Assembly: GCF_024171925.1 (NCBI RefSeq)
Contig: NZ_JAMTCO010000007.1
Span: 186,001-250,000, forward strand
Origin: Actinokineospora diospyrosa
Lineage (GTDB): Bacteria > Actinomycetota > Actinomycetes > Mycobacteriales > Pseudonocardiaceae
Direction of reading: 5' to 3'
DNA length: 64,000 nucleotides
Shown here: piece after piece, positions 1 through 64,000 of the stretch
Layout: each line of letters opens with the position of its first letter
Position numbering within the stretch: position 1 is the first letter of the stretch
Translations under genes and position numbers: made by a program
Notes under the pieces: model-generated
Told to the model about the DNA's origin: nothing
Seen by the model: only the letters and a program-made list of their open reading frames with translations
The model's database searches: none

Positions 1-2154
1 CACCCGCAGCACGTCATCCCGGAGCCGGGTGAGTTCCGCCAGCGCCACTGCCGCCCCCTCGGCCTTGCCCCGCCACATGGCCAGGTTGCCCCGGGTTCGC
101 AGCGTGGCCGGGTGGTCCGGCCCGAGCACCCGTGACTGGTCAGCGAGCAAGTCGAACAACGCGTCAACCGCCCCGACGGCGTCGCCCGCCATCCCACGGC
201 AGTCGGCGAGGCCCCGCCGGGTGATCAGGGTCGCCGGGTGGTCTTGGTCCAAGACCCGCAGTTGGTCGGCCAGCAGGTCCGCGTACGCCCGCGCCGCCGC
301 GACGGGGTCACCCGCGTCCGCGAGGCAGGCGGCGAGGTTGTTGCGCGTGGCGAGGGTGTTCGGGTGCTCGGGCCCCAACACCCGTCGTTGGTCGTCGAGC
401 AGTCCGGCGAGCTCGGCGACCGCGCCGGGCCCGTCCCCGGCAACTTGCCGCCAGTGCGCGAGGTTGTGCCGAGAGGCCAGCGCCAGCAGGTCATCCGGAC
501 CGAGGACACGCACGATGTCGTCCAATGCGGCCGTGTACTCCCGCACCGCGCCCGCGACGTCGCCCGCCACCCCAAGCCAATGGGCCAGTCCACACCGGAT
601 CCCGAGCGTGTCCGCGTTGTGCGGTCCGAAGACGCGCACGGCGTCCACCAAGAGGTCAGCGAGAATCGTTGTCGCGCAGGCGACGTCCCCGGATTCGCCT
701 CGCCACAGGGCCAGGCTGTTGCGGGCGAGCAGGGCGAAGGGGTGGTCCTCGCCGAGGACCCGAACCAGGTCCGGGAGCAGAGCGGCCAGGTCCCGCGCCG
801 CACCAGCGGAGTCCCCCAACTCGCCGCGCCAGCGCGCCGCGTTCTGCCGAGCGGCCAACGCGTCCACGTGGTCGGGACCGAGCCGAGCCTGCGCTTCCGC
901 GGCGATCTCCCGATAGCGCTCGGCCGCGGCAAGTACCTGTCCCGCGTTGCCCAGGCTGTCGGCGACGCGGAACAACAAGGCGTAACCCGGGGTGGTCCAC
1001 AAGTGCGGTCCGCAGTGCTCGGTCAACGCGATCGCGTTTGCCCGGAACACCGGAACCCGCTCAACCGCTGGCCAGCAGGACTTGAACGCGCCGACCAGCG
1101 GCCCGATCAGGCTGGGGAGGTCGTCGAGCTGCGCCCGGGTGGCGTGCTGGACCAGGGCGTGCGCCCGGATCAGCGGATCCGGCTCGCCGCCGACGGTGAT
1201 CAGGCTGAAGCGGCGGAGCGCGGTCAGGCCGCCTTCGGTGTCCACCCCCGGGGCGGCCGCGGCCAGCAGTGACAGCGGGATGCCGTCCGGGCTCAGCACC
1301 GAGATCACGTCGAGCACCGCCCTCGCGGCGCCGACGGGAGCGAGTCGATCGGCCGCCGCCACCGAGATCGCCCATGTTGTGACCACCGTGTCGCTGCGAC
1401 CGTCGGCGCTCGTCCAGTCGGTGGGGAACATCGCGTCCAGAGCCTCAGTGCGCCACTTCCGGACGTACTTGGCGTAGGTCATGCCCGGCACCATCGACAC
1501 GTACGCTGTGGCCTGCCCTAACGCCAAAGGCAGGTGGCCTAACAAGTTCGCCAGCTCTTCACCGGTTTCGCCCAGGTAGGACAAGGACTCCTCGGGCGTG
1601 AAGACCCGCAGGTCGACCATGAGGCGATCCGCCGCCCGCAGGGAGGGTTCGTTGCGGCGGGTGGTCACGACCAGCCTGCCGGTCTCGCGGGTGTGCGGCC
1701 ACAAGCCCACGATGTCCGCTGGATCGGTCAGGTCGTCGAACACCAACAACCACCGCTTGGTCGTGGTCGCGCACCAATCCAAGAAGGGCTTCTCGTCGTC
1801 GACCGGCTGACCGGTGACTACCGCCCCCAGCTCGGCGAACCCGTTGATCACCCCGGCCCTCGTTGACGCGGTGACCCAGCCCAGGAGTTCGACGTCGTGC
1901 GTTCGGTTGGCGTAGTCGGCTGCCAGTTGGGTCTTGCCCACGCCGCCCAGTCCGGACAGGACCACGCCACCCGCCGTCAACGCCTCGAGGTCCGGCACTG
2001 AGCGGGGCTGGAATCCGTCCACCACTACCGGCACTGCTCCAGACCTATAGGGCAGCCGTTGCTGTGGTGCGGCGTTGAAGTAGACGTTCCCGTGTACAGC
2101 GCCTGTCTGCAGGACGTTCCCCGAGACGTGCCCTGCCTGCACGTTCTCGGTCAT
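1..2154 (-). CDS. NB-ARC/TPR STAND-type signalling ATPase (C-terminus off window)
   Basis: The minus-strand frame is open from the ATG at 2154 to the window edge (718 codons, incomplete). The N-terminus has a Gly/Val-periodic stretch (GHVSGNVLQTG) typical of actinomycete NB-ARC proteins. The ATPase follows: P-loop GLGGVGKTQLA at about residues 66-76, Walker-B-like WLLVFDDLTDP at about 137-147, the TTR sensor in GRLVVTTRR, and GLPLAL-like GHLPLALGQ near 205-213. Beyond residue 400 come kinesin-light-chain-type TPRs with repeated LGPDH and HPATL signatures. STAND proteins are ligand-triggered oligomeric switches; ligand and output here are unknown. The start overlaps the P450 stop by 4 bp (ATGA), so the two are probably translationally coupled. 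Two rare TTA codons lie at 1540-1542 and 1519-1521, which could make translation depend on a bldA-like tRNA. Confidence 0.88.
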   Translation of the reverse strand, partial: MTENVQAGHVSGNVLQTGAVHGNVYFNAAPQQRLPYRSGAVPVVVDGFQPRSVPDLEALTAGGVVLSGLGGVGKTQLAADYANRTHDVELLGWVTASTRAGVINGFAELGAVVTGQPVDDEKPFLDWCATTTKRWLLVFDDLTDPADIVGLWPHTRETGRLVVTTRRNEPSLRAADRLMVDLRVFTPEESLSYLGETGEELANLLGHLPLALGQATAYVSMVPGMTYAKYVRKWRTEALDAMFPTDWTSADGRSDTVVTTWAISVAAADRLAPVGAARAVLDVISVLSPDGIPLSLLAAAAPGVDTEGGLTALRRFSLITVGGEPDPLIRAHALVQHATRAQLDDLPSLIGPLVGAFKSCWPAVERVPVFRANAIALTEHCGPHLWTTPGYALLFRVADSLGNAGQVLAAAERYREIAAEAQARLGPDHVDALAARQNAARWRGELGDSAGAARDLAALLPDLVRVLGEDHPFALLARNSLALWRGESGDVACATTILADLLVDAVRVFGPHNADTLGIRCGLAHWLGVAGDVAGAVREYTAALDDIVRVLGPDDLLALASRHNLAHWRQVAGDGPGAVAELAGLLDDQRRVLGPEHPNTLATRNNLAACLADAGDPVAAARAYADLLADQLRVLDQDHPATLITRRGLADCRGMAGDAVGAVDALFDLLADQSRVLGPDHPATLRTRGNLAMWRGKAEGAAVALAELTRLRDDVLRV

Positions 2155-3311
2155 ACGGCCACCGGCAGCGTTCGCAGGCCTCGGATCACGAACTCCGGCC
2201 GTCGCGCGGGTTCGGTGGCCAAGTGGAGAGTGGGCAGCTGCACCAGTGCCTGAAGCGCCGCCGCGATTTCGACGCGGGCCAGAGGAGCGCCCACGCAGTA
2301 GTGGATGCCCGCGCCGAAGCTCAAGTGCGGGTTCGGCGATCGTGTGATGTCGAAGCGATCCGGCTCCGCGAAGACCTCGGGATCCCGCGCCGCCGCGCCC
2401 AGCAAGGCGGCGATCTTGGCGCCAGGCTCCAGTTCCCACCCCGCGATGCTCACCGGCGCAGTGGCCGTGCGTTCGAACAGTTGCAGTGGAGCGTCGTAGC
2501 GCAGCAGTTCCTCCACTGCGGACGGCAGGAGCGACGGAGTCGCCACCAACAGGTCCCACTGGTCGCGGTTCAGCAGGAGCGCGAGCACCCCGTTCCCGAT
2601 CACGTTGACCGTCGCCTCGTGCCCGGCCATCAGCAGCAGCACGCCGGTCGCCACCAGTTCGTCGTCCGTCAACCGGTCTGAGCCGTCGCGGACCGCAACG
2701 AGGTCGCTGATCAGGTTGTCACCCGGCCGGGTGGCCAAAGCGCGCAAGTACTGGGAAAACTCCGAAGACGCCTGCTCGGCGGCGGCCGCTTGAGCTGGGG
2801 ACAGGCCGTACTCGTACATCTTCACGATCGCGTTCGACCACGGCCGCAGCAGGCCCCGATCCTCGGGCGGTACCCCCAGCAGCTCGCCGATCACCTCCAC
2901 CGGCAGCGGCTCCGCCAGGTGTTCCAGCAGGTCAGCGGACCCCTCGGCCTCGATCCGCGCCACCATCGAGGCCACCATCGACGACGCGAGGCGCTCGACC
3001 ATCGGGCGGAGTCGTTCGGTGTGGCCGCGGCCGAACGCCGCTGAGATGAGGCGGCGCAGGCGGGTGTGGGTTGGGGGTTCGTTCTCCAGCAACGAGTTGC
3101 GGTGCAGCATGTTGAACGCCGCGAACTCGGGCACCGGCTCCTTGTCCTTCCACAGCCTCCCCAGGCTGCGGTTGCGCAAGATGGCCGAACAAGCCGCGTG
3201 GGACACGGCCACCGGTAGGCCCAACTCCTCGTGCCAGAGGACCTCTCTCTCGTTGCGCATGGCTGCGAACGTGGGATACGGGTCGGCGACGAAGGACGGG
3301 TCGAGAGGCAC
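2151..3311 (-). CDS. cytochrome P450
   Basis: This 386-residue protein is close to the usual size of a soluble bacterial P450 (about 400). It shows the I-helix oxygen-activation motif (LLMAGHEATVN, about residue 227), the K-helix ExxR (EELLR) and the heme-ligand loop FGAGIHYCVGAPLAR with the cysteine thiolate ligand. P450s insert oxygen from O2 using electrons from ferredoxin; no redox partner is encoded nearby, so substrate and partner are unknown. The GTG at 3311 was chosen because the next residues already match the family N-terminus (DPSFVADPYPTFAAMR). It is the upstream gene of a two-gene unit: its TGA overlaps the ATG of the NB-ARC gene. Expression probably starts in the 94-bp divergent gap to the DUF5926 gene. 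Confidence 0.95.
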   Translation of the reverse strand: MPLDPSFVADPYPTFAAMRNEREVLWHEELGLPVAVSHAACSAILRNRSLGRLWKDKEPVPEFAAFNMLHRNSLLENEPPTHTRLRRLISAAFGRGHTERLRPMVERLASSMVASMVARIEAEGSADLLEHLAEPLPVEVIGELLGVPPEDRGLLRPWSNAIVKMYEYGLSPAQAAAAEQASSEFSQYLRALATRPGDNLISDLVAVRDGSDRLTDDELVATGVLLLMAGHEATVNVIGNGVLALLLNRDQWDLLVATPSLLPSAVEELLRYDAPLQLFERTATAPVSIAGWELEPGAKIAALLGAAARDPEVFAEPDRFDITRSPNPHLSFGAGIHYCVGAPLARVEIAAALQALVQLPTLHLATEPARRPEFVIRGLRTLPVAV

Positions 3312-3405
3312 CGATCCATCTTGCGCTACCCACAGCAGGAATGGTTATCCGCGATTGGGTAGCGTCGGCGCACATCGTTCACTGGTTTCGACGAGGAGTT
3401 ACCCG

Positions 3406-4362
3406 ATGTCCAGGCGATCCGCCGTGAAGAACGTGCGTAAGGCCAAGGCCCCGGACGCGTCGGGCATCGGTCCCCGCCAGCCTTGCCCGTGTGGGTCTGG
3501 CAAGCGCTACAAGGCGTGCCACGGCACGGCAGGTGGCGTGGTCGAGGTTGCCGTAGCCCGCCCGTTCGAGGGACTCGCGGGGGAGTGCGAACTGGTCGCT
3601 CTACGCGAGTTCGTCCCCTCCGGCACGGCAGCGCTACCGCTGGTCGGGCAGGAGCGCGAGATCACCCTCGCCACCGTGCTGCCCATGGCTGCGGCCGCGT
3701 TGGTCCGCGCTGACGGGATCGCCTACGTCGGCCTGCAGGTGCAGACCCGCTCCAGCGACATCAGCCGCGACCTGGCCCGCGCCGTCCGCTGGGCGCTGAC
3801 CGCCGAGCCCGGCGACGTGCTGCCGGTCGTCGGCCCGGACACCGACGCGGGGGACAAGCCCGAGCGGCTGCAGGACCTGGTCGCGATCGACGCGCCGCTG
3901 GAAGCCACCGTGCACACCGACTTCGCCTGGTGGATGCCTGCCGACAGCGAGCCGACCGGTGAGGTCGCGCTGTCGCTGGAGCGGGCGAACAGCGCCATCC
4001 TGCCCACCGAGCGGGTCGGCCCCGCCGCCTACTGGGTCGACGCGGGCGAGAAGGCGCACCTGCGCTGGGTCCGCCCCGAGCCCGAGGAGGACCTGCTCGC
4101 CGCGCTGGCCCGGCTGCACGCGCGCGGTGAGCTCGGCATCGGCGACGGCTCCCGGTACGCGGGCTCGTTCCGCGCGCACGGCCTGCTCGTCCCGGTGTGG
4201 GACCTCGACCGCGAGCCGCACGCCCGCGAGTGGACCGAGGCCGTCGAGCAGCTCGGCACCCGCCTCGACGCCGCGCTGGCCTCGCTCGCCGACGAGCCGC
4301 TGACCTACGACGAGCGCCGCGCCCGCGACGGCCTCCTCGGCCGCCAGATCACCATCCGGTGA
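3406..4362 (+). CDS. DUF5926 protein with SEC-C zinc-binding motif
   Basis: This 318-residue protein has a SEC-C-type zinc knuckle near residue 25 (RQPCPCGSGKRYKACHG), the Cys-rich motif also found at the SecA C-terminus. The remainder matches the DUF5926 family of Actinobacteria, whose function is not established. I chose the ATG at 3406 because GAGGAG lies 8 nt upstream, although the frame is open further 5'. No signal peptide or membrane segment is visible, so it is probably cytosolic. Its stop overlaps the GTG of the DUF952 gene (GTGA), forming a two-gene operon. The role of the zinc motif is inferred from homology only. Confidence 0.85.
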   Translation: MSRRSAVKNVRKAKAPDASGIGPRQPCPCGSGKRYKACHGTAGGVVEVAVARPFEGLAGECELVALREFVPSGTAALPLVGQEREITLATVLPMAAAALVRADGIAYVGLQVQTRSSDISRDLARAVRWALTAEPGDVLPVVGPDTDAGDKPERLQDLVAIDAPLEATVHTDFAWWMPADSEPTGEVALSLERANSAILPTERVGPAAYWVDAGEKAHLRWVRPEPEEDLLAALARLHARGELGIGDGSRYAGSFRAHGLLVPVWDLDREPHAREWTEAVEQLGTRLDAALASLADEPLTYDERRARDGLLGRQITIR

Positions 4363-4694
4363 TCCTGCACATCCGCGCCGCGGCGGACTGGCCAGCCGAG
4401 GAGATCCACCCGCTCGACGGCGAGGCGTTCGTGCACTGCTCCGACCCGGGAACCGTGCACCTGCCCGCCAACCGCCTGTTCGCGGGCCGGACCGACCTGC
4501 TCCTGCTGGCGGTCGACCCGGCTCGCCTCGGCGTCGCGCTCCGCTGGGAACCCGGGTCGCCGCCCATCCCCGGCGGCCCGTGGTTCCCGCACGTCTACGG
4601 CCCGATCCCGGCGTCGGCCGTGGTCGCGGTGCACGCGTTCCCGCCGGGTCCGGACGGCTTGTTCGAGCTGCCGGAAGCGCTCGCCCAGCGCTAG
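4359..4694 (+). CDS. DUF952 family protein
   Basis: This is a 111-residue cytosolic protein starting at GTG 4359, inside the stop of the DUF5926 gene. It carries family signatures: an LHIR...W start, the GEAFVHCSDPG segment near residue 25, and a WFPHVYGPIP segment near residue 75. DUF952 is a small widespread family of unknown biochemical function, sometimes linked to a glutathione-S-transferase-like neighbour. The coupled position suggests co-expression with DUF5926, but no pathway can be read from the context. Confidence 0.85.
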   Translation: MILHIRAAADWPAEEIHPLDGEAFVHCSDPGTVHLPANRLFAGRTDLLLLAVDPARLGVALRWEPGSPPIPGGPWFPHVYGPIPASAVVAVHAFPPGPDGLFELPEALAQR

Positions 4695-4730
4695 GCAGCA
4701 GCGGCAGATAACGGTGGCGTAACGCCCGGC

Positions 4731-4757
4731 AACCGGTTTCCGGGGCCGGGCGTGCTC
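4731..4757 (+). promoter_or_regulatory. candidate SigE-family/ECF-type promoter of lipoprotein A
   Basis: The upstream regions of the two lipoprotein genes share about 75 bp. The shared core is GGCAACCGG, then CGTGCTC, with 16 nt between AACC (4731-4734) and CGTGCTC (4751-4757). The same spacing recurs at 5505-5531. A further conserved block (ATAACGGTGG) lies just upstream. This looks like a -35/-10 pair for an alternative sigma factor, most simply the one encoded at 6333-6815. That assignment is inference. Confidence 0.5.
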
Positions 4758-4807
4758 TCGATGTCAGGGGCTGGACGGACCGGCCCCCGCGTCCAGGGGG
4801 AACCACA

Positions 4808-5473
4808 ATGTCGAAGAAGTCGTTGCTGCACAAGGGTTTGCTGGTCGTCATCGCGGCGTCCGGGTTCGCGTTGGCCGCCTGTAGCGCGGACCCCGCCCCG
4901 GCCGCCGCGCCCGCCCCGACCACCACCACACAGACCACCGCCACGCAGGCCGATGCAGCGACCCCGACCCCGGCGGACGTCCCAGCCGCCGTCCCGGTCG
5001 CACCAGCCGCGCCGTCGAACACCCCGGCCAAGCCCGCCGCGCCCGCGAAGCCGGAGGCCGCCAAGCGCACCGCGATCCTCGGCCCGGACGGCTTCGGCTC
5101 GCTCAAGCTGGGCATGACCGCCGAGCAGGCCCTCGCCACGGGCCGCATCCTGCCGCAGACGCCCGGTGGCTCGCCCGCGCCGTGCACCATGTACCGCGCG
5201 CCGGGTCAGCCGGACAACTCCTACTCGGTCGGCATCTCCGACAAGGACGGCGTCGTGCTGATCTTCGGCTACGGCGGCGCCCGCACCCCGGAGGGCATCG
5301 GCATCGGGTCGACCAGGGCCCAGGTCAAGCGCGCCTACCCGAAGCTCGAGGACGGCCCGAACCACTCCGGTGCCGCCGTTCCCGGTCACCCGGGCACCGC
5401 CTACGGCTTCGCCATCGTCGACGACAAGGTGACCCAGCTCTGGCTCGACCGGAACCAGAACTGCGTCGGATGA
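4808..5473 (+). CDS. lipoprotein A with shared sensor-like domain
   Basis: A 221-residue lipoprotein. It has a basic N-terminus, a hydrophobic stretch and a lipobox (ALAAC, Cys near residue 26), then an Ala/Pro/Thr-rich linker to about residue 90. The C-terminal domain of about 120 residues has FGSLKLGM at its start, GGARTPEGIGIGSTRAQV in the middle and ends in NCVG. The same domain recurs in the next lipoprotein and in the membrane protein at 6815-7564, with two conserved cysteines in each copy. It is presumably anchored on the outer face of the membrane. No known enzyme motif is visible and the function is unknown. The ATG is preceded by a GGGGGA ribosome site. Confidence 0.85.
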   Translation: MSKKSLLHKGLLVVIAASGFALAACSADPAPAAAPAPTTTTQTTATQADAATPTPADVPAAVPVAPAAPSNTPAKPAAPAKPEAAKRTAILGPDGFGSLKLGMTAEQALATGRILPQTPGGSPAPCTMYRAPGQPDNSYSVGISDKDGVVLIFGYGGARTPEGIGIGSTRAQVKRAYPKLEDGPNHSGAAVPGHPGTAYGFAIVDDKVTQLWLDRNQNCVG

Positions 5474-5504
5474 CCGGCGACATAACGGTGGGATCACGCC
5501 GGGC

Positions 5505-5531
5505 AACCGGTCAGCCGGGCCCGGCGTGCTC
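5505..5531 (+). promoter_or_regulatory. candidate SigE-family/ECF-type promoter of lipoprotein B
   Basis: A paralogous copy of the promoter at 4731-4757: AACC at 5505-5508, a 16-nt spacer, and CGTGCTC at 5525-5531, with ATAACGGTGG upstream at about 5482-5491. Conservation at identical spacing while the intervening bases vary argues for functional promoter elements. Confidence 0.5.
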
Positions 5532-5580
5532 CCGGTGTCGACGGTTGGAAGGCCCGGCCACGACATCGAGGGGAATCACC

Positions 5581-6279
5581 ATGTCCACCAAGTCGTTGCC
5601 GCGCAGGGGGTTCGTCGCGGCCATCGGCCTGCTCGCGATCGCCGCCTGCAGCGCCGAACCGCCACCGGGGGCCGCGCAGGCACCTAGTTCGGCCGCCGCA
5701 GTGTCGAGTTCTGCAGAGTCGAGCGCTGCGGTGTCGAGCGCTGTGGTGTCGAGTCCCGCGAGCGCCCCCGCGGCAGCCGCCCCCGTCGCCCCGCCCGCCG
5801 CCACTCCCACCACGTCGGCCACTCCCACGCCCGCGATACGGGTGCCCGTCAAGTACGCACCGGTGATCGGACCGACCGGCTACGGGTCCCTCACGCTCGG
5901 CATGACCCTGCGGCAGGCCGTCGACACCGGCCGGGTCCTGCCGCCCGACCAGCTCTCCGACGTCGCCGAGCCCTGCCGCCTGCTCCGGGTGCCCGGCCAG
6001 GTGACCGGTCTGCGGGTCGGGCTCATCGACGGCGTCGGCGTCGTCTCCATCCCCGGCTACGGCGGCGCCCGGACACCGGAGGACATCGGCCCCGGTTCCA
6101 CCAGGGCCCAGGTCAAGCGCACCTACCCGGGGTTCAGGGAGTGGTCTGGCGGCATCGCCGTCGCCGTCCCCGGCCACCCGGCCAACCAGTACGCGTTCGA
6201 CTTCGGCGGCGCGGACCTCGACGACGACCGGGTGGGCAGCGTCGAGCTGTCGGTCAAGGACCGGGGCTGTGCCGGGTGA
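5581..6279 (+). CDS. lipoprotein B, paralogue of lipoprotein A
   Basis: A 232-residue lipoprotein starting at ATG 5581 behind GAGGGGA. It has a signal sequence with lipobox (AIAAC near residue 22) and a long Ser/Ala-rich linker made of repeated SSAAV-like units. The C-terminal domain (YGSLTLGM, GGARTPEDIGPGSTRAQV, final CAG) is clearly related to lipoprotein A and to the C-terminal domain of the anti-sigma-like protein. It probably arose by tandem duplication that included the promoter. It lies 53 bp before the sigma-factor start and may be co-transcribed with it. Function unknown. Confidence 0.85.
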   Translation: MSTKSLPRRGFVAAIGLLAIAACSAEPPPGAAQAPSSAAAVSSSAESSAAVSSAVVSSPASAPAAAAPVAPPAATPTTSATPTPAIRVPVKYAPVIGPTGYGSLTLGMTLRQAVDTGRVLPPDQLSDVAEPCRLLRVPGQVTGLRVGLIDGVGVVSIPGYGGARTPEDIGPGSTRAQVKRTYPGFREWSGGIAVAVPGHPANQYAFDFGGADLDDDRVGSVELSVKDRGCAG

Positions 6280-6332
6280 CTGACATGATCATGCTCGCTG
6301 CTGCACGCGAGGTCGAGGGGGAGAGCGCGGCG

Positions 6333-6815
6333 ATGGAGGAGTTCGCGGACTTCGTCGCGGGCGCGATGCCGGGCCTGCTGCGCTACGGCCACGCGCTCAC
6401 CGGCAACCCGCACGACGCGGCCGACCTGGTCCAGGGTGTGCTGGAGAAGATCGGTTCGCGGTGGTCGGCGGTGGTCCGCAAGGCGGGTGATCCGCTCGCC
6501 TACACCCGCCGCGCCATGGCCAACGCGCACGTCAGCCGCTGGCGGCGCACCCGGCGGGAGAACCTGGTCGCCGACGTGCCCGAGGCCCCGGCCGACCGGG
6601 TGCGCTACGCCTTCGAGGACGAGCCGCTGTGGCAGGCGCTGCGGGCGTTGCCGCCCAAGCAGCGGGCCGTGGTCGTGCTCCGCTACTACGAGGGCCTCTC
6701 CGAGGCCGAGATCGCACAGACCCTGGGCGTCAGCGCGGGGACGGTGAAAAGCCAGGCCAGCAAGGCCATGGCGACACTGCGGACGCGACTTGGCGCGCCC
6801 GCGGAGGGCAGGTGA
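6333..6815 (+). CDS. SigE-family (ECF-type) RNA polymerase sigma factor
   Basis: A 160-residue sigma factor. Region 2 contains HALTGNPHDAADLVQGVL near the N-terminus. Region 4 contains the helix-turn-helix LPPKQRAVVVLRYYEGLSEAEI plus GVSAGTVKSQ. This is the layout of the actinobacterial SigE-family group. I chose ATG 6333 because GAGGGGGAGA sits about 9 nt upstream; ATG 6285 would add 16 residues and has no clear ribosome site. Its stop overlaps the start of the membrane protein downstream, the usual sigma/anti-sigma layout. It likely directs transcription from the two AACC-N16-CGTGCTC promoters (inference). Confidence 0.9.
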   Translation: MEEFADFVAGAMPGLLRYGHALTGNPHDAADLVQGVLEKIGSRWSAVVRKAGDPLAYTRRAMANAHVSRWRRTRRENLVADVPEAPADRVRYAFEDEPLWQALRALPPKQRAVVVLRYYEGLSEAEIAQTLGVSAGTVKSQASKAMATLRTRLGAPAEGR

Positions 6816-7564
6816 TGGGCATGGACATCGACGACGAGCTGCGCAGGTTGTTCGCCGACGACCGGCTGGACCTCCCGGTCCGCCCCGGCGCGACGGACGC
6901 CGTGGTCACCGGTGCCGGTAGGCGGCGCAGGCGGCGGCAGGCGGTCACGGCCGCGAGCGGCGTGCTCACCGCGGTGGCCCTGCTGATCGGCGGTATCACG
7001 CTCGGCGGGCTCAACACCTCGTCCGCCCCACCCGGCCAGCAGGTCTTGCCGACGCTGACCACCACGACCGTCCAGGCCACCAAGGTCGCCGCACCGCCGA
7101 CCTCCACCGTGGTGATCTCGCAGATGACGGGCAGCAGCATGTCCGGCTCGGTCAGCACCGTGCCGGAGTTGCGGCCCGCCGGGTTCAGCAAGATCCGGCT
7201 CGGGATGTCGGTGGCGGAGGCCGAGGCGACCGGGGAACTGGTCGCGCTCGAGGTGAAGTCGCGGGACTGCAAGGCCTACAACTTCAAGGCTTACACCGCG
7301 GAGAACTCGATGGCGGTCGGCATCTCACCGACCGACGGCGTGGTGGCGATCTTCCCGCCGCCCGGGGCGCGCACCCCCGAGGGGATCGGCCACGGCTCGC
7401 CCGAGGCCGATGTCCGCAACGCCTACCCGGCGGGCACCACCGACGCGCACGGTTACTGGATCGTCGACCTGGGCGATGGCAAGGCCTACTCGTTCGGGTT
7501 CGGCCGGGACAAGGCGGTCACCGAGATCGGGCTCTACAGCGACAAGCAGATGTGCTTCGGATAG
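6815..7564 (+). CDS. membrane anti-sigma-like protein with the lipoprotein-type extracytoplasmic domain
   Basis: A 249-residue protein. The cytoplasmic N-terminus is about 45 residues (MDIDDELRRLFADDRLDL), then an Arg-rich stop-transfer stretch and one membrane segment at about 48-68. A Thr/Ser/Val-rich linker leads to a C-terminal domain homologous to those of the two lipoproteins (FSKIRLGMSVAEAEATG, GARTPEGIGHGSPEADV, final CFG). Position and topology fit a transmembrane anti-sigma factor, but the N-terminus lacks an obvious zinc-binding HxxxCxxC motif, so the call rests on context. The ATG at 6815 overlaps the sigma stop and has GGAGGG upstream. The shared domain suggests that the sensor and the lipoproteins recognise the same ligand. 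Confidence 0.75.
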   Translation: MGMDIDDELRRLFADDRLDLPVRPGATDAVVTGAGRRRRRRQAVTAASGVLTAVALLIGGITLGGLNTSSAPPGQQVLPTLTTTTVQATKVAAPPTSTVVISQMTGSSMSGSVSTVPELRPAGFSKIRLGMSVAEAEATGELVALEVKSRDCKAYNFKAYTAENSMAVGISPTDGVVAIFPPPGARTPEGIGHGSPEADVRNAYPAGTTDAHGYWIVDLGDGKAYSFGFGRDKAVTEIGLYSDKQMCFG

Positions 7565-7568
7565 CCAG

Positions 7569-7603
7569 AAGACGGGAGCGGGCCTGGGGGCTGCTCCCGT
7601 CTT
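7569..7603. terminator. bidirectional hairpin terminator
   Basis: Perfect 11-bp inverted repeat AAGACGGGAGC/GCTCCCGTCTT with a 13-nt loop, just after the anti-sigma-like stop. It is convergent with the ferritin gene. Short direct repeats (CTCGCTGTTAGA) follow at about 7632-7656. Confidence 0.75.
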
Positions 7604-7652
7604 CGTCTTACCGCTAGAGCCAGCTGCTGCAGCTCGCTGTTAGATCTCGCTG

Positions 7653-8183
7653 TTAGAGCTTGCCGCCCGCGGCGCGCGGCGCCAGCGGGTCGTCGCCGTT
7701 GTCACCGACGTGCTCGCGGGCCAGGTGCGCCTCGACGTCGAACAGGTTGCCGTTGGAGCGCTTGACGACGTTGAGCAGGGTGCGCATCGAGGCGACTTCC
7801 TCGACCTGTTCCTTGAGGAACCACTGCATGAACTGCTCGCCCTTGTAGTCGTCCTCGTCCCTGGCGACCTTGGCGAGGTTGACGATCTCGTCGGTCACCG
7901 CGCGCTCCTGCTGCAGCGCGAGGGTGACCAGCTCGGCGGCGTCAGCGAACTCGTTGCGCACCTCGTCGACACCGGGCACGGACACCGGGACGTCGTTGTC
8001 GAGCAGGTACTGGGTGAGCATCATCGCGTGGTTGCGCTCTTCCAGCGACTGCCTATAGAAGTGGTGGGCCAACCGGGGGAGGTCTTGGCCGTCGAACCAC
8101 ACCGCCAGCGCGACATACTGCTGGGACGCGGTGAACTCGTTGCGGATCTGCACCTGCAGCAGCTTGTGGAACTTGGAGGTCAT
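7653..8183 (-). CDS. ferritin (BfrB-like iron-storage protein)
   Basis: A 176-residue ferritin similar in size to the mycobacterial heme-free ferritin BfrB. Helix A carries the ferroxidase glutamate (QIRNEFTASQQY) and helix B the ExxH pair (SLEERNHAMML); later glutamates (LQQERAVTDEI, FLKEQVEEVASM) complete the di-iron centre. Twenty-four subunits would form a cytosolic shell oxidising Fe2+ and storing ferric mineral. Upstream there is an IdeR-like box at 8282-8300 and a weaker half-match at 8252-8270. This resembles known mycobacterial bfrB control, where iron-loaded IdeR activates through tandem boxes. Regulation here is inferred from sequence. Confidence 0.95.
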   Translation of the reverse strand: MTSKFHKLLQVQIRNEFTASQQYVALAVWFDGQDLPRLAHHFYRQSLEERNHAMMLTQYLLDNDVPVSVPGVDEVRNEFADAAELVTLALQQERAVTDEIVNLAKVARDEDDYKGEQFMQWFLKEQVEEVASMRTLLNVVKRSNGNLFDVEAHLAREHVGDNGDDPLAPRAAGGKL

Positions 8184-8281
8184 GCCCTCAGACGGTACGC
8201 GATTGCCGCGCCTATCGCGCTATTCGTCCCCCATTTCGGCGGCCATTTTGATCACGTTAGGCAAGGCTGTGGAAACATAAT

Positions 8282-8300
8282 TCAGGTTAGCCATTCCTAA
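8282..8300. promoter_or_regulatory. IdeR/DtxR-like iron box
   Basis: The 19-mer TCAGGTTAGCCATTCCTAA matches about 15 of 19 positions of the IdeR/DtxR consensus, allowing S at the centre. It lies in the gap between ferritin (minus) and a 32-residue membrane protein (plus). A second partial match with core GTTAGGC spans 8252-8270. Confidence 0.6.
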
Positions 8301-8415
8301 GTCGTGGGCCCTGCTTCACCGCATCGTGCGACACGCTCCGGGCGGCGGGACCGCTTGCCGGGTGCGAGGATCGCCCGGCACGGCAAGCCCCGACGACCTG
8401 GAAGGGAGGCGCACC

Positions 8416-8514
8416 GTGGAATCCGACTGGCGCTGGTACACCGCAGCGGCTTCGATGATCTTGGCCGTCTTCGGCACGCTCACCTTCCTCGCCCTGCGCT
8501 GGTTGCTCTCGTGA
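8416..8514 (+). CDS. 32-residue single-span membrane protein
   Basis: A small gene starting at GTG 8416 with an excellent ribosome site (GAAGGGAGG at 8401-8409, 6 nt spacing). After a polar N-terminus (ESDWRWYTAA) the remainder forms one hydrophobic helix ending RWLLS. It diverges from ferritin and shares the gap containing the IdeR-like box, so it may be iron-responsive. I do not recognise a family. The strong ribosome site and clean membrane helix argue for a real gene. Confidence 0.6.
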   Translation: MESDWRWYTAAASMILAVFGTLTFLALRWLLS

Positions 8515-8561
8515 ACAACTCGGCGCCGGGAAAAGGTAGCCTCGCCTAACCGAATGCCATT

Positions 8562-9797
8562 CTAGAGCGGATCGCGCGACACCGGGCAGGACATGCACCG
8601 CGGACCGCCGCGGCCGGTGCCCAGTTCCGAACCGCTGATCCGCAGCACCTCGATTCCCGCGTCCTCCAGCCGGGAATTGGTTTCCACGTTGCGCTCGTAG
8701 GCGACGACCACGCCGGGGGCCAGCGCCAGCGTGTTGTTGCCGTCGTCCCACTGCTCGCGCTCGGCGGTGACCGGGTCCAGGCCGGTGTCGATCACCCGCA
8801 GCCGGTCGATGCCCATCGCGGCCGCCGCGGCCTCCAGGAACGGCGCGGGCCCGTCGACGCCGACACCGCTCCCGCTGGGGCGCAGCGTGTAGGCGCGCAG
8901 CGTGTCGCGCACCGCCGGGTACATGACCACGGCGTCGCGGTCGACCATCGTGCAGACCGTGTCCAGGTGCATGGTCGCCCGGTCCTGCGCGATCGGCACC
9001 GCCAGCACGGTGTGCGCCAGGCCGTCGCGGAAGGCCGAGCGGGCCAGCGACTCCGCGCCAGCGGGGGTGGTGCGCTCGCCGACCCCGATCGCGATGACCC
9101 CGGGGGCCAGCAGCAGGACGTCGCCGCCCTCGACGGGGGCGGAGTGGGCGCCGTACGCGCGGCCCGCGGTGCGGAAGCGGGGGTGGTAGGCGTAGATCAG
9201 GTCCAGCAGCGCGGTCTCCCTCGCGCGCGCGGGCATGGCCAGCGACGCGATCGCCACCCGGTCGCCGATCCAGACCGACGAGTCCCGGGTGAACAGCAGG
9301 TTCGGCAGCGGGTCGACCACGAAGTCGTGCGGGTGGTGCATCTTGCGCACCAGCGACGCGCCCTCGGCCGCGGGCAGCTCCTCGAAGGTCATCCCCCCGG
9401 TCAGCACGTCGGCGAGCCCCTTGGCGTCCACAGTGGACAGGTATCCGCCCAGCGCGTCGGCGAGCTCGTTGCCCAGCCTGCGCCGGTCGACGGCGGTGGC
9501 GGCGGCCGCGGCGTGCGCGCGCTCGTCGGCCAGGGCGACCACCAGGCTGTCGAACAGCCGCATGACCTCGACGCCGCGCGCGGTCAGCACGTCGGCGAAG
9601 GCGTCGTGCTCGTCCTGGGCGCGGTCGACCCACGGGATGCTGTCGAACAGCAGCTGGTCGTTGTTGCGCGGGGTCAGCCGCTTGAGCTCGTTGCCCGGGC
9701 GGTGCAGCAGGACCGTGCGCAGCGGGCCGACCTCGCTGTCCACGCGCGGTGCTGGCGCTGGCTGCTCGGCATCGGGGACATCGGGGAAGGCGGTCAC
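8562..9797 (-). CDS. arcA: arginine deiminase
   Basis: A 411-residue enzyme hydrolysing L-arginine to citrulline and ammonia. Family landmarks are [15 protein letters not shown] near the N-terminus, [10 protein letters not shown] mid-protein, [10 protein letters not shown] with the catalytic His region, and the C-terminal nucleophile cysteine in [10 protein letters not shown] placed the start at GTG 9797 because TACGCT (minus strand, 9810-9805) lies exactly 7 nt upstream, fitting a leaderless promoter. The frame extends to GTG 9866 without a ribosome site. No arcB, arcC or arcD is adjacent, so it acts outside a classical ADI operon in this window. Confidence 0.93.
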
Positions 9798-9912
9798 GGC
9801 TTCGAGCGTAACCACTCGGTAAGGAAAACACCGCCCGCGATGGGGTCTAATGGCGGAGAACGCCACACATCGCCACGCCGATATACCGATCGTTAACTGA
9901 AAGGCCGAGTTG

Positions 9913-10467
9913 ATGCGTCAAACGTTGCGTCGGAAGCTGCTTTGGGGCGGCATGGTCGCCGTCGTTCTGGTCGCAGGCGTCGGATTGTGGTTGTTCCAGC
10001 CGTGGAAGCTGTTCACCCGGAGCACGGTGGACGAGGCCCTCCCGTTCGTCTCGACCACCACGGTGGCGTCGGTCGTCGCCACTGCGCCAACCGCGGTCCC
10101 GACCACCACGGTTAGCCCTACCGGGCCCAGGGTGCTCGCGGAGGGTGCTTTCGTTAGCCAGGAGCACCCCACCAGCGGTACGGCCCGCGTCCTTGAGCAG
10201 GACGGCACCCGCATCTTGCGCCTAGAAGGCTTCTCCACCTCCGATGGCCCCGACGTCCACGTGTGGCTCTCCGCTACCCCCGCAGCCGCCGACTGGAAGG
10301 CCTACAACAGCACTCGCCACGTAGCCCTGGGCAAGCTCAAGGCCACCGACGGCAACCACAACTACGCCATCCCCGTCGACGCCGACCTCGCCGGGCTTCA
10401 GAGCGCTGTTATCTGGTGCGACCGCTTCAACGTCGCCTTCGGGTCCGCGCCTCTTAGCCTCACTTAG
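9913..10467 (+). CDS. membrane-anchored DM13-domain protein
   Basis: A 184-residue protein with a basic N-terminus, one membrane helix at about 12-30, a Thr/Val-rich linker and a DM13 domain from about residue 75. Typical DM13 features are [15 protein letters not shown], the [11 protein letters not shown] strand, [15 protein letters not shown] and the conserved [16 protein letters not shown] end. DM13 domains are found on the cell surface in bacteria and eukaryotes and have been proposed to have a redox role, but no activity is proven. It faces outward if the signal anchor is not cleaved. It diverges from arcA and converges with the LigD-polymerase gene, overlapping its end by 4 bp. Confidence 0.9.
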
Positions 10468-11375
10468 GCGGGCAGCTTGGGACCCTTCTTAAGCAGCGGG
10501 GCGAAGAGGTCGCCGTGGGTGGAGACGCGGTCCAGGACGTCGTCGGCGGTGAAGGTGACGTCGGCGACGGAGCGGCAGGACTCGACTTCGGCCCAGGTCA
10601 GCGGGGTCGATACGGTCGGCTCGGGCCGGGCTCGCAGTGAGTAGGGCGCGACCGTCGTCTTGTTGGGGTTGTTCTGGCTCCAGTCGATGAAGATCTTGCC
10701 GCGGCGGAGGTTCTTGGCCATCCGGGAGACCACCAGGCGCGGCATCTCGCGCTCTAGCCGCTCGGCGAGGGCCTTGGCGTAGTCGGAGGTCCGGTTGGGC
10801 GTGCTGGTGGTCACCGCGGCGTAGAGCTGCATGCCCTTGGACCCGCTCGTCTTCGCGACCACGTCCAACCCGTCCTCGACCAACACCTCCCGCAGCCGCA
10901 GCGCCACCTCGCAGCACTCGACCACCGTCGCGGGGGAGCCCGGGTCGAGGTCGAACACCAGTCGGTCCGGCGACCTCTTAGCCCCACGCGGACCAACCGT
11001 CCACTGAGGAACATGGAGCTCAAGCCCGGCCAGGTTCGCTGCCCACACCAGGGATGGCAGGTCGCTGAGCAGCGCGAAGTCGAGGCTCTCGGCGCCGGTA
11101 GTGCTGCCGGGAGTCTCTATGGTCACCGTGCGGATCCAGTCAGGGGAGTGCCTAGAGGCGTTCTTCTCGAAGAACCCCGCCTTGGCGACACCGTCGGGAA
11201 ACCGGCGGAACGTCACCGGTCGGTCGATCAAGTGCGGCGCGAGCACGGGTGCGACCCGGCTGTAGTAGTCGATCACGTCGCCCTTGGTGAAGCCGTCCTC
11301 CGGGTAGAGCACCTTGTCGAGGTTGGTCAACCGCAGCCGCCTGCCCTCGACCTCGACGAGCACCTCGCCGCTCAC
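10464..11375 (-). CDS. non-homologous end-joining primase-polymerase (LigD polymerase domain)
   Basis: A 303-residue archaeo-eukaryotic primase superfamily polymerase, the stand-alone form of the LigD POL domain. It has VTFRRFPDGV and FFEKNASRHSPDWI near the N-terminus, the metal-binding DLDPG motif (LVFDLDPGSPAT) and the SGSKGMQLY nucleotide loop, as in mycobacterial PolD proteins. It adds templated or untemplated (ribo)nucleotides at double-strand break ends. Its GTG overlaps the stop of the ligase gene upstream (GTGA), so both are made from one transcript. The ribosome site AGGTGGGA precedes the start. No ku gene lies in this window. Confidence 0.93.
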   Translation of the reverse strand: MSGEVLVEVEGRRLRLTNLDKVLYPEDGFTKGDVIDYYSRVAPVLAPHLIDRPVTFRRFPDGVAKAGFFEKNASRHSPDWIRTVTIETPGSTTGAESLDFALLSDLPSLVWAANLAGLELHVPQWTVGPRGAKRSPDRLVFDLDPGSPATVVECCEVALRLREVLVEDGLDVVAKTSGSKGMQLYAAVTTSTPNRTSDYAKALAERLEREMPRLVVSRMAKNLRRGKIFIDWSQNNPNKTTVAPYSLRARPEPTVSTPLTWAEVESCRSVADVTFTADDVLDRVSTHGDLFAPLLKKGPKLPA

Positions 11376-12817
11376 CCGTCCCACCTGCCTGGATCCGCCG
11401 CTAAGTCCGACGGGTCCTTGTCGGCCCGTAAGCCCCGCCACGTCGGCGCCCGCATCCGCCCGTCGTCGGTCCAGTGCAGGAACGCGACCTCTCCCACCAA
11501 GCTCGGGGTGACCCACTGCGCCCCGCGCACCCGGTCCACGTCATTGCAGAACGGCGACGTCTTACGCGCGAGCCGGTGCAGCTTCTCCGTCAGCGTCTTA
11601 AGCATGTGGTCGGTGAACCCGGTCCCAACATGCCCCACATACCTGAGCCCCTCAGGCGTAGGCAGCCCTACCAGCAGGGAGCCGAACACCTCAGAGCGTC
11701 GCCCCTCCCCAGGCCGCCAGCCGCCGATGACCACCTCTACAAAGCGCTGATCAGTGATCTTGAGCCACTCGGAGGCACGCCGACCCGGGTGATAACGCGA
11801 CCCGAGCCGCTTGGCGATGATCCCTTCTAGTTCCTGCTCGCGAGCCGTCTCCAACACCGCAGCGCCCTCGCCGGGGTAGCTAGGCGATGTGTTCCAGTGC
11901 GGCCCACGCAGGTTCAGCGCGACCAATCGCTCCCGCCGCGCGGTGTAAGGCAAGTCGAGACAAGAGCGGCCGTCGAGGTGCAGCACGTCGAACACCACGT
12001 ACGTCACTGGCGTGTCTACCGCCAGCCGCCGAGTCAAACGCTCCTCGGTGACGTGCATCCGTTTCTGGAGTTCGGAGAAGGAGGGCCTGCCATCGCGAAA
12101 AGCCACGATCTCACCGTCGAGCCACACCTGCGTGCTGCCCAGCTCCTCACCCAACACGCGCAACTCCGGGTACGTGCTGGTGATGTCGTTCCCCTTACGC
12201 GAGAACAACCTCAGCCGGCCACCATCCACCCTGGCCAGCGCGCGAACACCGTCCCACTTGAACTCGTACGCCCACTGCTCGTCGTCCGCGGGCAGCGCAC
12301 CCGGGCTGGCCAGCATCGGCTCAAACACGGCAGGTAGGGCTACCCAGTCCGACCGCTGCGGCGGCTCTGACCGACGAACCATCCAGTCCTTGTCGGACTT
12401 TCCCCCGTGGAAGAAGGTGTACTTGCCCTGCACCCGCGAGCCGGACAGCACTACCGCCACCTCGCGGTCGCTCCACTTGACCGTCTCGTAGGTGCCCCGG
12501 TCCCAGATCACCATCCGACCACCGCCGTACTCGCCCTTGGGGATGTCGCCCTCGAAGGTCGCGTACTCCATCGGGTGGTCCTCGGTGTGCACCGCCAACC
12601 GGATGTCACCCTGCTCGGTCGGCAGCCCCCTGGGCACCGCCCAGCTCACCAGCACGCCACCGCGCTCAAGCCGGACGTCCCAGTGCAGCCTGGACGCGTG
12701 GTGCTCCTGGATGACGAAGGTGTTGTCGTCCCCGACCGGCAGGGCGTCCTCGACCGGCACGGGCTCCGGAGTCTTCCGGGCGTCGCGCTTGCGCCGGTAC
12801 TCGCCCAGCCCCGCCAT
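11372..12817 (-). CDS. ATP-dependent DNA ligase with 3'-phosphoesterase domain (LigD-like)
   Basis: A 481-residue two-domain protein. Residues 1-155 form a LigD 3'-phosphoesterase domain (FVIQEHHASRLHWDVRLE with the catalytic histidines, WAVPRGLP, GEYGGGRMVIWDRG). Residues about 165-481 form the ligase: nucleotidyl-transferase lysine in FKWDGVRALAR, LDGEIVAF, EGIIAKR and an OB-fold ending FLHWTDDGRMRAPTWRG. It seals breaks after end cleaning. Together with the coupled polymerase gene it makes a split version of the three-domain LigD. The partner Ku must be encoded elsewhere. Confidence 0.95.
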   Translation of the reverse strand: MAGLGEYRRKRDARKTPEPVPVEDALPVGDDNTFVIQEHHASRLHWDVRLERGGVLVSWAVPRGLPTEQGDIRLAVHTEDHPMEYATFEGDIPKGEYGGGRMVIWDRGTYETVKWSDREVAVVLSGSRVQGKYTFFHGGKSDKDWMVRRSEPPQRSDWVALPAVFEPMLASPGALPADDEQWAYEFKWDGVRALARVDGGRLRLFSRKGNDITSTYPELRVLGEELGSTQVWLDGEIVAFRDGRPSFSELQKRMHVTEERLTRRLAVDTPVTYVVFDVLHLDGRSCLDLPYTARRERLVALNLRGPHWNTSPSYPGEGAAVLETAREQELEGIIAKRLGSRYHPGRRASEWLKITDQRFVEVVIGGWRPGEGRRSEVFGSLLVGLPTPEGLRYVGHVGTGFTDHMLKTLTEKLHRLARKTSPFCNDVDRVRGAQWVTPSLVGEVAFLHWTDDGRMRAPTWRGLRADKDPSDLAADPGRWDG

Positions 12818-12873
12818 GTCGTCCTTCGTACCCGGAGCTGCGGTGATCCGCCAGGGAAAGGTATTGAAACGCT

Positions 12874-12883
12874 GTTACGTAAC
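12874..12883. promoter_or_regulatory. palindromic operator-like site GTTACGTAAC
   Basis: Perfect 10-bp palindrome 17 bp before the start of the membrane protein at 12900, within CTGTTACGTAACG. The half-site matches that of the 21-bp operator at 48138-48158 (ACTGTTAC/GTAACAGT) but without the 5-bp spacer. It may be a TetR-type operator. Confidence 0.35.
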
Positions 12884-12899
12884 GCTGTAATCTGTCCGC

Positions 12900-13310
12900 A
12901 TGCTCACCCTCTCCGACCCCAGCCGCTACCTCGCGGGCACCGTCCTGCTCACCATCGTCGGCATCGAGTTCGGCGGCTGGTTCCTCATGCGCGTGGCGCG
13001 CGGGCAGCAGCAACTAACGCCCTTCCAGCAGAAGTTCGCCCGAGCGGGCCACGCGCACGCAGGCGTCTTAGTGACCCTCGGCCTGGTCTGCCTGCTCATG
13101 GCAGACGCCGCAGGCCTCGAAGGCGCCATCGGCTGGATCGCCCGCATCGGCGTCCCGGCCGCAGCGGCGCTGATGTCCTCGGGGTTCTTCTTCTCTTCTA
13201 TGGGCAAGGACGTGACGAAGCCCAACAAGCTCATCGCCCTGATCTGGCTCGGCGCCCTGTCCCTCGCCGCAGGCGTGACCTCGATCGGTATCGGCCTACT
13301 TGTCGCCTAG
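12900..13310 (+). CDS. four-span integral membrane protein, unknown function
   Basis: A 136-residue protein with about four hydrophobic segments (near 8-30, 50-70, 78-98 and 110-135) and a cytosolic loop rich in Gln/Arg (RGQQQLTPFQQKFARAGHAHAG). The His pair in AGHAHAG and the GFFFSSMGKD segment are notable. It starts at ATG 12900 with no clear ribosome site. A palindrome (GTTACGTAAC) overlaps the promoter region. One rare TTA codon occurs near 13068. Its 3' end overlaps the convergent CPBP gene by 4 bp. I do not recognise a characterised family. Confidence 0.75.
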   Translation: MLTLSDPSRYLAGTVLLTIVGIEFGGWFLMRVARGQQQLTPFQQKFARAGHAHAGVLVTLGLVCLLMADAAGLEGAIGWIARIGVPAAAALMSSGFFFSSMGKDVTKPNKLIALIWLGALSLAAGVTSIGIGLLVA

Positions 13311-14113
13311 GGCAGCCAAGACACCTTGCCTCGCAGCAGCGAATACCCAACGAACGCCACGAAGTCCAACAGCGTGTGCGCGATGACCAGCGGCCACAAC
13401 CGCCCGGTCTTCTGCCACACCCGTCCGAACACCAAGCCCATCACCAGGTTGCCGATGAACCCGCCAAACCCCTGGTAGAGGTGGTACGACCCGCGCAACA
13501 CAGCAGCCGCGAACAGCGCCGTGTTCTCCCGGAACCCCAGGTGCCGCAGCCGGGTCAACAGATACCCGACCACCAACACCTCCTCCGCCCAAGCATTCCC
13601 CGCCGCCAACAACGTCAACGCGAACGGCCGCCACCAGGTGTCCCCCAGGGTGGAAGGAGCAACCGCCAAGTTGATCCCCACCGCATGCCCCACCAGGTAG
13701 AACACCAACCCCGGCACCCCGATCAGCGCCGCCAGCCCGACCCCCGCAGCCGCATCCCGCCCCTTGCGCCCCCCGTCCAACCCAACCTGGTGCAGCCGAG
13801 TCCCTGCCCGGTACAGGAGATAAAGCCCCAACGCCCCCCAAGCAACCAGCCGGATGGCACCCAGCAGCTGCTTGATCAGGTCCAACACCCCAACGTCCGC
13901 CTGCGGCACGTTGATCGCAATCGATTGCTGATTGAGCGCCACCGGCTGCAACAACGCGTCCAACAGCGACACCAGGCTGCTCAACCCAGACAACCCAAGC
14001 GTGATCGCGAAGACGATGACCAGCTCAACCCACACCAACCGCCGCTGACCAGGGTCGACGATCAACTCATCGCCCGGCCGCTCCGGCGCCAGCCACGCCC
14101 GCAGATTCACCAC
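13307..14113 (-). CDS. CPBP-family intramembrane glutamic endopeptidase
   Basis: A 268-residue multi-span protein of the Abi/CAAX-protease-like family. The three signature motifs are visible: the double Glu in AEEVLVVGYLLTRL (about residue 175), RGSYHLYQGFGGFIGN with the catalytic His (about 207) and HTLLDFVAFVG (about 245). These place Glu and His inside the membrane for proteolysis or acyl-group handling of membrane substrates. The substrate is unknown; relatives act in bacteriocin self-immunity and in modulating membrane sensors. It faces the non-coding repeat island, which could supply its promoter. Confidence 0.92.
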   Translation of the reverse strand: MVNLRAWLAPERPGDELIVDPGQRRLVWVELVIVFAITLGLSGLSSLVSLLDALLQPVALNQQSIAINVPQADVGVLDLIKQLLGAIRLVAWGALGLYLLYRAGTRLHQVGLDGGRKGRDAAAGVGLAALIGVPGLVFYLVGHAVGINLAVAPSTLGDTWWRPFALTLLAAGNAWAEEVLVVGYLLTRLRHLGFRENTALFAAAVLRGSYHLYQGFGGFIGNLVMGLVFGRVWQKTGRLWPLVIAHTLLDFVAFVGYSLLRGKVSWLP

Positions 14114-14279
14114 CCCGGCGAACCTACCCCCAGCCCCTTACCCCAAACCCAGTGCCAGCCCCCGGACCCCCACAGTCAGCGCTGTCAGCCCACCCAACCT
14201 CATCACCGCTCGCAGAACCCACTGGTCCCCGGATGGCCCCCGCGTATCCGGGTGGCCCACAACCCGCTGGTTCCCTCAG

Positions 14280-14402
14280 TTGTCCACAACCCCCTCACCC
14301 ATCCACAGTTCCGCCCGCACCCCCTTGACAGCCCCCGAAATCGACTAAGCTGGATGTGGGTGGCCCCCCGGGTGGGCGGGGGTCTGCCGTCCGCCGGGTG
14401 GA
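14280..14402 (+). promoter_or_regulatory. intergenic element copy 1: DnaA-box-like 9-mer, promoter and C6/G5 leader
   Basis: TTGTCCACA (14280-14288), a form favoured by Streptomyces DnaA, is followed by TTGACA (14325-14330), a 15-bp spacer and TAAGCT (14346-14351). A GC-rich leader with six C then runs of G begins at 14364. An almost identical block lies at 28744-28865 ahead of a histidine kinase gene. Here no gene follows for over 700 bp on this strand, so any transcript would be non-coding. Confidence 0.5.
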
Positions 14403-14519
14403 TCTTGCCGACAAGTAAAAGTGGCCTCTGAGCTGGGGATTGGGCCGAATCGGCCCGTCCGCCAAATCCAACACGGTGGCATCACGGATGGTCGAAGCTG
14501 ACGCGATGTCGGCCCCTGG

Positions 14520-14810
14520 GCACTCGGATCCGGCGGTGTCAGCCCGACCCCCGCCAGGTCCCACCCAACCCACCCACTCAGCCCCGCGCGCCTCGGAGCC
14601 GCCCCAGCCCCGTCAGGTCCGCCCCAGCCCAGTTGATCAGCCTCTGGACAATCGGAAGCCGCCGGTGCCAACCCAACCCCCGTCAGGACCGGCCCCAACC
14701 CACCAACTCAGCCCCCGGACACTCGGACCCTGCGGTGCCAGCCTGCGCCCCGTCAGGTCCGCCTCAGCCCACCTGCTCAGCCCCGCGCCCCTCGGAGTCG
14801 CTGGTGCCAG
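14520..14810. repeat. degenerate ~70-bp tandem repeats, copy 1
   Basis: Four to five diverged units of about 60-73 bp. Each contains a variant of GTCAGGTCCGCCCCAGCCCA and ends near CTCGGA. The reverse complement matches the cleaner repeats at 57799-58075. The long plus-strand frame through them is low-complexity (Pro/Ser/Arg) and I regard it as non-coding. Confidence 0.7.
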
Positions 14811-14814
14811 GCCT

Positions 14815-14958
14815 GCTCGATGGGGCGGACTTGTTTTGCGTGGGGGGACGGCACCCGTAGCGTCGTTCAGCGGCAGGGCCTGCTTTTGGGCCCCTGCTTT
14901 GCGGTTCTGCCACGGGTGTCGTAGGGGCCCCGCGCAAAACAAGTTCGCCCCATCGAGC
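14815..14958. repeat. palindromic repetitive element, copy 1
   Basis: A 144-bp element with 26-bp termini in inverted orientation (GCTCGATGGGGCGGACTTG...), differing at a single position between ends, and a partly palindromic interior. A second copy in opposite orientation lies at 57636-57780. Homology extends about 25 bp past the right end (to GCGGATC) and into the tandem repeats on the left. No coding capacity; MITE-like or a large RNA hairpin. Apart from this and the neighbouring repeats, the rest of 14114-15073 holds nothing I can name. Confidence 0.7.
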
Positions 14959-15073
14959 TTTTCGCATTGCCGCGGATCGGGCCCGATGTCGCCGCTAGGC
15001 GACGAGGCGTCCGATCCCGGTTCGCCGAGGTCGCCGCCAGGCGACGAGGCCGAAGTTCAGCACACGTCAAACG

Positions 15074-15859
15074 TCACCCAGCATGCCGACTGGCCAAGAA
15101 CGGGCACCCCACCAACCGCCGCAGCTCCGCACTCAACTCACTCGGATCACTCACCGGCCGCGAGAACGCCAACCGCACGTCATGATCCGCGTCAATCGCC
15201 TCAACCCGCAGTCGCAGCCCAAACCGGTCCAACCCCAACGGCCGCACATGCCCCCCGCGCAGGTCCTCCGGCAAGTGCCGCACCAACGCCCCCACCACAT
15301 CCGTGTGCGAGAGCTCCAGGTGCCGCAACCACCCCGCCTCGAACGACGCGAACGGGTCCGGCGAAGCCTGCGTGAACGCCTCGACCGCGACCGAGTGCGA
15401 CCCCTCCGCGTCGGCCAGCACCAGCGACGCGGGCAGCAACCGCAGCAGTGACGCGCCGTGCCCCAGGTCGAGCAGCCGCGGATCGGGCCGCTCCTCCGCG
15501 ATCCGCACCGCCAGGTCGCGCGCCTCGTCGTCGCCCAGGGCGCGCAGCCAGCCGGTGATCCACAGCAGGCCTCGGACCGGCTCCCGCAGCGGGACCGGCG
15601 CCGTGTCGGCGAGCTCGACCATCGTCGCCAGTTCGCCGCGCGGTGCCTGCCACGCCGAGCCGACCAGTTCGTGGTCGACCGGCAGCAGCACGCTCACCGA
15701 CCCGTCGGCGTGCACGTGGTGCAGCAGCGGGACGACCCGGTCGGCCTGCCCCTGGTCCGCGGCCGGGACCAGCGTGGCGCGCCCGCCGAGCGCGGCGATG
15801 GTCCGCGCGCGTTCCGCCGGGTGCGGGGCGGGGGGACGTGGTGCGTCCGTTCTGCTCAC
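15074..15859 (-). CDS. DUF2470-domain protein (heme/iron-utilisation-like)
   Basis: A 261-residue cytosolic protein. The C-terminal ~80 residues (LELSHTDVVGALVRHLP, LGLDRFGLRLRV, DVRLAFSRPVSDPSELSAEL) match DUF2470, a domain found with flavin-reductase-fold heme-degradation proteins of the HugZ group. The N-terminal part resembles the split-barrel half, but I see no clear heme-binding residues. GTG 15859 is preceded by an ideal AGGAGGTGA ribosome site. An IdeR-like box lies 16 bp upstream of the start, suggesting repression by iron. A role in heme or iron handling is inference from domain and box together. Confidence 0.82.
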   Translation of the reverse strand: MSRTDAPRPPAPHPAERARTIAALGGRATLVPAADQGQADRVVPLLHHVHADGSVSVLLPVDHELVGSAWQAPRGELATMVELADTAPVPLREPVRGLLWITGWLRALGDDEARDLAVRIAEERPDPRLLDLGHGASLLRLLPASLVLADAEGSHSVAVEAFTQASPDPFASFEAGWLRHLELSHTDVVGALVRHLPEDLRGGHVRPLGLDRFGLRLRVEAIDADHDVRLAFSRPVSDPSELSAELRRLVGCPFLASRHAG

Positions 15860-15874
15860 GGCTCACCTCCTGAG

Positions 15875-15893
15875 TTAGGTCACCCTAACTTGC
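15875..15893. promoter_or_regulatory. IdeR/DtxR-like iron box upstream of the DUF2470 gene
   Basis: TTAGGTCACCCTAACTTGC matches about 13 of 19 consensus positions and contains the inverted core GTTAGG-TCA-CCCTAAC. At 16 bp from the start codon it would overlap the promoter or transcription start, the position of a repressor. Confidence 0.5.
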
Positions 15894-15974
15894 TGGCGGG
15901 TCCGCTGGGAAGTCGTGCGGAGCGGGATCCCACCAAGTAGTTACGCTGCCCGCGTCCACCACCTGGAGGGGTAC

Positions 15975-17069
15975 ATGAGCGAGGCACCCGCGGTCGCACC
16001 ACCGACCGACACGCCCGCGATCGAGGACCTGGCCACCGCCAAGGCCCTCGCCGCGCTTCGCCTGCCGCTGATCGGCCTGCCGCTGGCCGCCGTCGTCTTC
16101 GCCGCACCGGCCATCTGGCTGGCCTCGGCGGGCGCGGGCTGGATCGGGATCGCGGTGCTGACCATCGGCGCGCTCGCGTTCGTGATCACGGCGATCCTGG
16201 CGGTGATCATCACCGGCTTCTGGATCGGCCCCGCCGGGCGGTTGCTGCGGGCTGAACCGTGGCGAGCCGCATCGGTCAAGGTCTACCGGCCCACCAAGGG
16301 CTTTCCGCGCGCACGGTTGGTAGTCCAAGAGGCGGACGGGACCACGGTGAACCTCTTGGCCCCAGCGCTGCCATGGGCCGCGCAGCAGATCCTCGCGCGT
16401 ACCGGCAAGATCTGGCTGGTAGGCCCGGACGACAAGGGCTGGGTTGCCATCCGGTCGAGCGGCCTAGCGCTTCCGCTCGGGCAGGCCCGGGTCACCCAGG
16501 CTGACCTATCGAGCGGCTACGAGATCAGCGTCGACCAGCCCGATCCGAGCCGGGCATCCCTCGCCTCCGGTGACGCCGTCCTGGCCAAGGTGATCGCCAC
16601 CCCACGTAAGAGGTCGCGCACGGACTTGGTCGCGCCGGTCGTCCTCTTGGCGTTCGCGGGCTTCGTCGTAGTGGACCTGCTTAAGCGCGGCGTCCGGTCT
16701 GACCAGGTGTGGCTAGCCGTCGGGGTCTTCGTGGGCACCCTCATCATCGCCGGCTTCTTCGCGTGGCGGCTCTACAAGGCTCTGTACTGGGCAAAGATGG
16801 ACCGTCTGCTGTCTGCGGGCCCGTGGAAGTCGGTCTCGGTAGAGCTACCGGAGCCGACGAGCGTGGGCAGGGCGACGGTGACGGCACAGGCGACTCTGCC
16901 GGATGGCCGTATTGTGCCAGTGACACTTCCGCGCGCTGTTCACGCTGTCCGCGCGAATATCGCGGCCACCGGAAAACTGTGGGTGGCGGGTACGCCTACC
17001 GCGGGAAAGCGGATGGCAGCGGGAATCCCCGGCTATCCATTCCTCAACCGCGCCGAGTTCGGTTCCTGA
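15975..17069 (+). CDS. membrane protein with duplicated domain, unknown function
   Basis: A 364-residue protein with two hydrophobic hairpins (about 30-85 and 215-260). Each is followed by a similar soluble segment beginning R/SAGPW or RAEPWRAASVKV and containing an ARL.V/ATVTAQATLPDG strand pair, LPWAAQ or LPRAVHAV, and a K.WLVG or KLWVAG end. This shows an internal duplication of a membrane hairpin plus a beta-rich domain. ATG 15975 has CTGGAGGGG upstream. The 3' end overlaps the convergent gene by 37 bp. No recognised family. Confidence 0.8.
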   Translation: MSEAPAVAPPTDTPAIEDLATAKALAALRLPLIGLPLAAVVFAAPAIWLASAGAGWIGIAVLTIGALAFVITAILAVIITGFWIGPAGRLLRAEPWRAASVKVYRPTKGFPRARLVVQEADGTTVNLLAPALPWAAQQILARTGKIWLVGPDDKGWVAIRSSGLALPLGQARVTQADLSSGYEISVDQPDPSRASLASGDAVLAKVIATPRKRSRTDLVAPVVLLAFAGFVVVDLLKRGVRSDQVWLAVGVFVGTLIIAGFFAWRLYKALYWAKMDRLLSAGPWKSVSVELPEPTSVGRATVTAQATLPDGRIVPVTLPRAVHAVRANIAATGKLWVAGTPTAGKRMAAGIPGYPFLNRAEFGS

Positions 17070-17590
17070 CCGGCGCCAAGCCACCCGCGCGTGGCCCGCT
17101 CGGTCACCAGCGCGGCCGCCTTGATCCCGTCGAGCTCGTCGGCGACCTCGTCCGCGCCGACCAGCTCCTCGACCCCGCTCACCGAGGTCTCCAGCTGGCC
17201 GATCAGCGTGTTGTACGTGTCGGTCAGCCGCTCCAGTTCGTCCACATCGTCCGCCGCGACGTCGACCCGCACGATCGCCGACGCCCGCACCGCGAACCGG
17301 CGCAGGATGCGCTCCAACACCTCCAGCGTCTGGTCCAGCCGCGGGTCGAACTCACCGCGGACCGACTGGAACCGTCGCAACCAGACGTCCTCAGCGGAGT
17401 CCGGCTCGATCGCGGGCGGCGCGACCTCCGGCTCCCTGATCAGGTGCGCGATGCCCGCGCGGCCGCCGAGCACGACGAGGCCGACCCCCACGGTCATCCA
17501 CGCGGGCAGGTGAATCGCCCAGGCGACGCAGGCCGCGCTCGCCGCTAACAGCAGACCCCAGGGATCGGCCAGTTCTCTCGTGTAGCCCAT
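17033..17590 (-). CDS. membrane-associated coiled-coil protein, unknown function
   Basis: A 185-residue protein starting at ATG 17590 (ribosome site AAGGGTGGG). It has a short hydrophobic hairpin (about residues 10-48) and then a cytosolic helical region with heptad character (RRFQSVRGEFDPRLDQTLEVLERILRRF, DDVDELERLTDTYNTL). It resembles actinobacterial proteins annotated only as hypothetical. It overlaps the convergent gene at its 3' end. Confidence 0.75.
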   Translation of the reverse strand: MGYTRELADPWGLLLAASAACVAWAIHLPAWMTVGVGLVVLGGRAGIAHLIREPEVAPPAIEPDSAEDVWLRRFQSVRGEFDPRLDQTLEVLERILRRFAVRASAIVRVDVAADDVDELERLTDTYNTLIGQLETSVSGVEELVGADEVADELDGIKAAALVTERATRGWLGAGQEPNSARLRNG

Positions 17591-17703
17591 TGCCCACCCT
17601 TTAACCACCCAGCCAGGACAGGGCCAAGATCCTAGGGGGAAACACCCTCCAATTGCGACCCCGACGCTGGTTGGTAATTTGCGGACAATGGGTGCCGGGG
17701 TGG

Positions 17704-17743
17704 TTGATTGGGCGGTATTCGAATGTGAACACCGCCCAATCAA
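17704..17743 (-). terminator. hairpin terminator after hmgA
   Basis: Perfect 13-bp inverted repeat TTGATTGGGCGGT/ACCGCCCAATCAA with a 14-nt loop, 7 bp past the hmgA stop. Confidence 0.7.
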
Positions 17744-17750
17744 AATCGAA

Positions 17751-18926
17751 TCAGTTCCAGTCGGGGCCGCGCTTGCTCCAGCTCCAGGCGTACCTCGGGT
17801 CCTCGCTGTCGGTGGCGGCCTCGCCCAGGTCCAGCGGTCGGAAGGTGTCGACCATCACCGCGGTCTCGTCGAAGTAGTCCGCGCCGATCGAGGCCTCGGC
17901 CGCGCCGGGCTGCGGGCCGTGGGTGAACCCGCTCGGGTGCAGAGACAGCGACCCGATGCCGATGCCGGAGCCCTTGCGCGCCTCGTAGTTGCCCCCCACG
18001 TAGAACATCAGCTCGTCGGAGTCGACGTTCGCGTGGTTGTAAGGCACCGGGATCGCGTCGGGGTGGTAGTCGACCTTGCGCGGCATGAACGAGCAGATCA
18101 CGAAGTTCGGGCCCTCGAAGGTCTGGTGCACCGGCGGCGGCTGGTGGATCCGGCCGGTGATGGGCTCGAAGTCGTTGATGTGGAACGCCCAGGGGTAGAG
18201 GCAGCCGTCCCAGCCCACCACGTCGAACGGGTGGTTGGCGTAAGTGAACCGCGTTAGGCCTGCCCGGTGCCGCACGAGCACCTCGACGTCCTCACCCTCG
18301 ACGAGCAGTGGCTCCGTGGGACCCCTCTGGTCGCGCTCGCAGTAAGGGGAGTGCTCGAGGAACTGACCCTTGGTCGACAGGTAGCGCTTAGGCGGCCCGA
18401 TGTGACCAGACGCCTCGACGATGTAGAGCCGCATCTCGCCGTTGGGCACAACGCGGTAGGTGGTCGAGGTGGGGATGACGAGGTAGTCGCCGTCAGACAC
18501 CTCAAGAGCGCCGTAGACGGTCTCCACCGTCCCGCTGCCGCCTTGGACGTAGAACAGCTCATCGCCTACCGCGTTGCGGTAGAGCGGGCTGGGCGCGGAC
18601 GCGATGGCGAAGCCGATGATGACGTCCGAGTTGCCGAACAGGGTCCTGCGGCCGGTCACCGCGTCAGTGTCGGCGCCGAACTTGAGGTCCTGGGTGCGGA
18701 AGTGCCGCGGCTTGAGCGGGTGGTTCGGCACCAGCTTGCCGCGGAAGTCCTCGACGACCTCGGCGTTCACGATCGCGGTCGGCAGGTGGCGGTGGTAGAG
18801 CAGTGCGGAATCGGAGGAGAACCCCTCGACCCCCATCAACTCCTCGGCGTAGAGCTTCCCCTCCGGTGAGCGGAACTGGGTATGCCTCTTGCGGGGGATG
18901 TCCCCAACGCGCCGGTAGTGCGGCAT
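17751..18926 (-). CDS. hmgA: homogentisate 1,2-dioxygenase
   Basis: A 391-residue non-heme Fe(II) dioxygenase opening homogentisate to maleylacetoacetate, the ring-cleavage step of tyrosine and phenylalanine catabolism. Family landmarks are MPHYRRVGDIPRKRH at the N-terminus, ELFYVQGGSGTVET, HPFDVVGWDGCLYPW and the metal-binding segment PYNHANVDSDELMFY with His and Glu ligands. A further His lies in HPSGFTHGPQPG. It diverges from the fahA operon across a 95-bp gap containing a 23-bp palindrome, so both arms are probably co-regulated, most likely by the IclR protein at 21094-21771. Confidence 0.96.
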   Translation of the reverse strand: MPHYRRVGDIPRKRHTQFRSPEGKLYAEELMGVEGFSSDSALLYHRHLPTAIVNAEVVEDFRGKLVPNHPLKPRHFRTQDLKFGADTDAVTGRRTLFGNSDVIIGFAIASAPSPLYRNAVGDELFYVQGGSGTVETVYGALEVSDGDYLVIPTSTTYRVVPNGEMRLYIVEASGHIGPPKRYLSTKGQFLEHSPYCERDQRGPTEPLLVEGEDVEVLVRHRAGLTRFTYANHPFDVVGWDGCLYPWAFHINDFEPITGRIHQPPPVHQTFEGPNFVICSFMPRKVDYHPDAIPVPYNHANVDSDELMFYVGGNYEARKGSGIGIGSLSLHPSGFTHGPQPGAAEASIGADYFDETAVMVDTFRPLDLGEAATDSEDPRYAWSWSKRGPDWN

Positions 18927-18971
18927 TGCTCCTCCGAAGACCTCTCAAGACCCTGCTGTGACGTTCGCCGG

Positions 18972-18994
18972 AGATGTTCGACTAGCGGACATCT
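18972..18994. promoter_or_regulatory. palindromic operator between hmgA and the fahA operon
   Basis: AGATGTTCG and CGGACATCT flank ACTAG (8 of 9 arm positions complementary). It overlaps the presumed -35 of the rightward promoter (TACGCT -10 at 19010-19015, six nt before the GTG start). A likely site for the IclR-family regulator encoded in the operon. Confidence 0.55.
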
Positions 18995-19021
18995 TTGTTC
19001 AGTTGGCGGTACGCTACTAGC

Positions 19022-19897
19022 GTGTCAGCCGTGTCAAGCGCAGCTCCCCTCCCAGTGCCCGGTCCGCGCGGCATCCCGCCGCTGTTCGCGCGGCTTGTCG
19101 ACGACGCGGCCCTGTTCCCCCCGGGCAACGCGCCCATGCCCGACGCGGTGCGCATGCACCTCGCCGGTCGGGACGGCGAGCGCGCGGGCGTGATGGGCCT
19201 GTTCCTGTGCAACGCCTCCCGCCTGCCCGAGCTCATCACCGAGCTGGTGAAGGCGAAACCGGCCAAGCCGGTCGCCCTCTCGCTGGTGATCGACACCGGT
19301 CTGGGCGGGGTGCCCAAGGCCCTGTCGATCGTCGAGTCGCGAGCCGAGCTGCTCGCGTTGCGGATGGTCGAGATGCCCGCCCCCGCCGACGTCGACGACG
19401 TGTGGCTCGAGCGGGTGAACGAGTTCGTGCCCGAGGACGTCATCCGCGTCGTGGAGCCCCGCCGGGGCGGCCAGGAGTGGCTCGACGGCATCCGCCGGGT
19501 CGTCGACCACGGCAGCTGGCCCAAGATCCGCTGCGGCGGCCTCAGCCGCGAGGCGTTCCCCAGCGTGGACGAGGTCGCCGACTTCCTGGCGGTCATCAGC
19601 CGCGGTGAGGCCTCGTTCAAGGCGACCGCTGGCCTGCACAACGCGGTCCGCCACACCGACCACGAGACCGGCTTCGACCACCACGGCTTCCTGAACCTGC
19701 TGGTCGCGACCTCGCGGCTGCTCTCAGGCGGGGACGTGCGCGGCGCGCTGTCGGAGACCGACGGCACCGTGCTGGCCGCCGAGGCCGCCGAGCTGTCCGA
19801 CCAGGCCGCGCACGCGGTTCGGGCGGTGTTCGGTTCGTACGGATCCTGCTCGCTCAGCGAGCCGGTGGAGGACCTGGAAGGGCTGGGCCTGCTGTGA
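19022..19897 (+). CDS. conserved protein of the homogentisate operon, unknown function
   Basis: A 291-residue protein starting at GTG 19022; TACGCT lies six nt upstream, fitting a leaderless start. Conserved-looking blocks are LVDDAALFPPGNAPMPDAV near the N-terminus, then alternating strand/helix segments, KIRCGGLSREAFPS, and FKATAGLHNAVRH with a His pair near residue 205. The alternating pattern suggests an alpha/beta (possibly TIM) barrel. Its stop overlaps the fahA start, placing it in tyrosine catabolism. Between HmgA and FahA the pathway needs maleylacetoacetate isomerase, which is not otherwise encoded here, so that role is possible but unproven. Confidence 0.8.
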   Translation: MSAVSSAAPLPVPGPRGIPPLFARLVDDAALFPPGNAPMPDAVRMHLAGRDGERAGVMGLFLCNASRLPELITELVKAKPAKPVALSLVIDTGLGGVPKALSIVESRAELLALRMVEMPAPADVDDVWLERVNEFVPEDVIRVVEPRRGGQEWLDGIRRVVDHGSWPKIRCGGLSREAFPSVDEVADFLAVISRGEASFKATAGLHNAVRHTDHETGFDHHGFLNLLVATSRLLSGGDVRGALSETDGTVLAAEAAELSDQAAHAVRAVFGSYGSCSLSEPVEDLEGLGLL

Positions 19898-21090
19898 GCT
19901 GGATCGACGACCCCGCGTTCGCCGAGGACAAGCCCTTCGGCCCCCAGACGCTGCCTTACGGCGTCGTGGAGACCTCTGACGGGCCTGCTGTCGCTGTGCG
20001 CGTCGGCGACCACGCCTTGCCGCTGAGGCCCATTGCGGACGAGTTCACGGCGGAGCTGGCCGAGCTTGTCGCGGCTTCTTCGCTAGACCCGCTGCTCGCC
20101 GCAGGTAGGCCTGCCTGGTCCGCGCTGCGCGCGAGGCTCACGGAGCTGGTGAAGGCCACTGCCGCGCCCGACGGCGCGGTGCTGTTGCCGCTGTCGGAGA
20201 CCAAGACCCGCCTGCCGTTCACGGTCGGCGACTACGTGGACTTCTACTCGTCGCGCAACCACGCCGAGAACGTCGGCCGCATCTTCCGGCCGGACACCGA
20301 CCCGATCTTCCCCAACTGGAGCCACCTGCCCGTTGGCTACAACGGTCGCTCCGGCACGGTCGTCGTCTCCGGCACCGACGTCGAGCGCCCGCACGGGCAG
20401 CGCAAGGGCGACGACGGCCCGGTCTTCGGCCCTAGCGTCCGCCTGGACATCGAGGCCGAGATCGGTTTCGTCTGCGGTGGGCCCGTCGCGCGCCGCGTGT
20501 CCACCTCGGCCGCGGCGGACCACGTGTTCGGCGTGGCCGTCGTCAACGACTGGTCCGCCCGCGACATCCAGGCCTGGGAGTACGTGCCGCTCGGCCCACA
20601 CCTGGGCAAGTCGTTCGCGACCTCGATCGGCGCCTGGATCACCCCGCTGGAGGCGTTCGCCGCCGCCCGCGTCGCGGTTCCCGACCCCGGCCACCCCCGG
20701 GTGGACTACCTGGTCGAGGACACCAACTGGGGCCTGGACATCCACCTCCAGGTGTTCTGGAACGGCACCCTCGTGTCCAAGCCCGACTTCGCGGGCATGG
20801 CGTTCTCCTTCGCCCAGCAGCTCGCGCACATGACCGTCAACGGCGCCTCCGTGCGCCCCGGCGACCTGTTCGCCTCCGGCACCATCTCCGGCCCGGAGAA
20901 GCACCAGCGCGGCTCGTTCCTGGAGCTGAGCTGGGGCGGCAAGGAGCCGATCACCCTCGACGACGGCAGCGAGCGCACGTTCCTGCAGGACGGCGACACC
21001 GTCGTCATCACCGCCACCGCGCCAGGTCCGGACGGCACGGTCATCGGCTTGTCCGAGGTGACCGGGACCATCCTGGCCGCGGGGGACTGA
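19894..21090 (+). CDS. fahA: fumarylacetoacetase
   Basis: A 398-residue hydrolase splitting fumarylacetoacetate into fumarate and acetoacetate, the last step of tyrosine degradation. FAH-fold motifs are DYVDFYSSRNHAENVGRIF, LPVGYNGRSGTVV, the metal-binding ExE region (LDIEAEIGFVCGG) and VVNDWSARDIQAWEYVPLGP. The GTG overlaps the preceding stop (GTGA). It is followed after 3 bp by the IclR regulator gene. Confidence 0.96.
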   Translation: MSWIDDPAFAEDKPFGPQTLPYGVVETSDGPAVAVRVGDHALPLRPIADEFTAELAELVAASSLDPLLAAGRPAWSALRARLTELVKATAAPDGAVLLPLSETKTRLPFTVGDYVDFYSSRNHAENVGRIFRPDTDPIFPNWSHLPVGYNGRSGTVVVSGTDVERPHGQRKGDDGPVFGPSVRLDIEAEIGFVCGGPVARRVSTSAAADHVFGVAVVNDWSARDIQAWEYVPLGPHLGKSFATSIGAWITPLEAFAAARVAVPDPGHPRVDYLVEDTNWGLDIHLQVFWNGTLVSKPDFAGMAFSFAQQLAHMTVNGASVRPGDLFASGTISGPEKHQRGSFLELSWGGKEPITLDDGSERTFLQDGDTVVITATAPGPDGTVIGLSEVTGTILAAGD

Positions 21091-21093
21091 CCG

Positions 21094-21771
21094 GTGCCTG
21101 GCATACGGTCGACGGGACCGGTTACCCGACAGCCGGTCCCGGTGGCCAAGGAGAGCTCGCTCACCCTCGACCGCGGCCTGGCGTTGCTCCAGGCCGTGGC
21201 CGACTCCGACACCGAGGCGCCGACGATAAGCGACCTGGCGGCGTCTATAGGCGCCAGCCGGGCCGCTGTGTACCGGCTGCTCGTGCCGCTGCAGGCACGC
21301 GGTCTGGTGCGGCGTGAGGGGTCGAAGGTCCGCCTCGGTCTGGGCTTACTCCAACTCGCCGCGAAGGTCGCCCCGCAGCTGCGCGTGGCGGCCCTTCCGG
21401 CGCTGCGGGAGCTCGCCGAGGCAGTTGGCGCTACCGCACACCTGACGGTCGCCGATGGCGATGAGGCCCAGGCTGTCGCCGTGGTCGAGCCGTCTTGGAC
21501 GACCTATCATGTGGCGTACCGGGTCGGCACTCGTCACCCGCTGCACAAGGGCGCGGCCGGTAAGGCCATCACGATGCGTCCGGGGGATCCGGGCTGGTTG
21601 GGTTCGGTCGGTGAGCTGCAGCCAGGCGCCTACGGGATAGCTGCCCCGGTTCGCGGGGTGCTGGATCTGCGCGCAAGCGTTGGCGTCGTCACCTTCGAGC
21701 CGTTGGACGGGATGGTCGTCGGCCCGAAGGTGGTCGCTGCGGCCGCGGTCATCGCCGAGTCGCTCCGCTAG
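21094..21771 (+). CDS. IclR-family transcriptional regulator
   Basis: A 225-residue regulator with an N-terminal winged helix (LTLDRGLALLQAVADSD, PTISDLAASIGASRAAVYRLLVPLQARGLVRREG) and a C-terminal GAF-like effector domain (TAHLTVADGDEAQAVAVVEPS, HPLHKGAAGKA). The effector domain is shorter than in full-length IclR proteins (about 250). Co-transcribed with fahA, it probably controls hmgA and fahA through the palindrome at 18972-18994 in response to a pathway intermediate (inference). Its 3' end overlaps cutA by 4 bp. Confidence 0.9.
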   Translation: MPGIRSTGPVTRQPVPVAKESSLTLDRGLALLQAVADSDTEAPTISDLAASIGASRAAVYRLLVPLQARGLVRREGSKVRLGLGLLQLAAKVAPQLRVAALPALRELAEAVGATAHLTVADGDEAQAVAVVEPSWTTYHVAYRVGTRHPLHKGAAGKAITMRPGDPGWLGSVGELQPGAYGIAAPVRGVLDLRASVGVVTFEPLDGMVVGPKVVAAAAVIAESLR

Positions 21772-22088
21772 CCCCTGGTCTCCGCGGTCACCCAGTCCAG
21801 GTACTCGGGACTGCCCTGAGCGATCTCCACAGCTACGACCTGCGGCAGGTCGTAGCTGTGGTTGCGCTGGATGTGCTCGATCAGCGCGGTAACCCTGTCT
21901 GCGGTCGTCTTAACCACCAACCGCCACTCGGGGTCCTTGGTGATCGCCCCCTCCCAGCGGTACACGCTGGTGATGGGGACGATGTGCACGCATGCGCCCA
22001 GATGCCCCGCCACGATGCTGGTGGCGAGGCTCTCGGCCTCCTCGGCCGTGCCAGTGGTTGTCACGACCTGGAAGTGATCGGCGCCCAT
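21768..22088 (-). CDS. cutA: CutA-like divalent-cation tolerance protein
   Basis: A 106-residue trimeric ferredoxin-fold protein with family motifs FQVVTTTGTAEEAESLA, LGACVHIVPITSVYRWEG, EWRLVVKTTADR and HSYDLPQVVAVEI. The single Cys in GACVHI corresponds to the proposed Cu-binding site. The cellular role is unclear (metal tolerance or signalling). It is immediately downstream of the manganese-exporter-like gene on the same strand (16 bp), so both may lie under the Mn riboswitch. Confidence 0.93.
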   Translation of the reverse strand: MGADHFQVVTTTGTAEEAESLATSIVAGHLGACVHIVPITSVYRWEGAITKDPEWRLVVKTTADRVTALIEHIQRNHSYDLPQVVAVEIAQGSPEYLDWVTAETRG

Positions 22089-22104
22089 GCCGTGATCCTA
22101 GGGA

Positions 22105-22701
22105 TCAGAAGATCGCTTCGTAGGCGGCGAACAACGCGAAGCCCGCGAAGACCACCCCGGCCACGCGCTGGATCAGGTGCGGCTTGATGCGTTCGGCGAT
22201 CTTGCGCCCCACAAGCACGGCAATCCCAGCGACGAGCACCAGCGCTACCCACGCGCCCAAGCCAACCCAGACGGGCGACTCGTAGCGCGCTGATAGCCCT
22301 GCCGTGGCGATCTGCGAAGCGTCACCCCACTCGGCGGCGAACAAGACGCCGAACGATGTCAGCGCAGCCCGCCAGAACGAGACGGTCGGGTTGGCCTCCT
22401 GGGCGTCGGCGACCTCGTCGTCCTGCTTAGCGAAACCTTCCCTGAGTAGCAGGAAGGCACCGAGCGCGAACAGCACGGCCACCACGCCTGCCACCACCTG
22501 GTCGGGCAGCAGCGTCAGCACGCCGCCGAACGCGGCGGCGATCACGCATTGCACCGCGAACGCCGCGCTGACCCCGACGAACACCGGCCACGCGCGGTAG
22601 CGGGTCGTCAGGATCAGGGTCGCCACCAGCGTCTTGTCCGGTAGCTCGACGGCGAGCACCAGCGCGAAAGCACTGGCGAACGCGATCAGGTCACTTCCCA
22701 C
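22105..22701 (-). CDS. GDT1/TMEM165 (UPF0016) family manganese exporter
   Basis: A 198-residue, six-span membrane protein with the two family signatures ELPDKT (about residue 19) and EWGDAS (about 121), arranged as two inverted three-helix repeats around an acidic loop. Family members export Mn2+ (MneA in Vibrio) or exchange Ca2+/Mn2+ for protons. The first motif is ELPDKT rather than EVGDKT. GTG 22701 was chosen because GGAGGAC lies 8 nt upstream; the frame runs open further through the riboswitch leader. The riboswitch next to it fits induction by excess manganese. Confidence 0.93.
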   Translation of the reverse strand: MGSDLIAFASAFALVLAVELPDKTLVATLILTTRYRAWPVFVGVSAAFAVQCVIAAAFGGVLTLLPDQVVAGVVAVLFALGAFLLLREGFAKQDDEVADAQEANPTVSFWRAALTSFGVLFAAEWGDASQIATAGLSARYESPVWVGLGAWVALVLVAGIAVLVGRKIAERIKPHLIQRVAGVVFAGFALFAAYEAIF

Positions 22702-22720
22702 AGCGATGTCCTCCACGTCC

Positions 22721-22901
22721 GGGCCCGGACGGAGGAAGGCGAGCTCTTCTCCGACCGGGCATGGTCCTACCCGGCCGGAGGTCTCGTTCGCCCGCTTTAA
22801 GCGGGTGAGGCACCGGACTCGATCACGAGTCAGTATGTCGATGTCCTCGCCGGACCGCCGGATGGCTGCGGTCGCGGGAACTACTCCCCTCAGGCCCGGT
22901 A
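22721..22901 (-). ncRNA. yybP-ykoY manganese riboswitch
   Basis: The leader of the exporter gene contains the hallmark GGGGAGTAG (22890-22882) and, about 95 nt later, ACGAGACC (22787-22780), the two loops forming the Mn2+ site in this class. CGGGCC at the 5' end can pair with GGCCCG at the 3' end as P1. The perfect palindrome GTCCGGGCCCGGAC (about 22717-22730) lies right before the ribosome site GGAGG, a plausible expression platform acting on translation or termination. Ligand and family are established knowledge; assignment is by motif. Confidence 0.85.
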
Positions 22902-23018
22902 AGCCTACCCGCGAGAGGTAGCTCTGCCGAACGTGTACCTGGTCACGGGACCTACGTCCCGCACGGACAGGACTCGCGCACCTGCGAATTCCGGCGGCCC
23001 AGGTCGACACTGTTCATC

Positions 23019-24488
23019 GTGGACGTTCTGGAGTTGGCGCGGTGGCAGTTCGGGATCACCACCGTCTACCACTTTCTGATGGTGCCGCTGACCATCGGTC
23101 TTGCGGTGCTGGTCGCCGGGATGCAGACCGCGTGGGTCCGCACCGGCCACGAGAAGTACCTGCGGATGACCAAGTTCTGGGGCAAGCTGCTGCTGGTCAA
23201 CTTCGCCATGGGCGTGGTGACCGGCATCGTGCAGGAGTTCCAGTTCGGCATGGCCTGGAGCGAGTACTCCCGCTTCGTCGGCGACGTGTTCGGCGCGCCG
23301 CTGGCGATGGAGGGCTTGGTCGCGTTCTTCGTCGAGTCCACCTTCCTCGGCCTGTGGATCTTCGGCTGGGACCGGCTGCCCAAGCGGGTGCACCTGGCCT
23401 GCGCCTGGGCGTTCAGCCTGGCCACGATCGCCTCGGCGTACTTCATCCTGGCCGCGAACTCGTGGATGCAGCACCCGGTCGGGGTGGAGCTGGTCGACGG
23501 CAAGCCGCGGCTGACCTCGATCTGGGCCGTGCTGACCAACAACACCGCGCTGGCCGCGATCCCGCACACGGTGGCCGGGTGCTTCGCCGTGGCGGGGGCG
23601 TTCCTGGTCGGCATCGGCGGTTGGCACCTGTGGCGCCGCCGCGACGACGACGGGCCGGTGTGGCGGGCGTCGGTGCGCTACGGCGGCTGGGTCGGTGTGG
23701 TGGCGTTCAGCGCGCTGGCGATCACCGGTGACGTGCAGGGCAAGCTGATGTTCGAGCAGCAGCCGATGAAGATGGCCGCTGCCGAGGCGCTGTGCCACAC
23801 CGAGCAACCCGCGAGTTTCTCGATCTTCGCGATCGGCGACGTGACCAGGCCGGACTGCGAGAACGTCAAGTCGATCACGGTGCCCGCCCTGCTGTCGTTC
23901 TTGGCGCACAACGACTTCAACAGCGAGGTCCGCGGCATCGAGGACCTGGTCCAGGAGTACCGCGACCGTTACGGCGCCAACTACCCGGTGGACGACCGGC
24001 TGGGTGAACTGTCCGGCAAGCCGATCGACTACGTGCCCAACCTGCCGGTCACCTACTGGGGCTTCCGGCTGATGATCGGCTTCGGCGCGCTGGCCGCGCT
24101 CGCCGCCGTCGGGGTGCTGTGGGTGACCCGACGTGGCCGGATCCCGCGCGGCAAGTGGTTCCCGATCGCCGTGCTCGGCGGGATCGCGACCCCGTTCCTG
24201 GCCAACAGCTTCGGCTGGATCTTCACCGAGATGGGTCGTCAGCCGTTCGTGGTGGTGCCCAACCCGTCCGGTGTGGACGGCGTGTGGATGTTCACCGCGC
24301 GCGGGGTCTCCGGGCTGACCACCGGTGAGGTCTGGACGTCGCTGATCGCGCTGACCCTGGTGTACGGGGCGCTGGCGGTGGTCGAGGTGTTCCTCATCGC
24401 CAAGTACGTGCGCGGTGGTGTCGCCGGGGTCATGCCGCCCAAGCCGCCGGACAAGACCGACGACGACCAACTCGCCTTCGCGTACTAG
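23019..24488 (+). CDS. cydA: cytochrome bd oxidase subunit I
   Basis: A 489-residue integral membrane quinol oxidase subunit. Near the N-terminus is the conserved His of heme b595 (ARWQFGITTVYHFLMVPLTIG). Heme b558 ligands lie around GMAWSEYSRFVGDVFG and NSWMQHPVG. The quinol-binding Q-loop region includes QGKLMFEQQPMKMAAAEAL. GWIFTEMGRQPF is a typical CydA signature near the C-terminus. It reduces O2 to water with menaquinol electrons without proton pumping and serves at low oxygen or under stress. Start is GTG 23019. First gene of cydA-cydB-cydDC. Confidence 0.97.
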   Translation: MDVLELARWQFGITTVYHFLMVPLTIGLAVLVAGMQTAWVRTGHEKYLRMTKFWGKLLLVNFAMGVVTGIVQEFQFGMAWSEYSRFVGDVFGAPLAMEGLVAFFVESTFLGLWIFGWDRLPKRVHLACAWAFSLATIASAYFILAANSWMQHPVGVELVDGKPRLTSIWAVLTNNTALAAIPHTVAGCFAVAGAFLVGIGGWHLWRRRDDDGPVWRASVRYGGWVGVVAFSALAITGDVQGKLMFEQQPMKMAAAEALCHTEQPASFSIFAIGDVTRPDCENVKSITVPALLSFLAHNDFNSEVRGIEDLVQEYRDRYGANYPVDDRLGELSGKPIDYVPNLPVTYWGFRLMIGFGALAALAAVGVLWVTRRGRIPRGKWFPIAVLGGIATPFLANSFGWIFTEMGRQPFVVVPNPSGVDGVWMFTARGVSGLTTGEVWTSLIALTLVYGALAVVEVFLIAKYVRGGVAGVMPPKPPDKTDDDQLAFAY

Positions 24489-24497
24489 GAGTCCACT

Positions 24498-25505
24498 GTG
24501 GAACTCGCGGACGTATGGTTCTGCGTGATCGCCGTGCTCTGGCTCGGCTACATCTTCCTCGAAGGCTTCGACTTCGGCGTCGGCATGCTCTTGCCCGTTC
24601 TGGCCAAGGACAACACCGAGCGCCGGGTCATGATTAACACCATTGGCCCGGTGTGGGACGGCAACGAGGTCTGGCTACTGGTCGCCGGTGGCGCTACCTT
24701 CGCTGCCTTCCCCGGTTGGTATGCCTCCCTGTTCAGCGGCACCTACATCCCGCTGGTTCTGTTCCTGGTCGCTCTTATCGGTCGCGGCGTCGCCTTCGAG
24801 TACCGCGGCAAGGTCGATTCGGACCGCTGGCGTCGGACGTGGGACAGGATCATCACCGGCGGATCGCTCGTGGCCGCCATCGGTGTGGGGCTTCTTATCT
24901 CCACCACCGTGTTCGGGCTACCGCTTGACGGCAACGGCAACCGCGTGGGGTCGCCGTTCGCGGCCATCACCGCCGAGTCGCTGCTGGGCGCGGTAGCTCT
25001 AGTCGGGTTCGCCCTGGTCCACGGTGCTGTGTTCATCGCACTGAAGACCGATGGCGACATCCGGCACCGAGCCCGGGCGTTCGCGAGCCGGGTAGGGCCA
25101 TGGGCGCTGCTCCCGCTCGCCGGGCTATTGGTGCTGGTGCAGCTGCACTCGGGGGCATGGTGGACCTGGGCCGCTGTGGCGGTAGTCCTAGTCGCTGCTG
25201 CTCTAGCGTTCGAACGCCTATCGGCTGTTCGTGAAGGACAGGCGTTCGCAGCGCTCGGCGTGGCTGTAGTGGCGACGGTGGTCGCGTTGTTCGGGGCGCT
25301 CTACCCGAACGTCCTTCCGTCCACTCTGGATCCCGCGTACTCGCTAACTGTCGCTGACACGGCCTCTAGCCCGTACACGCTGAAAGTCATGAGCTGGGTG
25401 GCGTTGTTCGGTACGCCTGCCGTGCTCGTCTACCAAGGGTGGACCTACTGGGTCTTCCGCAAGAGGGTGAGCACCGCGCACATCCCGCCGGTGCACGTCC
25501 CGTGA
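24498..25505 (+). CDS. cydB: cytochrome bd oxidase subunit II
   Basis: A 335-residue subunit with about eight to nine membrane segments. Recognisable parts are FLEGFDFGVGMLLP near the N-terminus, GPVWDGNEVWLLVAGGA, FRGK-like VAFEYRGK and WTYWVFRKRV at the end. It stabilises the heme subunit CydA. It starts at GTG 24498 nine bases after the cydA stop, and its stop overlaps the next GTG (GTGA), so all three cyd genes are coupled. Confidence 0.97.
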   Translation: MELADVWFCVIAVLWLGYIFLEGFDFGVGMLLPVLAKDNTERRVMINTIGPVWDGNEVWLLVAGGATFAAFPGWYASLFSGTYIPLVLFLVALIGRGVAFEYRGKVDSDRWRRTWDRIITGGSLVAAIGVGLLISTTVFGLPLDGNGNRVGSPFAAITAESLLGAVALVGFALVHGAVFIALKTDGDIRHRARAFASRVGPWALLPLAGLLVLVQLHSGAWWTWAAVAVVLVAAALAFERLSAVREGQAFAALGVAVVATVVALFGALYPNVLPSTLDPAYSLTVADTASSPYTLKVMSWVALFGTPAVLVYQGWTYWVFRKRVSTAHIPPVHVP

Positions 25506-28500
25506 GCTCTCCCGGGCAGTCACGACCCGCCAGTCGGTCCGGGAGGGGCCCGCTCGGCGCGTTGCCGGGGTTGTCCCCGTCAGCGCGCCGGGCTCTGGCC
25601 CTGTGCGGCCGGTTGGCGGTGCTCAACGCCGTCGCCTTGGTGGTTCAGGCGTGGGCTCTTGCCTTGGTGTTGACGTCGTACTCGTCGCGCGTGTTGGCCG
25701 TGCTCGCTGGCGCCGTGATCGCGCGGTCGCTGCTGGGCTGGGCGACGCAAGTTGTCGCGGCGCGTGCGGCAGCGGGCGCGAAGGAGGAGCTGCGGGCGAT
25801 CACGCTGGACCGGGCGCTGGCGTTGGGACCGGAGTGGATCGCCTCGCGCGGGGCGGGGGAGTTGACCGCGTTGGCGACCCGGGGACTAGACGCGTTGGAC
25901 GCCTACTTCGGGGTGTACCTACCTGCGCTCGTTACCGCTGCCGTGGTGCCGTTGACGGTAGGAGCGTCCATCTTGTTCGTGGACTGGCCGTCCGCGGTGG
26001 TGGTAGCGCTGACCGTGCCGTTGATCCCGATGTTCGCCATCGTCATCGGCCGCTATACCGAAGACCGGGTAGGGCCAGCGGCGCTTGCGACAGAGCGGTT
26101 GTCGGGGCAGCTGCTCGAGTTGGTTCGCTCGCTGCCGGTTCTTACCGCGTTCCGCCGTGCGTCAGCTCAGGCCGAGGCAGTCCGGGTGGTGTCGGAGGCT
26201 CATCGGCGCAGCACGCTTGGAGTGCTGCGGGTGGCCTTCTCGTCCGCCTTGGTTCTAGAGCTGATTGCGACGCTGTCGGTGGCTCTCGTCGCTGTCGTGA
26301 TCGGCGTGCGGCTGGTGGGCGGTGACCTCACCTTGGCGGTGGGGCTGTTTGTGCTGATCGCGGTCCCTGAGTGCTACCTGCCGTTGAGGGCCGCTGGAGC
26401 TGCCCACCACGCGAGTGAAGACGGGCTGGAGGCGATCCGGCGGGTCGCGGAAATCCCGGTCGTCGGTGATGCGGGTGGCGTTCGGGTGGATCGGTTTGAC
26501 GAGCTGCGGATCGACGGGCTGCGGGTTCGGCGGCGCGACAAGTACGCGCCGGACGGGTTGTCGCTGGTGGTGCGGCCCGGGGAGATCGTCCGGCTGGGGT
26601 CGCCGAGCGGTGCGGGCAAGTCGACGACGTTCGCCGCGTTGCTGGGGTTCGTGCCGTTTGAGGGCTCGGTGTTGGTCGACGACACTCCCCTGGTTGATAT
26701 CGATATGTCGATATGGCGGCAAATCGTCACTTGGGTACCTCAGCGGCCGGAGTTCGCCTCGGTCGTCGTCGCTGATGAAGTGGACGACGTCGCGCTCGCG
26801 GGCGAACTCGGGATTGTTCACTTGTTGGATCGTAGAATTGTTGAACTTTCGGCGGGGGAGCGGCACCGAGTCGCCCTCGTCCGCGCCCTGTCCCGGCCTG
26901 GCACCCGGCTGCTCCTGCTCGACGAACCAACCGCGCACCTCGACCCGGTCGCCGCCGCCCAGGTCATGGCAGCCGTCGAACGCGCCGCCGCACAGGGTGT
27001 CGCGGTCATCCTGGCCACCCACCGGGCGGTCGCCGCGGCGGAGACCGAGCCAGAGGCGCGTGTCCCGGTGGAGGTCGTGCCCGAGGTCGAGACCGGCTCG
27101 CGGGCCCTGCGCCGCTTGATCAACCCCCGCATGCTCCTCGGCGCCGCCCTGGGCTCGGCGTCGCTCGTGTGCGGTGTCCTGCTCGCGGCCCTGTCGGCCT
27201 GGCTGATCGCCAAGGCCGCCCAACAACCCCCGATCCTCACCCTGTCGGTCGCCGTCGTCGGTGTCCGCGCCTTCGGCCTGGCCCGCGCGACCCTCCGCTA
27301 CACCGAGCGCCTCGCCACCCACGACGCGATCTTCCGCACCGCCGGTGACCTGCGGGTTCGCCTGTGGCAAGCGCTTGTCCGCCTAGGTCCCGCCCGCTCC
27401 CTCGGCCTCCGCGGCGGCGAAGCCCTCCGCCGCTTCATCACCGACGTCGACACCGTCCGCGACCTGACTCCGCGCGTCCTAGTCCCACCCCTGGTCGCTA
27501 TAGGCGCCTGCGTCGTTGCTGTGGCTGTGCAGACCGCGATCCTCCCCAGCGCAGGCCTAGCCCTAGCAATCGCGGTAGTCCTAGCTGGCGTCTCTGCCCC
27601 TCTTGTCGCCCTCGCCGCGGACCGCCACGCCACCGCCACCTTGTCCGAGGGAAGGCGCACCGTCGCCGCAAGCATCCTCACCCTCTTCACCTGCGCGGCA
27701 GACCTAATCGCCTTCGGTAGGCACACCAACGCACGCTCTGCCCTAGCTGCCACCGACACGGCTCTAGTGGCTCGAGCCAAGCGTCAGGCCTTCGCTGCGG
27801 GCGCAGGCCAAGCCCTGATCACCCTCTTGCTAGGCGCCGCCACCGTCGCCAGCACCTACCTAGCCGTGGGCCTTGACCCCGTCCTGATCCCCATCGTCGC
27901 CTTGGTCCCTCTAGCCCTCGCCGAAGTCCTGTCTCTCCTGCCTCCGGCCGTCACGCACCTATCGCCGCTGCGCGCTGCCTACGCCCGCATCACCGCTCTA
28001 GAGGCAGCCCCACCGGCCCCACCCGAGTCCTGGACCCCCAGCGATTCCGTGCAGATAGCGAATGTCACCGCCCGCTGGCCCGGCGCCACCCAGCCGGCCT
28101 TGCGCAACATCGACCTACACATCGCCCCCGGCACCCACGTCGCGGTCGTCGGCCCTTCCGGGGCGGGCAAGTCCACCCTCGCCTCACTCCTCTTGGGCTT
28201 CCTACCCCCCGAAGCCGGCTCGATCGCCCGCCCACCCACGGTGGCCTGGTGCCCCCAAGACCCCATGCTCGCCGCCACCACCATCCGCGAGAACCTCAAA
28301 CTCGCCGCCCCCACCGCCACCGACGAAGACCTGACGGCAGCCCTATCCGCAGCAGGCCTAAACCTCCCCCTCGCCACCCCCGCCCCCACCACCTCCGGCG
28401 GCGAAGCCCAACGCATAGCCCTAGCCCGAGCCCTCCTAGCCGACGCCGACCTGATCGTCCTAGACGAACCCACCGCTCACCTGGACACCGCCACCGCCAA

Positions 28501-28645
28501 CCAAGTCTTGGACACCCTCCACAAAGCCTTGGCCCACAAGACGGTCATCCACATCACCCACCGCCCCGAGGAAGCCACCCGAGCCGGCCAGATCATCGAA
28601 CTGGCCAACGGCACCACTCGCCCGCTAACCCTGAGCTCCTCATGA
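25502..28645 (+). CDS. cydDC: fused CydDC heterodimeric ABC exporter for cytochrome bd assembly
   Basis: A 1047-residue fusion of two half-transporters. The CydD-like half has an N-terminal membrane domain to about residue 325, then an ATPase with P-loop SGAGKST and signature LSAGERHRVAL plus LLLLDEPTAHLD. The CydC-like half begins near residue 535 (AWLIAKAAQQPPILTLSVAVVGVRAFGL) and ends with a second ATPase (GPSGAGKST, TSGGEAQRIALARALL, LIVLDEPTAHLD). CydDC exports thiols (cysteine/glutathione in E. coli) and is required for bd-oxidase maturation. Between about 26690 and 26860 the local GC falls and AGA and ATT codons appear, unlike the flanks. Confidence 0.95.
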   Translation: MSSPGQSRPASRSGRGPLGALPGLSPSARRALALCGRLAVLNAVALVVQAWALALVLTSYSSRVLAVLAGAVIARSLLGWATQVVAARAAAGAKEELRAITLDRALALGPEWIASRGAGELTALATRGLDALDAYFGVYLPALVTAAVVPLTVGASILFVDWPSAVVVALTVPLIPMFAIVIGRYTEDRVGPAALATERLSGQLLELVRSLPVLTAFRRASAQAEAVRVVSEAHRRSTLGVLRVAFSSALVLELIATLSVALVAVVIGVRLVGGDLTLAVGLFVLIAVPECYLPLRAAGAAHHASEDGLEAIRRVAEIPVVGDAGGVRVDRFDELRIDGLRVRRRDKYAPDGLSLVVRPGEIVRLGSPSGAGKSTTFAALLGFVPFEGSVLVDDTPLVDIDMSIWRQIVTWVPQRPEFASVVVADEVDDVALAGELGIVHLLDRRIVELSAGERHRVALVRALSRPGTRLLLLDEPTAHLDPVAAAQVMAAVERAAAQGVAVILATHRAVAAAETEPEARVPVEVVPEVETGSRALRRLINPRMLLGAALGSASLVCGVLLAALSAWLIAKAAQQPPILTLSVAVVGVRAFGLARATLRYTERLATHDAIFRTAGDLRVRLWQALVRLGPARSLGLRGGEALRRFITDVDTVRDLTPRVLVPPLVAIGACVVAVAVQTAILPSAGLALAIAVVLAGVSAPLVALAADRHATATLSEGRRTVAASILTLFTCAADLIAFGRHTNARSALAATDTALVARAKRQAFAAGAGQALITLLLGAATVASTYLAVGLDPVLIPIVALVPLALAEVLSLLPPAVTHLSPLRAAYARITALEAAPPAPPESWTPSDSVQIANVTARWPGATQPALRNIDLHIAPGTHVAVVGPSGAGKSTLASLLLGFLPPEAGSIARPPTVAWCPQDPMLAATTIRENLKLAAPTATDEDLTAALSAAGLNLPLATPAPTTSGGEAQRIALARALLADADLIVLDEPTAHLDTATANQVLDTLHKALAHKTVIHITHRPEEATRAGQIIELANGTTRPLTLSSS

Positions 28646-28743
28646 CCTACCCCCACCCACTGCCAACCGACCCACGCCCAGCCCACGCTCCTCACTCGCC
28701 AGCCCACCACTTGCCTGCCCGAGTCCCCGCACCTTCACCCCAC

Positions 28744-28865
28744 TTGTCCACAACCTCCACACCCATCCACAGCTCCCGCCCAACCCCCTTGACAGCCCCC
28801 CAAATCGACTACGCTGGAGGTGGGTGGCCCCCCGGGTGGGTGGGGGTCTGCCGTCCGCCGGGTCG
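28744..28865 (+). promoter_or_regulatory. intergenic element copy 2, promoter/leader of the GAF kinase gene
   Basis: TTGTCCACA (28744-28752), TTGACA (28789-28794), 15-bp spacer, TACGCT (28810-28815), then the C6/G5 leader from 28828, nearly identical to 14280-14402. Similarity continues weakly downstream (GAGCTGGGG). Here it is followed within ~140 bp by a gene start, so it probably drives the kinase. The rest of 28646-28957 is C-rich with no other feature seen. Confidence 0.6.
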
Positions 28866-28957
28866 GTGCAGCAGGCGGGCGGAAATGGGGCTTGAGCTGG
28901 GGGTTTGCGCGGAGGGTTGGGGAGCGGGCCGTCCGTTGGCCGAGGGGGCTTAGCCTG

Positions 28958-30088
28958 ATGCTCCCCATGGATCCCACACTCGCCGCGCGGACTCTCACCG
29001 CGTCCACCGAGATCGCCACGGCAGCGCTGTCCGGTCAAGATCCCGAGGCGGTGCTGCACCTCGTCGTGCGGGCGGCGGCCGAGTTGGCGGAAGCGGACCT
29101 GGGCCTGGTCATGGCGGGCAATGAAGACGGTTCTCTCACCGTCGAGGCGGCCCACGGGGCCCAGAACGCGGTGGGGCTGGTGCTCTCGCCGAGATCGTCC
29201 GCCGCCCGGGTCGCAAGAGGTGGCGTCCCGATCGTTGCGGATGACGTGATCACGGATCCGCGCACGGCGCCTTACGTCCCCCGCGAACTCACCATCTACG
29301 GCCCCTTCGCCGCGGCCCCCTTCGGCACGCGCGAGTCCCGCTTGGGCGCACTGACCGTCTATCGCCGCCGCGGGGCCAAGCCGTTCACTAGTGGCACGGT
29401 GGAGGTTCTGACAGCCTTCGCGGCTCAGGCCGGGCTGGTCCTAGTCCTAGCTGAAGGCCGCAACGCCCACGAGCGTGTCGGCCTCTATGAAGAGCGCGAA
29501 CGCATCGCCCGCGACCTGCACGACGTCATCATCCAGCGCCTCTATGCGGCGGGCATGCAGCTAGACCTCTTGTCCCGCCGCCCCGCCCGCAAACTCGCCA
29601 AGGCCGACTCAACCCGCCTAGCCGACGCTGTGGACCAGTTGGATGCCGCCATTGCCGACGTCCGGTCGGTAGTTCGGACCCTGCGCAACCCAGACCCGGA
29701 GCAGCCCGCAGACCTGGCCGAGTCCGCCCGCGCCGAGGTAGCAACGGCCCGCGAACTCCTCGGCTTCGAACCCACCTTCGAACTGGCAGGCGACCTAACA
29801 AACATCCCCGCCGCCCTAGCCGACCACGTCCGGGCAGCCCTAAGAGAGTCCCTCTCCAACGTCGTCCGCCACGCAGGCGCACTAAGAGTGGCCGTCCACC
29901 TCCGCCGCGAAGGCCCCACCATCCGCCTAACAGTCGCCGACGACGGCTGCGGCATCCCCCAAGGCGTGACCCACCGAGGCCTCAACAACCTCCGCACCCG
30001 AGCCACCCAATCCGGCGGCACCTGCGAAGTCCGCTCCTCCCCCCGCAGCGGCACCACCGTCACCTGGGAAGTCCCCATCCCCGACTAG
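28958..30088 (+). CDS. GAF-domain sensor histidine kinase (DevS-like)
   Basis: A 376-residue cytosolic kinase: GAF domain (about 25-165), HisKA_3 dimerisation helix with the phospho-His in ERERIARDLHDVIIQRLYAAGMQL (about 180-200), and a C-terminal HATPase (ALRESLSNVVRHAGA N-box, VADDGCGIP G1-box, GLNNLRTRA G2-box). It resembles the catalytic half of DevS/DosT kinases, but only one GAF is present and I cannot say whether it binds heme. The start at 28958 has GAGGGGG nine nt upstream; ATG 28967 is an alternative. The DevR-like regulator at 31393-32016 is the natural partner, though four genes and opposite strands complicate the link. Confidence 0.92.
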   Translation: MLPMDPTLAARTLTASTEIATAALSGQDPEAVLHLVVRAAAELAEADLGLVMAGNEDGSLTVEAAHGAQNAVGLVLSPRSSAARVARGGVPIVADDVITDPRTAPYVPRELTIYGPFAAAPFGTRESRLGALTVYRRRGAKPFTSGTVEVLTAFAAQAGLVLVLAEGRNAHERVGLYEERERIARDLHDVIIQRLYAAGMQLDLLSRRPARKLAKADSTRLADAVDQLDAAIADVRSVVRTLRNPDPEQPADLAESARAEVATARELLGFEPTFELAGDLTNIPAALADHVRAALRESLSNVVRHAGALRVAVHLRREGPTIRLTVADDGCGIPQGVTHRGLNNLRTRATQSGGTCEVRSSPRSGTTVTWEVPIPD

Positions 30089-30372
30089 CTACTCCCTGCT
30101 CTGCCTGTGATCTCGACGGGGCCCACCACCAAGTCAACCTGAAGTAGCCACAGAGCAAGCATGACAATTCCGACGACCACGACAGCGATGATCACTGCGC
30201 GGGCGGTCCGTCCCCACGTGGAGATGGTGTAGGTCCAGTTGGTCGCGGCGTTGTCGTCGCGATTGGTGGCCGAGGCCGACTGAACGGACGCGCGCGAGGG
30301 TCGCGTGGTTGGCATCTCGCGGGAGGGTTCTCTCGATGCGGTGCTGCGTGACGAGGGCCGCTTACGCCCCAT
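30085..30372 (-). CDS. small single-span membrane protein
   Basis: A 95-residue protein with a Ser/Arg/Thr-rich cytoplasmic N-terminus of about 55 residues and one membrane helix (AVIIAVVVVGIVMLALWLLQV), then a short tail. ATG 30372 is preceded by AAGGAGA. Its stop codon overlaps the stop of the convergent kinase gene. No family recognised. Confidence 0.6.
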   Translation of the reverse strand: MGRKRPSSRSTASREPSREMPTTRPSRASVQSASATNRDDNAATNWTYTISTWGRTARAVIIAVVVVGIVMLALWLLQVDLVVGPVEITGRAGSS

Positions 30373-30649
30373 GGCCGTAGTTCTCCTTCTACGTCGCCCC
30401 TGACCCAGTCGAACGGATCGGGCGCTTGATCGCTGCTTCGTGTCCACCAAGGCAGGCGGCCCGTACGTGCCGCATAACCATCCTGACCTGCCCAATTGGG
30501 TGCTGTTCATCGCTGAGTGGATGTTGAGGGAAGCAATGACCATGGACGATGACTGGTAGTCCTTGACCAGGCCAAGCCAGTTTTAGGCAGTCAAAAAGAG
30601 CCAATAGGAGTCGTTTGGTACTCTTCGCTAGACATGGAGGGAGCTGTGT

Positions 30650-31144
30650 ATGCCTCGCGCGTTCGCCAAGCCACGAAAAGTTCCTGCTGACCGGCTGGAC
30701 TTGGTGGACATCCTCTGGCGGTTCTATGTCGCCGCGGATCGCCCGACGATGCGTGGCATTGCCGACGCGGTCCAAGGGCTGGGTGATGAAGTGCGCGCGG
30801 GCACTGCTAACCACGAGACAGTGCGGAGAACTTTGCGCGGCGAAGCGGTCGGTTCATGGCAGACCGTTGAGGTGATCTTCTTGGCGTTGTGCGAGTTGGC
30901 CGATGTCGACCCTGACGACGAGGAGGGCGACACAGGCGACCGCTGGGACCCACTGATCTCGCATCGCAAGCGGCTGCGCAACGCGTGGAACACGGCTAGA
31001 GATGGCGAGCCCATACCGGAGATGCCCAGGACTCGAACAGAGCGTGCTCGTCAGGAAGCTGCCGCCCGGCGGCCGAGACCACCCGACGACCCTTGGGGCT
31101 CAGCACTACCCGTCGGTTCCTTCAACGACGAGCCGCCGTTCTGA
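30650..31144 (+). CDS. XRE-like helix-turn-helix protein
   Basis: A 164-residue protein starting at ATG 30650 with GGAGGGAGC upstream. The first ~90 residues look like an HTH (RPTMRGIADAVQGL, NHETVRRTLRGEAVGSWQTVEVIFLAL), the pattern actinomycete XRE regulators use around the recognition helix. It then has an acidic linker and a basic, Pro-rich tail (RTERARQEAAARRPRPPDD). Target unknown. GC of the upstream gap (30373-30649) is lower than average. The downstream gap 31145-31392 shows nothing definable. Confidence 0.65.
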   Translation: MPRAFAKPRKVPADRLDLVDILWRFYVAADRPTMRGIADAVQGLGDEVRAGTANHETVRRTLRGEAVGSWQTVEVIFLALCELADVDPDDEEGDTGDRWDPLISHRKRLRNAWNTARDGEPIPEMPRTRTERARQEAAARRPRPPDDPWGSALPVGSFNDEPPF

Positions 31145-31392
31145 TCGTTCGGACTCACGGCGGCACCATTGACATGTGGCCCCGGCTGAGCCCTCGCTCG
31201 GCGATTCGCTGGCCATGGGCAAGCCCTGCGGCTGGCCCGTCCGATAGTCGAAACCTCCACCTCCAGCAGCACCATCGCCACAACACGGAGCCCTTCGAGA
31301 GTTCGCTCAGCCCGCGTGGCGCCAGCAGTCGATCGAGAGCGTCCCTATACGTCTGGCCAGTGCAGCCACGAGTAACCACTCTGCGGGGCCAC

Positions 31393-32016
31393 CTATCGAC
31401 GCCGGGCGAACCAGGCCACTGCTTGCGTCCGCCGTGACATCCCCAGCTTCGCCAGCACCGATGTCACGTGGTTCTTCACGGTCTTCTCCGCCAGGAACAG
31501 CCGCTCGGCGATTTCGCGGTTCGACATGCCCTCGCCCACCAGCGCGAGCACCTCCCGCTCCCGCTCCGTCAACCCCGCCAGCTCATCGGTCTCCGCGCTC
31601 CGCCGCATCCGGTCCAGCACCCGCGCCGTCGTCACCGGATCGAGGAGTGAACGTCCCGCGGCCACCTCACGCACGGCGTTCACCAGGTCCTGCCCCCGCA
31701 CCTGCTTCAGCAAGTACCCCGAAGCCCCCGCCATGATCGCCTCGACCAAGGCCGCCTCATCGTCAAAAGCCGTCAGGACCAGGCAAGCGGGAGCGGGATC
31801 CAGCGCCTTCAACGACCGGCACAGCGAGACCCCGTCCCCGTCCGGCAGCCGCATGTCGACCACGGCCACATCAACCGGCTGCGACGAAGCCAGCGCCAAG
31901 GCTTCGCCCACGCCACCCGCTTGGGCGACCACCGAGATGCCGTCCTCGCCGGAGAGCAGGTCGCGCAGCCCCCGCCGCACCACCTCGTGGTCGTCGACGA
32001 GCAGTACGCGGATCAC
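31393..32016 (-). CDS. DevR/DosR-like NarL-family response regulator
   Basis: A 207-residue regulator. The receiver starts at once ([17 protein letters not shown]) with the phospho-Asp in [13 protein letters not shown] and Lys in YLLKQV. The LuxR-type HTH is [54 protein letters not shown], very close to DevR. GTG 32016 fits the receiver N-terminus; TAAGCT lies 8 nt upstream inside the end of coaA, so a leaderless promoter is possible. In actinomycetes DevR controls hypoxia/dormancy genes; a link to cydABDC nearby is attractive but inferred. Confidence 0.92.
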
Positions 32017-32020
32017 GGCT

Positions 32021-32950
32021 TCAGAGCTTACGGAGTCGAACCCGGGTGATCCGGTGATCGGCACCTTTGCGCAGCACCAGCGTCGCCCGCGGTCGGGTCG
32101 GCAGGATGTTCTGCACCAGGTTCGGGCCGTTGATCTTCTGCCACAGCGCGGTGGCCTCGCCGACGGCCTCGGTGTCGGTCAGCGCCGCGTAGTGGTGGAA
32201 GTGCGAGGCCGGGTCGGCGAAGGCGGTGCCGCGCAGGGCCAGGAAGCGGTCGATGTACCAGCGCTCGATGTCGTCGGTGTGCGCGTCGACGTAGATCGAG
32301 AAGTCGAACAGGTCCGAGACGGCCAGCCGGGCGGCGGGCTGCAGGACGTTCAGGCCCTCCACGATCAGGATGTCCGGCCTGCGTACAACCTGCTCCTCGT
32401 CCGGCAGGATGTCGTACGCCAAGTGCGAGTACACCGGCGCCCGGACCTCATCGGCGCCCGCCTTCACCTCGGACACAAACCGCAGCAACGCCCGCCGGTC
32501 GTAGCTCTCCGGGAAGCCCTTGCGGCTCATCAGGTTCCGCCGGTCCAATTCCACGCGCGGGAAGAGGAAGCCGTCGGTGGTCACGAGGTCTACGTGGGGG
32601 TGGTCCGGCCAGCGCGCTAGCAGCAGGCGGAGCAACCGGGCCGTGGTGGACTTACCGACCGCCACGCTGCCTGCGATGCCAATGACGAAAGGCACCTTCG
32701 CCGGGCTGTCTTCGCCCAAGAACTCCACGGTTGTGTTGTAGAGCCGCTGCCGGGCGGCCACCTGTAGCGAGATCAGACGCGACAGTGGCAGGTAGACGTC
32801 CACTACCTCGTCGAGGTCGACTGGGTCGCCGAGGCCACGCAGCGCGACCAGCTCGTCGAGGGTCAGCGGCAGCGGAGTCGACTCGCGCAGCTCCCGCCAC
32901 TGCTCACGGCGCAGCTCCACGTACGGACTCAGCTCACGGACCCGCGCCAT
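32021..32950 (-). CDS. coaA: type I pantothenate kinase
   Basis: A 309-residue cytosolic kinase phosphorylating pantothenate, the committed step of coenzyme A synthesis. It has the P-loop [17 protein letters not shown], the substrate segment [39 protein letters not shown] and [11 protein letters not shown]. Length fits E. coli CoaA (316). The DevR-like gene begins 5 bp after its stop. Confidence 0.97.
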
Positions 32951-33077
32951 CTCGGGCTCCCTCGCGCCGGAATGGGTGTACGGGAGTCAACGTAGGTGCT
33001 GAGGGCTGGTTCGCGCTGTGACCGAATGCACCGATCGGAGGACAACGGGTGTGGCGCACATGACGTCGCCGCGAACA

Positions 33078-33671
33078 TCAGGTTCGTGCAACACTGCCCG
33101 GCTCGAACACGGCGTCCCAAGCGGCCGCCAACTGCCTGGCGCACACCTGCGGCGGCACACCGCCAACACCGGTTCCCAAGCCCGGCATCGCGATAGTCCC
33201 AACTGCGTTCCGCACTGGTGAACCGTTGTCGAGAACACCGTCCCGCCAGAGCCGGAATACCGCGCGCGCCGCCAGGTAGGGGTGAACCGTCTCGGCGGCA
33301 AGAGCCTCCGTGGGCTCCTTCATGGTCGGTGCCGTGATGAGCCAGGTAGGCCGCGCGACGTCGGTAGGGACGATCAGTGCCTCGCCTACCGGCAGTTCCC
33401 CGCCGTGGTAGGCCAAGACAGCGCTGCGGACCCGCTGCTCGATGGCAGGGAAGTTGGCTGCATAGACGGCATCCACGCCACCGCGCATCCAGCCGTAAGA
33501 GTTCGCGGGTGACACCACCGCGTCCGCTTGGACTTCTAGTACCGATCCACGATGGACACGGATATGCGGCCTACCTTCGGCCGCTGTTTCCCAGGCCGAC
33601 GCTAGCGATTCACCCATCGCGCATAGGACCAGTTCGAGCTCACCGGAACGGTCGCGGGTAGCCGCCGCCAT
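33078..33671 (-). CDS. macro-domain protein
   Basis: A 197-residue protein with a macro (ADP-ribose-binding) fold: IRVHRGSVLEVQADAVVSPANSYGWMRGGVDAVY, then GEALIVPTDVARPTWLITAPTM and the phosphate loop AVGTIAMPGLGTGVGGVPP. It may bind ADP-ribose or remove it from targets. I chose ATG 33671 (CGGAGA six nt upstream); GTG 33695 is the alternative. It stands alone, between coaA and pheA, with its own promoter in the gap to pheA. Confidence 0.85.
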   Translation of the reverse strand: MAAATRDRSGELELVLCAMGESLASAWETAAEGRPHIRVHRGSVLEVQADAVVSPANSYGWMRGGVDAVYAANFPAIEQRVRSAVLAYHGGELPVGEALIVPTDVARPTWLITAPTMKEPTEALAAETVHPYLAARAVFRLWRDGVLDNGSPVRNAVGTIAMPGLGTGVGGVPPQVCARQLAAAWDAVFEPGSVART

Positions 33672-33790
33672 ACCGGTCTCCGAATCCGCGGTCACGGTTC
33701 CAGCATGGCATCCGGGGGACACCCGGGGTAACCGCCGTTTGGTAACCGCCACATCTCCGTACGGTGCCAGTGCCTGCGTACTGTGGGCGG

Positions 33791-34708
33791 GTGCCGACCA
33801 CCGCGTACTTCGGACCCAAGGGGACCTTCACCGAACAAGCCGCCCGGGCCCTCGCCCCTGGGGCGGACTTCCTGCCCATGCCGACGATCCCGGACGCGGT
33901 TGGCGCTGTGCGCTCCGGGCTGGCCGAGCTCGCTTGCGTCCCGATCGAGAACTCGGTCGAGGGCGCCGTCTCCGCCGCCATGGACACCCTCGCCGCCGAC
34001 GCCCCAGCGGTGGTCGCGTTGGCCGAGCACCTGCTGCCGATCCGGTTCTCGATCTTGGTGCGCCCCGGTGTGAAGGCCGCCGACGTGCGCTCCATCGCCA
34101 GCCACCCGCACGCGTTGGCCCAGGTCGAGCGCTGGATCCAGGAGACGATGCCCGCCGCGGCCCGCCGCGCGGCGTCCTCCACCGCCGGTGCCGCGGTCGG
34201 CGTGCAGTCCGGCGAGTTCGACGCCGCCGTGACCGCCCCCGTGGCCGCCGAGCACTACCCGCTCGACGTGCTCGCCACCGACGTCGCCGACGAGCGGGAC
34301 GCGATCACCCGGTTCCTCCTGCTCGCCCGCCCCGAGAAGCTGCCCCGGCCCACCGGCGCGGACCGGACGTCGGTGATCGTGGTCCTGTCGCACGAGCCGG
34401 GCGAGCTCGCCGCGGTGTTGAACGAGTTGGCCAGCCGCGGCATCAACCTCACCCGCATCGAGTCCCGCCCCCAGCGCAACCGCTTCGGCGAGTACCGCTT
34501 CTACCTGGACTTCGACGGCCACATCGCCGAGCCCCGGGTCGCCGACGCGCTAGGCGCCCTCCACCGCCGTAGTCAGAGGGTGCTTTTCCTGGGCTCTTAT
34601 CCCAAGGCGGAAGGCAACGCCACAGAGGTAATTGCCCCTAACCGCGCCTCGGACTACGACGTGTCCGCGAAGTGGATCGAGGCCGTGATCCGAGGCGAGG
34701 AGCCGTGA
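33791..34708 (+). CDS. pheA: prephenate dehydratase
   Basis: A 305-residue enzyme converting prephenate to phenylpyruvate in phenylalanine synthesis. The catalytic domain (AYFGPKGTFTEQAA, VPIENSVEGAVSA, the TRF motif in DAITRFLLLA) is followed by an ACT regulatory domain (HEPGELAAVLNELASRGINLTRIESRP) that likely binds phenylalanine. The start at GTG 33791 follows TACTGT by six nt, a leaderless pattern. Its stop overlaps the phosphatase-family gene (GTGA), the same pairing as pheA-Rv3837c in mycobacteria. Confidence 0.96.
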   Translation: MPTTAYFGPKGTFTEQAARALAPGADFLPMPTIPDAVGAVRSGLAELACVPIENSVEGAVSAAMDTLAADAPAVVALAEHLLPIRFSILVRPGVKAADVRSIASHPHALAQVERWIQETMPAAARRAASSTAGAAVGVQSGEFDAAVTAPVAAEHYPLDVLATDVADERDAITRFLLLARPEKLPRPTGADRTSVIVVLSHEPGELAAVLNELASRGINLTRIESRPQRNRFGEYRFYLDFDGHIAEPRVADALGALHRRSQRVLFLGSYPKAEGNATEVIAPNRASDYDVSAKWIEAVIRGEEP

Positions 34709-35313
34709 CAGCCCGTTTACTGCTCGCCCGCCACGGCGAGACCCCGTCGAATCTGAAGCACGCGCTCGACTCCCGTCCCCCCGGACCGCCTCTTACGGAC
34801 ATGGGCCAACGGCAAGCGGAAGCGCTTGCGGACAGGCTCGCCGAGGATCGGGTAGTGGCCGTCTACGCGAGCGTGGCCGTGCGCGCGCAGCAGACAGCCG
34901 ACCCGGTCGCCAAGCGGCACGGGTTGGCCGTTGACGTTGTCGAGGGCCTCCACGAGCTACAGGTCGGCGACCTAGAGGGCCGCTCGGACGAGGCAGCCCT
35001 ACGCAGCTTCGGCGAGGTCTACACCCGCTGGACCGAAGGCGACCTCACCGCAACGATGCCCGGCGGTGAGAGCGGCGAGGAAATTCGAGACCGCTACCTC
35101 TCCACGATCGAGCGAATTCGAGACCGCCACCAGAGCGGCTTGATCGTGGTGGTCAGCCACGGCGGGATCATCCGGCTCGGCGCCGAATGGCTGGCCGACA
35201 ACGTCGGTGCCCAGCTGGCCAATGCCAAGCTGCTGCCCAACACCGGGCACGTGCTGCTCGAACCCCGCCCGACCGGGTGGCACTGCCTGGAGTGGACCGG
35301 GGTCGAGCTGTAG
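34705..35313 (+). CDS. histidine phosphatase (phosphoglycerate-mutase-like) family protein
   Basis: A 202-residue protein with the RHG motif carrying the phospho-histidine (LLLARHGETPSN), PLTDMGQRQAEALA, YASVAVRAQQTA, the acid residue near ELQVGDLEG and the second His in VVSHGGIIRLG. It is a small branched-specificity phosphatase; the substrate is unknown. Translationally coupled to pheA. The MSMEG/Rv3837c homologue has the same place. Confidence 0.92.
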   Translation: MTARLLLARHGETPSNLKHALDSRPPGPPLTDMGQRQAEALADRLAEDRVVAVYASVAVRAQQTADPVAKRHGLAVDVVEGLHELQVGDLEGRSDEAALRSFGEVYTRWTEGDLTATMPGGESGEEIRDRYLSTIERIRDRHQSGLIVVVSHGGIIRLGAEWLADNVGAQLANAKLLPNTGHVLLEPRPTGWHCLEWTGVEL

Positions 35314-35425
35314 CGCGCCTCGGCCAACTGGGGGAAGGTCCGGTTAGCGAAAATCGCGGTGGGTTGTCGGTGGGTGGGGTTACCCTCCGCCGCGTACTCA
35401 TTCGGACTATGTCATGGGAGGGCTC

Positions 35426-36436
35426 ATGCCCCCGCCCGCGTCCTCGATCGCTGTGCGCGCGGAAGCGTTGGTCAAGACCTTCGGGTCCACCCGCGCCCTC
35501 GACGGTGTCGACCTGGAGATCCCTTCGGGAACCGTGTTGGGCCTGCTCGGGCCCAACGGTGCTGGCAAGACGACCACCGTTCGCATTCTCACAACCCTGC
35601 TCAAACCAGATTCCGGCAGCGCCTTCGTCGCCGGTCACGACGTCACGAAGGACCCGGACGCCGTCCGCCGCTCGATCGGCCTGTCCGGGCAGTACGCGGC
35701 CGTCGACGAACACCTCACCGGCTACGAGAACCTCTACATGGTCGGCAGGCTCTACGGGATGTCCAGGACGGACGCGACATCCCGGGCCCGCGAGCTGATC
35801 GGCCGGTTCCGGCTGACCGACGCGGGCGACCGCCCGGCCAAGACCTACTCCGGCGGTATGCGGCGCAGGCTCGACCTCGCGGGCGCGCTGGTGGCCGAAC
35901 CGGCCGTCGTCGTGCTCGACGAGCCGACCACCGGCCTCGACCCGCGCGGCAGGCTGGACACCTGGGAGGTCATCGGCGAGCTGGTGGCTGATGGGACCAC
36001 GGTCCTGCTCACCACCCAGTACCTGGAGGAGGCCGACCAGCTGGCCAACACCATCCTGGTGATCGACCACGGCAAGGTCATCGCCGGTGGCACGGCCGAC
36101 CAGCTCAAGGCCCAGGTCGGCGGCGAGCGCCTGGAGATCGTGGTCGGTGACGCGGCTGAACTCGCGGTCACCGCCCGGGTGCTCGGCGAGGTCGGCTCGG
36201 ACGAGCCGGGCACCGACCAGAACCAGCGCCGCGTGCACGTCAAGGTCGACACCGGCCCGAAGGCCCTGGTCGAGGCGCTGCGCAGGCTCGACCAGGAGAA
36301 CGTCGCGGTGCTCGACGTCGCGCTGCACCGGCCCACCCTCGACGACGTGTTCCTCGCCCTCACCGGCCACGTCGCCGAGGAGGAGCCCGCGGCCGAGGAG
36401 GACCCCAAGGGCAGGAAGAAGGCCAAGACCCGATGA
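35426..36436 (+). CDS. DrrA-like ABC exporter ATP-binding protein
   Basis: A 336-residue ATPase of the daunorubicin-resistance (DrrA) group: Walker A LLGPNGAGKTTTVRIL, Q-loop IGLSGQYAAVDEHLTGYENL, signature TYSGGMRRRLDLAGAL and Walker B VVVLDEPTTGLD. The C-terminal ~90 residues form the DrrA-type extension ending in a charged tail (EEEPAAEEDPKGRKKAKTR). ATG 35426 was chosen because GGGAGGG lies just upstream; ATG 35414 is possible. It energises the permease at 36433 for drug or lipid efflux; no biosynthetic cluster is adjacent. Confidence 0.95.
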   Translation: MPPPASSIAVRAEALVKTFGSTRALDGVDLEIPSGTVLGLLGPNGAGKTTTVRILTTLLKPDSGSAFVAGHDVTKDPDAVRRSIGLSGQYAAVDEHLTGYENLYMVGRLYGMSRTDATSRARELIGRFRLTDAGDRPAKTYSGGMRRRLDLAGALVAEPAVVVLDEPTTGLDPRGRLDTWEVIGELVADGTTVLLTTQYLEEADQLANTILVIDHGKVIAGGTADQLKAQVGGERLEIVVGDAAELAVTARVLGEVGSDEPGTDQNQRRVHVKVDTGPKALVEALRRLDQENVAVLDVALHRPTLDDVFLALTGHVAEEEPAAEEDPKGRKKAKTR

Positions 36437-37242
36437 GCGTCATCACCGCCGGAGCCCGCGACAGCGGCGTCGTCACCTGGCGCAACCTGATGAACGTGCG
36501 CCGCCAGCCCGACCTGCTGCTGGGCGCCACCCTGCAGCCGATCATGTTCGTGCTGCTGTTCGCGTTCGTGTTCGGCAACAGCATCGGCGACGACCCGGGT
36601 GCCTACCGGGAGTTCCTGATGGGCGGCATCTTCGCCCAGACCGTGGCGTTCAACTCGGCGTACACGACCATCGGCATGGCGGCCGACCTGGAGAAGGGCG
36701 TCATCGACCGGTTCCGCTCGCTGCCGATGACCAGGGCAGCGGTCCTGGTCGGTCGCACGGCGTCGGACCTCGCGGTCAGCGCCATCGGCCTGCTGGTCAT
36801 GTCGCTGTGCGGCCTGCTGGTCGGCTGGCGGATCCGCGGCAGCTTCCTGGACGCGGTCCTGGGCTACCTGTTGCTGCTGCTGTTCTCGTTCGCCATGTCC
36901 TGGATCGGCGCGTACGTCGGTCTCGCGGCGGGCAGCGTGCAGGTCGCGCAGAGCGCTGGCTTCATCTGGATGTTCCCGGTCACGTTCATCTCGTCGGCGT
37001 TCGTGTCGGCGTCGAGCATGCCCGGCCCGTTGAAGGTCGTCGCCGAGTGGAACCCGATCACCGCGATCGCTGACGCCGCGCGCGACCTGTTCGGCAACAC
37101 GGCCCGCACCGGCGTGCTGAGCCAGTCGGACGCCTGGCCCGCCCAGCACTCGGCGCTCTACGCGATGCTGTCCTGCGTGGTCATCCTGGTGATCTTCGCG
37201 CCGCTCGCGGTCGCGAAGTACCGCAAGGTCGCCAGCAAGTAG
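36433..37242 (+). CDS. DrrB-like ABC-2 exporter permease
   Basis: A 269-residue ABC-2 permease with six membrane spans. Family motifs are LMNVRRQPDLLLGATLQPIMFVLLF at the start, EFLMGGIFAQTVAF, DRFRSLPMTRAAVLVGR and the C-terminal WNPITAIADAARDLFGN. Its ATG overlaps the ATPase stop (ATGA), so the two form one exporter unit. Substrate unknown. Confidence 0.95.
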   Translation: MSVITAGARDSGVVTWRNLMNVRRQPDLLLGATLQPIMFVLLFAFVFGNSIGDDPGAYREFLMGGIFAQTVAFNSAYTTIGMAADLEKGVIDRFRSLPMTRAAVLVGRTASDLAVSAIGLLVMSLCGLLVGWRIRGSFLDAVLGYLLLLLFSFAMSWIGAYVGLAAGSVQVAQSAGFIWMFPVTFISSAFVSASSMPGPLKVVAEWNPITAIADAARDLFGNTARTGVLSQSDAWPAQHSALYAMLSCVVILVIFAPLAVAKYRKVASK

Positions 37243-37268
37243 TGGTCCTGGGTGGAGGCGTGCCTGCC

Positions 37269-38597
37269 TCAGGCTCCGGCAGGCGCGCTTTCACCGGGGG
37301 CGGGCGCGCTCTCGCCTGAGCCAGGGCTGGAGCTCGGGCTTGGACCGGATAACGCGGGCTCCTCGCCCAGCGTCTCGATCGAGTTCTCGTGCCTGGCCAG
37401 CACCACCCACAGCGTCCCGGCGAGGCCGAGTTGCAGGGCCCCGGAGATCAGGAAGACGGCCCGGGTGCTCAACCAGGCCGCCAGGATGCCGCCGAGCAGC
37501 GCGCCGAGCGGGATCGCGCCCCAGACCGCGGTGCGCCAGACGCCCAGGACCCGGCCGAACAGGTGCTCGGGGATCAGCGCGTGCCGCAGCGCCCCGATGA
37601 TGACGTTCACGGTCACCACGCTCGCTGCGAACACCCCGAACAGCAGCGCCCCGGCGACCGGCTCGTAGACCACGCCCATCACGCCGAACGCCACCGCGCA
37701 CCCGGCGACAGCGGCGGTCAGCACGGTCCGGCGGGACAAGAGCTTGGTCAGGCGAGGCGCCACTGCGGCCCCGATAAGCCCACCCGCGCCGCCGACCAGG
37801 GCGAAAACGCCGAAAGCCGCGCTGGTGAGTCCCAGGTCCTCCAGCGCGTAGAGCACGAGCAGCGCCTGCGCGAGTTCCGAGGTCAATGCCAACGCGGCCG
37901 CGAAGGCCACCAGCTGGACCATAAGAGGCCGCTTGCGCACCCAGCTGACCCCTTCGGCCAGTTGGACGCGCAGCTTGGGAGCAGGGCCGGTGGTCTTAGG
38001 CCGGTAGTTGCCCCGGATGGCCAGCAGCAGGATCGCGGCTATAGCGAAGCCAGCTGAGTTGAGCAGGAACGGCAAGGCAGCGAAGACGGCGAAGGTGACG
38101 CCACCGAGCGGACCGCCCAGGAAGGTCTGCCCGACGATCTCGGCCGACTGGAGCTTGCTGTTGGCGGACTCAAGACCGGCCTTGTCGACGACTGCGGGGA
38201 TGAGCGCCTGGGCAGCGCTATCAGCGATGGTTTCGACTGTGCCGATGAGCAGCGCCATCGCGTAGAGGAGCCAGATCGAGGTGGCGTCCAAGAGGACGAG
38301 CACTGCGAGCGCGCCCACGATGATCGCGCGGGACGTGTTGGCCAGCAGCATCGCCTTGCGGCGGTCGACCCGGTCCACCAGCGCGCCGCTGATCAGCGCG
38401 AACAGCAGCCAGGGCAGGAACGCGGTCGCGGACAGCCCGGCGATGAGGAGGGGGTCGCGGGTGAGGCTGGCACCCAGTAGCGGGAACGCGACCTTGCCGA
38501 TGCCATCACCCAGGTTGGACAGCGCACTTGACCCGAGGAGCCAGGTCAGTCGCCGGTCCGTGGTCACGTGGCCCCCGGGTAATCGTGCCGACGCCAT
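37269..38597 (-). CDS. MFS exporter
   Basis: A 442-residue transporter of the EntS-like MFS_3 group with about 12 spans. It shows ALSNLGDGIGKVAFPLL in helix 1, the loop-2/3 motif DRVDRRKAMLLAN and a matching second-half loop RLTKLLSRRTVL. The C-terminal ~40 residues are a Glu/Ser/Pro tail (SGPSPSSSPGSGESAPAPGE). Substrate unknown. It converges with the DrrAB-like operon (26-bp gap). Confidence 0.92.
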   Translation of the reverse strand: MASARLPGGHVTTDRRLTWLLGSSALSNLGDGIGKVAFPLLGASLTRDPLLIAGLSATAFLPWLLFALISGALVDRVDRRKAMLLANTSRAIIVGALAVLVLLDATSIWLLYAMALLIGTVETIADSAAQALIPAVVDKAGLESANSKLQSAEIVGQTFLGGPLGGVTFAVFAALPFLLNSAGFAIAAILLLAIRGNYRPKTTGPAPKLRVQLAEGVSWVRKRPLMVQLVAFAAALALTSELAQALLVLYALEDLGLTSAAFGVFALVGGAGGLIGAAVAPRLTKLLSRRTVLTAAVAGCAVAFGVMGVVYEPVAGALLFGVFAASVVTVNVIIGALRHALIPEHLFGRVLGVWRTAVWGAIPLGALLGGILAAWLSTRAVFLISGALQLGLAGTLWVVLARHENSIETLGEEPALSGPSPSSSPGSGESAPAPGESAPAGA

Positions 38598-38726
38598 ACC
38601 GCGACGCTACTGGCCGGTTCCCGCCAGCAACTACCCCCGAACGGGCGGCAATTCTTCCCAACCGGGGGCGCCCGTGTGAACCCGATCCGGGTGGCGATCA
38701 GTGGGAAACTGGCCCATTGTGGAGGT

Positions 38727-39317
38727 ATGAGGTGGGTGAGAAACGGTGTCGGAGTAGCCGTACTAGTGCTGGTGGCGGGATGTGCCGGGCAAAAGGCCGA
38801 CACGCCGCCCAAGGTGGAGTTGCCGTCGGCCACTCCGACGGCCTCGGCGGTGCCCACTACGCCCTCGGCGACGTCCGAGGCGGCGGCAGAGCCAGCGTCG
38901 GCGGACGACTGCAAGGTCGGCGAGCTCAAGCTGGCGGTGCGAGATGAGGACGCGGCGGCCGGGACGGTCTACCGGAAGCTGGTCTTCACCAACAGCGGGC
39001 AGCGGACGTGCGTGATCCAGGGCTTCCCGGGTGTCTCTTACGTCGCCGGGGAGGACGGCCACCAAGTGGGGCCCGCCGCGTACCGGGTGGGGACGAAGGG
39101 CGCCCCGGTGCGACTGGACCCGGGCGCGGCGGCGGCCACCGACGTGGGGTTCGTGAACGTGCAGAACTACGACCCGGCGGTCTGCCAGCCGACGGAGGTG
39201 CGGGGCCTGCGGGTCTACCCGCCGCACGACACGGAGTCGACGTTCGTGGAGCTGCCCGGGACGGGGTGCGCGGGCACCCCGCCGGGCAACCAACTGACGG
39301 TGAAGACCGTCGTCTAG
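38727..39317 (+). CDS. DUF4232 lipoprotein
   Basis: A 196-residue secreted lipoprotein with a short signal sequence and lipobox (LVAGC near residue 18), a Thr/Pro/Ala-rich linker and a DUF4232 domain (LKLAVRDEDAAAGTVYRKLVFTNSG, CVIQGFPGVSYV, DVGFVNVQNYDPAVCQ, LPGTGC). DUF4232 is an all-beta surface domain of unknown function common in Actinobacteria. The start is uncertain: ATG 38727 sits right after GGAGG, while GTG 38736 has better spacing. It converges with the DUF397 gene, overlapping by 4 bp. Confidence 0.88.
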   Translation: MRWVRNGVGVAVLVLVAGCAGQKADTPPKVELPSATPTASAVPTTPSATSEAAAEPASADDCKVGELKLAVRDEDAAAGTVYRKLVFTNSGQRTCVIQGFPGVSYVAGEDGHQVGPAAYRVGTKGAPVRLDPGAAAATDVGFVNVQNYDPAVCQPTEVRGLRVYPPHDTESTFVELPGTGCAGTPPGNQLTVKTVV

Positions 39318-39487
39318 ACGGACCGCAAGAAGGCGGCCCACTCCTTGCGGTCGAACCGCAGCCGAGGTCCGTCGCCCTGCTTGCTGTCCCGGGTGAGCAC
39401 CGTGGTGACATCCAGGAAGGCCACCTCGACGCAGCTGTAGTCCGCATTGCTGCGGCTGCTCTTGCGCCACGCCAAGTACTGCTTCAT
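39314..39487 (-). CDS. DUF397 protein
   Basis: A 57-residue member of the DUF397 family (AWRKSSRSNADYSCVEVAF, VLTRDSKQGDGPRLRFDRKEWAAFLRSV), almost always paired with an XRE/DUF5753 regulator in actinomycetes. Its ATG overlaps the regulator stop by 4 bp (ATGA). Such pairs (WhiJ/AbaA-type loci) modulate development and antibiotic synthesis, with the small protein acting against the regulator. Confidence 0.92.
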   Translation of the reverse strand: MKQYLAWRKSSRSNADYSCVEVAFLDVTTVLTRDSKQGDGPRLRFDRKEWAAFLRSV

Positions 39488-40371
39488 GAGTGGAGATCCC
39501 TTTCTGCTTGCAGAAGTAGGCGCATAGTTTCGCGCTCGTTCAGGGCCTTCTCCCATGTCTCTTCGAACACCGTGTTGTATTGTTCGATGTCGGTGGGCTT
39601 GTCAAGGAACAAATCACCCACCAGGTTCTCGATGAACACCACCGGAGGTTCGCCCTCGCGTGTTCCGTTGTCCGGGAACCGCATGATAATGAACGGCCCG
39701 GATAGCAGGCCGCCGTACATGCCCGCTGTGAACGGCACGACGCGCAGGGTGACTGTATCCAATTGCGACAGTTCTGCCAAGTGGACAATCTGCCTGCTCA
39801 TGACATGTGCCCCGCCGACCGCCCGGTGCAGCACCGTTTCGTTCAGCACAACGGAGAACGTCGGCCGTGCGGTTTTCCGGTTCAGCAATGCCTTCCGTTG
39901 CATTCGGAAGTTGACCCGTCGATCAACCTCTTCGTCCGACATGTCCGGATGGCGATTCCTGATCAGCACACGCGTATATTCAGGAGTCTGAAACAGTCCT
40001 GGAATCAGGTCGACGTGATACCACTGCATTGATGATACTGACTCTTCGAGTCCGTAGTAGAGAGCGAAGCCATCCGGGATCACATCACTGTAGGCGTGCC
40101 ACCAACCCTGTTCCTTGGTCTTGCGCGCCAGATCTTTCAGGTACTCGGTCAGTTCCGCCGACGCGCCGTAGACCTTGCACATGGCTTCGGCGTCCAGGCT
40201 GCGCAACGCCGTCTGTCCGGTCTCGATCCGCCAGATCTTGGCTTCGGACCACTCCAGTGCCTGCGCCGCCGCCTTGACCGTCAGCCTGGCTCGCCCACGA
40301 AGGTCGCGCAGATATCGGCCCAACTGCCTGCGCGGCACTGTCGAACCAGTCGCCCCGTCTCCCACTGCCAC
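39484..40371 (-). CDS. XRE-family regulator with DUF5753 domain
   Basis: A 295-residue protein: HTH at about 15-70 (QLGRYLRDLRGRARLTVKAAAQALEWSEAKIWRIETG) and the DUF5753 domain from about 105 (YYGLEESVSSMQWYHVDLIPGLFQTPEYTRVL, VVLNETVLHRAVGG, LRVVPFTAGMYGG). It forms a regulator/partner pair with the DUF397 gene. GTG 40371 is the longest start; GTG 40365 has GAGAGGTG at better spacing. A perfect 7-bp inverted repeat at 40390-40408 is probably its own operator. Confidence 0.92.
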   Translation of the reverse strand: MAVGDGATGSTVPRRQLGRYLRDLRGRARLTVKAAAQALEWSEAKIWRIETGQTALRSLDAEAMCKVYGASAELTEYLKDLARKTKEQGWWHAYSDVIPDGFALYYGLEESVSSMQWYHVDLIPGLFQTPEYTRVLIRNRHPDMSDEEVDRRVNFRMQRKALLNRKTARPTFSVVLNETVLHRAVGGAHVMSRQIVHLAELSQLDTVTLRVVPFTAGMYGGLLSGPFIIMRFPDNGTREGEPPVVFIENLVGDLFLDKPTDIEQYNTVFEETWEKALNERETMRLLLQAERDLHS

Positions 40372-40389
40372 ACCTCTCGATCGGATGAC

Positions 40390-40408
40390 CTTTCACTCGC
40401 TGTGAAAG
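40390..40408. promoter_or_regulatory. inverted-repeat operator upstream of the XRE gene
   Basis: CTTTCAC-tcgct-GTGAAAG, perfect 7-bp arms, 19 bp before the regulator start and in the gap shared with the divergent 73-residue gene. Likely autoregulation. Confidence 0.5.
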
Positions 40409-40549
40409 TATCGATCCGGGCAATGTGCAATACAACGCTGTTGCCATGGCCTTTCCGGGTGAATGAAGCACCGAAAAGCTTGCGTTGCGAGTCCTCGTGT
40501 CGTTGCATCGCAGCGCACACATTCCGTGCCAATCCCACCGAGGAGCACC

Positions 40550-40771
40550 ATGCACACCGGCTTCCACATGAACACCTGGGCCAAGGTCGAGGACACCTGC
40601 GAGATCACCTTCGCCCCCGATGGCCCCGCCGCCATGTCCCTCTACTTCGGCGGTCGGATGGAGGGCTTCGAGATCGTGCTGACCAGGGCCGGGCTCGAGC
40701 GGCTCGCCACCGTGGCCGTCGAGGCCAGGGACAAGTTGGCCGCCCACGCCGAGGGCAAGTTGGCCGCCTGA
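40550..40771 (+). CDS. 73-residue protein divergent from the XRE/DUF397 pair
   Basis: A small soluble protein starting at ATG 40550 behind GAGGAG. Sequence features are a Thr/Phe beta-like segment (CEITFAPDGPAAMSLYFGG), MEGFEIVLTRAGLERLATVAVEA and an Ala/Lys-rich end. It resembles small actinomycete proteins often sited beside XRE/DUF397 loci, but I cannot name a family. Probably controlled by the inverted repeat in the shared promoter gap. Confidence 0.65.
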   Translation: MHTGFHMNTWAKVEDTCEITFAPDGPAAMSLYFGGRMEGFEIVLTRAGLERLATVAVEARDKLAAHAEGKLAA

Positions 40772-40826
40772 GTCCACCGGGTCGGGGACCGGCGCTGGGC
40801 GGGCGGGTGGTGGGAAAGGGGTGAGG

Positions 40827-41465
40827 TCAGTCGTTCATCAGACCAGTCCGCCACGCCCACGCGGCGATCTCGACCCGGTTGCGGGCGCCGATCTTGCCCT
40901 GGACGGCGGCCAGGTGGGTCTTCACCGTGGACAGCGACAGGAACAACTCCGCGCCGATCTCGGTGTTCGTCAGCCCCCTGGCCGCCGCCCGCACGACATC
41001 GGTCTCCCGCTCGGTCAACGGGTTCGCCCCGACCGGCGCGGGCGCGGCGAAGTGCCGCAGCAACCGCACCGTGATCTGCGGCGACACCAGCGCGTCACCG
41101 CGGGCGGCCGCGCGGACCGCCTCCATCAGCAGCGCCGGACCGGCGTCCTTCAGCAGGAACCCGCTCGCCCCGTTCGCGAGGGCCGTGTGCACGTACTCGT
41201 CCAGGTCGAACGTCGTCACCACCACGACCTTGAGCGGGTCGACGACCTCGGGACCGGCGAGCGCCTTGGTCACCGCGAGCCCGTCCATCCCGGGCATCCG
41301 CACGTCGACCAGGCACACGTCCGGCCGCAGCTCCCGCGCCCTGGCCACCGCGTCGATCCCGTTCGCCACGTCAGCCACCACCGACATGTCCTCCTGCGAC
41401 TCCAGGATCATCCGGAACCCCACCCGGACCATCTCCTGGTCGTCGGCGATCAGGACTCGGATCAC
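40827..41465 (-). CDS. NarL/LuxR-family response regulator
   Basis: A 212-residue regulator: receiver VIRVLIADDQEMVRVGFRMIL, phospho-Asp in VCLVDVRMPGMDG, Lys in GFLLKDAG; HTH LTERETDVVRAAARGLTNTEIGAELFLSLSTVKTHLAAVQGKIGARNRVEIAAW. Its GTG overlaps the kinase stop (GTGA), so kinase and regulator form one operon and a cognate pair. Target genes unknown. Confidence 0.94.
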   Translation of the reverse strand: MIRVLIADDQEMVRVGFRMILESQEDMSVVADVANGIDAVARARELRPDVCLVDVRMPGMDGLAVTKALAGPEVVDPLKVVVVTTFDLDEYVHTALANGASGFLLKDAGPALLMEAVRAAARGDALVSPQITVRLLRHFAAPAPVGANPLTERETDVVRAAARGLTNTEIGAELFLSLSTVKTHLAAVQGKIGARNRVEIAAWAWRTGLMND

Positions 41466-43165
41466 CGCTGGCCCTCCCGTTCGGTCCGCAGCGGGAACCC
41501 GGCGTCGACCACCCAGCCCGCCGACTCGCCCGGTCCGGCCGAGAACCGGCCGCCGAGCAGGTCGATCCGCTCCCGCATCCCGACCAGACCGTAGCCGCCG
41601 GACCCGCCGGGCGGGGTCACCCTGGCCGTGGCGTCGTCCACCACCCGCAGCCGCAACTCCTCGTCGACCACCCCGATCGTGATCATCACCAACTGGGCGT
41701 CGCGGGCGTGCTTGCCCACGTTCGTCAACGCCTCCTGCACGATCCGCAGCACCGACCGCCCCGCTTCCGGCGGCATCACCGGCGGCAGGTCCAGGCTCAT
41801 GTCGATCGCCGGACCGTGGAAGTTGTCGACCAGAGCGCGCAGGTCGGCCGCCAAATCCATCGTCGCCTGCCCCTCCGCGCCCGCGGTCGGCGCCCCGCGC
41901 ATGCTGCCGACCAGCATCCGCATCGCCGCCAACGCCTCCCCGCCCGCCGACTCGATCCGCGCCAGGGCGTGCACCGCCGCCGTCGGGTTCGAGTCCCCGA
42001 CCAGCTGCGCCGCCTGGGCCGCCACCACGATCCCCGTCACGTGGTGCGCCACGACGTCGTGCAACTCCCTGGCCAGGGCCATCCGCTCCGCCTGTTGCGC
42101 CCCGGTCACCGCGACCTGCACCGACTGCGCCCGCTCCCGGTCGCGGGACCGGAAGTACTGCCCGGTCGCCATCGACACCACCAGCAGGAACGCCGAGACC
42201 AGCAAGAACTCCGGGCTGAACGCCACCGACCCGAACACCGACGCGATCGTGAGCAGGTCGACGCCGACGATCGCGCCCACCCCGACGGCCGCGTTCTTGC
42301 GTTCCGCGTACCGCACGAGGTACGCGACAAGTGCCATGTGCGACGCGGCGATGGTCAAAGGCACAGGGAACCGGTCGTAGGTGCCGAACAGCAGCGTCAA
42401 CGGCGTCAACGCGGTGGTGGCGCCCACCATCAGCACCGCCGCGATGATCGCGTACCGCACCGGCGCCGTCGGCCCGAGCACCGCGCACGCCGCCGTGGCC
42501 ACGACGAACACCAGCGGCACCACGTAGAGCAGTGGCCTGCCGATCGGGTTCAACACCGACGTGCCGGTGAGGTCCACCATGACCAGCGCGAACAGCGCGG
42601 CCGCCAACGGCCACTGCCTGCGGATCAGCTGCCGGAACTGCGTCGAGGTCCCCCGGTCCTCGTGCGCGCGCAGCACGTAGCCCACCAGGCAGCCGCCGAA
42701 GACGACCACCGCGCCGCCGAGCAGGGTCAGCACCGCCGACTGCTCGTCGACCGGCGGGTAGTTGTACGGGTCGTACATCCGCAGGGTGCCCGCGGCGGCG
42801 CCCCCCGCCGCCACGAGCGCCACCAGCCCGAGCGCCACCACCCGCTCGCACCGCCACACCACGATCGCGACGAGCGCGCCGACCGTGACGGTCTCGGACA
42901 GCAGGAGCGCGCCCGAGCCGAAGGTGAGCGAGTACCGGTTACCGGTCTCCACGCTCAACAGCGCCGAAGCGATCAGCCACAGCGAACCCCCGACCACCCC
43001 CAGCAGGGGCCGGGCGAGCGCCAGGAACACGAACAGCAACAGCGGCAGCGGCATCAGGGCTTCCACCACGTTGTCCCGCCGCGCGATGATCAGCAGCAGG
43101 TCGAAGAGGTAGGCCATCCCCAACAGCCCCGCCAACCAGCGGCGGACGGGCGCGAGCAACTCCAT
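41462..43165 (-). CDS. membrane sensor histidine kinase (HisKA_3 type)
   Basis: A 567-residue kinase. The N-terminal ~340 residues form two blocks of membrane helices (about ten spans) with no large outside domain. Then comes the H-box ALARELHDVVAHHVTGIVVAAQ (about 370-390), N-box VLRIVQEALTNVGKHA and G-boxes VVDDAT and GYGLVGMRERIDLLGG. The ligand is probably sensed in the membrane. A small gene cluster diverges on the other side. Confidence 0.94.
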   Translation of the reverse strand: MELLAPVRRWLAGLLGMAYLFDLLLIIARRDNVVEALMPLPLLLFVFLALARPLLGVVGGSLWLIASALLSVETGNRYSLTFGSGALLLSETVTVGALVAIVVWRCERVVALGLVALVAAGGAAAGTLRMYDPYNYPPVDEQSAVLTLLGGAVVVFGGCLVGYVLRAHEDRGTSTQFRQLIRRQWPLAAALFALVMVDLTGTSVLNPIGRPLLYVVPLVFVVATAACAVLGPTAPVRYAIIAAVLMVGATTALTPLTLLFGTYDRFPVPLTIAASHMALVAYLVRYAERKNAAVGVGAIVGVDLLTIASVFGSVAFSPEFLLVSAFLLVVSMATGQYFRSRDRERAQSVQVAVTGAQQAERMALARELHDVVAHHVTGIVVAAQAAQLVGDSNPTAAVHALARIESAGGEALAAMRMLVGSMRGAPTAGAEGQATMDLAADLRALVDNFHGPAIDMSLDLPPVMPPEAGRSVLRIVQEALTNVGKHARDAQLVMITIGVVDEELRLRVVDDATARVTPPGGSGGYGLVGMRERIDLLGGRFSAGPGESAGWVVDAGFPLRTEREGQR

Positions 43166-43353
43166 GACTCAGCAAAGTAGGGCCCCCGGCCGCCCCGCGC
43201 CTCGGTCGACCGGTGCTGGGACCATCGGCCGATCGGCCGACCCCGACTGGGTCAACGCCAACCGGATGACCCGCCTGAGCAGGCTCTCTGGCTGATTCGC
43301 GACACCCCGCACCCGGGCGAACCTTGTGGAAACGCCGATGACGGAGGTGCCCG

Positions 43354-43503
43354 ATGGTGGTTGCGATCTTGATCTGGGTGGGGATTGTGCTGGGGATCAG
43401 CCTGCTCCTGGCGATGGCCTTCGGTCCGGCCATCGTGGAGCTCGACGCCTGGCGCGAATCCCGCCGCAGGCAGGCGGCTGGCGAGCCGGTCGCCCATCGC
43501 TGA
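43354..43503 (+). CDS. 49-residue single-span membrane protein
   Basis: A small gene at ATG 43354 with GGAGGTG six nt upstream. Residues 2-25 form one membrane helix (VVAILIWVGIVLGISLLLAM), then a charged tail (VELDAWRESRRRQAAGEP). It sits 10 bp upstream of the PASTA lipoprotein gene and is probably co-transcribed with it. Confidence 0.65.
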   Translation: MVVAILIWVGIVLGISLLLAMAFGPAIVELDAWRESRRRQAAGEPVAHR

Positions 43504-43513
43504 TCATGGAAGG

Positions 43514-44110
43514 GTGACGACCCGCGCGCTCCCCGCCGTCCTGGTCCTGCTCACCCTCGCCGCCTGCGGTCCCGGTCCGACCACGCTCCCGGACCCCCCG
43601 ACCGTGGGGGCACCCAGCTCCGCGGTCAAGTCCGCCGCGGTCCCGAACGTGGTCGGCATGGACCACCAGGCCGCCCAAGACGCCATGCAGAAGGCCGGTT
43701 TCTACTACCTGACCGAGGAAGACTCGACCGGTCAGGGGCGGCAGTTAGTCAACGACAGCAACTGGGTGGTCGTGGCGCAGGTCCCGGCAGCGGGGGAGGT
43801 TGTGCCGCAGTCCGACAAGATCTTGCTGCGCTCCAAGAAGAAGACCGACTCGGCGGCCTCCGCCCCATCCAGCTCCACGGCCAAGACCGCCGCCGTGCCG
43901 AACGTGGTCGGCGTGGACCACCAAGACGCCCAGAACGCGCTGCAGAAGGCGGGTTTCTACTACCTGACTGAAGAGGACGCGACCGGGCAGGGTAGGCAAC
44001 TCGTAGTCGACCACAACTGGGTGGTCGTCGAGCAGATCCCGGCGGCGGGGAAGGTCGTGCCGCAGTCGGACAAGATCTTGCTGCGCTCCAAGAAGAAGAC
44101 GGACCCGTGA
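43514..44110 (+). CDS. lipoprotein with two PASTA domains
   Basis: A 198-residue lipoprotein (lipobox TLAAC near residue 16) with two nearly identical PASTA domains of about 70 residues, each starting AVPNVVG and containing QKAGFYYLTEED, TGQGRQLV and ending KILLRSKKKTD. They are joined by a Ser/Ala linker. PASTA domains bind peptidoglycan fragments and occur on Ser/Thr kinases and penicillin-binding proteins; here there is no enzymatic domain. The near-identity shows a recent internal duplication (about 43638-43851 and 43890-44106). Its stop overlaps the mazG-like start. Confidence 0.88.
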   Translation: MTTRALPAVLVLLTLAACGPGPTTLPDPPTVGAPSSAVKSAAVPNVVGMDHQAAQDAMQKAGFYYLTEEDSTGQGRQLVNDSNWVVVAQVPAAGEVVPQSDKILLRSKKKTDSAASAPSSSTAKTAAVPNVVGVDHQDAQNALQKAGFYYLTEEDATGQGRQLVVDHNWVVVEQIPAAGKVVPQSDKILLRSKKKTDP

Positions 44111-44445
44111 CCCTAGAAGACCTCGCCGCCCGCCAACGGGCGTTCGCCGAAGCCCGCGCCTGGGGCCCCTTCCACACCCCGAAGAACCTCGTCATGGCCC
44201 TGTCGGCCGAGGTAGGCGAGCTCACCGAGCTCTTCCAATGGCTAACCCCCGACGAAGCCACCTCGGCCCCCCAAGACCCCGCCGCCCGAGCCCGCATAGA
44301 AGACGAACTAGCCGACGTCCTCCTCTACCTAACCCGCCTAGCCGACGTCCTCGGCGTAGACCTCATAGCCGCCGCCCACGCCAAAATCGACCGCAACGAA
44401 ACCCGCTTCCCCCCAAACATCGGCCGCGCCGCCCTAGACCGCTAA
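44107..44445 (+). CDS. MazG-like nucleotide pyrophosphohydrolase
   Basis: A 112-residue all-alpha NTP-PPase with the EExxE...ExxD metal-binding pattern: ALSAEVGELTELFQWL and EDELADVLLYLTRLADVLGVDL. Similar small enzymes hydrolyse dCTP or damaged nucleotides. GTG 44107 overlaps the preceding stop. The gene ends right before the repeat island. Confidence 0.92.
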   Translation: MTLEDLAARQRAFAEARAWGPFHTPKNLVMALSAEVGELTELFQWLTPDEATSAPQDPAARARIEDELADVLLYLTRLADVLGVDLIAAAHAKIDRNETRFPPNIGRAALDR

Positions 44446-44574
44446 CCCCCACCCCCCGACCCCTCACCCCCGCGGCGCTCCCGCCCCACTCCCGGCAACC
44501 CCGCCCACCCCCAGGCGGCCCTGCCTCACCCCGGCAACCCCGCCGCCCCTCCGGCAACCCCGCCGAAACTCGCT

Positions 44575-44820
44575 TCGCGCGCGGTCCCGACCCCAGCCCG
44601 GCCCCCACCCTCTCCGGGGGGCGACCCCGGTGCCAGTCTACCGACCCCCACCGACAGTCGATCTTGAAACGGGGCGCCAGAGATCCACATGTGGATAACT
44701 TCTGTCGCTGAACCGGGTGAATATCAGCGCCTGGAGACGGCGGCGACCAGGGAAAACAGTCGCAGAGCGACGACGGCCTGGGGCACGGGCGAAAAGTCGC
44801 CTGCAGGTGATCAAGTTGAG
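44575..44820 (-). repeat. ~245-bp direct repeat copy 1 with DnaA-box-like site and promoter
   Basis: About 160 bp (44575-44734) is nearly identical to 45004-45163, and similarity continues weakly to 44820. On the minus strand it contains TTATCCACA (44698-44690), TCGACT (44661-44656), a 15-bp spacer, TAGACT (44640-44635) and then a C6/G-run leader, the same order as the elements at 14280 and 28744. ATCCACATGTGGAT is itself palindromic. The stretch 44446-44574 is C-rich with CCGGCAACCCCGCC repeats and no gene. Confidence 0.75.
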
Positions 44821-45003
44821 CCAAACCCCGCCGTCCCACCGACCACGGTGGTGAGCCACAGCCCCCGGGAAGCCCCAGCCCGAGTCAGGCATGCACCAAT
44901 ACGGCGACCGTCTGCCAAGAGGTGTTCAACAGGCCTAAGCGCCAGTTCAAGCAGAAAAGCCCCAACGCCCCCACCACCACAAGAACCGCCCCACAAGCTC
45001 CCC

Positions 45004-45245
45004 CGCGCGCGGTCCCGACTCCAGCCCGGCCCCCACCCTCTCCGGGGGGCGGCCCCGGTGCCAGTCTACCGACCCCCACCGACAGTCGATCTTGAAACGG
45101 GGCGCCAGAGATCCACATGTGGATAACTTCTGTCGCTGAAACGGGTGAATATCAAGGCAGGGCGACAGCCGCCACCAGGGAAAACAGGCATCCAACGGCG
45201 ATGGCACGGGCCTGCGGGCGAAAGTCGCCTGCAGGTGATCAAGTC
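45004..45245 (-). repeat. ~245-bp direct repeat copy 2
   Basis: Second copy of the 44575-44820 repeat: TTATCCACA (45126-45118, minus), TCGACT (45089-45084), 15-bp spacer, TAGACT (45068-45063), then the C6/G-run leader. Overlapping frames share peptides with copy 1 in two different reading frames, which points to DNA-level rather than protein-level duplication. The stretch 45246-45458 holds short GC-rich repeats and no gene. Confidence 0.75.
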
Positions 45246-45458
45246 GAGCGAACCCAAGGTGCCAGCCCGCCCGCGAACCCGGGCCGCCTGGCACACCCGG
45301 GCCACCTGGCACACCCAGGTCGCCAGCACAACCAGGGCGTCAGCAAGCCCGCGAGCCCAAGCCGCCAACGCTCAACCGCACCGCCAAAGGCAGCCGCGAA
45401 CACCAGGCGCCAACGCGCAGCCGCGAACACCAGGCGCCAAGGGCCGTCGCGAACACAG

Positions 45459-45502
45459 AACTGCTGCTGGGACCCGCCCCCCCGCGGGCCCCAGCAGCAG
45501 TT
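45459..45502 (-). terminator. strong hairpin, third downstream of the sigma gene
   Basis: Perfect 13-bp arms AACTGCTGCTGGG/CCCAGCAGCAGTT around an 18-nt C/G loop. Part of a set of three hairpins following the sigma gene. Confidence 0.6.
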
Positions 45503-45524
45503 GTCTCCCCGCCTCGGAAGCTCT

Positions 45525-45558
45525 GCCCGCCGTGGCTCCTCCCCGAGCCACGGCGGGC
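45525..45558 (-). terminator. strong hairpin, second downstream of the sigma gene
   Basis: Perfect 13-bp arms GCCCGCCGTGGCT/AGCCACGGCGGGC with an 8-nt loop. Confidence 0.6.
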
Positions 45559-45620
45559 CATCCCCCCTCGGAAACCCCTCCGGAACCCCCACAGATCCCG
45601 GCCCCCGGGTCTCCAACCAA

Positions 45621-45642
45621 GGCCCGTCTCCCCCGACGGGCC
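45621..45642 (-). terminator. hairpin terminator directly after the sigma gene
   Basis: Perfect 8-bp arms GGCCCGTC/GACGGGCC with a 6-nt loop, 7 bp past the stop of the sigma gene. Confidence 0.65.
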
Positions 45643-45648
45643 CCAGAC

Positions 45649-46314
45649 CTAGTGCCGCGCCAACGTCTTGCGCAGGCGGTTCAGGGCGCGGTGTTGGGCC
45701 ACGCGGATCGCCTCGGCGGTCGTTCCCACGATCTCGGCGGTCTCCTGGGCCGACATCCCCATCACGATGCGCATCACGAGGATCTCGCGTTGCCGGGGCG
45801 TCAACGTCCGCAGGAGGGCGCCGGTGCGCTCGACCAGTTCGTGGCGCAGGGTGATCTGCTCCGGGCCGTCCTCGGTGCTGATCGTGTCCGGTGTGTCGGC
45901 GATCGGGTCGGACTTGTCGCGCGAGTTGGCGCGGTGCACGTCGGCGATCTTGTGGGCGGCGATGCCGTACACGAAGGACAGGAACGGCCTGCCCAGCTGC
46001 TGGTACGTCGGCAGGGCGCGGAAGACGGCGACGCAGACCTCCTGGGCGACGTCGTCGGCGCTGGCGAAGGAGCGCGGGAGCCTGCCGAGCTTGGCGCGGC
46101 AGTACCGCATCACCAGCGGTCGGAGGAAGATGAGCAGCTGCTCGGTGGCGCTGTTGTCGCCGCCGATGGCCGCGGCCACCACCACGTCCAGGTTGTCCCG
46201 GTCGGCGCGCAGCGGGCTGTGGACGCCGTACCTGCTCTGCTGTTGAGGCACGCGGGGGCCAAGCGATGCCTCAAGGGCGGCGATCTCCTCGTCCAGCTCC
46301 ACCGTGCACAACAT
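45649..46314 (-). CDS. SigD/ShbA-like RNA polymerase sigma factor
   Basis: A 221-residue ECF-sized sigma factor: region 2 with ATEQLLIFLRPLVMRYCRAKLG and SFASADDVAQEVCVAVFRAL, FLSFVYGIAAHKIADVHR, and region 4 TLTPRQREILVMRIVMGMSAQETAEIVGTTAEAIRVAQHRALNRLR. This matches the actinobacterial SigD/ShbA group; ShbA drives the principal sigma gene hrdB in Streptomyces and SigD is a starvation sigma in mycobacteria. ATG 46314 has AGGAGG upstream. No anti-sigma gene adjoins it. Three hairpins follow it. Confidence 0.9.
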   Translation of the reverse strand: MLCTVELDEEIAALEASLGPRVPQQQSRYGVHSPLRADRDNLDVVVAAAIGGDNSATEQLLIFLRPLVMRYCRAKLGRLPRSFASADDVAQEVCVAVFRALPTYQQLGRPFLSFVYGIAAHKIADVHRANSRDKSDPIADTPDTISTEDGPEQITLRHELVERTGALLRTLTPRQREILVMRIVMGMSAQETAEIVGTTAEAIRVAQHRALNRLRKTLARH

Positions 46315-46453
46315 CGGGTTCCTCCTGCGCCAGGGCGGTGACTCTCACCCCTAACAGAGCGCGGGGGGTCGCACGAAATACAGGACAAGGGGCCCTATTT
46401 TGTCTGGCGGGCAACTTTCTCGGTACCGATGCCCACCGTGTGCGACCGGTTAC

Positions 46454-47011
46454 CTACGGCAGCGGTGCGTCCAGCTTGTACAGGTCGTTCTCCTGCATGA
46501 CGCGGATGACCTTGCCCGCGTAGAGGGGATCGGTCGCGTACTTCTTGGCCACTTCGGTCACGAACGCGTTGGGGTCGTGCGCCAGCGGTCGGGCCGCCGC
46601 GTAGTTCTTGCTGGTGGACAGGACGCGGCCGTAGTCGCGGAAGGACGCCTGCATCGAGTCGTAGACCCGGAACAGGGCCTGGACCTGGTGGCAGTCGGGG
46701 GTGCACTCGGTCGTCGGGTAGTCGTGGCAGGCGATGGCCATCGGGCCGGGGCCCGCGGTGGTGCACTTGAACCCGAAGAAGTTCAGGTCGTTGACGGCCA
46801 GCCTGCTCTGACCCCAGGACGACTCCAGGATCGACTGGCCCGCGGCGACCGACGCCGGGATGCCGAACTCGGCCGCGACGGCGCGGGCGAGTGGACCGGC
46901 CTGGGCCAGGTAGTCCTGGCGGGCCAGCCGGTCGGCTGAGGCTTGGGCCGGACCGAACACGAGCGCGGCCACGGCGAGGACGGCGACTGTGAGGCGTTGT
47001 CTGATACCCAT
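46454..47011 (-). CDS. secreted glucosaminidase-domain protein
   Basis: A 185-residue protein with a signal peptide (MGIRQRLTVAVLAVAALVFG, cleavage near AQASA) and a glucosaminidase/lysozyme-like domain (FGIPASVAAGQSILESSWGQSRLA with the catalytic Glu, NDLNFFGFKC, FRVYDSMQASFRDYGRVL). Four Cys suggest two disulfides outside the cell. It would cut peptidoglycan between GlcNAc and MurNAc. ATG 47011 was preferred to the longer GTG 47059 because the signal peptide starts there. Confidence 0.9.
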   Translation of the reverse strand: MGIRQRLTVAVLAVAALVFGPAQASADRLARQDYLAQAGPLARAVAAEFGIPASVAAGQSILESSWGQSRLAVNDLNFFGFKCTTAGPGPMAIACHDYPTTECTPDCHQVQALFRVYDSMQASFRDYGRVLSTSKNYAAARPLAHDPNAFVTEVAKKYATDPLYAGKVIRVMQENDLYKLDAPLP

Positions 47012-47054
47012 GCCGTCGAGCGTCAGCGGACCCCGGAAACGCCGCAATTCGGGC

Positions 47055-47090
47055 GTCACCCACTCGTGAAACGGTGGACCTGTGGGTGAC
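47055..47090 (-). terminator. hairpin terminator after the SDR gene
   Basis: Perfect 9-bp arms GTCACCCAC/GTGGGTGAC abutting the SDR stop codon. Confidence 0.55.
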
Positions 47091-48052
47091 TAGATCACCA
47101 AACCGGTCTCCGCGACACACAGATCCCACAGGTCCTTGCGGTCCTGCGGGTCGTCGTGCTGCCACGGCAGGTAGTGCGTCGGCCGCATCCGGCGGTCGTG
47201 CCAGAACCCACCGGACGAGTGACTCGGCTGGTCAGCGGCCGCGAGCCAGACGATTGTGTCCGCGCCTTGTGCGGGGGTGCGCAGCAGCGAGCCCATGACC
47301 TTGTTGAACCCGGGCAGCGACCCGGTCACCCCAGGCGTGTCGGCCCAACCGGGGTGGGTGCTGTGGACGGAGATGCCGTCGTCGGTGAGGCGTTGCGCCC
47401 ACTGCTCGGCTAGGACTACCTGCATCCTCTTAGTCCGCGCGTACGCCTTGCCGCCCTTGTACTCGCCCTGGCGGTACTGAGGATCCTCGCTGTGGAGGCG
47501 AGCCGCGTACATCCCGCCCGAGGTCACGAAGATGACCCTGCCTTTGGCCGTTGCCAGTGCCGGGCGGAGCAGACCGGTCAGCAAGAACGGTCCTAGTACG
47601 TGCGTGGCGAGGGTGACCTCGTTGCCCTCGGCGGTCTCACTGCGCTCCGGTGGCAACGACCCGGCGTTGTGGACCAGCACGTCCAGGCTGCCGTGCCGCT
47701 CAGCGAACGCCGAGGCGAAGGTGCGCACGCTCGCCAGGTTCGACACGTCGCACTCGCCGACCTCCAGGTGCGCGTTCGGCAACTCCGCGGCGATTTCGTC
47801 GCGGGCCCGCTCACCCTTCGCGGGGTCGCGGACGATCATGTGCACGGTCGCGCCCAGTCTGGCCAGGTCGACGGTGGTCGCGCGGCCGAGGCCGGAGTTC
47901 GCGCCGGTCACCACGGCCGTCTTCCCGGCGAGCGCGTCGGGTGCCGGGTCCGGTGCCCAGAACTTGCTGCGCACCGAGAACCCGATCTTGGTGTAGCCCG
48001 GCACGACCGCCCGGTCGAGAACAGTGTCGAGGATCTTCGTCGCCGCACCCAT
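47090..48052 (-). CDS. short-chain dehydrogenase/reductase (DHRS12/retinol-dehydrogenase-like)
   Basis: A 320-residue NAD(P)-dependent SDR with the Rossmann motif TGANSGLGRA, the acid pair in GECDVSN, NAG in VHNAGSLPP, catalytic Ser in FVTSGGMYA and Tyr-x3-Lys in YARTKR. The N-terminal ~45 residues (LDRAVVPGYTKIGFSVRSKFW) precede the fold, as in eukaryotic DHRS12-like proteins. Substrate unknown. It diverges from the AurF-like oxygenase over a perfect operator, which suggests shared control and a shared lipid or aromatic substrate pathway. Confidence 0.93.
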   Translation of the reverse strand: MGAATKILDTVLDRAVVPGYTKIGFSVRSKFWAPDPAPDALAGKTAVVTGANSGLGRATTVDLARLGATVHMIVRDPAKGERARDEIAAELPNAHLEVGECDVSNLASVRTFASAFAERHGSLDVLVHNAGSLPPERSETAEGNEVTLATHVLGPFLLTGLLRPALATAKGRVIFVTSGGMYAARLHSEDPQYRQGEYKGGKAYARTKRMQVVLAEQWAQRLTDDGISVHSTHPGWADTPGVTGSLPGFNKVMGSLLRTPAQGADTIVWLAAADQPSHSSGGFWHDRRMRPTHYLPWQHDDPQDRKDLWDLCVAETGLVI

Positions 48053-48137
48053 GGCTCTGACGCTAGCCGCGAGTGACCCCGGCCGCCGGTTCTCCTTGAC
48101 AGACCCCCCAGTTTTCGGCGACTCTGGACGCAAAGTA

Positions 48138-48158
48138 ACTGTTACTTGACGTAACAGT
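48138..48158. promoter_or_regulatory. perfect 21-bp TetR-type operator between SDR and AurF-like genes
   Basis: ACTGTTAC-TTGAC-GTAACAGT, perfect 8-bp arms, midway in the 138-bp divergent gap. A second nested palindrome AGTAACTGTTACT overlaps it. No TetR gene is adjacent, so the regulator is distant. Confidence 0.65.
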
Positions 48159-48190
48159 GCTGACATCGGGTTACGGAGGGTGGAAGCGCC

Positions 48191-49090
48191 ATGGCTCGTG
48201 TACTTCGACCGAAGGATGCCGACCAGGTGAGCGCTCGGCTGCTGGAAGCGTCCGCTCGCACCAGCTACGACCCGTTCGTCGACATCGACTGGGCCGCGCC
48301 GCTGCACCCGGACAAGGCGTACATGCCGCTCGAGCGGGTTTCCTTGTACGGCACCGATCTCTGGCGCGGACTCAGCCACGAGCAGCGCATCGAGCTGTCG
48401 AAGCACGAGATCGCCAGCATCGCCGGTGTCGGCCTGTGGTTCGAGATCATCCTGATGCAGCTGCTCGTCCGCTACGCCTACGACCTGGACCCGCGCACCC
48501 CGCACGCCCAGTACGCGCTGACCGAGATCGGCGACGAGACCCGGCACTCGATCATGTTCGCCAAGGCCATCGCCCGCTTCGACGCGCCGAACTACGGGCC
48601 GGGCAAGCTGCTGCACAACCTGGGCCGGGTCTACAAGGCCATCGCGGGCGGGCCGTCGATGTTCGCCTCGGTGCTGGTCGCCGAGGAGGCGACCGACCGG
48701 CTCCAGAGGTCCACAATGGACGACACGACGATGCAGCCGCTGATCAGGATGGTCAACCGGATCCACGTCATCGAGGAGGCGCGGCACGTCCGCTACGCCC
48801 GCGAAGAGGTGGTCCGCGGCGTCCCCGGGCTCAACCGCGCCGAGCTCGAGTGGCACCGGCTGGCGACCGCGGCGACGGCGATCGCGGTGATGGACGCCAT
48901 GGTCAACCCCCGGGTCTACAAGGCGGTCGGCATCGCGCCCCGGGTCGGGCGGGCGGCCGCGCTGGCGAACCCGGAGTTCCGCGAGACGCGCCGCTGGATG
49001 GTCGAGAAGGTCGTCGAGTTCCTCACCGGGACCGGCATGATCGGCGGCCCGTCGAAGGCGCTGTGGCGCAAGGCGGGCCTGCTCCGGTAA
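48191..49090 (+). CDS. AurF-family diiron oxygenase
   Basis: A 299-residue ferritin-like diiron protein of the AurF (p-aminobenzoate N-oxygenase) family. Metal ligands are visible as ELSKHEIASIAG, EIGDETRHSIMFAK (ExxH), VAEEATDRLQ and HVIEEARHVRYAREE (ExxRH). The last HVIEEARHVRYAREE segment is typical of AurF. The family oxidises arylamines or lipid chains; the substrate here is unknown. ATG 48191 is preceded by GGAGGG and GGAAG. Confidence 0.92.
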   Translation: MARVLRPKDADQVSARLLEASARTSYDPFVDIDWAAPLHPDKAYMPLERVSLYGTDLWRGLSHEQRIELSKHEIASIAGVGLWFEIILMQLLVRYAYDLDPRTPHAQYALTEIGDETRHSIMFAKAIARFDAPNYGPGKLLHNLGRVYKAIAGGPSMFASVLVAEEATDRLQRSTMDDTTMQPLIRMVNRIHVIEEARHVRYAREEVVRGVPGLNRAELEWHRLATAATAIAVMDAMVNPRVYKAVGIAPRVGRAAALANPEFRETRRWMVEKVVEFLTGTGMIGGPSKALWRKAGLLR

Positions 49091-49131
49091 TCCGGTCGTG
49101 CTCAAGCCCTTGTCTCGCTTAACCTTCGGGT

Positions 49132-50310
49132 ATGGCAGCAACCACGATCCCCGGCACCAACGTCGACATCCGCCTCTGGGCCAACCCGGAGCAGGTCGAG
49201 GGATCCGCGCTGCGGCAACTGCACAACATCGCCGCGCTGCCGTGGACTTACAAGCACGTGGCCGTCATGCCCGATGTCCACTATGGAATCGGTGCCACGG
49301 TCGGTTCCGTGATCGCCATGCGCGGCGCGGTTTCCCCGGCCGCGGTCGGCGTCGACATCGGCTGCGGGATGACCGCGGTGCGCACCTCGCTCACGGCGGA
49401 GGACCTGCCCGCGTCGCTCGCTCCACTTCGGACTCAAATCGAGGCCGCGGTGCCGGTCGGTCGCGCCGCGCACCGTTCGGCGGCGTTCACGGAGCGTGAC
49501 GCCGGGGACTGGGACCGTTTCTGGGCCGCCTTCGACGACCTGAACCGCCGCGTGCGGCGCGACCGGGGCAAGGCGGTGAACCAGATCGGCACCCTCGGTG
49601 GCGGCAACCACTTCATCGAGATCTGCCTGGACGAGTCCGGCCAGGTCTGGGTGATGCTGCACTCCGGCTCGCGCGGGGTCGGCAACGTCCTGGCGCTGCA
49701 CCACATCGAGGTCGCCCGCGGGCTGGCGCACAACCAGTCGCTGCCCGACCCCGACCTGGCGGTGTTCATCGCCGGGACACCGCAGATGGCCGCCTACCGG
49801 CACGACCTGTACTGGGCCCAGGACTACGCCCGCCGCAACCGCGCGGTCATGCTCCGTCTGATCAGCGACGTGCTGCGCCGCAGCTTCCACGGGGTCGAGT
49901 TCGACGAGCCGATCTCGGTGCACCACAACTACGTCGCCGAGGAGACCCACTTCGGCGAGGAGGTGCTGGTGACCCGCAAGGGCGCGATCCGCGCGGGCGC
50001 GGGCGACCTGGGCATCATCCCCGGTTCGATGGGCACCGGGTCCTACATCGTGCGCGGGCTGGGCAACCCCGACTCGTTCGAGTCGGCCTCGCACGGCGCG
50101 GGCCGCCGGATGTCGCGCACCAAGGCGCGCAAGGAGTTCACCGCCGAGGACCTCGCCAACCAGACCGCGGGCGTCGAGTGCCGCAAGGACACCGGCGTCG
50201 TCGACGAGATCCCGGCCGCCTACAAGGACATCGATGAGGTCATCCGCGCGCAGGACGACCTGGTCGAGGTCGTCGCGAAGCTCAAGCAGGTCGTCTGCGT
50301 GAAGGGGTGA
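49132..50310 (+). CDS. rtcB: RtcB-type RNA-splicing ligase
   Basis: A 392-residue tRNA/RNA ligase joining 2',3'-cyclic phosphate or 3'-phosphate ends to 5'-OH using GTP and Mn2+. It has MPDVHYGIGATVGSVIA, GVDIGCGMTAVRT (metal Cys), GTLGGGNHFIE, LHSGSRGVGN, and the guanylylated-His region SHGAGRRMSR. The start follows TAACCT by six nt (49120-49125), a leaderless pattern. No archease or RtcA gene is adjacent. A 13-bp-stem hairpin follows at 50315. Confidence 0.96.
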   Translation: MAATTIPGTNVDIRLWANPEQVEGSALRQLHNIAALPWTYKHVAVMPDVHYGIGATVGSVIAMRGAVSPAAVGVDIGCGMTAVRTSLTAEDLPASLAPLRTQIEAAVPVGRAAHRSAAFTERDAGDWDRFWAAFDDLNRRVRRDRGKAVNQIGTLGGGNHFIEICLDESGQVWVMLHSGSRGVGNVLALHHIEVARGLAHNQSLPDPDLAVFIAGTPQMAAYRHDLYWAQDYARRNRAVMLRLISDVLRRSFHGVEFDEPISVHHNYVAEETHFGEEVLVTRKGAIRAGAGDLGIIPGSMGTGSYIVRGLGNPDSFESASHGAGRRMSRTKARKEFTAEDLANQTAGVECRKDTGVVDEIPAAYKDIDEVIRAQDDLVEVVAKLKQVVCVKG

Positions 50311-50314
50311 CCAC

Positions 50315-50363
50315 TCATCCGGGTGAGTAAGGAAGCGACTAGCTCACCTGCTCACCCGGATGA
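50315..50363 (+). terminator. hairpin after rtcB
   Basis: Perfect 13-bp arms TCATCCGGGTGAG/CTCACCCGGATGA with a 23-nt loop, followed by CCTTTGTCT. Confidence 0.7.
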
Positions 50364-50419
50364 CCTTTGTCTACCAGTAGCGACCGATAAATCACGTGAT
50401 TGGCCGCCTGCGTGTCTGC

Positions 50420-50425
50420 TAGCCT
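50420..50425 (+). promoter_or_regulatory. -10 element of the upstream ORF and glycosyltransferase
   Basis: TAGCCT lies 7 nt before the ATG of the 8-residue ORF, as for a leaderless transcript. A -35-like GATTGG is 16 bp upstream, preceded by an AT-rich patch (ATAAATCA at 50387-50394). Such AT-rich patches next to -35 occur in WhiB7-dependent promoters, but the match is only suggestive. Confidence 0.4.
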
Positions 50426-50432
50426 CGGCGCC

Positions 50433-50459
50433 ATGTTGATCGAGCTCCTGTACCGGTAA
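50433..50459 (+). CDS. short upstream ORF (8 codons) of the glycosyltransferase leader
   Basis: ATG-TTG-ATC-GAG-CTC-CTG-TAC-CGG-TAA encodes MLIELLYR. It ends 48 nt before the glycosyltransferase start. Downstream, TCCGG (50460-50464) and CTCCG (50467-50471) compete to pair with overlapping sites in 50488-50493 (CCGGA, CGGAG); CTCC can also mask the ribosome site GAGGAG (50495-50500). This is the design of a drug-sensing translational attenuator. Evidence is structural only. Confidence 0.45.
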   Translation: MLIELLYR

Positions 50460-50507
50460 TCCGGCCCTCCGTCGTCAGTTGTCAATTCCGGAGTGAGGAG
50501 CTTTGCT

Positions 50508-51662
50508 GTGCATGTCGCCTTCATGGCCGTGCCCGCGCACGGTCACGTCAACCCCAGTCTCGCCTTGGTCGCCGAACTCGTTCGCCGCGGCCACCGGGTC
50601 ACCTTCGCGGTCCGCGCGGATTTCGCCCCCGCCGTCTCCAGTGCGGGCGCGACACCGGTGCTGCACGATTCCACCTTCCCGACCACGGATTCCGACTGGC
50701 CCGACGAGGAAGTGGGCGCCCAACGCCTCTTCCACAACGAGTTCCTGTTCGTGACCCCACAGGTCGAGGTCGCATACGCCCAGGACAGGCCCGACGTCGT
50801 CGTCTACGACATCGGTGCCTGGCACGCCCCCGTGCTGGCTGAGAAATGGGGCATCCCTGCGGTCCAACTCTCGCCCACTTATGTGGCCTTCGAAGGCTGG
50901 CGAGAGGAGTTCGGCCTCGACTCGAATGCTCCGGTGAAGCCGGAAGTAGCCGCGATGAACGACGAGTTTGACGCCTTCGTGGCTTCACAAGGCGTGAATC
51001 TCTCCGTCGACGAAATCAAGCACAACCCCCATCGGTGCATTGTCACCATCCCCCGCTCATGGCAACTGCGCGGCGAGACGGTCGGACCCCGGTACACATT
51101 TGTCGGCCCGTGCATTGATGAGCGCGAACACCAAGGAAAATGGACGCCGCCGGCGAACAAGAAAGTCCTCTTGATCAGCCTCGGCTCCGCCTACACCGAC
51201 CGCCTCGACTTCTACCGCACTTGCGTCGAGGCCTTCGCCAACGCAACCGACTGGCACGTCCTGCTGTCCGTCGGCAAGTACATCGAGCCTGCCGCCCTGG
51301 GGCCCGTCCCCGCCCACATCGAGGTCGTCCAGTGGGTCCCCCAGGTCAGCGTCCTCGCGGTCGCCAACGCGTTCATCACCCACGCGGGCATGGGCTCCAC
51401 CATGGAAGCCCTCCACTTCGCCGTCCCCATGATCGCCATCCCCCAAGGCGTCGACCAGTTCATCAACGCCCCGAGGATCGAAGCCCTCGGCCTGGGCGCC
51501 CACATCCCCATGGCCGAGGTCACCGCCACCCGCCTGACCGCCGAACTGCACCGGGTCACCACCGACCCCACCATCGCCGCCAACCTCGACCGCATGCGAA
51601 CCGAAACCCACACAGCAGGCGGCGCCCCCGCCGCCGCAGACATCATCGAATCCCTGGCCTGA
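50508..51662 (+). CDS. macrolide-type UDP-glycosyltransferase (MGT/OleD family)
   Basis: A 384-residue GT1 enzyme. The N-terminal acceptor domain begins HVAFMAVPAHGHVNPSLALVAELVRRGHRV. The donor-binding signature is in VVQWVPQVSVLAVANAFITHAGMGSTMEAL, followed by VPMIAIPQGVDQFINAPRI. Relatives (OleD, OleI, Mgt) inactivate macrolides by glucosylating desosamine. GTG 50508 was chosen because GAGGAG is 7 nt upstream; GTG 50493 would lack spacing. No polyketide cluster is adjacent, so self-protection or xenobiotic detoxification is likely. Confidence 0.92.
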   Translation: MHVAFMAVPAHGHVNPSLALVAELVRRGHRVTFAVRADFAPAVSSAGATPVLHDSTFPTTDSDWPDEEVGAQRLFHNEFLFVTPQVEVAYAQDRPDVVVYDIGAWHAPVLAEKWGIPAVQLSPTYVAFEGWREEFGLDSNAPVKPEVAAMNDEFDAFVASQGVNLSVDEIKHNPHRCIVTIPRSWQLRGETVGPRYTFVGPCIDEREHQGKWTPPANKKVLLISLGSAYTDRLDFYRTCVEAFANATDWHVLLSVGKYIEPAALGPVPAHIEVVQWVPQVSVLAVANAFITHAGMGSTMEALHFAVPMIAIPQGVDQFINAPRIEALGLGAHIPMAEVTATRLTAELHRVTTDPTIAANLDRMRTETHTAGGAPAAADIIESLA

Positions 51663-51668
51663 CCGTGC

Positions 51669-51697
51669 GCTCGGCTGGGGTCTAGCCCCAGCCGAGC
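51669..51697 (+). terminator. hairpin terminator after the glycosyltransferase
   Basis: Perfect 12-bp arms GCTCGGCTGGGG/CCCCAGCCGAGC with a 5-nt loop, seven bp past the stop. Confidence 0.8.
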
Positions 51698-51742
51698 GTC
51701 GAGGGGGACTCACGGCTCGTGGGAGCTTGAAGGCGGGTCCCC

Positions 51743-51775
51743 GCGCCACTTGATCGCCTAGCGATCAAGTGGCGC
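51743..51775. repeat. perfect 15-bp inverted repeat
   Basis: GCGCCACTTGATCGC-cta-GCGATCAAGTGGCGC. The 3-nt loop and GC-rich stem make a very stable hairpin; a second terminator or a palindromic operator for the next gene. Confidence 0.7.
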
Positions 51776-51804
51776 ATACCCATCCGGAGCGGTACGACAC
51801 CTGT

Positions 51805-52167
51805 GTGAACGCGGGTAGTAGCAACAGGATCGTCCGGGAGCTCGTGGTCGACGGCATTGACGACTGGGTCCCGCTGCGCGATCTGGTGTTCGTGGTCAGG
51901 CAGGTCGCCAGTGATGAGCAGGCGGTGGTGGCCCTGGTGACCGAGGTCGCCCGGACGCTGCTGCGCGAGAAGCTGATGGTGTTCGGCGAGCTGGGCGACC
52001 CGGGATTTGTCCCCTGGCCGGGTGATGATGAAGCCGTCCTGCGCAGGCTGGTCGCCGAGCTCGATGCCATGGGGTGGCAGCCGGACACCTTTTCCTGGTG
52101 GTTGGCCAACACCGAGCACGGTCACGCCATGGGCAGCCAGTTCGAGCGGGACATGCCAGCGCCCTGA
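51805..52167 (+). CDS. hypothetical cytosolic protein
   Basis: A 120-residue protein, acidic, with LRDLVFVVRQVASDEQAVVALVTEVARTLLREKLMVFGEL and a C-terminal LVAELDAMGWQPDTFSWWLANTEHG segment. The second segment recurs in small actinomycete proteins of unknown function. The longer start (GTG 51769) lies inside the 15-bp inverted repeat and is unlikely; GTG 51805 is preferred though its ribosome site is weak. I cannot assign a function. Confidence 0.6.
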   Translation: MNAGSSNRIVRELVVDGIDDWVPLRDLVFVVRQVASDEQAVVALVTEVARTLLREKLMVFGELGDPGFVPWPGDDEAVLRRLVAELDAMGWQPDTFSWWLANTEHGHAMGSQFERDMPAP

Positions 52168-52170
52168 CCT

Positions 52171-52515
52171 CTAGCCCCAGCCGAGTTCGTGCAGCCGGGC
52201 GTCGTCGATGCCGAAGTGGTGGGCGATTTCGTGGACGACGGTGATTGCGACTTCTTCGATGACGTCGTCTTCGGTTTCGCAGATGTCGAGGATTGCTTCG
52301 CGGTAGATGAAGATGCGGTCGGGGAGTTCGCCGCCGTAGTGGGATAGGCGTTCGGTTAGGGCTATGCCGTGGTAGAGGCCGAGCAGGGTGGGGTCGGCGG
52401 GGTCGCGGTCTTCGACGAGTACGACGACGTTGTCCATTGCCCGCGCGAGCTCGCGGGGGATCTCGTCCAACGCCTCAGCGACCAGTTCTTCGAACCGGTC
52501 GCGGGGCATCTCCAC
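52171..52515 (-). CDS. zincin-like metallopeptidase
   Basis: A 114-residue member of the zincin_1 family with RFEELVAEALDEIPRELARAMDNVVVLVEDRD and the zinc motif HEIAHHFGIDDARLHELGW (HExxH plus a third ligand). About 115 residues is normal for the family, which is found throughout Actinobacteria; substrate unknown. It is 1 bp from the septum-formation gene on the same strand. Confidence 0.93.
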   Translation of the reverse strand: MEMPRDRFEELVAEALDEIPRELARAMDNVVVLVEDRDPADPTLLGLYHGIALTERLSHYGGELPDRIFIYREAILDICETEDDVIEEVAITVVHEIAHHFGIDDARLHELGWG

Positions 52516-52516
52516 G

Positions 52517-53497
52517 TCAGCCGCCAGCGGTCGTCGTGGTGGGGGCGACCGAACCGGACGACGTGGTCGGGGCGGTGGAGGCGTTCGGGCCGGTGCCGCG
52601 GACGCTGTTGGTCACCGGGGCCAGGCCGGAGCCGTCGGGCAGTTTCGCGCCGACCTTGCAGTCGACCTTGCGCGACCCCGCGTCCCAGCTCTCCTGCTTG
52701 AGCGTGTCCGGGTACGGGGTCAGCCCCTTGGCCGCCAGGTCCGCGCCACCGGTGTACGTCGCGGTCACCGTCGCGCACAGCTCGATCGCCCGCTCGACCT
52801 GGGAGGTGTCCGGCGGGAACTCCCCCTGGAAGGCCGTACCGAGGTCCACGTTGCCGACGATCTCGTAGGCATGGGCTTTGTCACACGCGATCGGGTCGCC
52901 GATCTTCTGCCCGTCCAGCGCCAGGCAGGTCCCCGGTTCGTGCACATTGGACTGGTCCTGGCGCGCGGCCGAACCCGAGACCGGCACCAGGTTCCCCGAG
53001 GGGGTCGTGCGCTGCAGGCCGCACCGCAACTTCCGGTCACCGTCGCGCCACTGCGCGTCGACCGGCTTGAGCGCGTTGATCCGGAACTTGCCGTACGGGT
53101 CGAGCTTGCCGCCCAGGTACGACGTCGCCCCCGGGGTGCACTTGTCCTGGGCGATGTCCTGCCAGCGGGTCAGGTCCGGCTGCGCGGCGTCGGCCGGGTA
53201 CTCCGCCGAGATGTCGACGTTGCTGGTCACCTCGAACAGGTGCGGCTGCGCGCAGTCGACCCGGCGCATGTCGGTGCCGTCCGGCGGTGTCCAGGTGAGA
53301 CAGCTGCCCGCGGGGGAGTCGAAGGCCTGCTCCAACTCCTCCTCCGGGGTCAGCCCGGCGCCACCCACGGCGACCGGCCAGGAGAAGACCGTGCTGGTGG
53401 TCAGGAGCAGCAGCGAACCGGCGAACGCCCCGGCCATCATGACCCGGGTTTTCGCCGTGCTGTCGTTCGATCGAAACCAACCGCCGCGTCCAGACAT
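52517..53497 (-). CDS. septum-formation family membrane protein
   Basis: A 326-residue protein with a short cytosolic N-terminus, one signal-anchor (about residues 22-42) and two repeated outside domains, each with paired Cys (GSCLTWTPPDG...VDCAQPHLFEVTSNVDIS and GTCLALDGQK...ACDKAHAYEIVGNVDLG). This matches the Septum_form family. A Thr/Ser-rich tail follows. Function in the septum is inferred from family naming only. Confidence 0.85.
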   Translation of the reverse strand: MSGRGGWFRSNDSTAKTRVMMAGAFAGSLLLLTTSTVFSWPVAVGGAGLTPEEELEQAFDSPAGSCLTWTPPDGTDMRRVDCAQPHLFEVTSNVDISAEYPADAAQPDLTRWQDIAQDKCTPGATSYLGGKLDPYGKFRINALKPVDAQWRDGDRKLRCGLQRTTPSGNLVPVSGSAARQDQSNVHEPGTCLALDGQKIGDPIACDKAHAYEIVGNVDLGTAFQGEFPPDTSQVERAIELCATVTATYTGGADLAAKGLTPYPDTLKQESWDAGSRKVDCKVGAKLPDGSGLAPVTNSVRGTGPNASTAPTTSSGSVAPTTTTAGG

Positions 53498-53628
53498 CTA
53501 CTCCATGATGCCGTGTCCCGGTCAGGGGCGTGGCCATGGGACACGAGACAGGGGCGCCAGGTTGCGATATCGACAAAGATCCGACAGCAGCGCCGCTGGT
53601 CAGCTAGGGTTCGCGCCGGGAGTGGTAC

Positions 53629-54273
53629 ATGACTGAAAACGACAGGCCGAAGGACGCCGACCAGGCGGCCGAGCCAGCCGACAGTGGCAAGACCAGCGAC
53701 AACAGCAGCGACGTCCCCGCCTACGTCCCGGAGCCGCCTCCGCAGGACGAGCCCAAGCGCGGGTCGATCAGCTACCAGGACGAGCGCACCGCGCCCAAGA
53801 AACCCTCGGTGGCCGAACAACGCGCTCGCCGTGACGCCCAGCGCCGCCAGCGCGAGGCCGAGCAGGCCGAGTACGAAGAGGCTGAGCGCAAGCGCAAGAA
53901 GCGCAAGCGGATCCTCATCGGCTCTGGCGTCACCGTCGGCGTCGTCGCGCTGGTCGCCGTGATCTACGCCGCGTCCCAACCGGACGAGGTCACCGCGACG
54001 TGCACCGACACCAACGGTGTCGTCGTCGACGACGACTACTGCGACTCCACGTACGCCTCCAGCCACGGTGGGTACACCAGCGGCGGGTTCATCTTCATCG
54101 GTGGCAGCTCCTACCGCTACAACTACGGCGGCACAGGGGCTGTCGGCCAGAAGGTCAGCGGCGGCAGCTACGTGTCACCCTCGAGCGGCACCACGGTCAA
54201 GACCAGGTCCGGCTCCACCGTGCAGCGCGGCGGGCTCGGCGTCAGCAGCGGCGGCAAGAGCGGGGGCAGCTGA
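53629..54273 (+). CDS. membrane protein with DUF1190-like position (YgiB/YjfM-like)
   Basis: A 214-residue protein with a long acidic/coiled-coil N-terminus (SVAEQRARRDAQRRQREAEQAEYEEAERKRKKRKR), one membrane helix (about 95-115), then a Cys-containing domain (TATCTDTNGVVVDDDYCDST) and a Gly/Ser/Tyr-rich tail (GGFIFIGGSSYRYNYGG). It precedes a glutathionylspermidine-synthase-like gene by 1 bp, exactly as DUF1190 proteins YgiB and YjfM precede YgiC and YjfC in E. coli. The Gly/Ser-rich tail supports that family. Function unknown. Confidence 0.8.
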   Translation: MTENDRPKDADQAAEPADSGKTSDNSSDVPAYVPEPPPQDEPKRGSISYQDERTAPKKPSVAEQRARRDAQRRQREAEQAEYEEAERKRKKRKRILIGSGVTVGVVALVAVIYAASQPDEVTATCTDTNGVVVDDDYCDSTYASSHGGYTSGGFIFIGGSSYRYNYGGTGAVGQKVSGGSYVSPSSGTTVKTRSGSTVQRGGLGVSSGGKSGGS

Positions 54274-54274
54274 C

Positions 54275-55438
54275 TTGCGCCGAGAGCGCCACGCGGCCCG
54301 GTCGGACTGGCGGGCCCGGATCGAGTCCCAGGGCCTGGTGTTCGGCACCCCCGCCCGCTACGGCGGGGGCGGCCTGCGCCCGTACTGGGACGAGTCCGTG
54401 CACTACGCCTTCGACATGGACGAGATCCTCTCCGTGGAGGCCGACGTCGAACTCCTGCACTCCATGTGCCTGGAGGCCGTCGACAACATCGTGCTGACCG
54501 AGCGCTACCGCGACTTCGGCATCCCCGAGTGGGTGTGGCCGCACATCGCCGAGTCCTGGAAGCGCCGCGACCCGCACCTCTACGGCCGCTTCGACCTGCG
54601 CTACGACGGTTCCGGCCCGGCCCGGCTGCTGGAGTACAACGCCGACACCCCTACCTCCCTGCTGGAGGCGGCCGTCGTGCAGTGGTACTGGAAGACCGAC
54701 GTGTTCCCCGAGGACGACCAGTGGAACTCCATCCACGAGAAGCTGGTCGAGCGCTGGGGTGAGGTCAAGGACCTGCTGCCCTCCCAGGAGGTGCACTTCG
54801 CCTGGTCGAGCGCCGACCCCACCGGCGAGGACCACCTGACCACGGCGTACCTGCAGGAGACCGCCGCCGAGGCTGGCCTGGACACCGTCGGTCTGGCGAT
54901 CGAGGACATCGGCTGGGACCCGGACCTGCGGCGCTTCGTCGACCTCGCCGAGTCGACCATGGCCACCGTCTGCAAGCTCTACCCCTGGGAGTGGGTGACC
55001 GGCGAGGACTTCGGCAAGCGCGTCGTGGAGTCCCTGCCGCAGACCCTGTGGGTCGAGCCGCTGTGGAAGATGCTGCTGTCGAACAAGGCGATCCTCGCCG
55101 TGCTGTGGGAGATGTACCCCGGCCACCCCAACCTGCTGCCCGCCTTCCTCGACGAGCCCGGCCTGCTCACCGAGTACGTGCGCAAACCCAAGCTCGGCCG
55201 CGAGGGCGCCAACGTGCAGATCGTCGCCACCGGCTACGAGACCCAGACCGGCGGCGTCTACGGCGCCGAGGGTTTCGTCTACCAGGCCTTCGACCCGCTG
55301 CCCGAGTTCGACGGCTACCGACCCGCGCTCGGCGCGTGGATCATCGGCGACCACGCGGCTGGCCTGGGCATCCGCGAGACCGCGGGCCTGGTCACCGACG
55401 ACGGCGCCGCCTTCGTCCCGCACCGCATACCCCAGTAA
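54275..55438 (+). CDS. glutathionylspermidine-synthase-like ATP-grasp protein (YjfC/YgiC-like)
   Basis: A 387-residue protein of the GspSyn family: WDESVHYAFDMDEI, RFDLRYDGSGPARLLEYNADTPTSLLEAA, YLQETAAEAGLDT, KPKLGREGANVQI and GYRPALGAWIIGDHAAGLGIRE. The ATP-grasp fold suggests C-N ligation of an amine to a carboxyl. Actinomycetes make no glutathione, so the true substrate is not glutathionylspermidine. The TTG start at 54275 lies directly after the previous stop. Confidence 0.9.
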   Translation: MRRERHAARSDWRARIESQGLVFGTPARYGGGGLRPYWDESVHYAFDMDEILSVEADVELLHSMCLEAVDNIVLTERYRDFGIPEWVWPHIAESWKRRDPHLYGRFDLRYDGSGPARLLEYNADTPTSLLEAAVVQWYWKTDVFPEDDQWNSIHEKLVERWGEVKDLLPSQEVHFAWSSADPTGEDHLTTAYLQETAAEAGLDTVGLAIEDIGWDPDLRRFVDLAESTMATVCKLYPWEWVTGEDFGKRVVESLPQTLWVEPLWKMLLSNKAILAVLWEMYPGHPNLLPAFLDEPGLLTEYVRKPKLGREGANVQIVATGYETQTGGVYGAEGFVYQAFDPLPEFDGYRPALGAWIIGDHAAGLGIRETAGLVTDDGAAFVPHRIPQ

Positions 55439-55456
55439 CACCTGATGGAGACCCTC

Positions 55457-55927
55457 GTGACCACTCAACTCGCCGCGGTGTCGAACCTGGCCCTGCCCGC
55501 TGGCTTCGGTGCCGACCTTGGCAAGGGCATCGGCGCGATCGCCCTCTACGCCATCATCGGCCTGGTCCTGATGCTGATCGGCTTCTACGCCATCGACTGG
55601 ACCACGCCCGGCAAGCTCTCCGACCTGGTCCGCACCGGCAAGCCCAACGCGGTGATCGTGACCGCCTCCGGCATGCTCAGCATGGCGCTGATCATCGTGG
55701 TCGCGATCTTCTTCTCGGCCAACGACCTGACCGCGGGCCTGATCACCTCGGTCGTCTACGGCCTGATCGGCATCATCGTCCAGGTCCTCGCCGTGCGGAC
55801 CCTCGAATGGGTGACCAAGCTCGACGTCGGCGCCACCATCGAGGACGAGAAGTTCGCCCCGGCCAGCGTGGTCGTCGCCGCCGTGCACATCGCCCTCGGC
55901 CTGATCGTCGCGGTCGCCATCTCCTAG
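55457..55927 (+). CDS. DUF350 membrane protein (YjfL-like)
   Basis: A 156-residue four-span membrane protein of the DUF350 family ([82 protein letters not shown]). With the preceding two genes it completes the YjfM-YjfC-YjfL set known from enterobacteria. GTG 55457 has GGAG 6 nt upstream; ATG 55445 lacks a ribosome site. Likely cell-envelope function, unproven. Confidence 0.9.
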
Positions 55928-55932
55928 CGCGC

Positions 55933-55975
55933 CCGCACCGGCCGGGATACCGGAGGCGGAACCCGGCCGGTGCGG
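55933..55975 (+). terminator. 14-bp hairpin between the DUF350 gene and serS
   Basis: Perfect arms CCGCACCGGCCGGG/CCCGGCCGGTGCGG with a 15-nt loop, ending 2 bp before the TACGCT -10 of serS (55978-55983), so it overlaps the serS -35 region. Confidence 0.75.
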
Positions 55976-55991
55976 ACTACGCTCAGCACCC

Positions 55992-57254
55992 GTGATCGAC
56001 CTCAAGGTTCTGCGCGACGACCCCGACGCCGTGCGCGCCTCGCAGCGCGCCCGCGGCGAAGACCCGACGACCGTGGACGCTCTGCTGTCCGCGGACGAGC
56101 GGCGCCGATCGGTGATCTCGCGCGCCGACTCCCTGCGGGCCGAGCAGAAGGTGTTCGGCAAGCAGGTCGGCAAGGCCAAGGGCGAGGAGCGCGAGGCGCT
56201 GCTGGCCAAGGGCAAGGAGCTGTCCGCCGAGGTCAAGGCGGCCGAGGCCGCCCAGCACGAGGCCGACCAGGCCCTCGACGAGGCCCACCGCGCCCTCCCC
56301 AACCTGGTCGACCCCGCCGCCCCCGTCGGCGGTGAGGACGACTACACGGTCCTCGAGCACGTCGGCACCCCGCGCGAGTTCGACTTCACCCCGCTCGACC
56401 ACCTCGACCTGGGCGTCCGCCTGGGTGCCCTGGACATGGAACGCGGCGCGAAGGTCTCCGGCTCGCGCTTCTACTTCCTCACCGGCATCGGCGCCCAACT
56501 GCAGCTGGCCCTGCTCAACATGGCCGCCGCCCAGGCCACCGCCGCGGGCTTCACCCTGATGATCCCGCCGGTCCTGGTCCGCCCGGAGATCATGGCGGGC
56601 ACGGGTTTCCTGGGCGCCCACGCCTCAGAGATCTACCGCCTCCGCGACGACGACCTCTACCTGGTGGGCACCTCAGAGGTCGCCCTCGCCGGCTACCACG
56701 CGGACGAGATCATCGACCTGTCGGCGGGCCCGCGCCGGTACGCGGGCTGGTCGTCCTGCTTCCGGCGCGAGGCGGGCTCGTACGGGAAGGACACCCGGGG
56801 GATCATCCGGGTGCACCAGTTCGACAAGATCGAGATGTTCTCGTACTGCAAACCGGAAGACGCCTCCGCCGAACACCAGCGGCTGCTCGACTGGGAGAAG
56901 CAGATGCTGGCCAAGATCGACGTGCCCTATCGGATCATCGATACGGCCACGGGTGACCTGGGCACCAGCGCCGCTCGGAAGTTCGACTGCGAGGCATGGG
57001 TGCCCACCCAGAAGGCCTACCGAGAACTGACTTCTACCTCTAACTGCACCACGTTCCAAGCCCGCCGGTTGGGGGTGCGGTACCGCGACGAAAACGGAAA
57101 GCCACAGACCGCCGCCACGTTGAACGGAACACTCGCAACCACCCGGTGGATTGTGGCGATTCTGGAGAACCACCAGCAGGCGGATGGGTCAGTAGTGGTG
57201 CCGGAGGCGCTACGACCGTTCTTGGGGCTGGACGTACTTACCCCGGTCGCTTGA
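55992..57254 (+). CDS. serS: seryl-tRNA synthetase
   Basis: A 420-residue class II synthetase charging tRNA-Ser. An N-terminal coiled-coil arm (about 25-105, [31 protein letters not shown]) precedes the catalytic core: motif 1 region [33 protein letters not shown], motif 2 [22 protein letters not shown] and motif 3 [19 protein letters not shown] 55992 follows TACGCT by 8 nt. It is monocistronic and followed by the repeat island. Confidence 0.97.
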
Positions 57255-57289
57255 CGCTGAGCCCTTGATGTCTCGGGCTTGGCGCTGAG

Positions 57290-57530
57290 TTATCCACAAC
57301 GGCTTCTGCTGTCCACAGACACTGGTTGCTGCTCCCGGTTTATCGGCTCTGCTCGGTAGGCTGTATATCGGGGGCTCTTGTGGCGGATGATCTTGCGGCT
57401 TCCGTTGTGAGTGCTGGGTTTGTTTACAACAGGCTCGCTTGTCCACAGGCTGCTGCTCGGTGCTCCCGTTGTGTCGGTGGTGCGCGGTAAGCTGTGTATC
57501 TGGGGGCTTTCGGTCAGGTTGATCTTGGCG
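57290..57530 (+). repeat. two tandem ~115-bp units with DnaA-box-like sites and promoter-like -10 elements
   Basis: Unit 1 starts with TTATCCACA (57290-57298) and TGTCCACAG, unit 2 with TTGTCCACA (57439-57447). Both continue TGCTGCTC..., then TAGGCT or TAAGCT followed by GT-TATC/GTATC-GGGGGCT and a GATCTTG tail. They share the DnaA-box-plus-promoter order of the elements at 14 and 28 kb but with a different leader. Confidence 0.6.
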
Positions 57531-57635
57531 TAGGCCCTGGACTGGGAGTGCGGGGCAAGGGATTCGGGCCTCCGCCTTCGGCTCCGGTAAACGGCTCGCC
57601 TTCGGCATTGCATCTGATCCGCGACAATGCGGAAA

Positions 57636-57780
57636 GCTCGATGGGACGAACTTGTTTTGCGCGGGGCCCCTACGACACCCGTGGCAGGACCGCACAGCAG
57701 GGGCCGAAAAGCATGGCCCTGCCGCTGAACGACGCTACGGGTGCCGTCCCCCCACGCAAAACAAGTCCGCCCCATCGAGC
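57636..57780. repeat. palindromic repetitive element, copy 2 (inverted)
   Basis: A 145-bp element matching the reverse complement of 14815-14958, with termini GCTCGATGGGACGAACTTG... and ...CAAGTCCGCCCCATCGAGC. Outside homology extends past the left end (GATCCGCGACAATGCGGAA) and into the tandem repeats on the right. Confidence 0.7.
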
Positions 57781-57798
57781 CGGCCTGGCACCAGCGAC

Positions 57799-58075
57799 TC
57801 CGACTGTCCAGGCGCTGGGAAGGTGGGCTGGGGCGGACCTGACGGCAGTCGAGTTGGCCACCGCTGGGTCCGACTGTCCAGGCGCTGGGAAGGTGGGCTG
57901 GGGCGGACCTGACGGCAGTCGAGTTGGCACCGACGGGTCCGAGTGTCCAGGCGCTGGGAAGGTGGGCTGGGGCGGACCTGACGGGGCGCAGGCTGGCACC
58001 GACGGATCCGAGTGTCCAGGGGCTGGGTAGGTGTGGGTTGGGGTGGACCTGGCGGAAGCCGGGGTGGCACAGCGG
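57799..58075. repeat. ~69-70-bp tandem repeats, copy 2
   Basis: Four units start at 57799, 57869, 57938 and 58007, each opening TCCGA[C/G]TGTCCAGG and containing GGGCTGGGGCGGACCTGACGG; the last unit is degenerate. Reverse complement of the degenerate repeats at 14520-14810. No gene. Confidence 0.8.
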
Positions 58076-58119
58076 GTTTCTGCGGCCCGTGCGAGTGGTG
58101 CCCAGAGCCTCGGGTGTCG

Positions 58120-59517
58120 TCAGCGGGACGTGGAGAGTCGTTGGTAGCCGGCTAGTTCGGCGTTTTCGACGGTGTCGAACCAGACCTCGGCTACGACTTG
58201 CTCGTAGCGCGGGTGATCGGGGTCGACGTAGAGCATTGCTCTTGTGCTTGCTTTGACGCGGAATCGGGGGTCGGGGGAGTGACCGTCCGGTAAGGGCATT
58301 GCGGATCCTGGACTGAATCGTCCTGGGGTGAAGTCGGGTGCTCCGTGCGGGTTGGTCGGATGGTCGACGGCTGGGTTGGTGGGGCGGGTGAAGCCCTTCA
58401 GCAGTTCCACCGTCGCGATCAGGTCAGGGGCGTTGCCTATAGGCGCACGCGGCAGGATCCAGTGGGCGTGCTGGCTCAAGGCTTCGTGGCCGGTGACGAG
58501 TTGCTCGAGCAGGGGCGCGTCCGGGAGGCGCAGGTAGTGGACAATCGACTGCGCTGCCTCCGCTAGCGACGGATCCAGGTCCGTTAGGACTCGGCCGTGG
58601 CGCAGCAGCAATGTCGTGCGGATGTAGGCCAGCAGCCAATCGTCGTGCTGAACGCTCTTGGGTTTGCCTCGACGCAGGAGTTCCGGCAGGGCTCGTGCCC
58701 AGTCCTTGGGGCCGAACCCGGTCGCGGCGCGCTCGATCATGTCGTCCAGAACGAGCCGCATGGTCGCGCGGTGGCGGGTGGTCACCAACTCGGTGATGAC
58801 CATGGACAACCCGTGGGTCAGCTTGGCGTTGCGCGCGCGCAGCACCTCCTCGGCCTGGGTCAGGGCACTGATGCGGCGCTCGGCGGCGGCACGCGCGCGG
58901 TCGGCGACCCGCAGGTCGGCGCGACGGCCGTCGGCGACGCGAGTGGCGGAAACCAGTCCCGCGGCCAGGGTGTTCGCCATCGCTGTGAGGTTCTTGACCT
59001 GGGCGGACTGCTGGGCCACCTGCTGACGCAGCATCGCCAACTCTGCTTCCAAGGCCAGGGATCGTTCCGGCGCAACCGCATCGGCGGGGCGGCGGGATCG
59101 TGACTCGTCCCAGCGGGCGCGGAACCAGCCGAGCGCTTCGTCGTGGTGTCCCGGGTCCGTGCAGGCGGTGACGATCCACTCCACCTCTGCCCAGTCCGGG
59201 AGCGCGGCGATCGAAGATCCCAGGACCGTCTTGCTGAACTGCCGGGCGACCTGGCGTATGTGGTGTGGTCCCCCCACCGCCCACGCCGGTCGCGGCGTCA
59301 CGGTGAAGGCGTGGTCGACCAGGTTCTTCATGGTGCCGAAACGGTGGACAACGAGGGTGATCAGGTCGAGCGCGCAGCGGCGGCCGGACGGGTCGAGTTC
59401 CTCGCTGGAGAAGTCGTCGACCGTCCGGGGTAATGGTCGTCCGGATCCCTTGCGCGCGGGTCGCTCGGGAAGCCGCCACGTCGCCGCGGCCGGGGACGGG
59501 TCGAAGTCCGCGCTCAC
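58120..59517 (-). CDS. XRE-like protein with central coiled coil
   Basis: A 465-residue soluble protein. Residues about 40-140 resemble degenerate actinomycete XRE regions (SKTVLGSSIAALPDWAEVEWIVTACTDPGHHDEALGWFRARWDE). A coiled coil follows (about 150-235, LALEAELAMLRQQVAQQSAQVKNLTAM, AAAERRISALTQAEEVLRARNAKL). The C-terminal ~220 residues are helical then Pro-rich and end in a beta-like segment (VRFRVKAS..YVDPDHPRYEQVVAEVWF). Start GTG/ATG near 59517 is uncertain. No family recognised; a DNA-binding role is inference. Confidence 0.65.
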   Translation of the reverse strand: MSADFDPSPAAATWRLPERPARKGSGRPLPRTVDDFSSEELDPSGRRCALDLITLVVHRFGTMKNLVDHAFTVTPRPAWAVGGPHHIRQVARQFSKTVLGSSIAALPDWAEVEWIVTACTDPGHHDEALGWFRARWDESRSRRPADAVAPERSLALEAELAMLRQQVAQQSAQVKNLTAMANTLAAGLVSATRVADGRRADLRVADRARAAAERRISALTQAEEVLRARNAKLTHGLSMVITELVTTRHRATMRLVLDDMIERAATGFGPKDWARALPELLRRGKPKSVQHDDWLLAYIRTTLLLRHGRVLTDLDPSLAEAAQSIVHYLRLPDAPLLEQLVTGHEALSQHAHWILPRAPIGNAPDLIATVELLKGFTRPTNPAVDHPTNPHGAPDFTPGRFSPGSAMPLPDGHSPDPRFRVKASTRAMLYVDPDHPRYEQVVAEVWFDTVENAELAGYQRLSTSR

Positions 59518-59615
59518 GGCGCGAGGTCCCTTTGCGATCGAGATAACCAGGACAACCGCGCGCCAGTCCGACGAATTGTCGAGGTTGTCGATCCCCGCAG
59601 CTCAAGGGTTTGTTC

Positions 59616-59630
59616 TTGTCGCAGCGACAA
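59616..59630. promoter_or_regulatory. perfect palindrome TTGTCGCAGCGACAA
   Basis: A 15-bp perfect palindrome in the divergent gap between the coiled-coil protein and the small membrane gene. A 12-bp inverted repeat CACCGGCAGCGG/CCGCTGCCGGTG follows at 59655-59685. Operator-like. Confidence 0.45.
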
Positions 59631-59769
59631 TCCGGACCGTGATCCACTAGAGGCCACCGGCAGCGGGTCGCAACCGCTGCCGGTGACGTCTCCAAGGGGC
59701 CGGGCAACAGGGCAGTCACCTTCCGCCCAGGCACCTCCACGCCACTCCTCGACGGAGGACCCACACAGC

Positions 59770-59961
59770 ATGCCGTTCCTGCCCACCACAGAGCTAGCGG
59801 TTCTGGGAGTCCTGCTGATGCTCAGCGTGCTGGTCGCGATCGCGGTGTTCACCCGCGTTCCCCAGCGCAGGACCACCGCCCTGACAGTCCTGCGCCTGCT
59901 GCTGAGGCGTCCCGACACCACTGAGGATCCCGAAGATCCCGAGCGCCGCGGCACGGAGTAG
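59770..59961 (+). CDS. 63-residue single-span membrane protein
   Basis: ATG 59770 with GACGGAGGA upstream. One membrane helix (ELAVLGVLLMLSVLVAIAVFT) and an Arg/Pro/Asp-rich cytoplasmic tail (LLLRRPDTTEDPEDPERRGTE). It diverges from the coiled-coil protein and shares the palindrome in their gap. Confidence 0.6.
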   Translation: MPFLPTTELAVLGVLLMLSVLVAIAVFTRVPQRRTTALTVLRLLLRRPDTTEDPEDPERRGTE

Positions 59962-60125
59962 TCCCACCTGCGGCCGCCACTCGCGAACTGGTGGCGGCCG
60001 CACCGAACCAGTCCCCCCAGTGTCACCGACCCGCGTTTTGACGATGTCAGCCCCATCCCGCCCTGGATCCAATCGCCCGAGCCCGTGAGCTCACCCGACA
60101 AGACGTTCCAGCCATCGACAGACAC

Positions 60126-60154
60126 CAGCGGCCCCAGGCACTCTGGGGCCGCTG
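60126..60154. terminator. 12-bp hairpin in the 59962-60345 gap
   Basis: Perfect arms CAGCGGCCCCAG/CTGGGGCCGCTG with a 5-nt loop. The rest of the 384-bp gap shows TACGCT at about 60213 and an SD-like AGGAGG at 60305-60310 but no convincing gene. Confidence 0.6.
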
Positions 60155-60345
60155 CCGCATCGCGATCGGCCGCTGCACGAGCGGCGGCGCGGTGGACGCG
60201 GACCTCGAATCGTACGCTGTACCGAGTCGGCTTTGGCCGCCGGTCTCCCGCGCCTGCTCGGGGTCGAGGGCGCGTCGAGGTCCGAGCAGACTGAGGCGTC
60301 TATAGGAGGCGAACTGTGCTCTTGCGGACGGCTAGCGGCGCTGGC

Positions 60346-61527
60346 CTAGGCCACGCGGTCGGCGATGTACTTGCCGATTTCCAGGGCGCAAGTAGCGGCA
60401 GGTGAAGGAGCGTTCAGCACGTGTACCTGTCCGGGTGCCGTCTCGATCAGGAAGTCCTGCACCATCGACCCGTCCGGCAGCAGTGCCTGCGCGCGCACCC
60501 CAGACCCCGACCGCACGATGTCGTCCTCGACGATCTCTGGGACCAGCTTTGCCAAGCTCGCCGCAAAGCGCCGCTTCGATAGAGACCGGCGGACCTCGTC
60601 CAGTCCGATCGGGTACGCGTACTTCCGGGCGAGGTTCCAAGTCCCCGGAAACGCAGCCGTCTCCCAAACGTCGCGTGCGGAGAAGTCACGCCATGTGTAC
60701 CCCTCACGACGAAGGGCGAGTACGGCGTTAGGCCCGGCATGCACTGACCCGTCCAGCATGCGGGTCAGGTGTACCCCCAAGAACGGCAGAGATGCGTCCG
60801 GGACCGGGTAGATCAGCCCCTTCACGAGAGAAGCGCGCGCAGGCCGCAGCTCGTAGTACTCCCCACGGAACGGCACGATTCGGGCGCGTGGCGTAAGACC
60901 CGCCATGCGGGCGATGCGGTCGCTGTGCAGACCGGCGCAGTTCACCAGTACGTCTGCCCGGAGCACCTCGGTGCCGGTAGCCACCTCAACGCCGGTAGAG
61001 CTAGAGCGGATGCCGAGGGCAGGCGTAGACAAACGCAGGTCGGCGTCGGACAGGTCGGCGACTAGAGCGGCGCAGATGGCCGGGAAGTCGATGATGCCCG
61101 TCGACTCCACGTGTAGAGCGGCGACGCAAGCGACGTGGGGTTCGTAAGAGCGGGCTTCGGCCTGCGTAATCAGTCGCGCAGGCACGCCGTTCGCCTCGGC
61201 GCGGGAGGCCAGTACGCGGAGTGCTGGTAGCTCCGACTCGGAGGTGGCGACGACGAGCTTGCCGCAGACGGACACTGGGACACCGCGGGAGCGGGCGTAA
61301 GAGACGATCGAGCGGTTGCCCGCGACCGACATCCGGGCCTTCTCCGAGCCGGGGGCGTAGTACAGGCCCGCGTGCACGACGTTGGAGTTGTGGCCGGTTT
61401 GGTGGGCGGCCCAGTGGTCTTCCTTCTCCAGCACCGTGACGGCGTGGCCGCGTTGGGCTAGTTCCCGGGCCGTCGCCAGGCCCAGGATGCCGCCGCCGAT
61501 GACGATGGCGGTGTGGCGGGAGGTCAT
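60346..61527 (-). CDS. lhgO: L-2-hydroxyglutarate oxidase/dehydrogenase
   Basis: A 393-residue FAD enzyme of the DAO family converting L-2-hydroxyglutarate to 2-oxoglutarate. It has the dinucleotide-binding GGGILGLATARELAQRG, VLEKEDHWAAHQTGHNSNVVHAGLYY typical of LhgO, NCAGLHSDRIARMAG and PFRGEYYEL. The C-terminal APSPAATCALEIGKYI motif closes the FAD site. Its ATG overlaps the glycosyltransferase stop (ATGA), so the two are coupled, an unusual pairing. Confidence 0.93.
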   Translation of the reverse strand: MTSRHTAIVIGGGILGLATARELAQRGHAVTVLEKEDHWAAHQTGHNSNVVHAGLYYAPGSEKARMSVAGNRSIVSYARSRGVPVSVCGKLVVATSESELPALRVLASRAEANGVPARLITQAEARSYEPHVACVAALHVESTGIIDFPAICAALVADLSDADLRLSTPALGIRSSSTGVEVATGTEVLRADVLVNCAGLHSDRIARMAGLTPRARIVPFRGEYYELRPARASLVKGLIYPVPDASLPFLGVHLTRMLDGSVHAGPNAVLALRREGYTWRDFSARDVWETAAFPGTWNLARKYAYPIGLDEVRRSLSKRRFAASLAKLVPEIVEDDIVRSGSGVRAQALLPDGSMVQDFLIETAPGQVHVLNAPSPAATCALEIGKYIADRVA

Positions 61528-62294
61528 GTGGTCTGGGGGAGGGCTGACCCGACGGGCTGGACCTTGCTGCGGCGGTGGCGGCTGCGCAGGGTGAACAGGC
61601 CCATGCCCATCTTGATCGGGTCGCTGAGCCGGATGCGGCTGCCGTGGCTGGAGTGCGCGGCGCTCAACCGGACCGGGACCTCGATGGTCTTGATGCCGTT
61701 GCGCTCGGCGAGGTAGGCCAGCTCGGTGCTCAGCAGGTAGCCGGGCTCCTGCAGCAGCGGGGCCGCCTGGCGCGCCCAGTCGCCGTCGACGATGAAGGTG
61801 CCCTGGGGGTCGCGGGTGCGCATGCCCAGGATGACCCGGCGCAGCACGAGGAAGCCGAAGGTCATCACGTTGCGCAGCAGCGCGCGCTCGATCACCGAGT
61901 CCGGGTGCGCCTTGGAGCCGATCACCACCGGGTGCGCGACGTGGTCGACCTTCTCGGCCGCGTCCAGGTCGTCGAACCCGAACGGCAGGTCGTCGGCGCC
62001 GAGGAACACCCGCGCGCCGCGGCTGTGCGCGATGCCGTGCCGCAGGGCGTTGCCCATGCCCTTCTCGCTGGTCAGCACCCGCAGCTCGACATCGGCCGAC
62101 CAGTCCGCGGCCAGCTTGGCCAGCAGCTCGATGGTCCCGTCCGACGAGCCGTTCTCCACGACGACGATCTCGGCGTCGCCACCGGCCAGCCGGGTCGCCA
62201 GCGCAGTCAGGGTGGCCTCGATGGTGTCCGCGCTGTTGTGCGCGGGCACCACGTAGGTGAGCGTTTTCTGGTCGGTAGCCCCTGGCGTACCCAT
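61524..62294 (-). CDS. family 2 glycosyltransferase (dolichyl/polyprenyl-phosphate-mannose-synthase-like)
   Basis: A 256-residue GT2 enzyme: TYVVPAHNSADTIEATL, DAEIVVVENGSSDGT, KGMGNALRHGI and the DxD-like FLGADDLPFGF. No membrane-anchoring C-terminal helices follow, so it is probably soluble or peripheral. It starts just before a large membrane protein gene on the other strand; both may build a surface polysaccharide or glycolipid (inference). Confidence 0.9.
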   Translation of the reverse strand: MGTPGATDQKTLTYVVPAHNSADTIEATLTALATRLAGGDAEIVVVENGSSDGTIELLAKLAADWSADVELRVLTSEKGMGNALRHGIAHSRGARVFLGADDLPFGFDDLDAAEKVDHVAHPVVIGSKAHPDSVIERALLRNVMTFGFLVLRRVILGMRTRDPQGTFIVDGDWARQAAPLLQEPGYLLSTELAYLAERNGIKTIEVPVRLSAAHSSHGSRIRLSDPIKMGMGLFTLRSRHRRSKVQPVGSALPQTT

Positions 62295-62400
62295 GGAATA
62301 CTCCCTGGCAGACTTGACAGCTGGCCAGGCCGGAAGACCTAGACCGAGGCGACTGGCACAGTACCGTGTCCGCCCGAGCGGGGGCTCCGGGGGAGCGCAC

Positions 62401-64000
62401 GTGTCGCAGCAGCGTCAACCATCGAGGAAGGACCGCCAGGTGACCCTGACGGAGAACCGCGTCCCCGTTCCGGAGGCCGCGCCCGGACAGGACGGCGAGG
62501 GCAAGTCCACCGGCGAGCGCAGGAAGGGGCTGCTCACCGGCCTCAGCGTCGCCGTGCTGGTCGCGGTCCTCGCCCAGGTACCGCTCATCCGCAACCGCAT
62601 CTTCTACTACTGGGACGACAGCGCCGCCGCGTTCCTGCCGGACTGGCACTACATCGGCGAGCAGCTGCGCGCGGGCATCTGGCCGGTGATGTCGCCGGAG
62701 ATGTGGATGGGCGGCAACATCGCGGGCGAGTCGATGATGAGCCTGTTCAACCCGGTGATGCTGGCCAACTACCTGGCTGTGTCGGCCATCCCGTCGCTCG
62801 CGCTGTCGGCGACCCTGGTCAAGACCGAGTTCCTGGTGCTCCTCGCGCTCGGCGTCTACCTGCTGGCCCGCGATTTCGGCGCGAACCGCGCTGCTGCTGC
62901 CGCAGTTGCGGTAGCGCTGCCGTTCTCCGGTTACACCCTCTATTTCGACGCGTCAGCTTGGGCCGGTGGGCTCATCTGCTTCGCCTGGCTGCCCATCGTG
63001 TGGTGGTCGCTGCGACGCTTCGCCCGTGGGCAGATGAACCCAATCGTCCCGATTGTCCTGGGCTTCCTGGCGATGACCGTCGGCAACCCTTACGGCGCGC
63101 TCGGTGTCATGGTGATCCTGGCCGCGGTAGCGGTAGAGCTGGCTCTGCAGAAGCACTGGAAGCGGTTCGGTTGGCTTGTCGTCGTCGGCGGCATCATCGG
63201 GCTGAGCACCCTCGTGGTGTTCCTGCCGCTGGCCGGTAGCAGCGCCGTCACCTGGCGTACCGACCAAGGCGTGCTTAACACCGGTTTCCTGGTGCCCAAC
63301 CTCGGCGACCTGTTCGCCATGAGCGCGCCGACGTTCCAGCCGCAGTACCGCGTGTTCGGGTCGGAGATCCTGTCCTTCCCGATGGCGTACCTGGCCTGGT
63401 TCATCGTGCCGCTGGCCCCGTGGTTGCGCTGGTCGGCGCTGCTCGAGCGGGTCCGCGAGCGCTCCAGCCTGATCGTCTTCGCCGGTGTGTACCTGCTGTT
63501 CCTCTTCGGACCGTCCACCCTGTGGCTGTTCCGCTGGCCCGCCCGGCTCACCGAGTACGCCTACCTGCCGATCGCGATCGCCATCGCCATCGTGCTGACC
63601 AAGGGCCTGAACACCAGCCGCGCCAAGGCCAAGGCGATCGCCTCGGCCATCATCGTGCTGGTCGGCGCGTACCTGTCGTGGGCGAGCACGCCGCAGCACG
63701 TCCGGTGGCACGCGCTGGCGACCGTCGTCGTCCTGCTCTTGGTCGCCGCAGCGGTGAAGTACCGCGAGCGGTTCTTCGGCACCGTCCTAGTCCTGGGCAC
63801 CGCGGTGCTCTTGGTACTGCAGACGCAGCTCTACACGGGCAACTACAACATCACCCCGTGGCGCTTCCCGCACGACGTCACCGCGATGCGCGACAACTTC
63901 GACGACCGCTACCAGGGCAACACACTGCAGGTCGTCGACCTCGGTGAGCTCAACCAGCACGCCGAACTGGTCCCCGACGGCGTATGGCGCGACGTGATGC
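62401..64000 (+). CDS. large multi-span membrane protein (YfhO/GT-C-like), partial
   Basis: The frame is open from GTG 62401 to the window edge (533 codons). GGGGGAG lies 6 nt before GTG 62401; GTG 62440 with GAGGAAGG is an alternative. After an N-terminal ~45 residues it has at least ten membrane helices. The first outside loop carries the acidic motif YYWDDSAAAFLPDWHYIGEQL with paired Asp, then FNPVMLANYLAVS. This is the arrangement of GT-C fold or YfhO-like glycosyl-transfer proteins. The C-terminus is missing. Confidence 0.78.
   Translation, partial: MSQQRQPSRKDRQVTLTENRVPVPEAAPGQDGEGKSTGERRKGLLTGLSVAVLVAVLAQVPLIRNRIFYYWDDSAAAFLPDWHYIGEQLRAGIWPVMSPEMWMGGNIAGESMMSLFNPVMLANYLAVSAIPSLALSATLVKTEFLVLLALGVYLLARDFGANRAAAAAVAVALPFSGYTLYFDASAWAGGLICFAWLPIVWWSLRRFARGQMNPIVPIVLGFLAMTVGNPYGALGVMVILAAVAVELALQKHWKRFGWLVVVGGIIGLSTLVVFLPLAGSSAVTWRTDQGVLNTGFLVPNLGDLFAMSAPTFQPQYRVFGSEILSFPMAYLAWFIVPLAPWLRWSALLERVRERSSLIVFAGVYLLFLFGPSTLWLFRWPARLTEYAYLPIAIAIAIVLTKGLNTSRAKAKAIASAIIVLVGAYLSWASTPQHVRWHALATVVVLLLVAAAVKYRERFFGTVLVLGTAVLLVLQTQLYTGNYNITPWRFPHDVTAMRDNFDDRYQGNTLQVVDLGELNQHAELVPDGVWRDVM

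Follow-up and report, generated by a model that had tools for sequence, protein, structure and literature searches.

A SigE-Family Sigma Factor Module of Actinokineospora diospyrosa in Which Two Lipoproteins Share the Outer Domain of an Anti-Sigma-Like Membrane Protein

Genes for ECF-type sigma factors abound in genomes such as this one, and few of the signals to which they respond are known. In the accessible part of PMC4711584, the clostridial RsgI anti-sigma factors have outer carbohydrate-binding domains that match in kind those of proteins in their regulon; in Clostridium thermocellum, the C-terminal outer domain of RsgI (CBM, GH10) resembles those of regulon proteins, sigma-I is autoregulated, and the sigma-I/RsgI pair is cotranscribed. 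Bacillus subtilis SigV/RsiV, as described in the available text of PMC4183432, joins an ECF sigma factor to a single-helix membrane anti-sigma factor that binds a protein ligand directly through its outer part. The sigE-cseABC operon of Streptomyces coelicolor places a lipoprotein gene in an actinobacterial envelope-stress ECF operon, where the signal rises when the lipoprotein is lost (PMC6767563, accessible sections). Here, we report a locus of the soil bacterium Actinokineospora diospyrosa, within an analyzed stretch of 64,000 nt (the window), that appears to share traits with each of these systems.

The module (4808 to 7564; Table 1) runs in the order Lp1, Lp2, sigma factor, and membrane protein. 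The original prediction, made from the DNA letters, held that both lipoproteins and the membrane protein, though not the sigma factor, carry the same domain, and BLASTP confirmed that this sharing is not due to chance (Lp1 versus Lp2, E = 4e-34; Lp1 versus membrane protein, 8e-19; Lp2 versus membrane protein, 2e-11). Bacterial lipoproteins are marked by a signal peptide with a lipobox and a Cys; Lp1 and Lp2 qualify, each lipobox lying behind a hydrophobic stretch. The 7 flanking open reading frames scanned (2154 to 12817; one at about 4360 to 4694 falls outside the scan) encode P450, DUF5926/SEC-C, ferritin, arginine deiminase, DM13, and two LigD-type proteins, and two-component system genes are absent among these 7.

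Table 1. Predicted features of the module and its borders (positions within the window)
Feature	Position	Strand	Evidence or remarks
Lp1, lipoprotein, 221 aa	4808..5473	+	Lipobox LAAC; C-terminal shared domain ~5069-5470
Lp2, lipoprotein, 232 aa	5581..6279	+	Lipobox IAAC; C-terminal shared domain ~5854-6276
SigE-family ECF sigma factor	6333..6815 (alternative upstream start 6285)	+	TIGR02983, Pfam
Anti-sigma-like membrane protein, 249 aa	6815..7564	+	~45 cytosolic residues, 1 transmembrane helix, disordered linker, C-terminal shared domain
Shared extracytoplasmic domain of membrane protein	7160..7561	+	Modeled, pLDDT 93
Predicted ECF promoter P1, GCAACC-N16-CGTG (-35/-10-like), upstream of Lp1	4729..4754	+	Motif recurs before relatives' sigma genes
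Predicted ECF promoter P2, upstream of Lp2	5503..5528	+	Motif match
Inverted repeat, 8-bp arms, overlaps P1	4723..4752	.	Arms mismatched in A. globicatena, A. terrae
Second inverted repeat, overlaps P2	5497..5526	.	One arm base pair swapped relative to first repeat
Terminator-like hairpin, T-rich tail, after module	7585..7599	+	Weak: 1 in 4300-7800 versus shuffle mean 0.6

The sigma factor belongs to the SigE family, as originally predicted (TIGR02983, 168.3 bits against a curated cutoff of 141.55), and is the best TIGR02983 match of an 8.1-Mb genome that holds 60 Sigma70_r2 matches. Its 176 aa comprise regions 2 and 4 only (Sigma70_r2, 24.5 bits, cutoff 24; Sigma70_r4_2, 69.6 bits). We take ATG 6333, behind GAGGGGGAG, as a more likely translation start than ATG 6285; in the longer form, the TIGR02983 match begins at residue 14.

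The membrane protein is encoded directly behind the sigma factor, with a 1-nt gene overlap, and its predicted topology comprises an Arg-rich stretch, a helix (residues 26 to 61), and a folded part from residue ~117; helices 5 to 13 and 26 to 61 were predicted with moderate confidence. No Pfam or NCBIfam family scored above cutoff for this protein, nor was a recognized anti-sigma family found, and the cytosolic part is short, class I cytosolic domains averaging 101 residues in the available text of PMC7406223. Both points would suit a coactivator of the sigma factor, or a protein making no contact with it, rather than an inhibitor. We regard that as highly improbable given the gene order with its overlap, the conserved cytosolic motif (DDELRRLF-DDRL), and the existence of short two-helix inhibitors such as CnrY (class II, taken here as a cytosolic part of <50 residues whose two helices wrap around the sigma factor; PMC7406223, same text).

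The shared C-terminal domain covers ~130 residues (~120 in the original prediction), and the two lipoproteins are 41% and 29% identical to the membrane protein over the aligned parts. It occurs three times in the genome, each time in the module (whole-protein search and 63-row profile; 13 weak or partial rows were left out of the search of relatives with this profile). No Pfam or NCBIfam family exceeded its cutoff for the domain. When 63 domain members were compared with Pfam at E 0.5, no family matched more than one member (CAP_assoc_N, one member, E = 0.22), and a PDB sequence-profile search returned two chance-level matches (best E = 0.032, a heat-shock protein). The domain family has no Pfam entry and may be a previously undescribed sensor domain that is largely confined to one actinobacterial family. 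The two Cys residues that the original prediction called conserved are both present in 148/153 related domains. In four domains the second Cys is missing: three are the copies that lack a signal peptide (L239 at 3995, L248 at 3953, and L253), and the other has only a weak signal-like start (L239 at 5213). Since the pair is kept in exported copies and sensors alike and most of these losses fall in copies that lack a signal peptide, the pattern agrees with an extracellular structural disulfide. A redox-sensor role for the pair was considered and not favored, on the first of these grounds.

Whether the domain always accompanies SigE-family sigma genes had been posed as a profile check, and co-occurrence was found. 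A sigma open reading frame lies directly upstream in 34/34 named loci, which were found via the N-terminal motif of the partner protein, and 31 of the 34 partners carry the domain. A family sample (80 neighborhoods from a 100-genome draw of the actinobacterial family, with 97 domain genes; it overlaps the named loci in species) held 54 partner-type genes, defined by a sigma-partner N terminus plus the domain, of which 51 follow a sigma gene and 3 lie just upstream of one. The linkage is not invariable: 36 of the 97 domain genes are unlinked, mostly with signal peptide-like starts (start codons of lone domain genes were set by a scoring rule, and that of L253 by hand). A single origin of the module-linked exported copies was rejected (p-AU 0.00217) on the second of two trees, which includes the lipoproteins of A. 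globicatena, A. terrae, and A. baliensis absent from the first and in which L037 was labeled anti-sigma by hand; the linked set was chosen with the first tree already known but ahead of the second. Exported copies seem to have joined the module repeatedly in related bacteria, and such separate gains suggest that the sensor and these products grip the same target.

The AACC-N16-CGTGCTC sites of the original prediction lie at 4731 to 4757 and 5505 to 5531, and their reading as promoters gains from recurrence of the motif before sigma genes, lipoproteins, and some unlinked exported genes. GCAACC-N16-CGTG stands upstream of 28/51 sigma genes in the family sample (20-base block shuffle mean, 0.02; other strand, 0), leaving 23 without the strict motif and 15 without even GCAAC-N16..18-CGT. 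It stands just upstream of the module in 24/34 named loci, a count that includes L042, L044, and L045 (partner without the domain) and in which L023 and L043 are near-identical contigs of one strain. Across 31 distinct site sequences, G occurs at -1 in 30 and before CGTG in all 31, both positions being outside the search pattern; an earlier pattern built on the spacer was dropped as too narrow. The 11 SigE-family sigma genes that rank next in this genome have no copy in their loci (1.5-kb flanks). Between Lp2 and the sigma gene there is no strict copy, so the sigma gene must be read from P1/P2 or another promoter.

P1 and P2 each overlap a perfect 8+8 inverted repeat that the original prediction did not mention. 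The repeats lie ~25 to 30 bp behind stop codons, the arms are also perfect in A. baliensis, and the base pair swapped between the two sites keeps pairing, as might be expected if the sites were terminators of the preceding gene or operators for a dimeric regulator. That origin of the pattern is very doubtful, as the arms are mismatched in A. globicatena (1/8 pairs) and A. terrae (2/8) with GCAACC and CGTG kept, the motif precedes sigma genes of other genera with varied spacer sequence, and the repeats have no T tract and went unscored in the terminator search.

GGCAACC-N15-GCGTG gave 56 sites in 8 module-bearing Actinokineospora genomes (reversed-pattern control, 19) versus 14 in 8 Actinokineospora genomes without the module (control, 21), a contrast that does not represent 16 independent points, as the module-bearing genomes may be each other's kin. 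The A. diospyrosa genome held 14 GCAACC-N15-GCGTG sites versus 13 in the control (chance level) and 27 GGCAACC-N16-CGTG sites versus 13; a one-mismatch scan of the window did no better than shuffles (14 versus a mean of 10). Whole-genome sites lie mostly inside genes and look like chance, and therefore only sites in promoter position were used. A rule for exported genes was applied to 48 of the 56 module-genome sites (of the other 8, four are modules' own, L186 was read separately, and three were left out) and flagged 11/48 (L091 and L092 being the same site) against 2/14 where the genome has no module; L149, L150, and L182 were judged exported by reading, outside the rule. Exported genes preceded by unlinked sites encode tachylectins, SdrD_B-like proteins (three genomes), and a lone domain lipoprotein (L050/L152), and two tachylectin-like genes of the A. 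diospyrosa genome carry the motif upstream. No strict motif precedes the lone lipoproteins L052, L060, L061, L062, and L064.

Among the 36 unlinked domain genes, 13 have GCAACC-N16-CGT[GC] upstream (dinucleotide-shuffle mean, 0.04) and 23 do not. Nine of the 13 end in CGTC rather than CGTG, for a strict count of 4; these counts include L253 with its start set by hand at the homologue of the start Met of L239 and L248, and are otherwise 3 (strict) and 12. Two of the 13 (L272 and L273) lie in genomes in which no partner-type gene was found. Because of these two genes and the CGTC endings, another ECF sigma factor may serve some unlinked domain genes. Lp1 and Lp2, judged by their upstream sequences, are very probably members of the regulon of the module's own sigma factor.

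The original prediction had proposed structure modeling of the domain, and that of the membrane protein was modeled with high confidence (Table 1). The model resembles YfeY, CAP-associated, and YjgB domains and, more weakly, BamE and BLIP (low Z, ~60 aligned residues). Foldseek gave no match at E ≤ 0.001, the best-noted likeness being Escherichia coli YfeY (PDB 2qzb; 12% identity, E = 0.0096), and sequence profiles (63 members against Pfam; PDB profile) gave no match to BamE, BLIP, YfeY, or CAP-associated families. A two-repeat BamE/BLIP/YfeY-like fold would account for the model. We know of no sensor with a YfeY domain. The resemblance to such varied envelope and secreted proteins could mean that the domain serves generally as a building block of envelope proteins and that some of those controlled by the sigma factor happen to share it with the anti-sigma factor, with no feedback; YfeY itself is in the E. 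coli sigmaE regulon list (PMC2731931, part available), and the predicted tachylectin and SdrD_B-like targets are without the domain. We consider this rather improbable, the domain being found only in the module in this genome and several independent gains beside the same sensor being unlikely under neutral pairing.

Our preferred reading, to which we give a probability of about 55%, is that of an autoregulated cell-surface signaling module whose lipoproteins bind the ligand of the sensor, act as effectors, and can damp the signal. At rest, the short cytosolic helices of the membrane protein would hold the sigma factor; when an extracytoplasmic ligand meets the outer domain, the sigma factor would be released, probably by cleavage of the anti-sigma factor. 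The sigma factor would then read the conserved pattern GGCAACC-N15-GCGTG before its own operon (Lp1-Lp2-sigma-anti-sigma) and promoters of other exported proteins, including secreted tachylectin-like ones. The original prediction had put forward lipoproteins that might compete for, or present, the sensed ligand. By analogy with clostridial RsgI, Lp1 and Lp2 would carry the domain because, at the membrane surface, they bind the ligand of the sensor or others of its class; they could therefore serve as response effectors and, in drawing ligand away from the sensor, also lower the signal. This reading is supported by confinement of the domain to the module in this genome, linkage to the sigma gene, the motif, and repeated recruitment, and is weakened by the sigma genes (23/51) and unlinked genes (23/36) without a motif match and by a cytosolic segment matching no known anti-sigma family. 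The domain has diverged (mostly 20 to 40% identity to that of the sensor), so homology does not establish a shared ligand.

RseB acts on RseA, and the lipoproteins might likewise act on the anti-sigma factor, by like-with-like domain contact that shields it from proteases or exposes it to them, any ligand perhaps being met by the lipoprotein first. A shared domain in a common operon and repeated recruitment beside the sensor would suit such contact, as would the Streptomyces sigE operon, where the sigE promoter becomes more active upon loss of CseA, a lipoprotein suggested to touch the outer part of CseC (PMC6767563, accessible sections). We nevertheless find it unlikely: many genomes contain unlinked copies, some with no module found, and the domain therefore has work independent of the sensor, and the identity between the partners in this genome is distant. 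Under the preferred reading of ligand binding, the module might, more tentatively, be a counterpart of soluble decoy receptors, the sigma factor driving surface-anchored receptor copies that set the gain of the response, in a circuit gained several times independently.

The outer domain of the sensor is also made as secreted or lipid-anchored proteins, which offer easily made baits for ligand fishing; feedback via decoy receptor copies becomes testable, and for the new domain family there are now a fold prediction and a promoter motif that can serve to predict a regulon. The original prediction knew of no described system of this arrangement. In the literature as far as accessible, no such sigma module with sensor-domain lipoproteins was found described, but clostridial RsgI is a partial parallel (PMC4711584, accessible part). 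There, RsgI senses plant polysaccharides and the proteins that share its domains are enzymes and scaffoldins, with no same-operon tandem lipoproteins noted in that part of the text, whereas the sigma factor here is a SigE-family ECF factor. The outer domains are unrelated by Pfam, and no Pfam family exceeded its cutoff in the outer domain here. RsiV differs in its outer domains (DUF4163/DUF3298) and its ligand, lysozyme, and the available text of PMC4183432 notes no adjacent lipoprotein copies. In sigE-cseABC, a two-component kinase acts as sensor in place of an anti-sigma factor, sigmaE does not target the sigE promoter, and the accessible sections of PMC6767563 mention no domain common to CseA and this kinase. 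No evidence links the shared domain to beta-lactamase or Bam binding. The arrangement is a variation on a known kind, here with a new sensor domain.

The domain that the original prediction placed in both lipoproteins (Lp1 and Lp2) and the anti-sigma-like membrane protein was borne out, with homologous C-terminal ~130 residues in the three (E values, 8e-19, 2e-11, and 4e-34). A search of the source genome (8.1 Mb; window, G000:C7:186001-250000) found no fourth copy beyond them. The nearest named relative of the membrane protein (73%) is from Actinokineospora baliensis; in the membrane protein of this genome, the helix is predicted to be followed by a linker (low confidence) and then a folded C-terminal domain. 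The observation is sound and grows under test. The module is a variation on the known sigma/anti-sigma type, set apart by a new sensor domain, and has a readable (predicted) regulon.

Features of the module and its surroundings (window positions)
Feature	Position	Strand	Remark
Lp1	4808-5473	+	Signal peptide with lipobox
Lp2	5581-6279	+	Signal peptide with lipobox
SigE-family ECF sigma gene	start, 6333 or 6285; end, 6815	+	TIGR02983 passed
Membrane protein	6815-7564	+	About 45 cytosolic residues, then one helix entering the membrane
Inverted repeat around P1	4723-4752		
Inverted repeat around P2	5497-5526		
Ferritin gene	7653-8183	-	PF00210; directly behind the module
Two LigD-type end joining genes	10464-12817	-	One product, primase-polymerase (PF21686); the other, phosphoesterase-ligase (PF13298, PF01068, PF04679)

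At the predicted lipoprotein promoters (P1 and P2), called paralogous in the original prediction, and ahead of the orthologous lipoprotein genes, GGCAACC and GCGTG are retained, the spacer from AACC to CGTG being 16 bases. The inverted repeats around them, whose arms differ by one base-pair swap that preserves pairing, are perfect in this genome and A. baliensis, whereas the A. globicatena and A. terrae counterparts contain mismatches; they are no part of the wider motif and could be an operator or attenuator.

Loci in named genomes (n = 34) were collected with the N-terminal motif of the partner (anti-sigma-like) gene from Actinokineospora, Amycolatopsis, Umezawaea, Prauserella, Herbihabitans, Lentzea, Actinophytocola, Kutzneria, Streptoalloteichus, and Sciscionella. 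A sigma ORF lies immediately 5′ of the partner in all 34, the partner bears the domain in 31, and the strict motif (GCAACC-N16-CGTG) immediately precedes the module in 24. The domain was present in 60 of 100 genomes drawn from Pseudonocardiaceae and in 2 of 149 across the phylum (this genome included); protein searches also gave single matches beyond the family (Actinoplanes, Thermoactinospora, and Streptomyces). From the family sample, 80 neighborhoods containing 97 domain genes were fetched. Co-occurrence of domain and sigma held for the 54 genes whose N-terminus is of the partner type (51 sit behind a sigma gene; the other 3, all from one genus, adjoin one on its upstream side) but not for 36 domain genes unlinked to any module; 7 more are module-linked exported or membrane-anchored copies. 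The strict motif lies ≤330 nt 5′ of the sigma in 28 of the 51 (shuffles, 0.02; other strand, 0), and positions outside the search pattern are nearly invariant among 31 distinct site sequences (G at −1, 30/31; G preceding CGTG, 31/31). It was not found at the loci of the next 11 SigE-family sigma genes in this genome. Two Umezawaea loci (L016 and L021) stack 2 or 3 strict motif copies 5′ of the sigma gene, with a further copy ahead of the downstream domain gene at L021.

Exported copies were recruited repeatedly. The lipoprotein copies of this genome, A. globicatena, A. terrae, and A. baliensis (all Actinokineospora) lie 5′ of the sigma, one to three tandem lipoprotein copies lie 3′ of the anti-sigma gene at many, though not all, Lentzea loci, and one non-lipoprotein copy does so in Umezawaea endophytica. 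In a tree of 63 domains, 22 linked copies were tested: the five from Actinokineospora group together (support, 100/98), the 17 from Lentzea/Umezawaea fall in three places, and a single clade was rejected (p-AU, 0.00217); the pairing would thus have been gained about four times or else reshaped by losses or transfer, which the tree cannot tell apart. At three loci of one genus (L213, L215, and L217), an additional membrane-anchored domain copy lies directly 5′ of the sigma gene, with one motif copy preceding each of the two genes.

GGCAACC-N15-GCGTG occurs 56 times (control, 19) in eight Actinokineospora genomes with the module and 14 times (control, 21) in eight without it. Ten non-module sites in five Actinokineospora genomes precede exported genes, encoding tachylectin-like proteins (loci L101 and L106, this genome; L156 and L158, A. 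baliensis), SdrD_B-like proteins (L150, L175, and L182), a solitary domain lipoprotein (L152), and a further two secreted proteins (L149 and L173); the remaining sites are mostly intragenic and seem to be chance occurrences. At L201 (this genome, G000:C13:272100-274100), a predicted module-type promoter precedes a tandem pair of secreted tachylectin-like genes (second gene identified by eye only). In the family sample, 13 of the 36 unlinked domain genes have GCAACC-N16-CGT[GC] 20 to 130 nt 5′ of them (shuffle mean, 0.04); 4 of these sites end in CGTG and 9 in CGTC, which another sigma may read, and 2 of the 13 come from genomes that yielded no partner-type gene. In one genus, three genomes carry domain copies lacking a signal peptide and the second Cys (L239, L248, and L253, the last with its start set by hand), downstream of GCAACC-N16-CGTG and, at L239 and L248, adjoining paralogues; these are possibly a cytosolic version of the domain.

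The analysis shows homologous domains, a recurring gene order, a conserved promoter motif, and repeated gain. P1 and P2 probably depend on the sigma, which the membrane protein would inhibit, and a putative ligand common to lipoproteins and sensor would allow feedback. Competition for the ligand by the lipoproteins, or their presenting it, as the original prediction had it, is a possible mechanism. We favor a reading in which sensor and effector domains bind one ligand, and because of this the lipoproteins, as decoys, would dampen the signal. The main rival, that the lipoproteins act as co-sensors, would liken Lp1 and Lp2 to CseA, the Streptomyces sigE-operon lipoprotein, for which PMC6767563 mentions such a role as suspected. 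The favored one-ligand reading likens the module to the clostridial anti-sigma factor RsgI, the precedent described in PMC4711584 for sensor and effector domains on one ligand, as proposed here.
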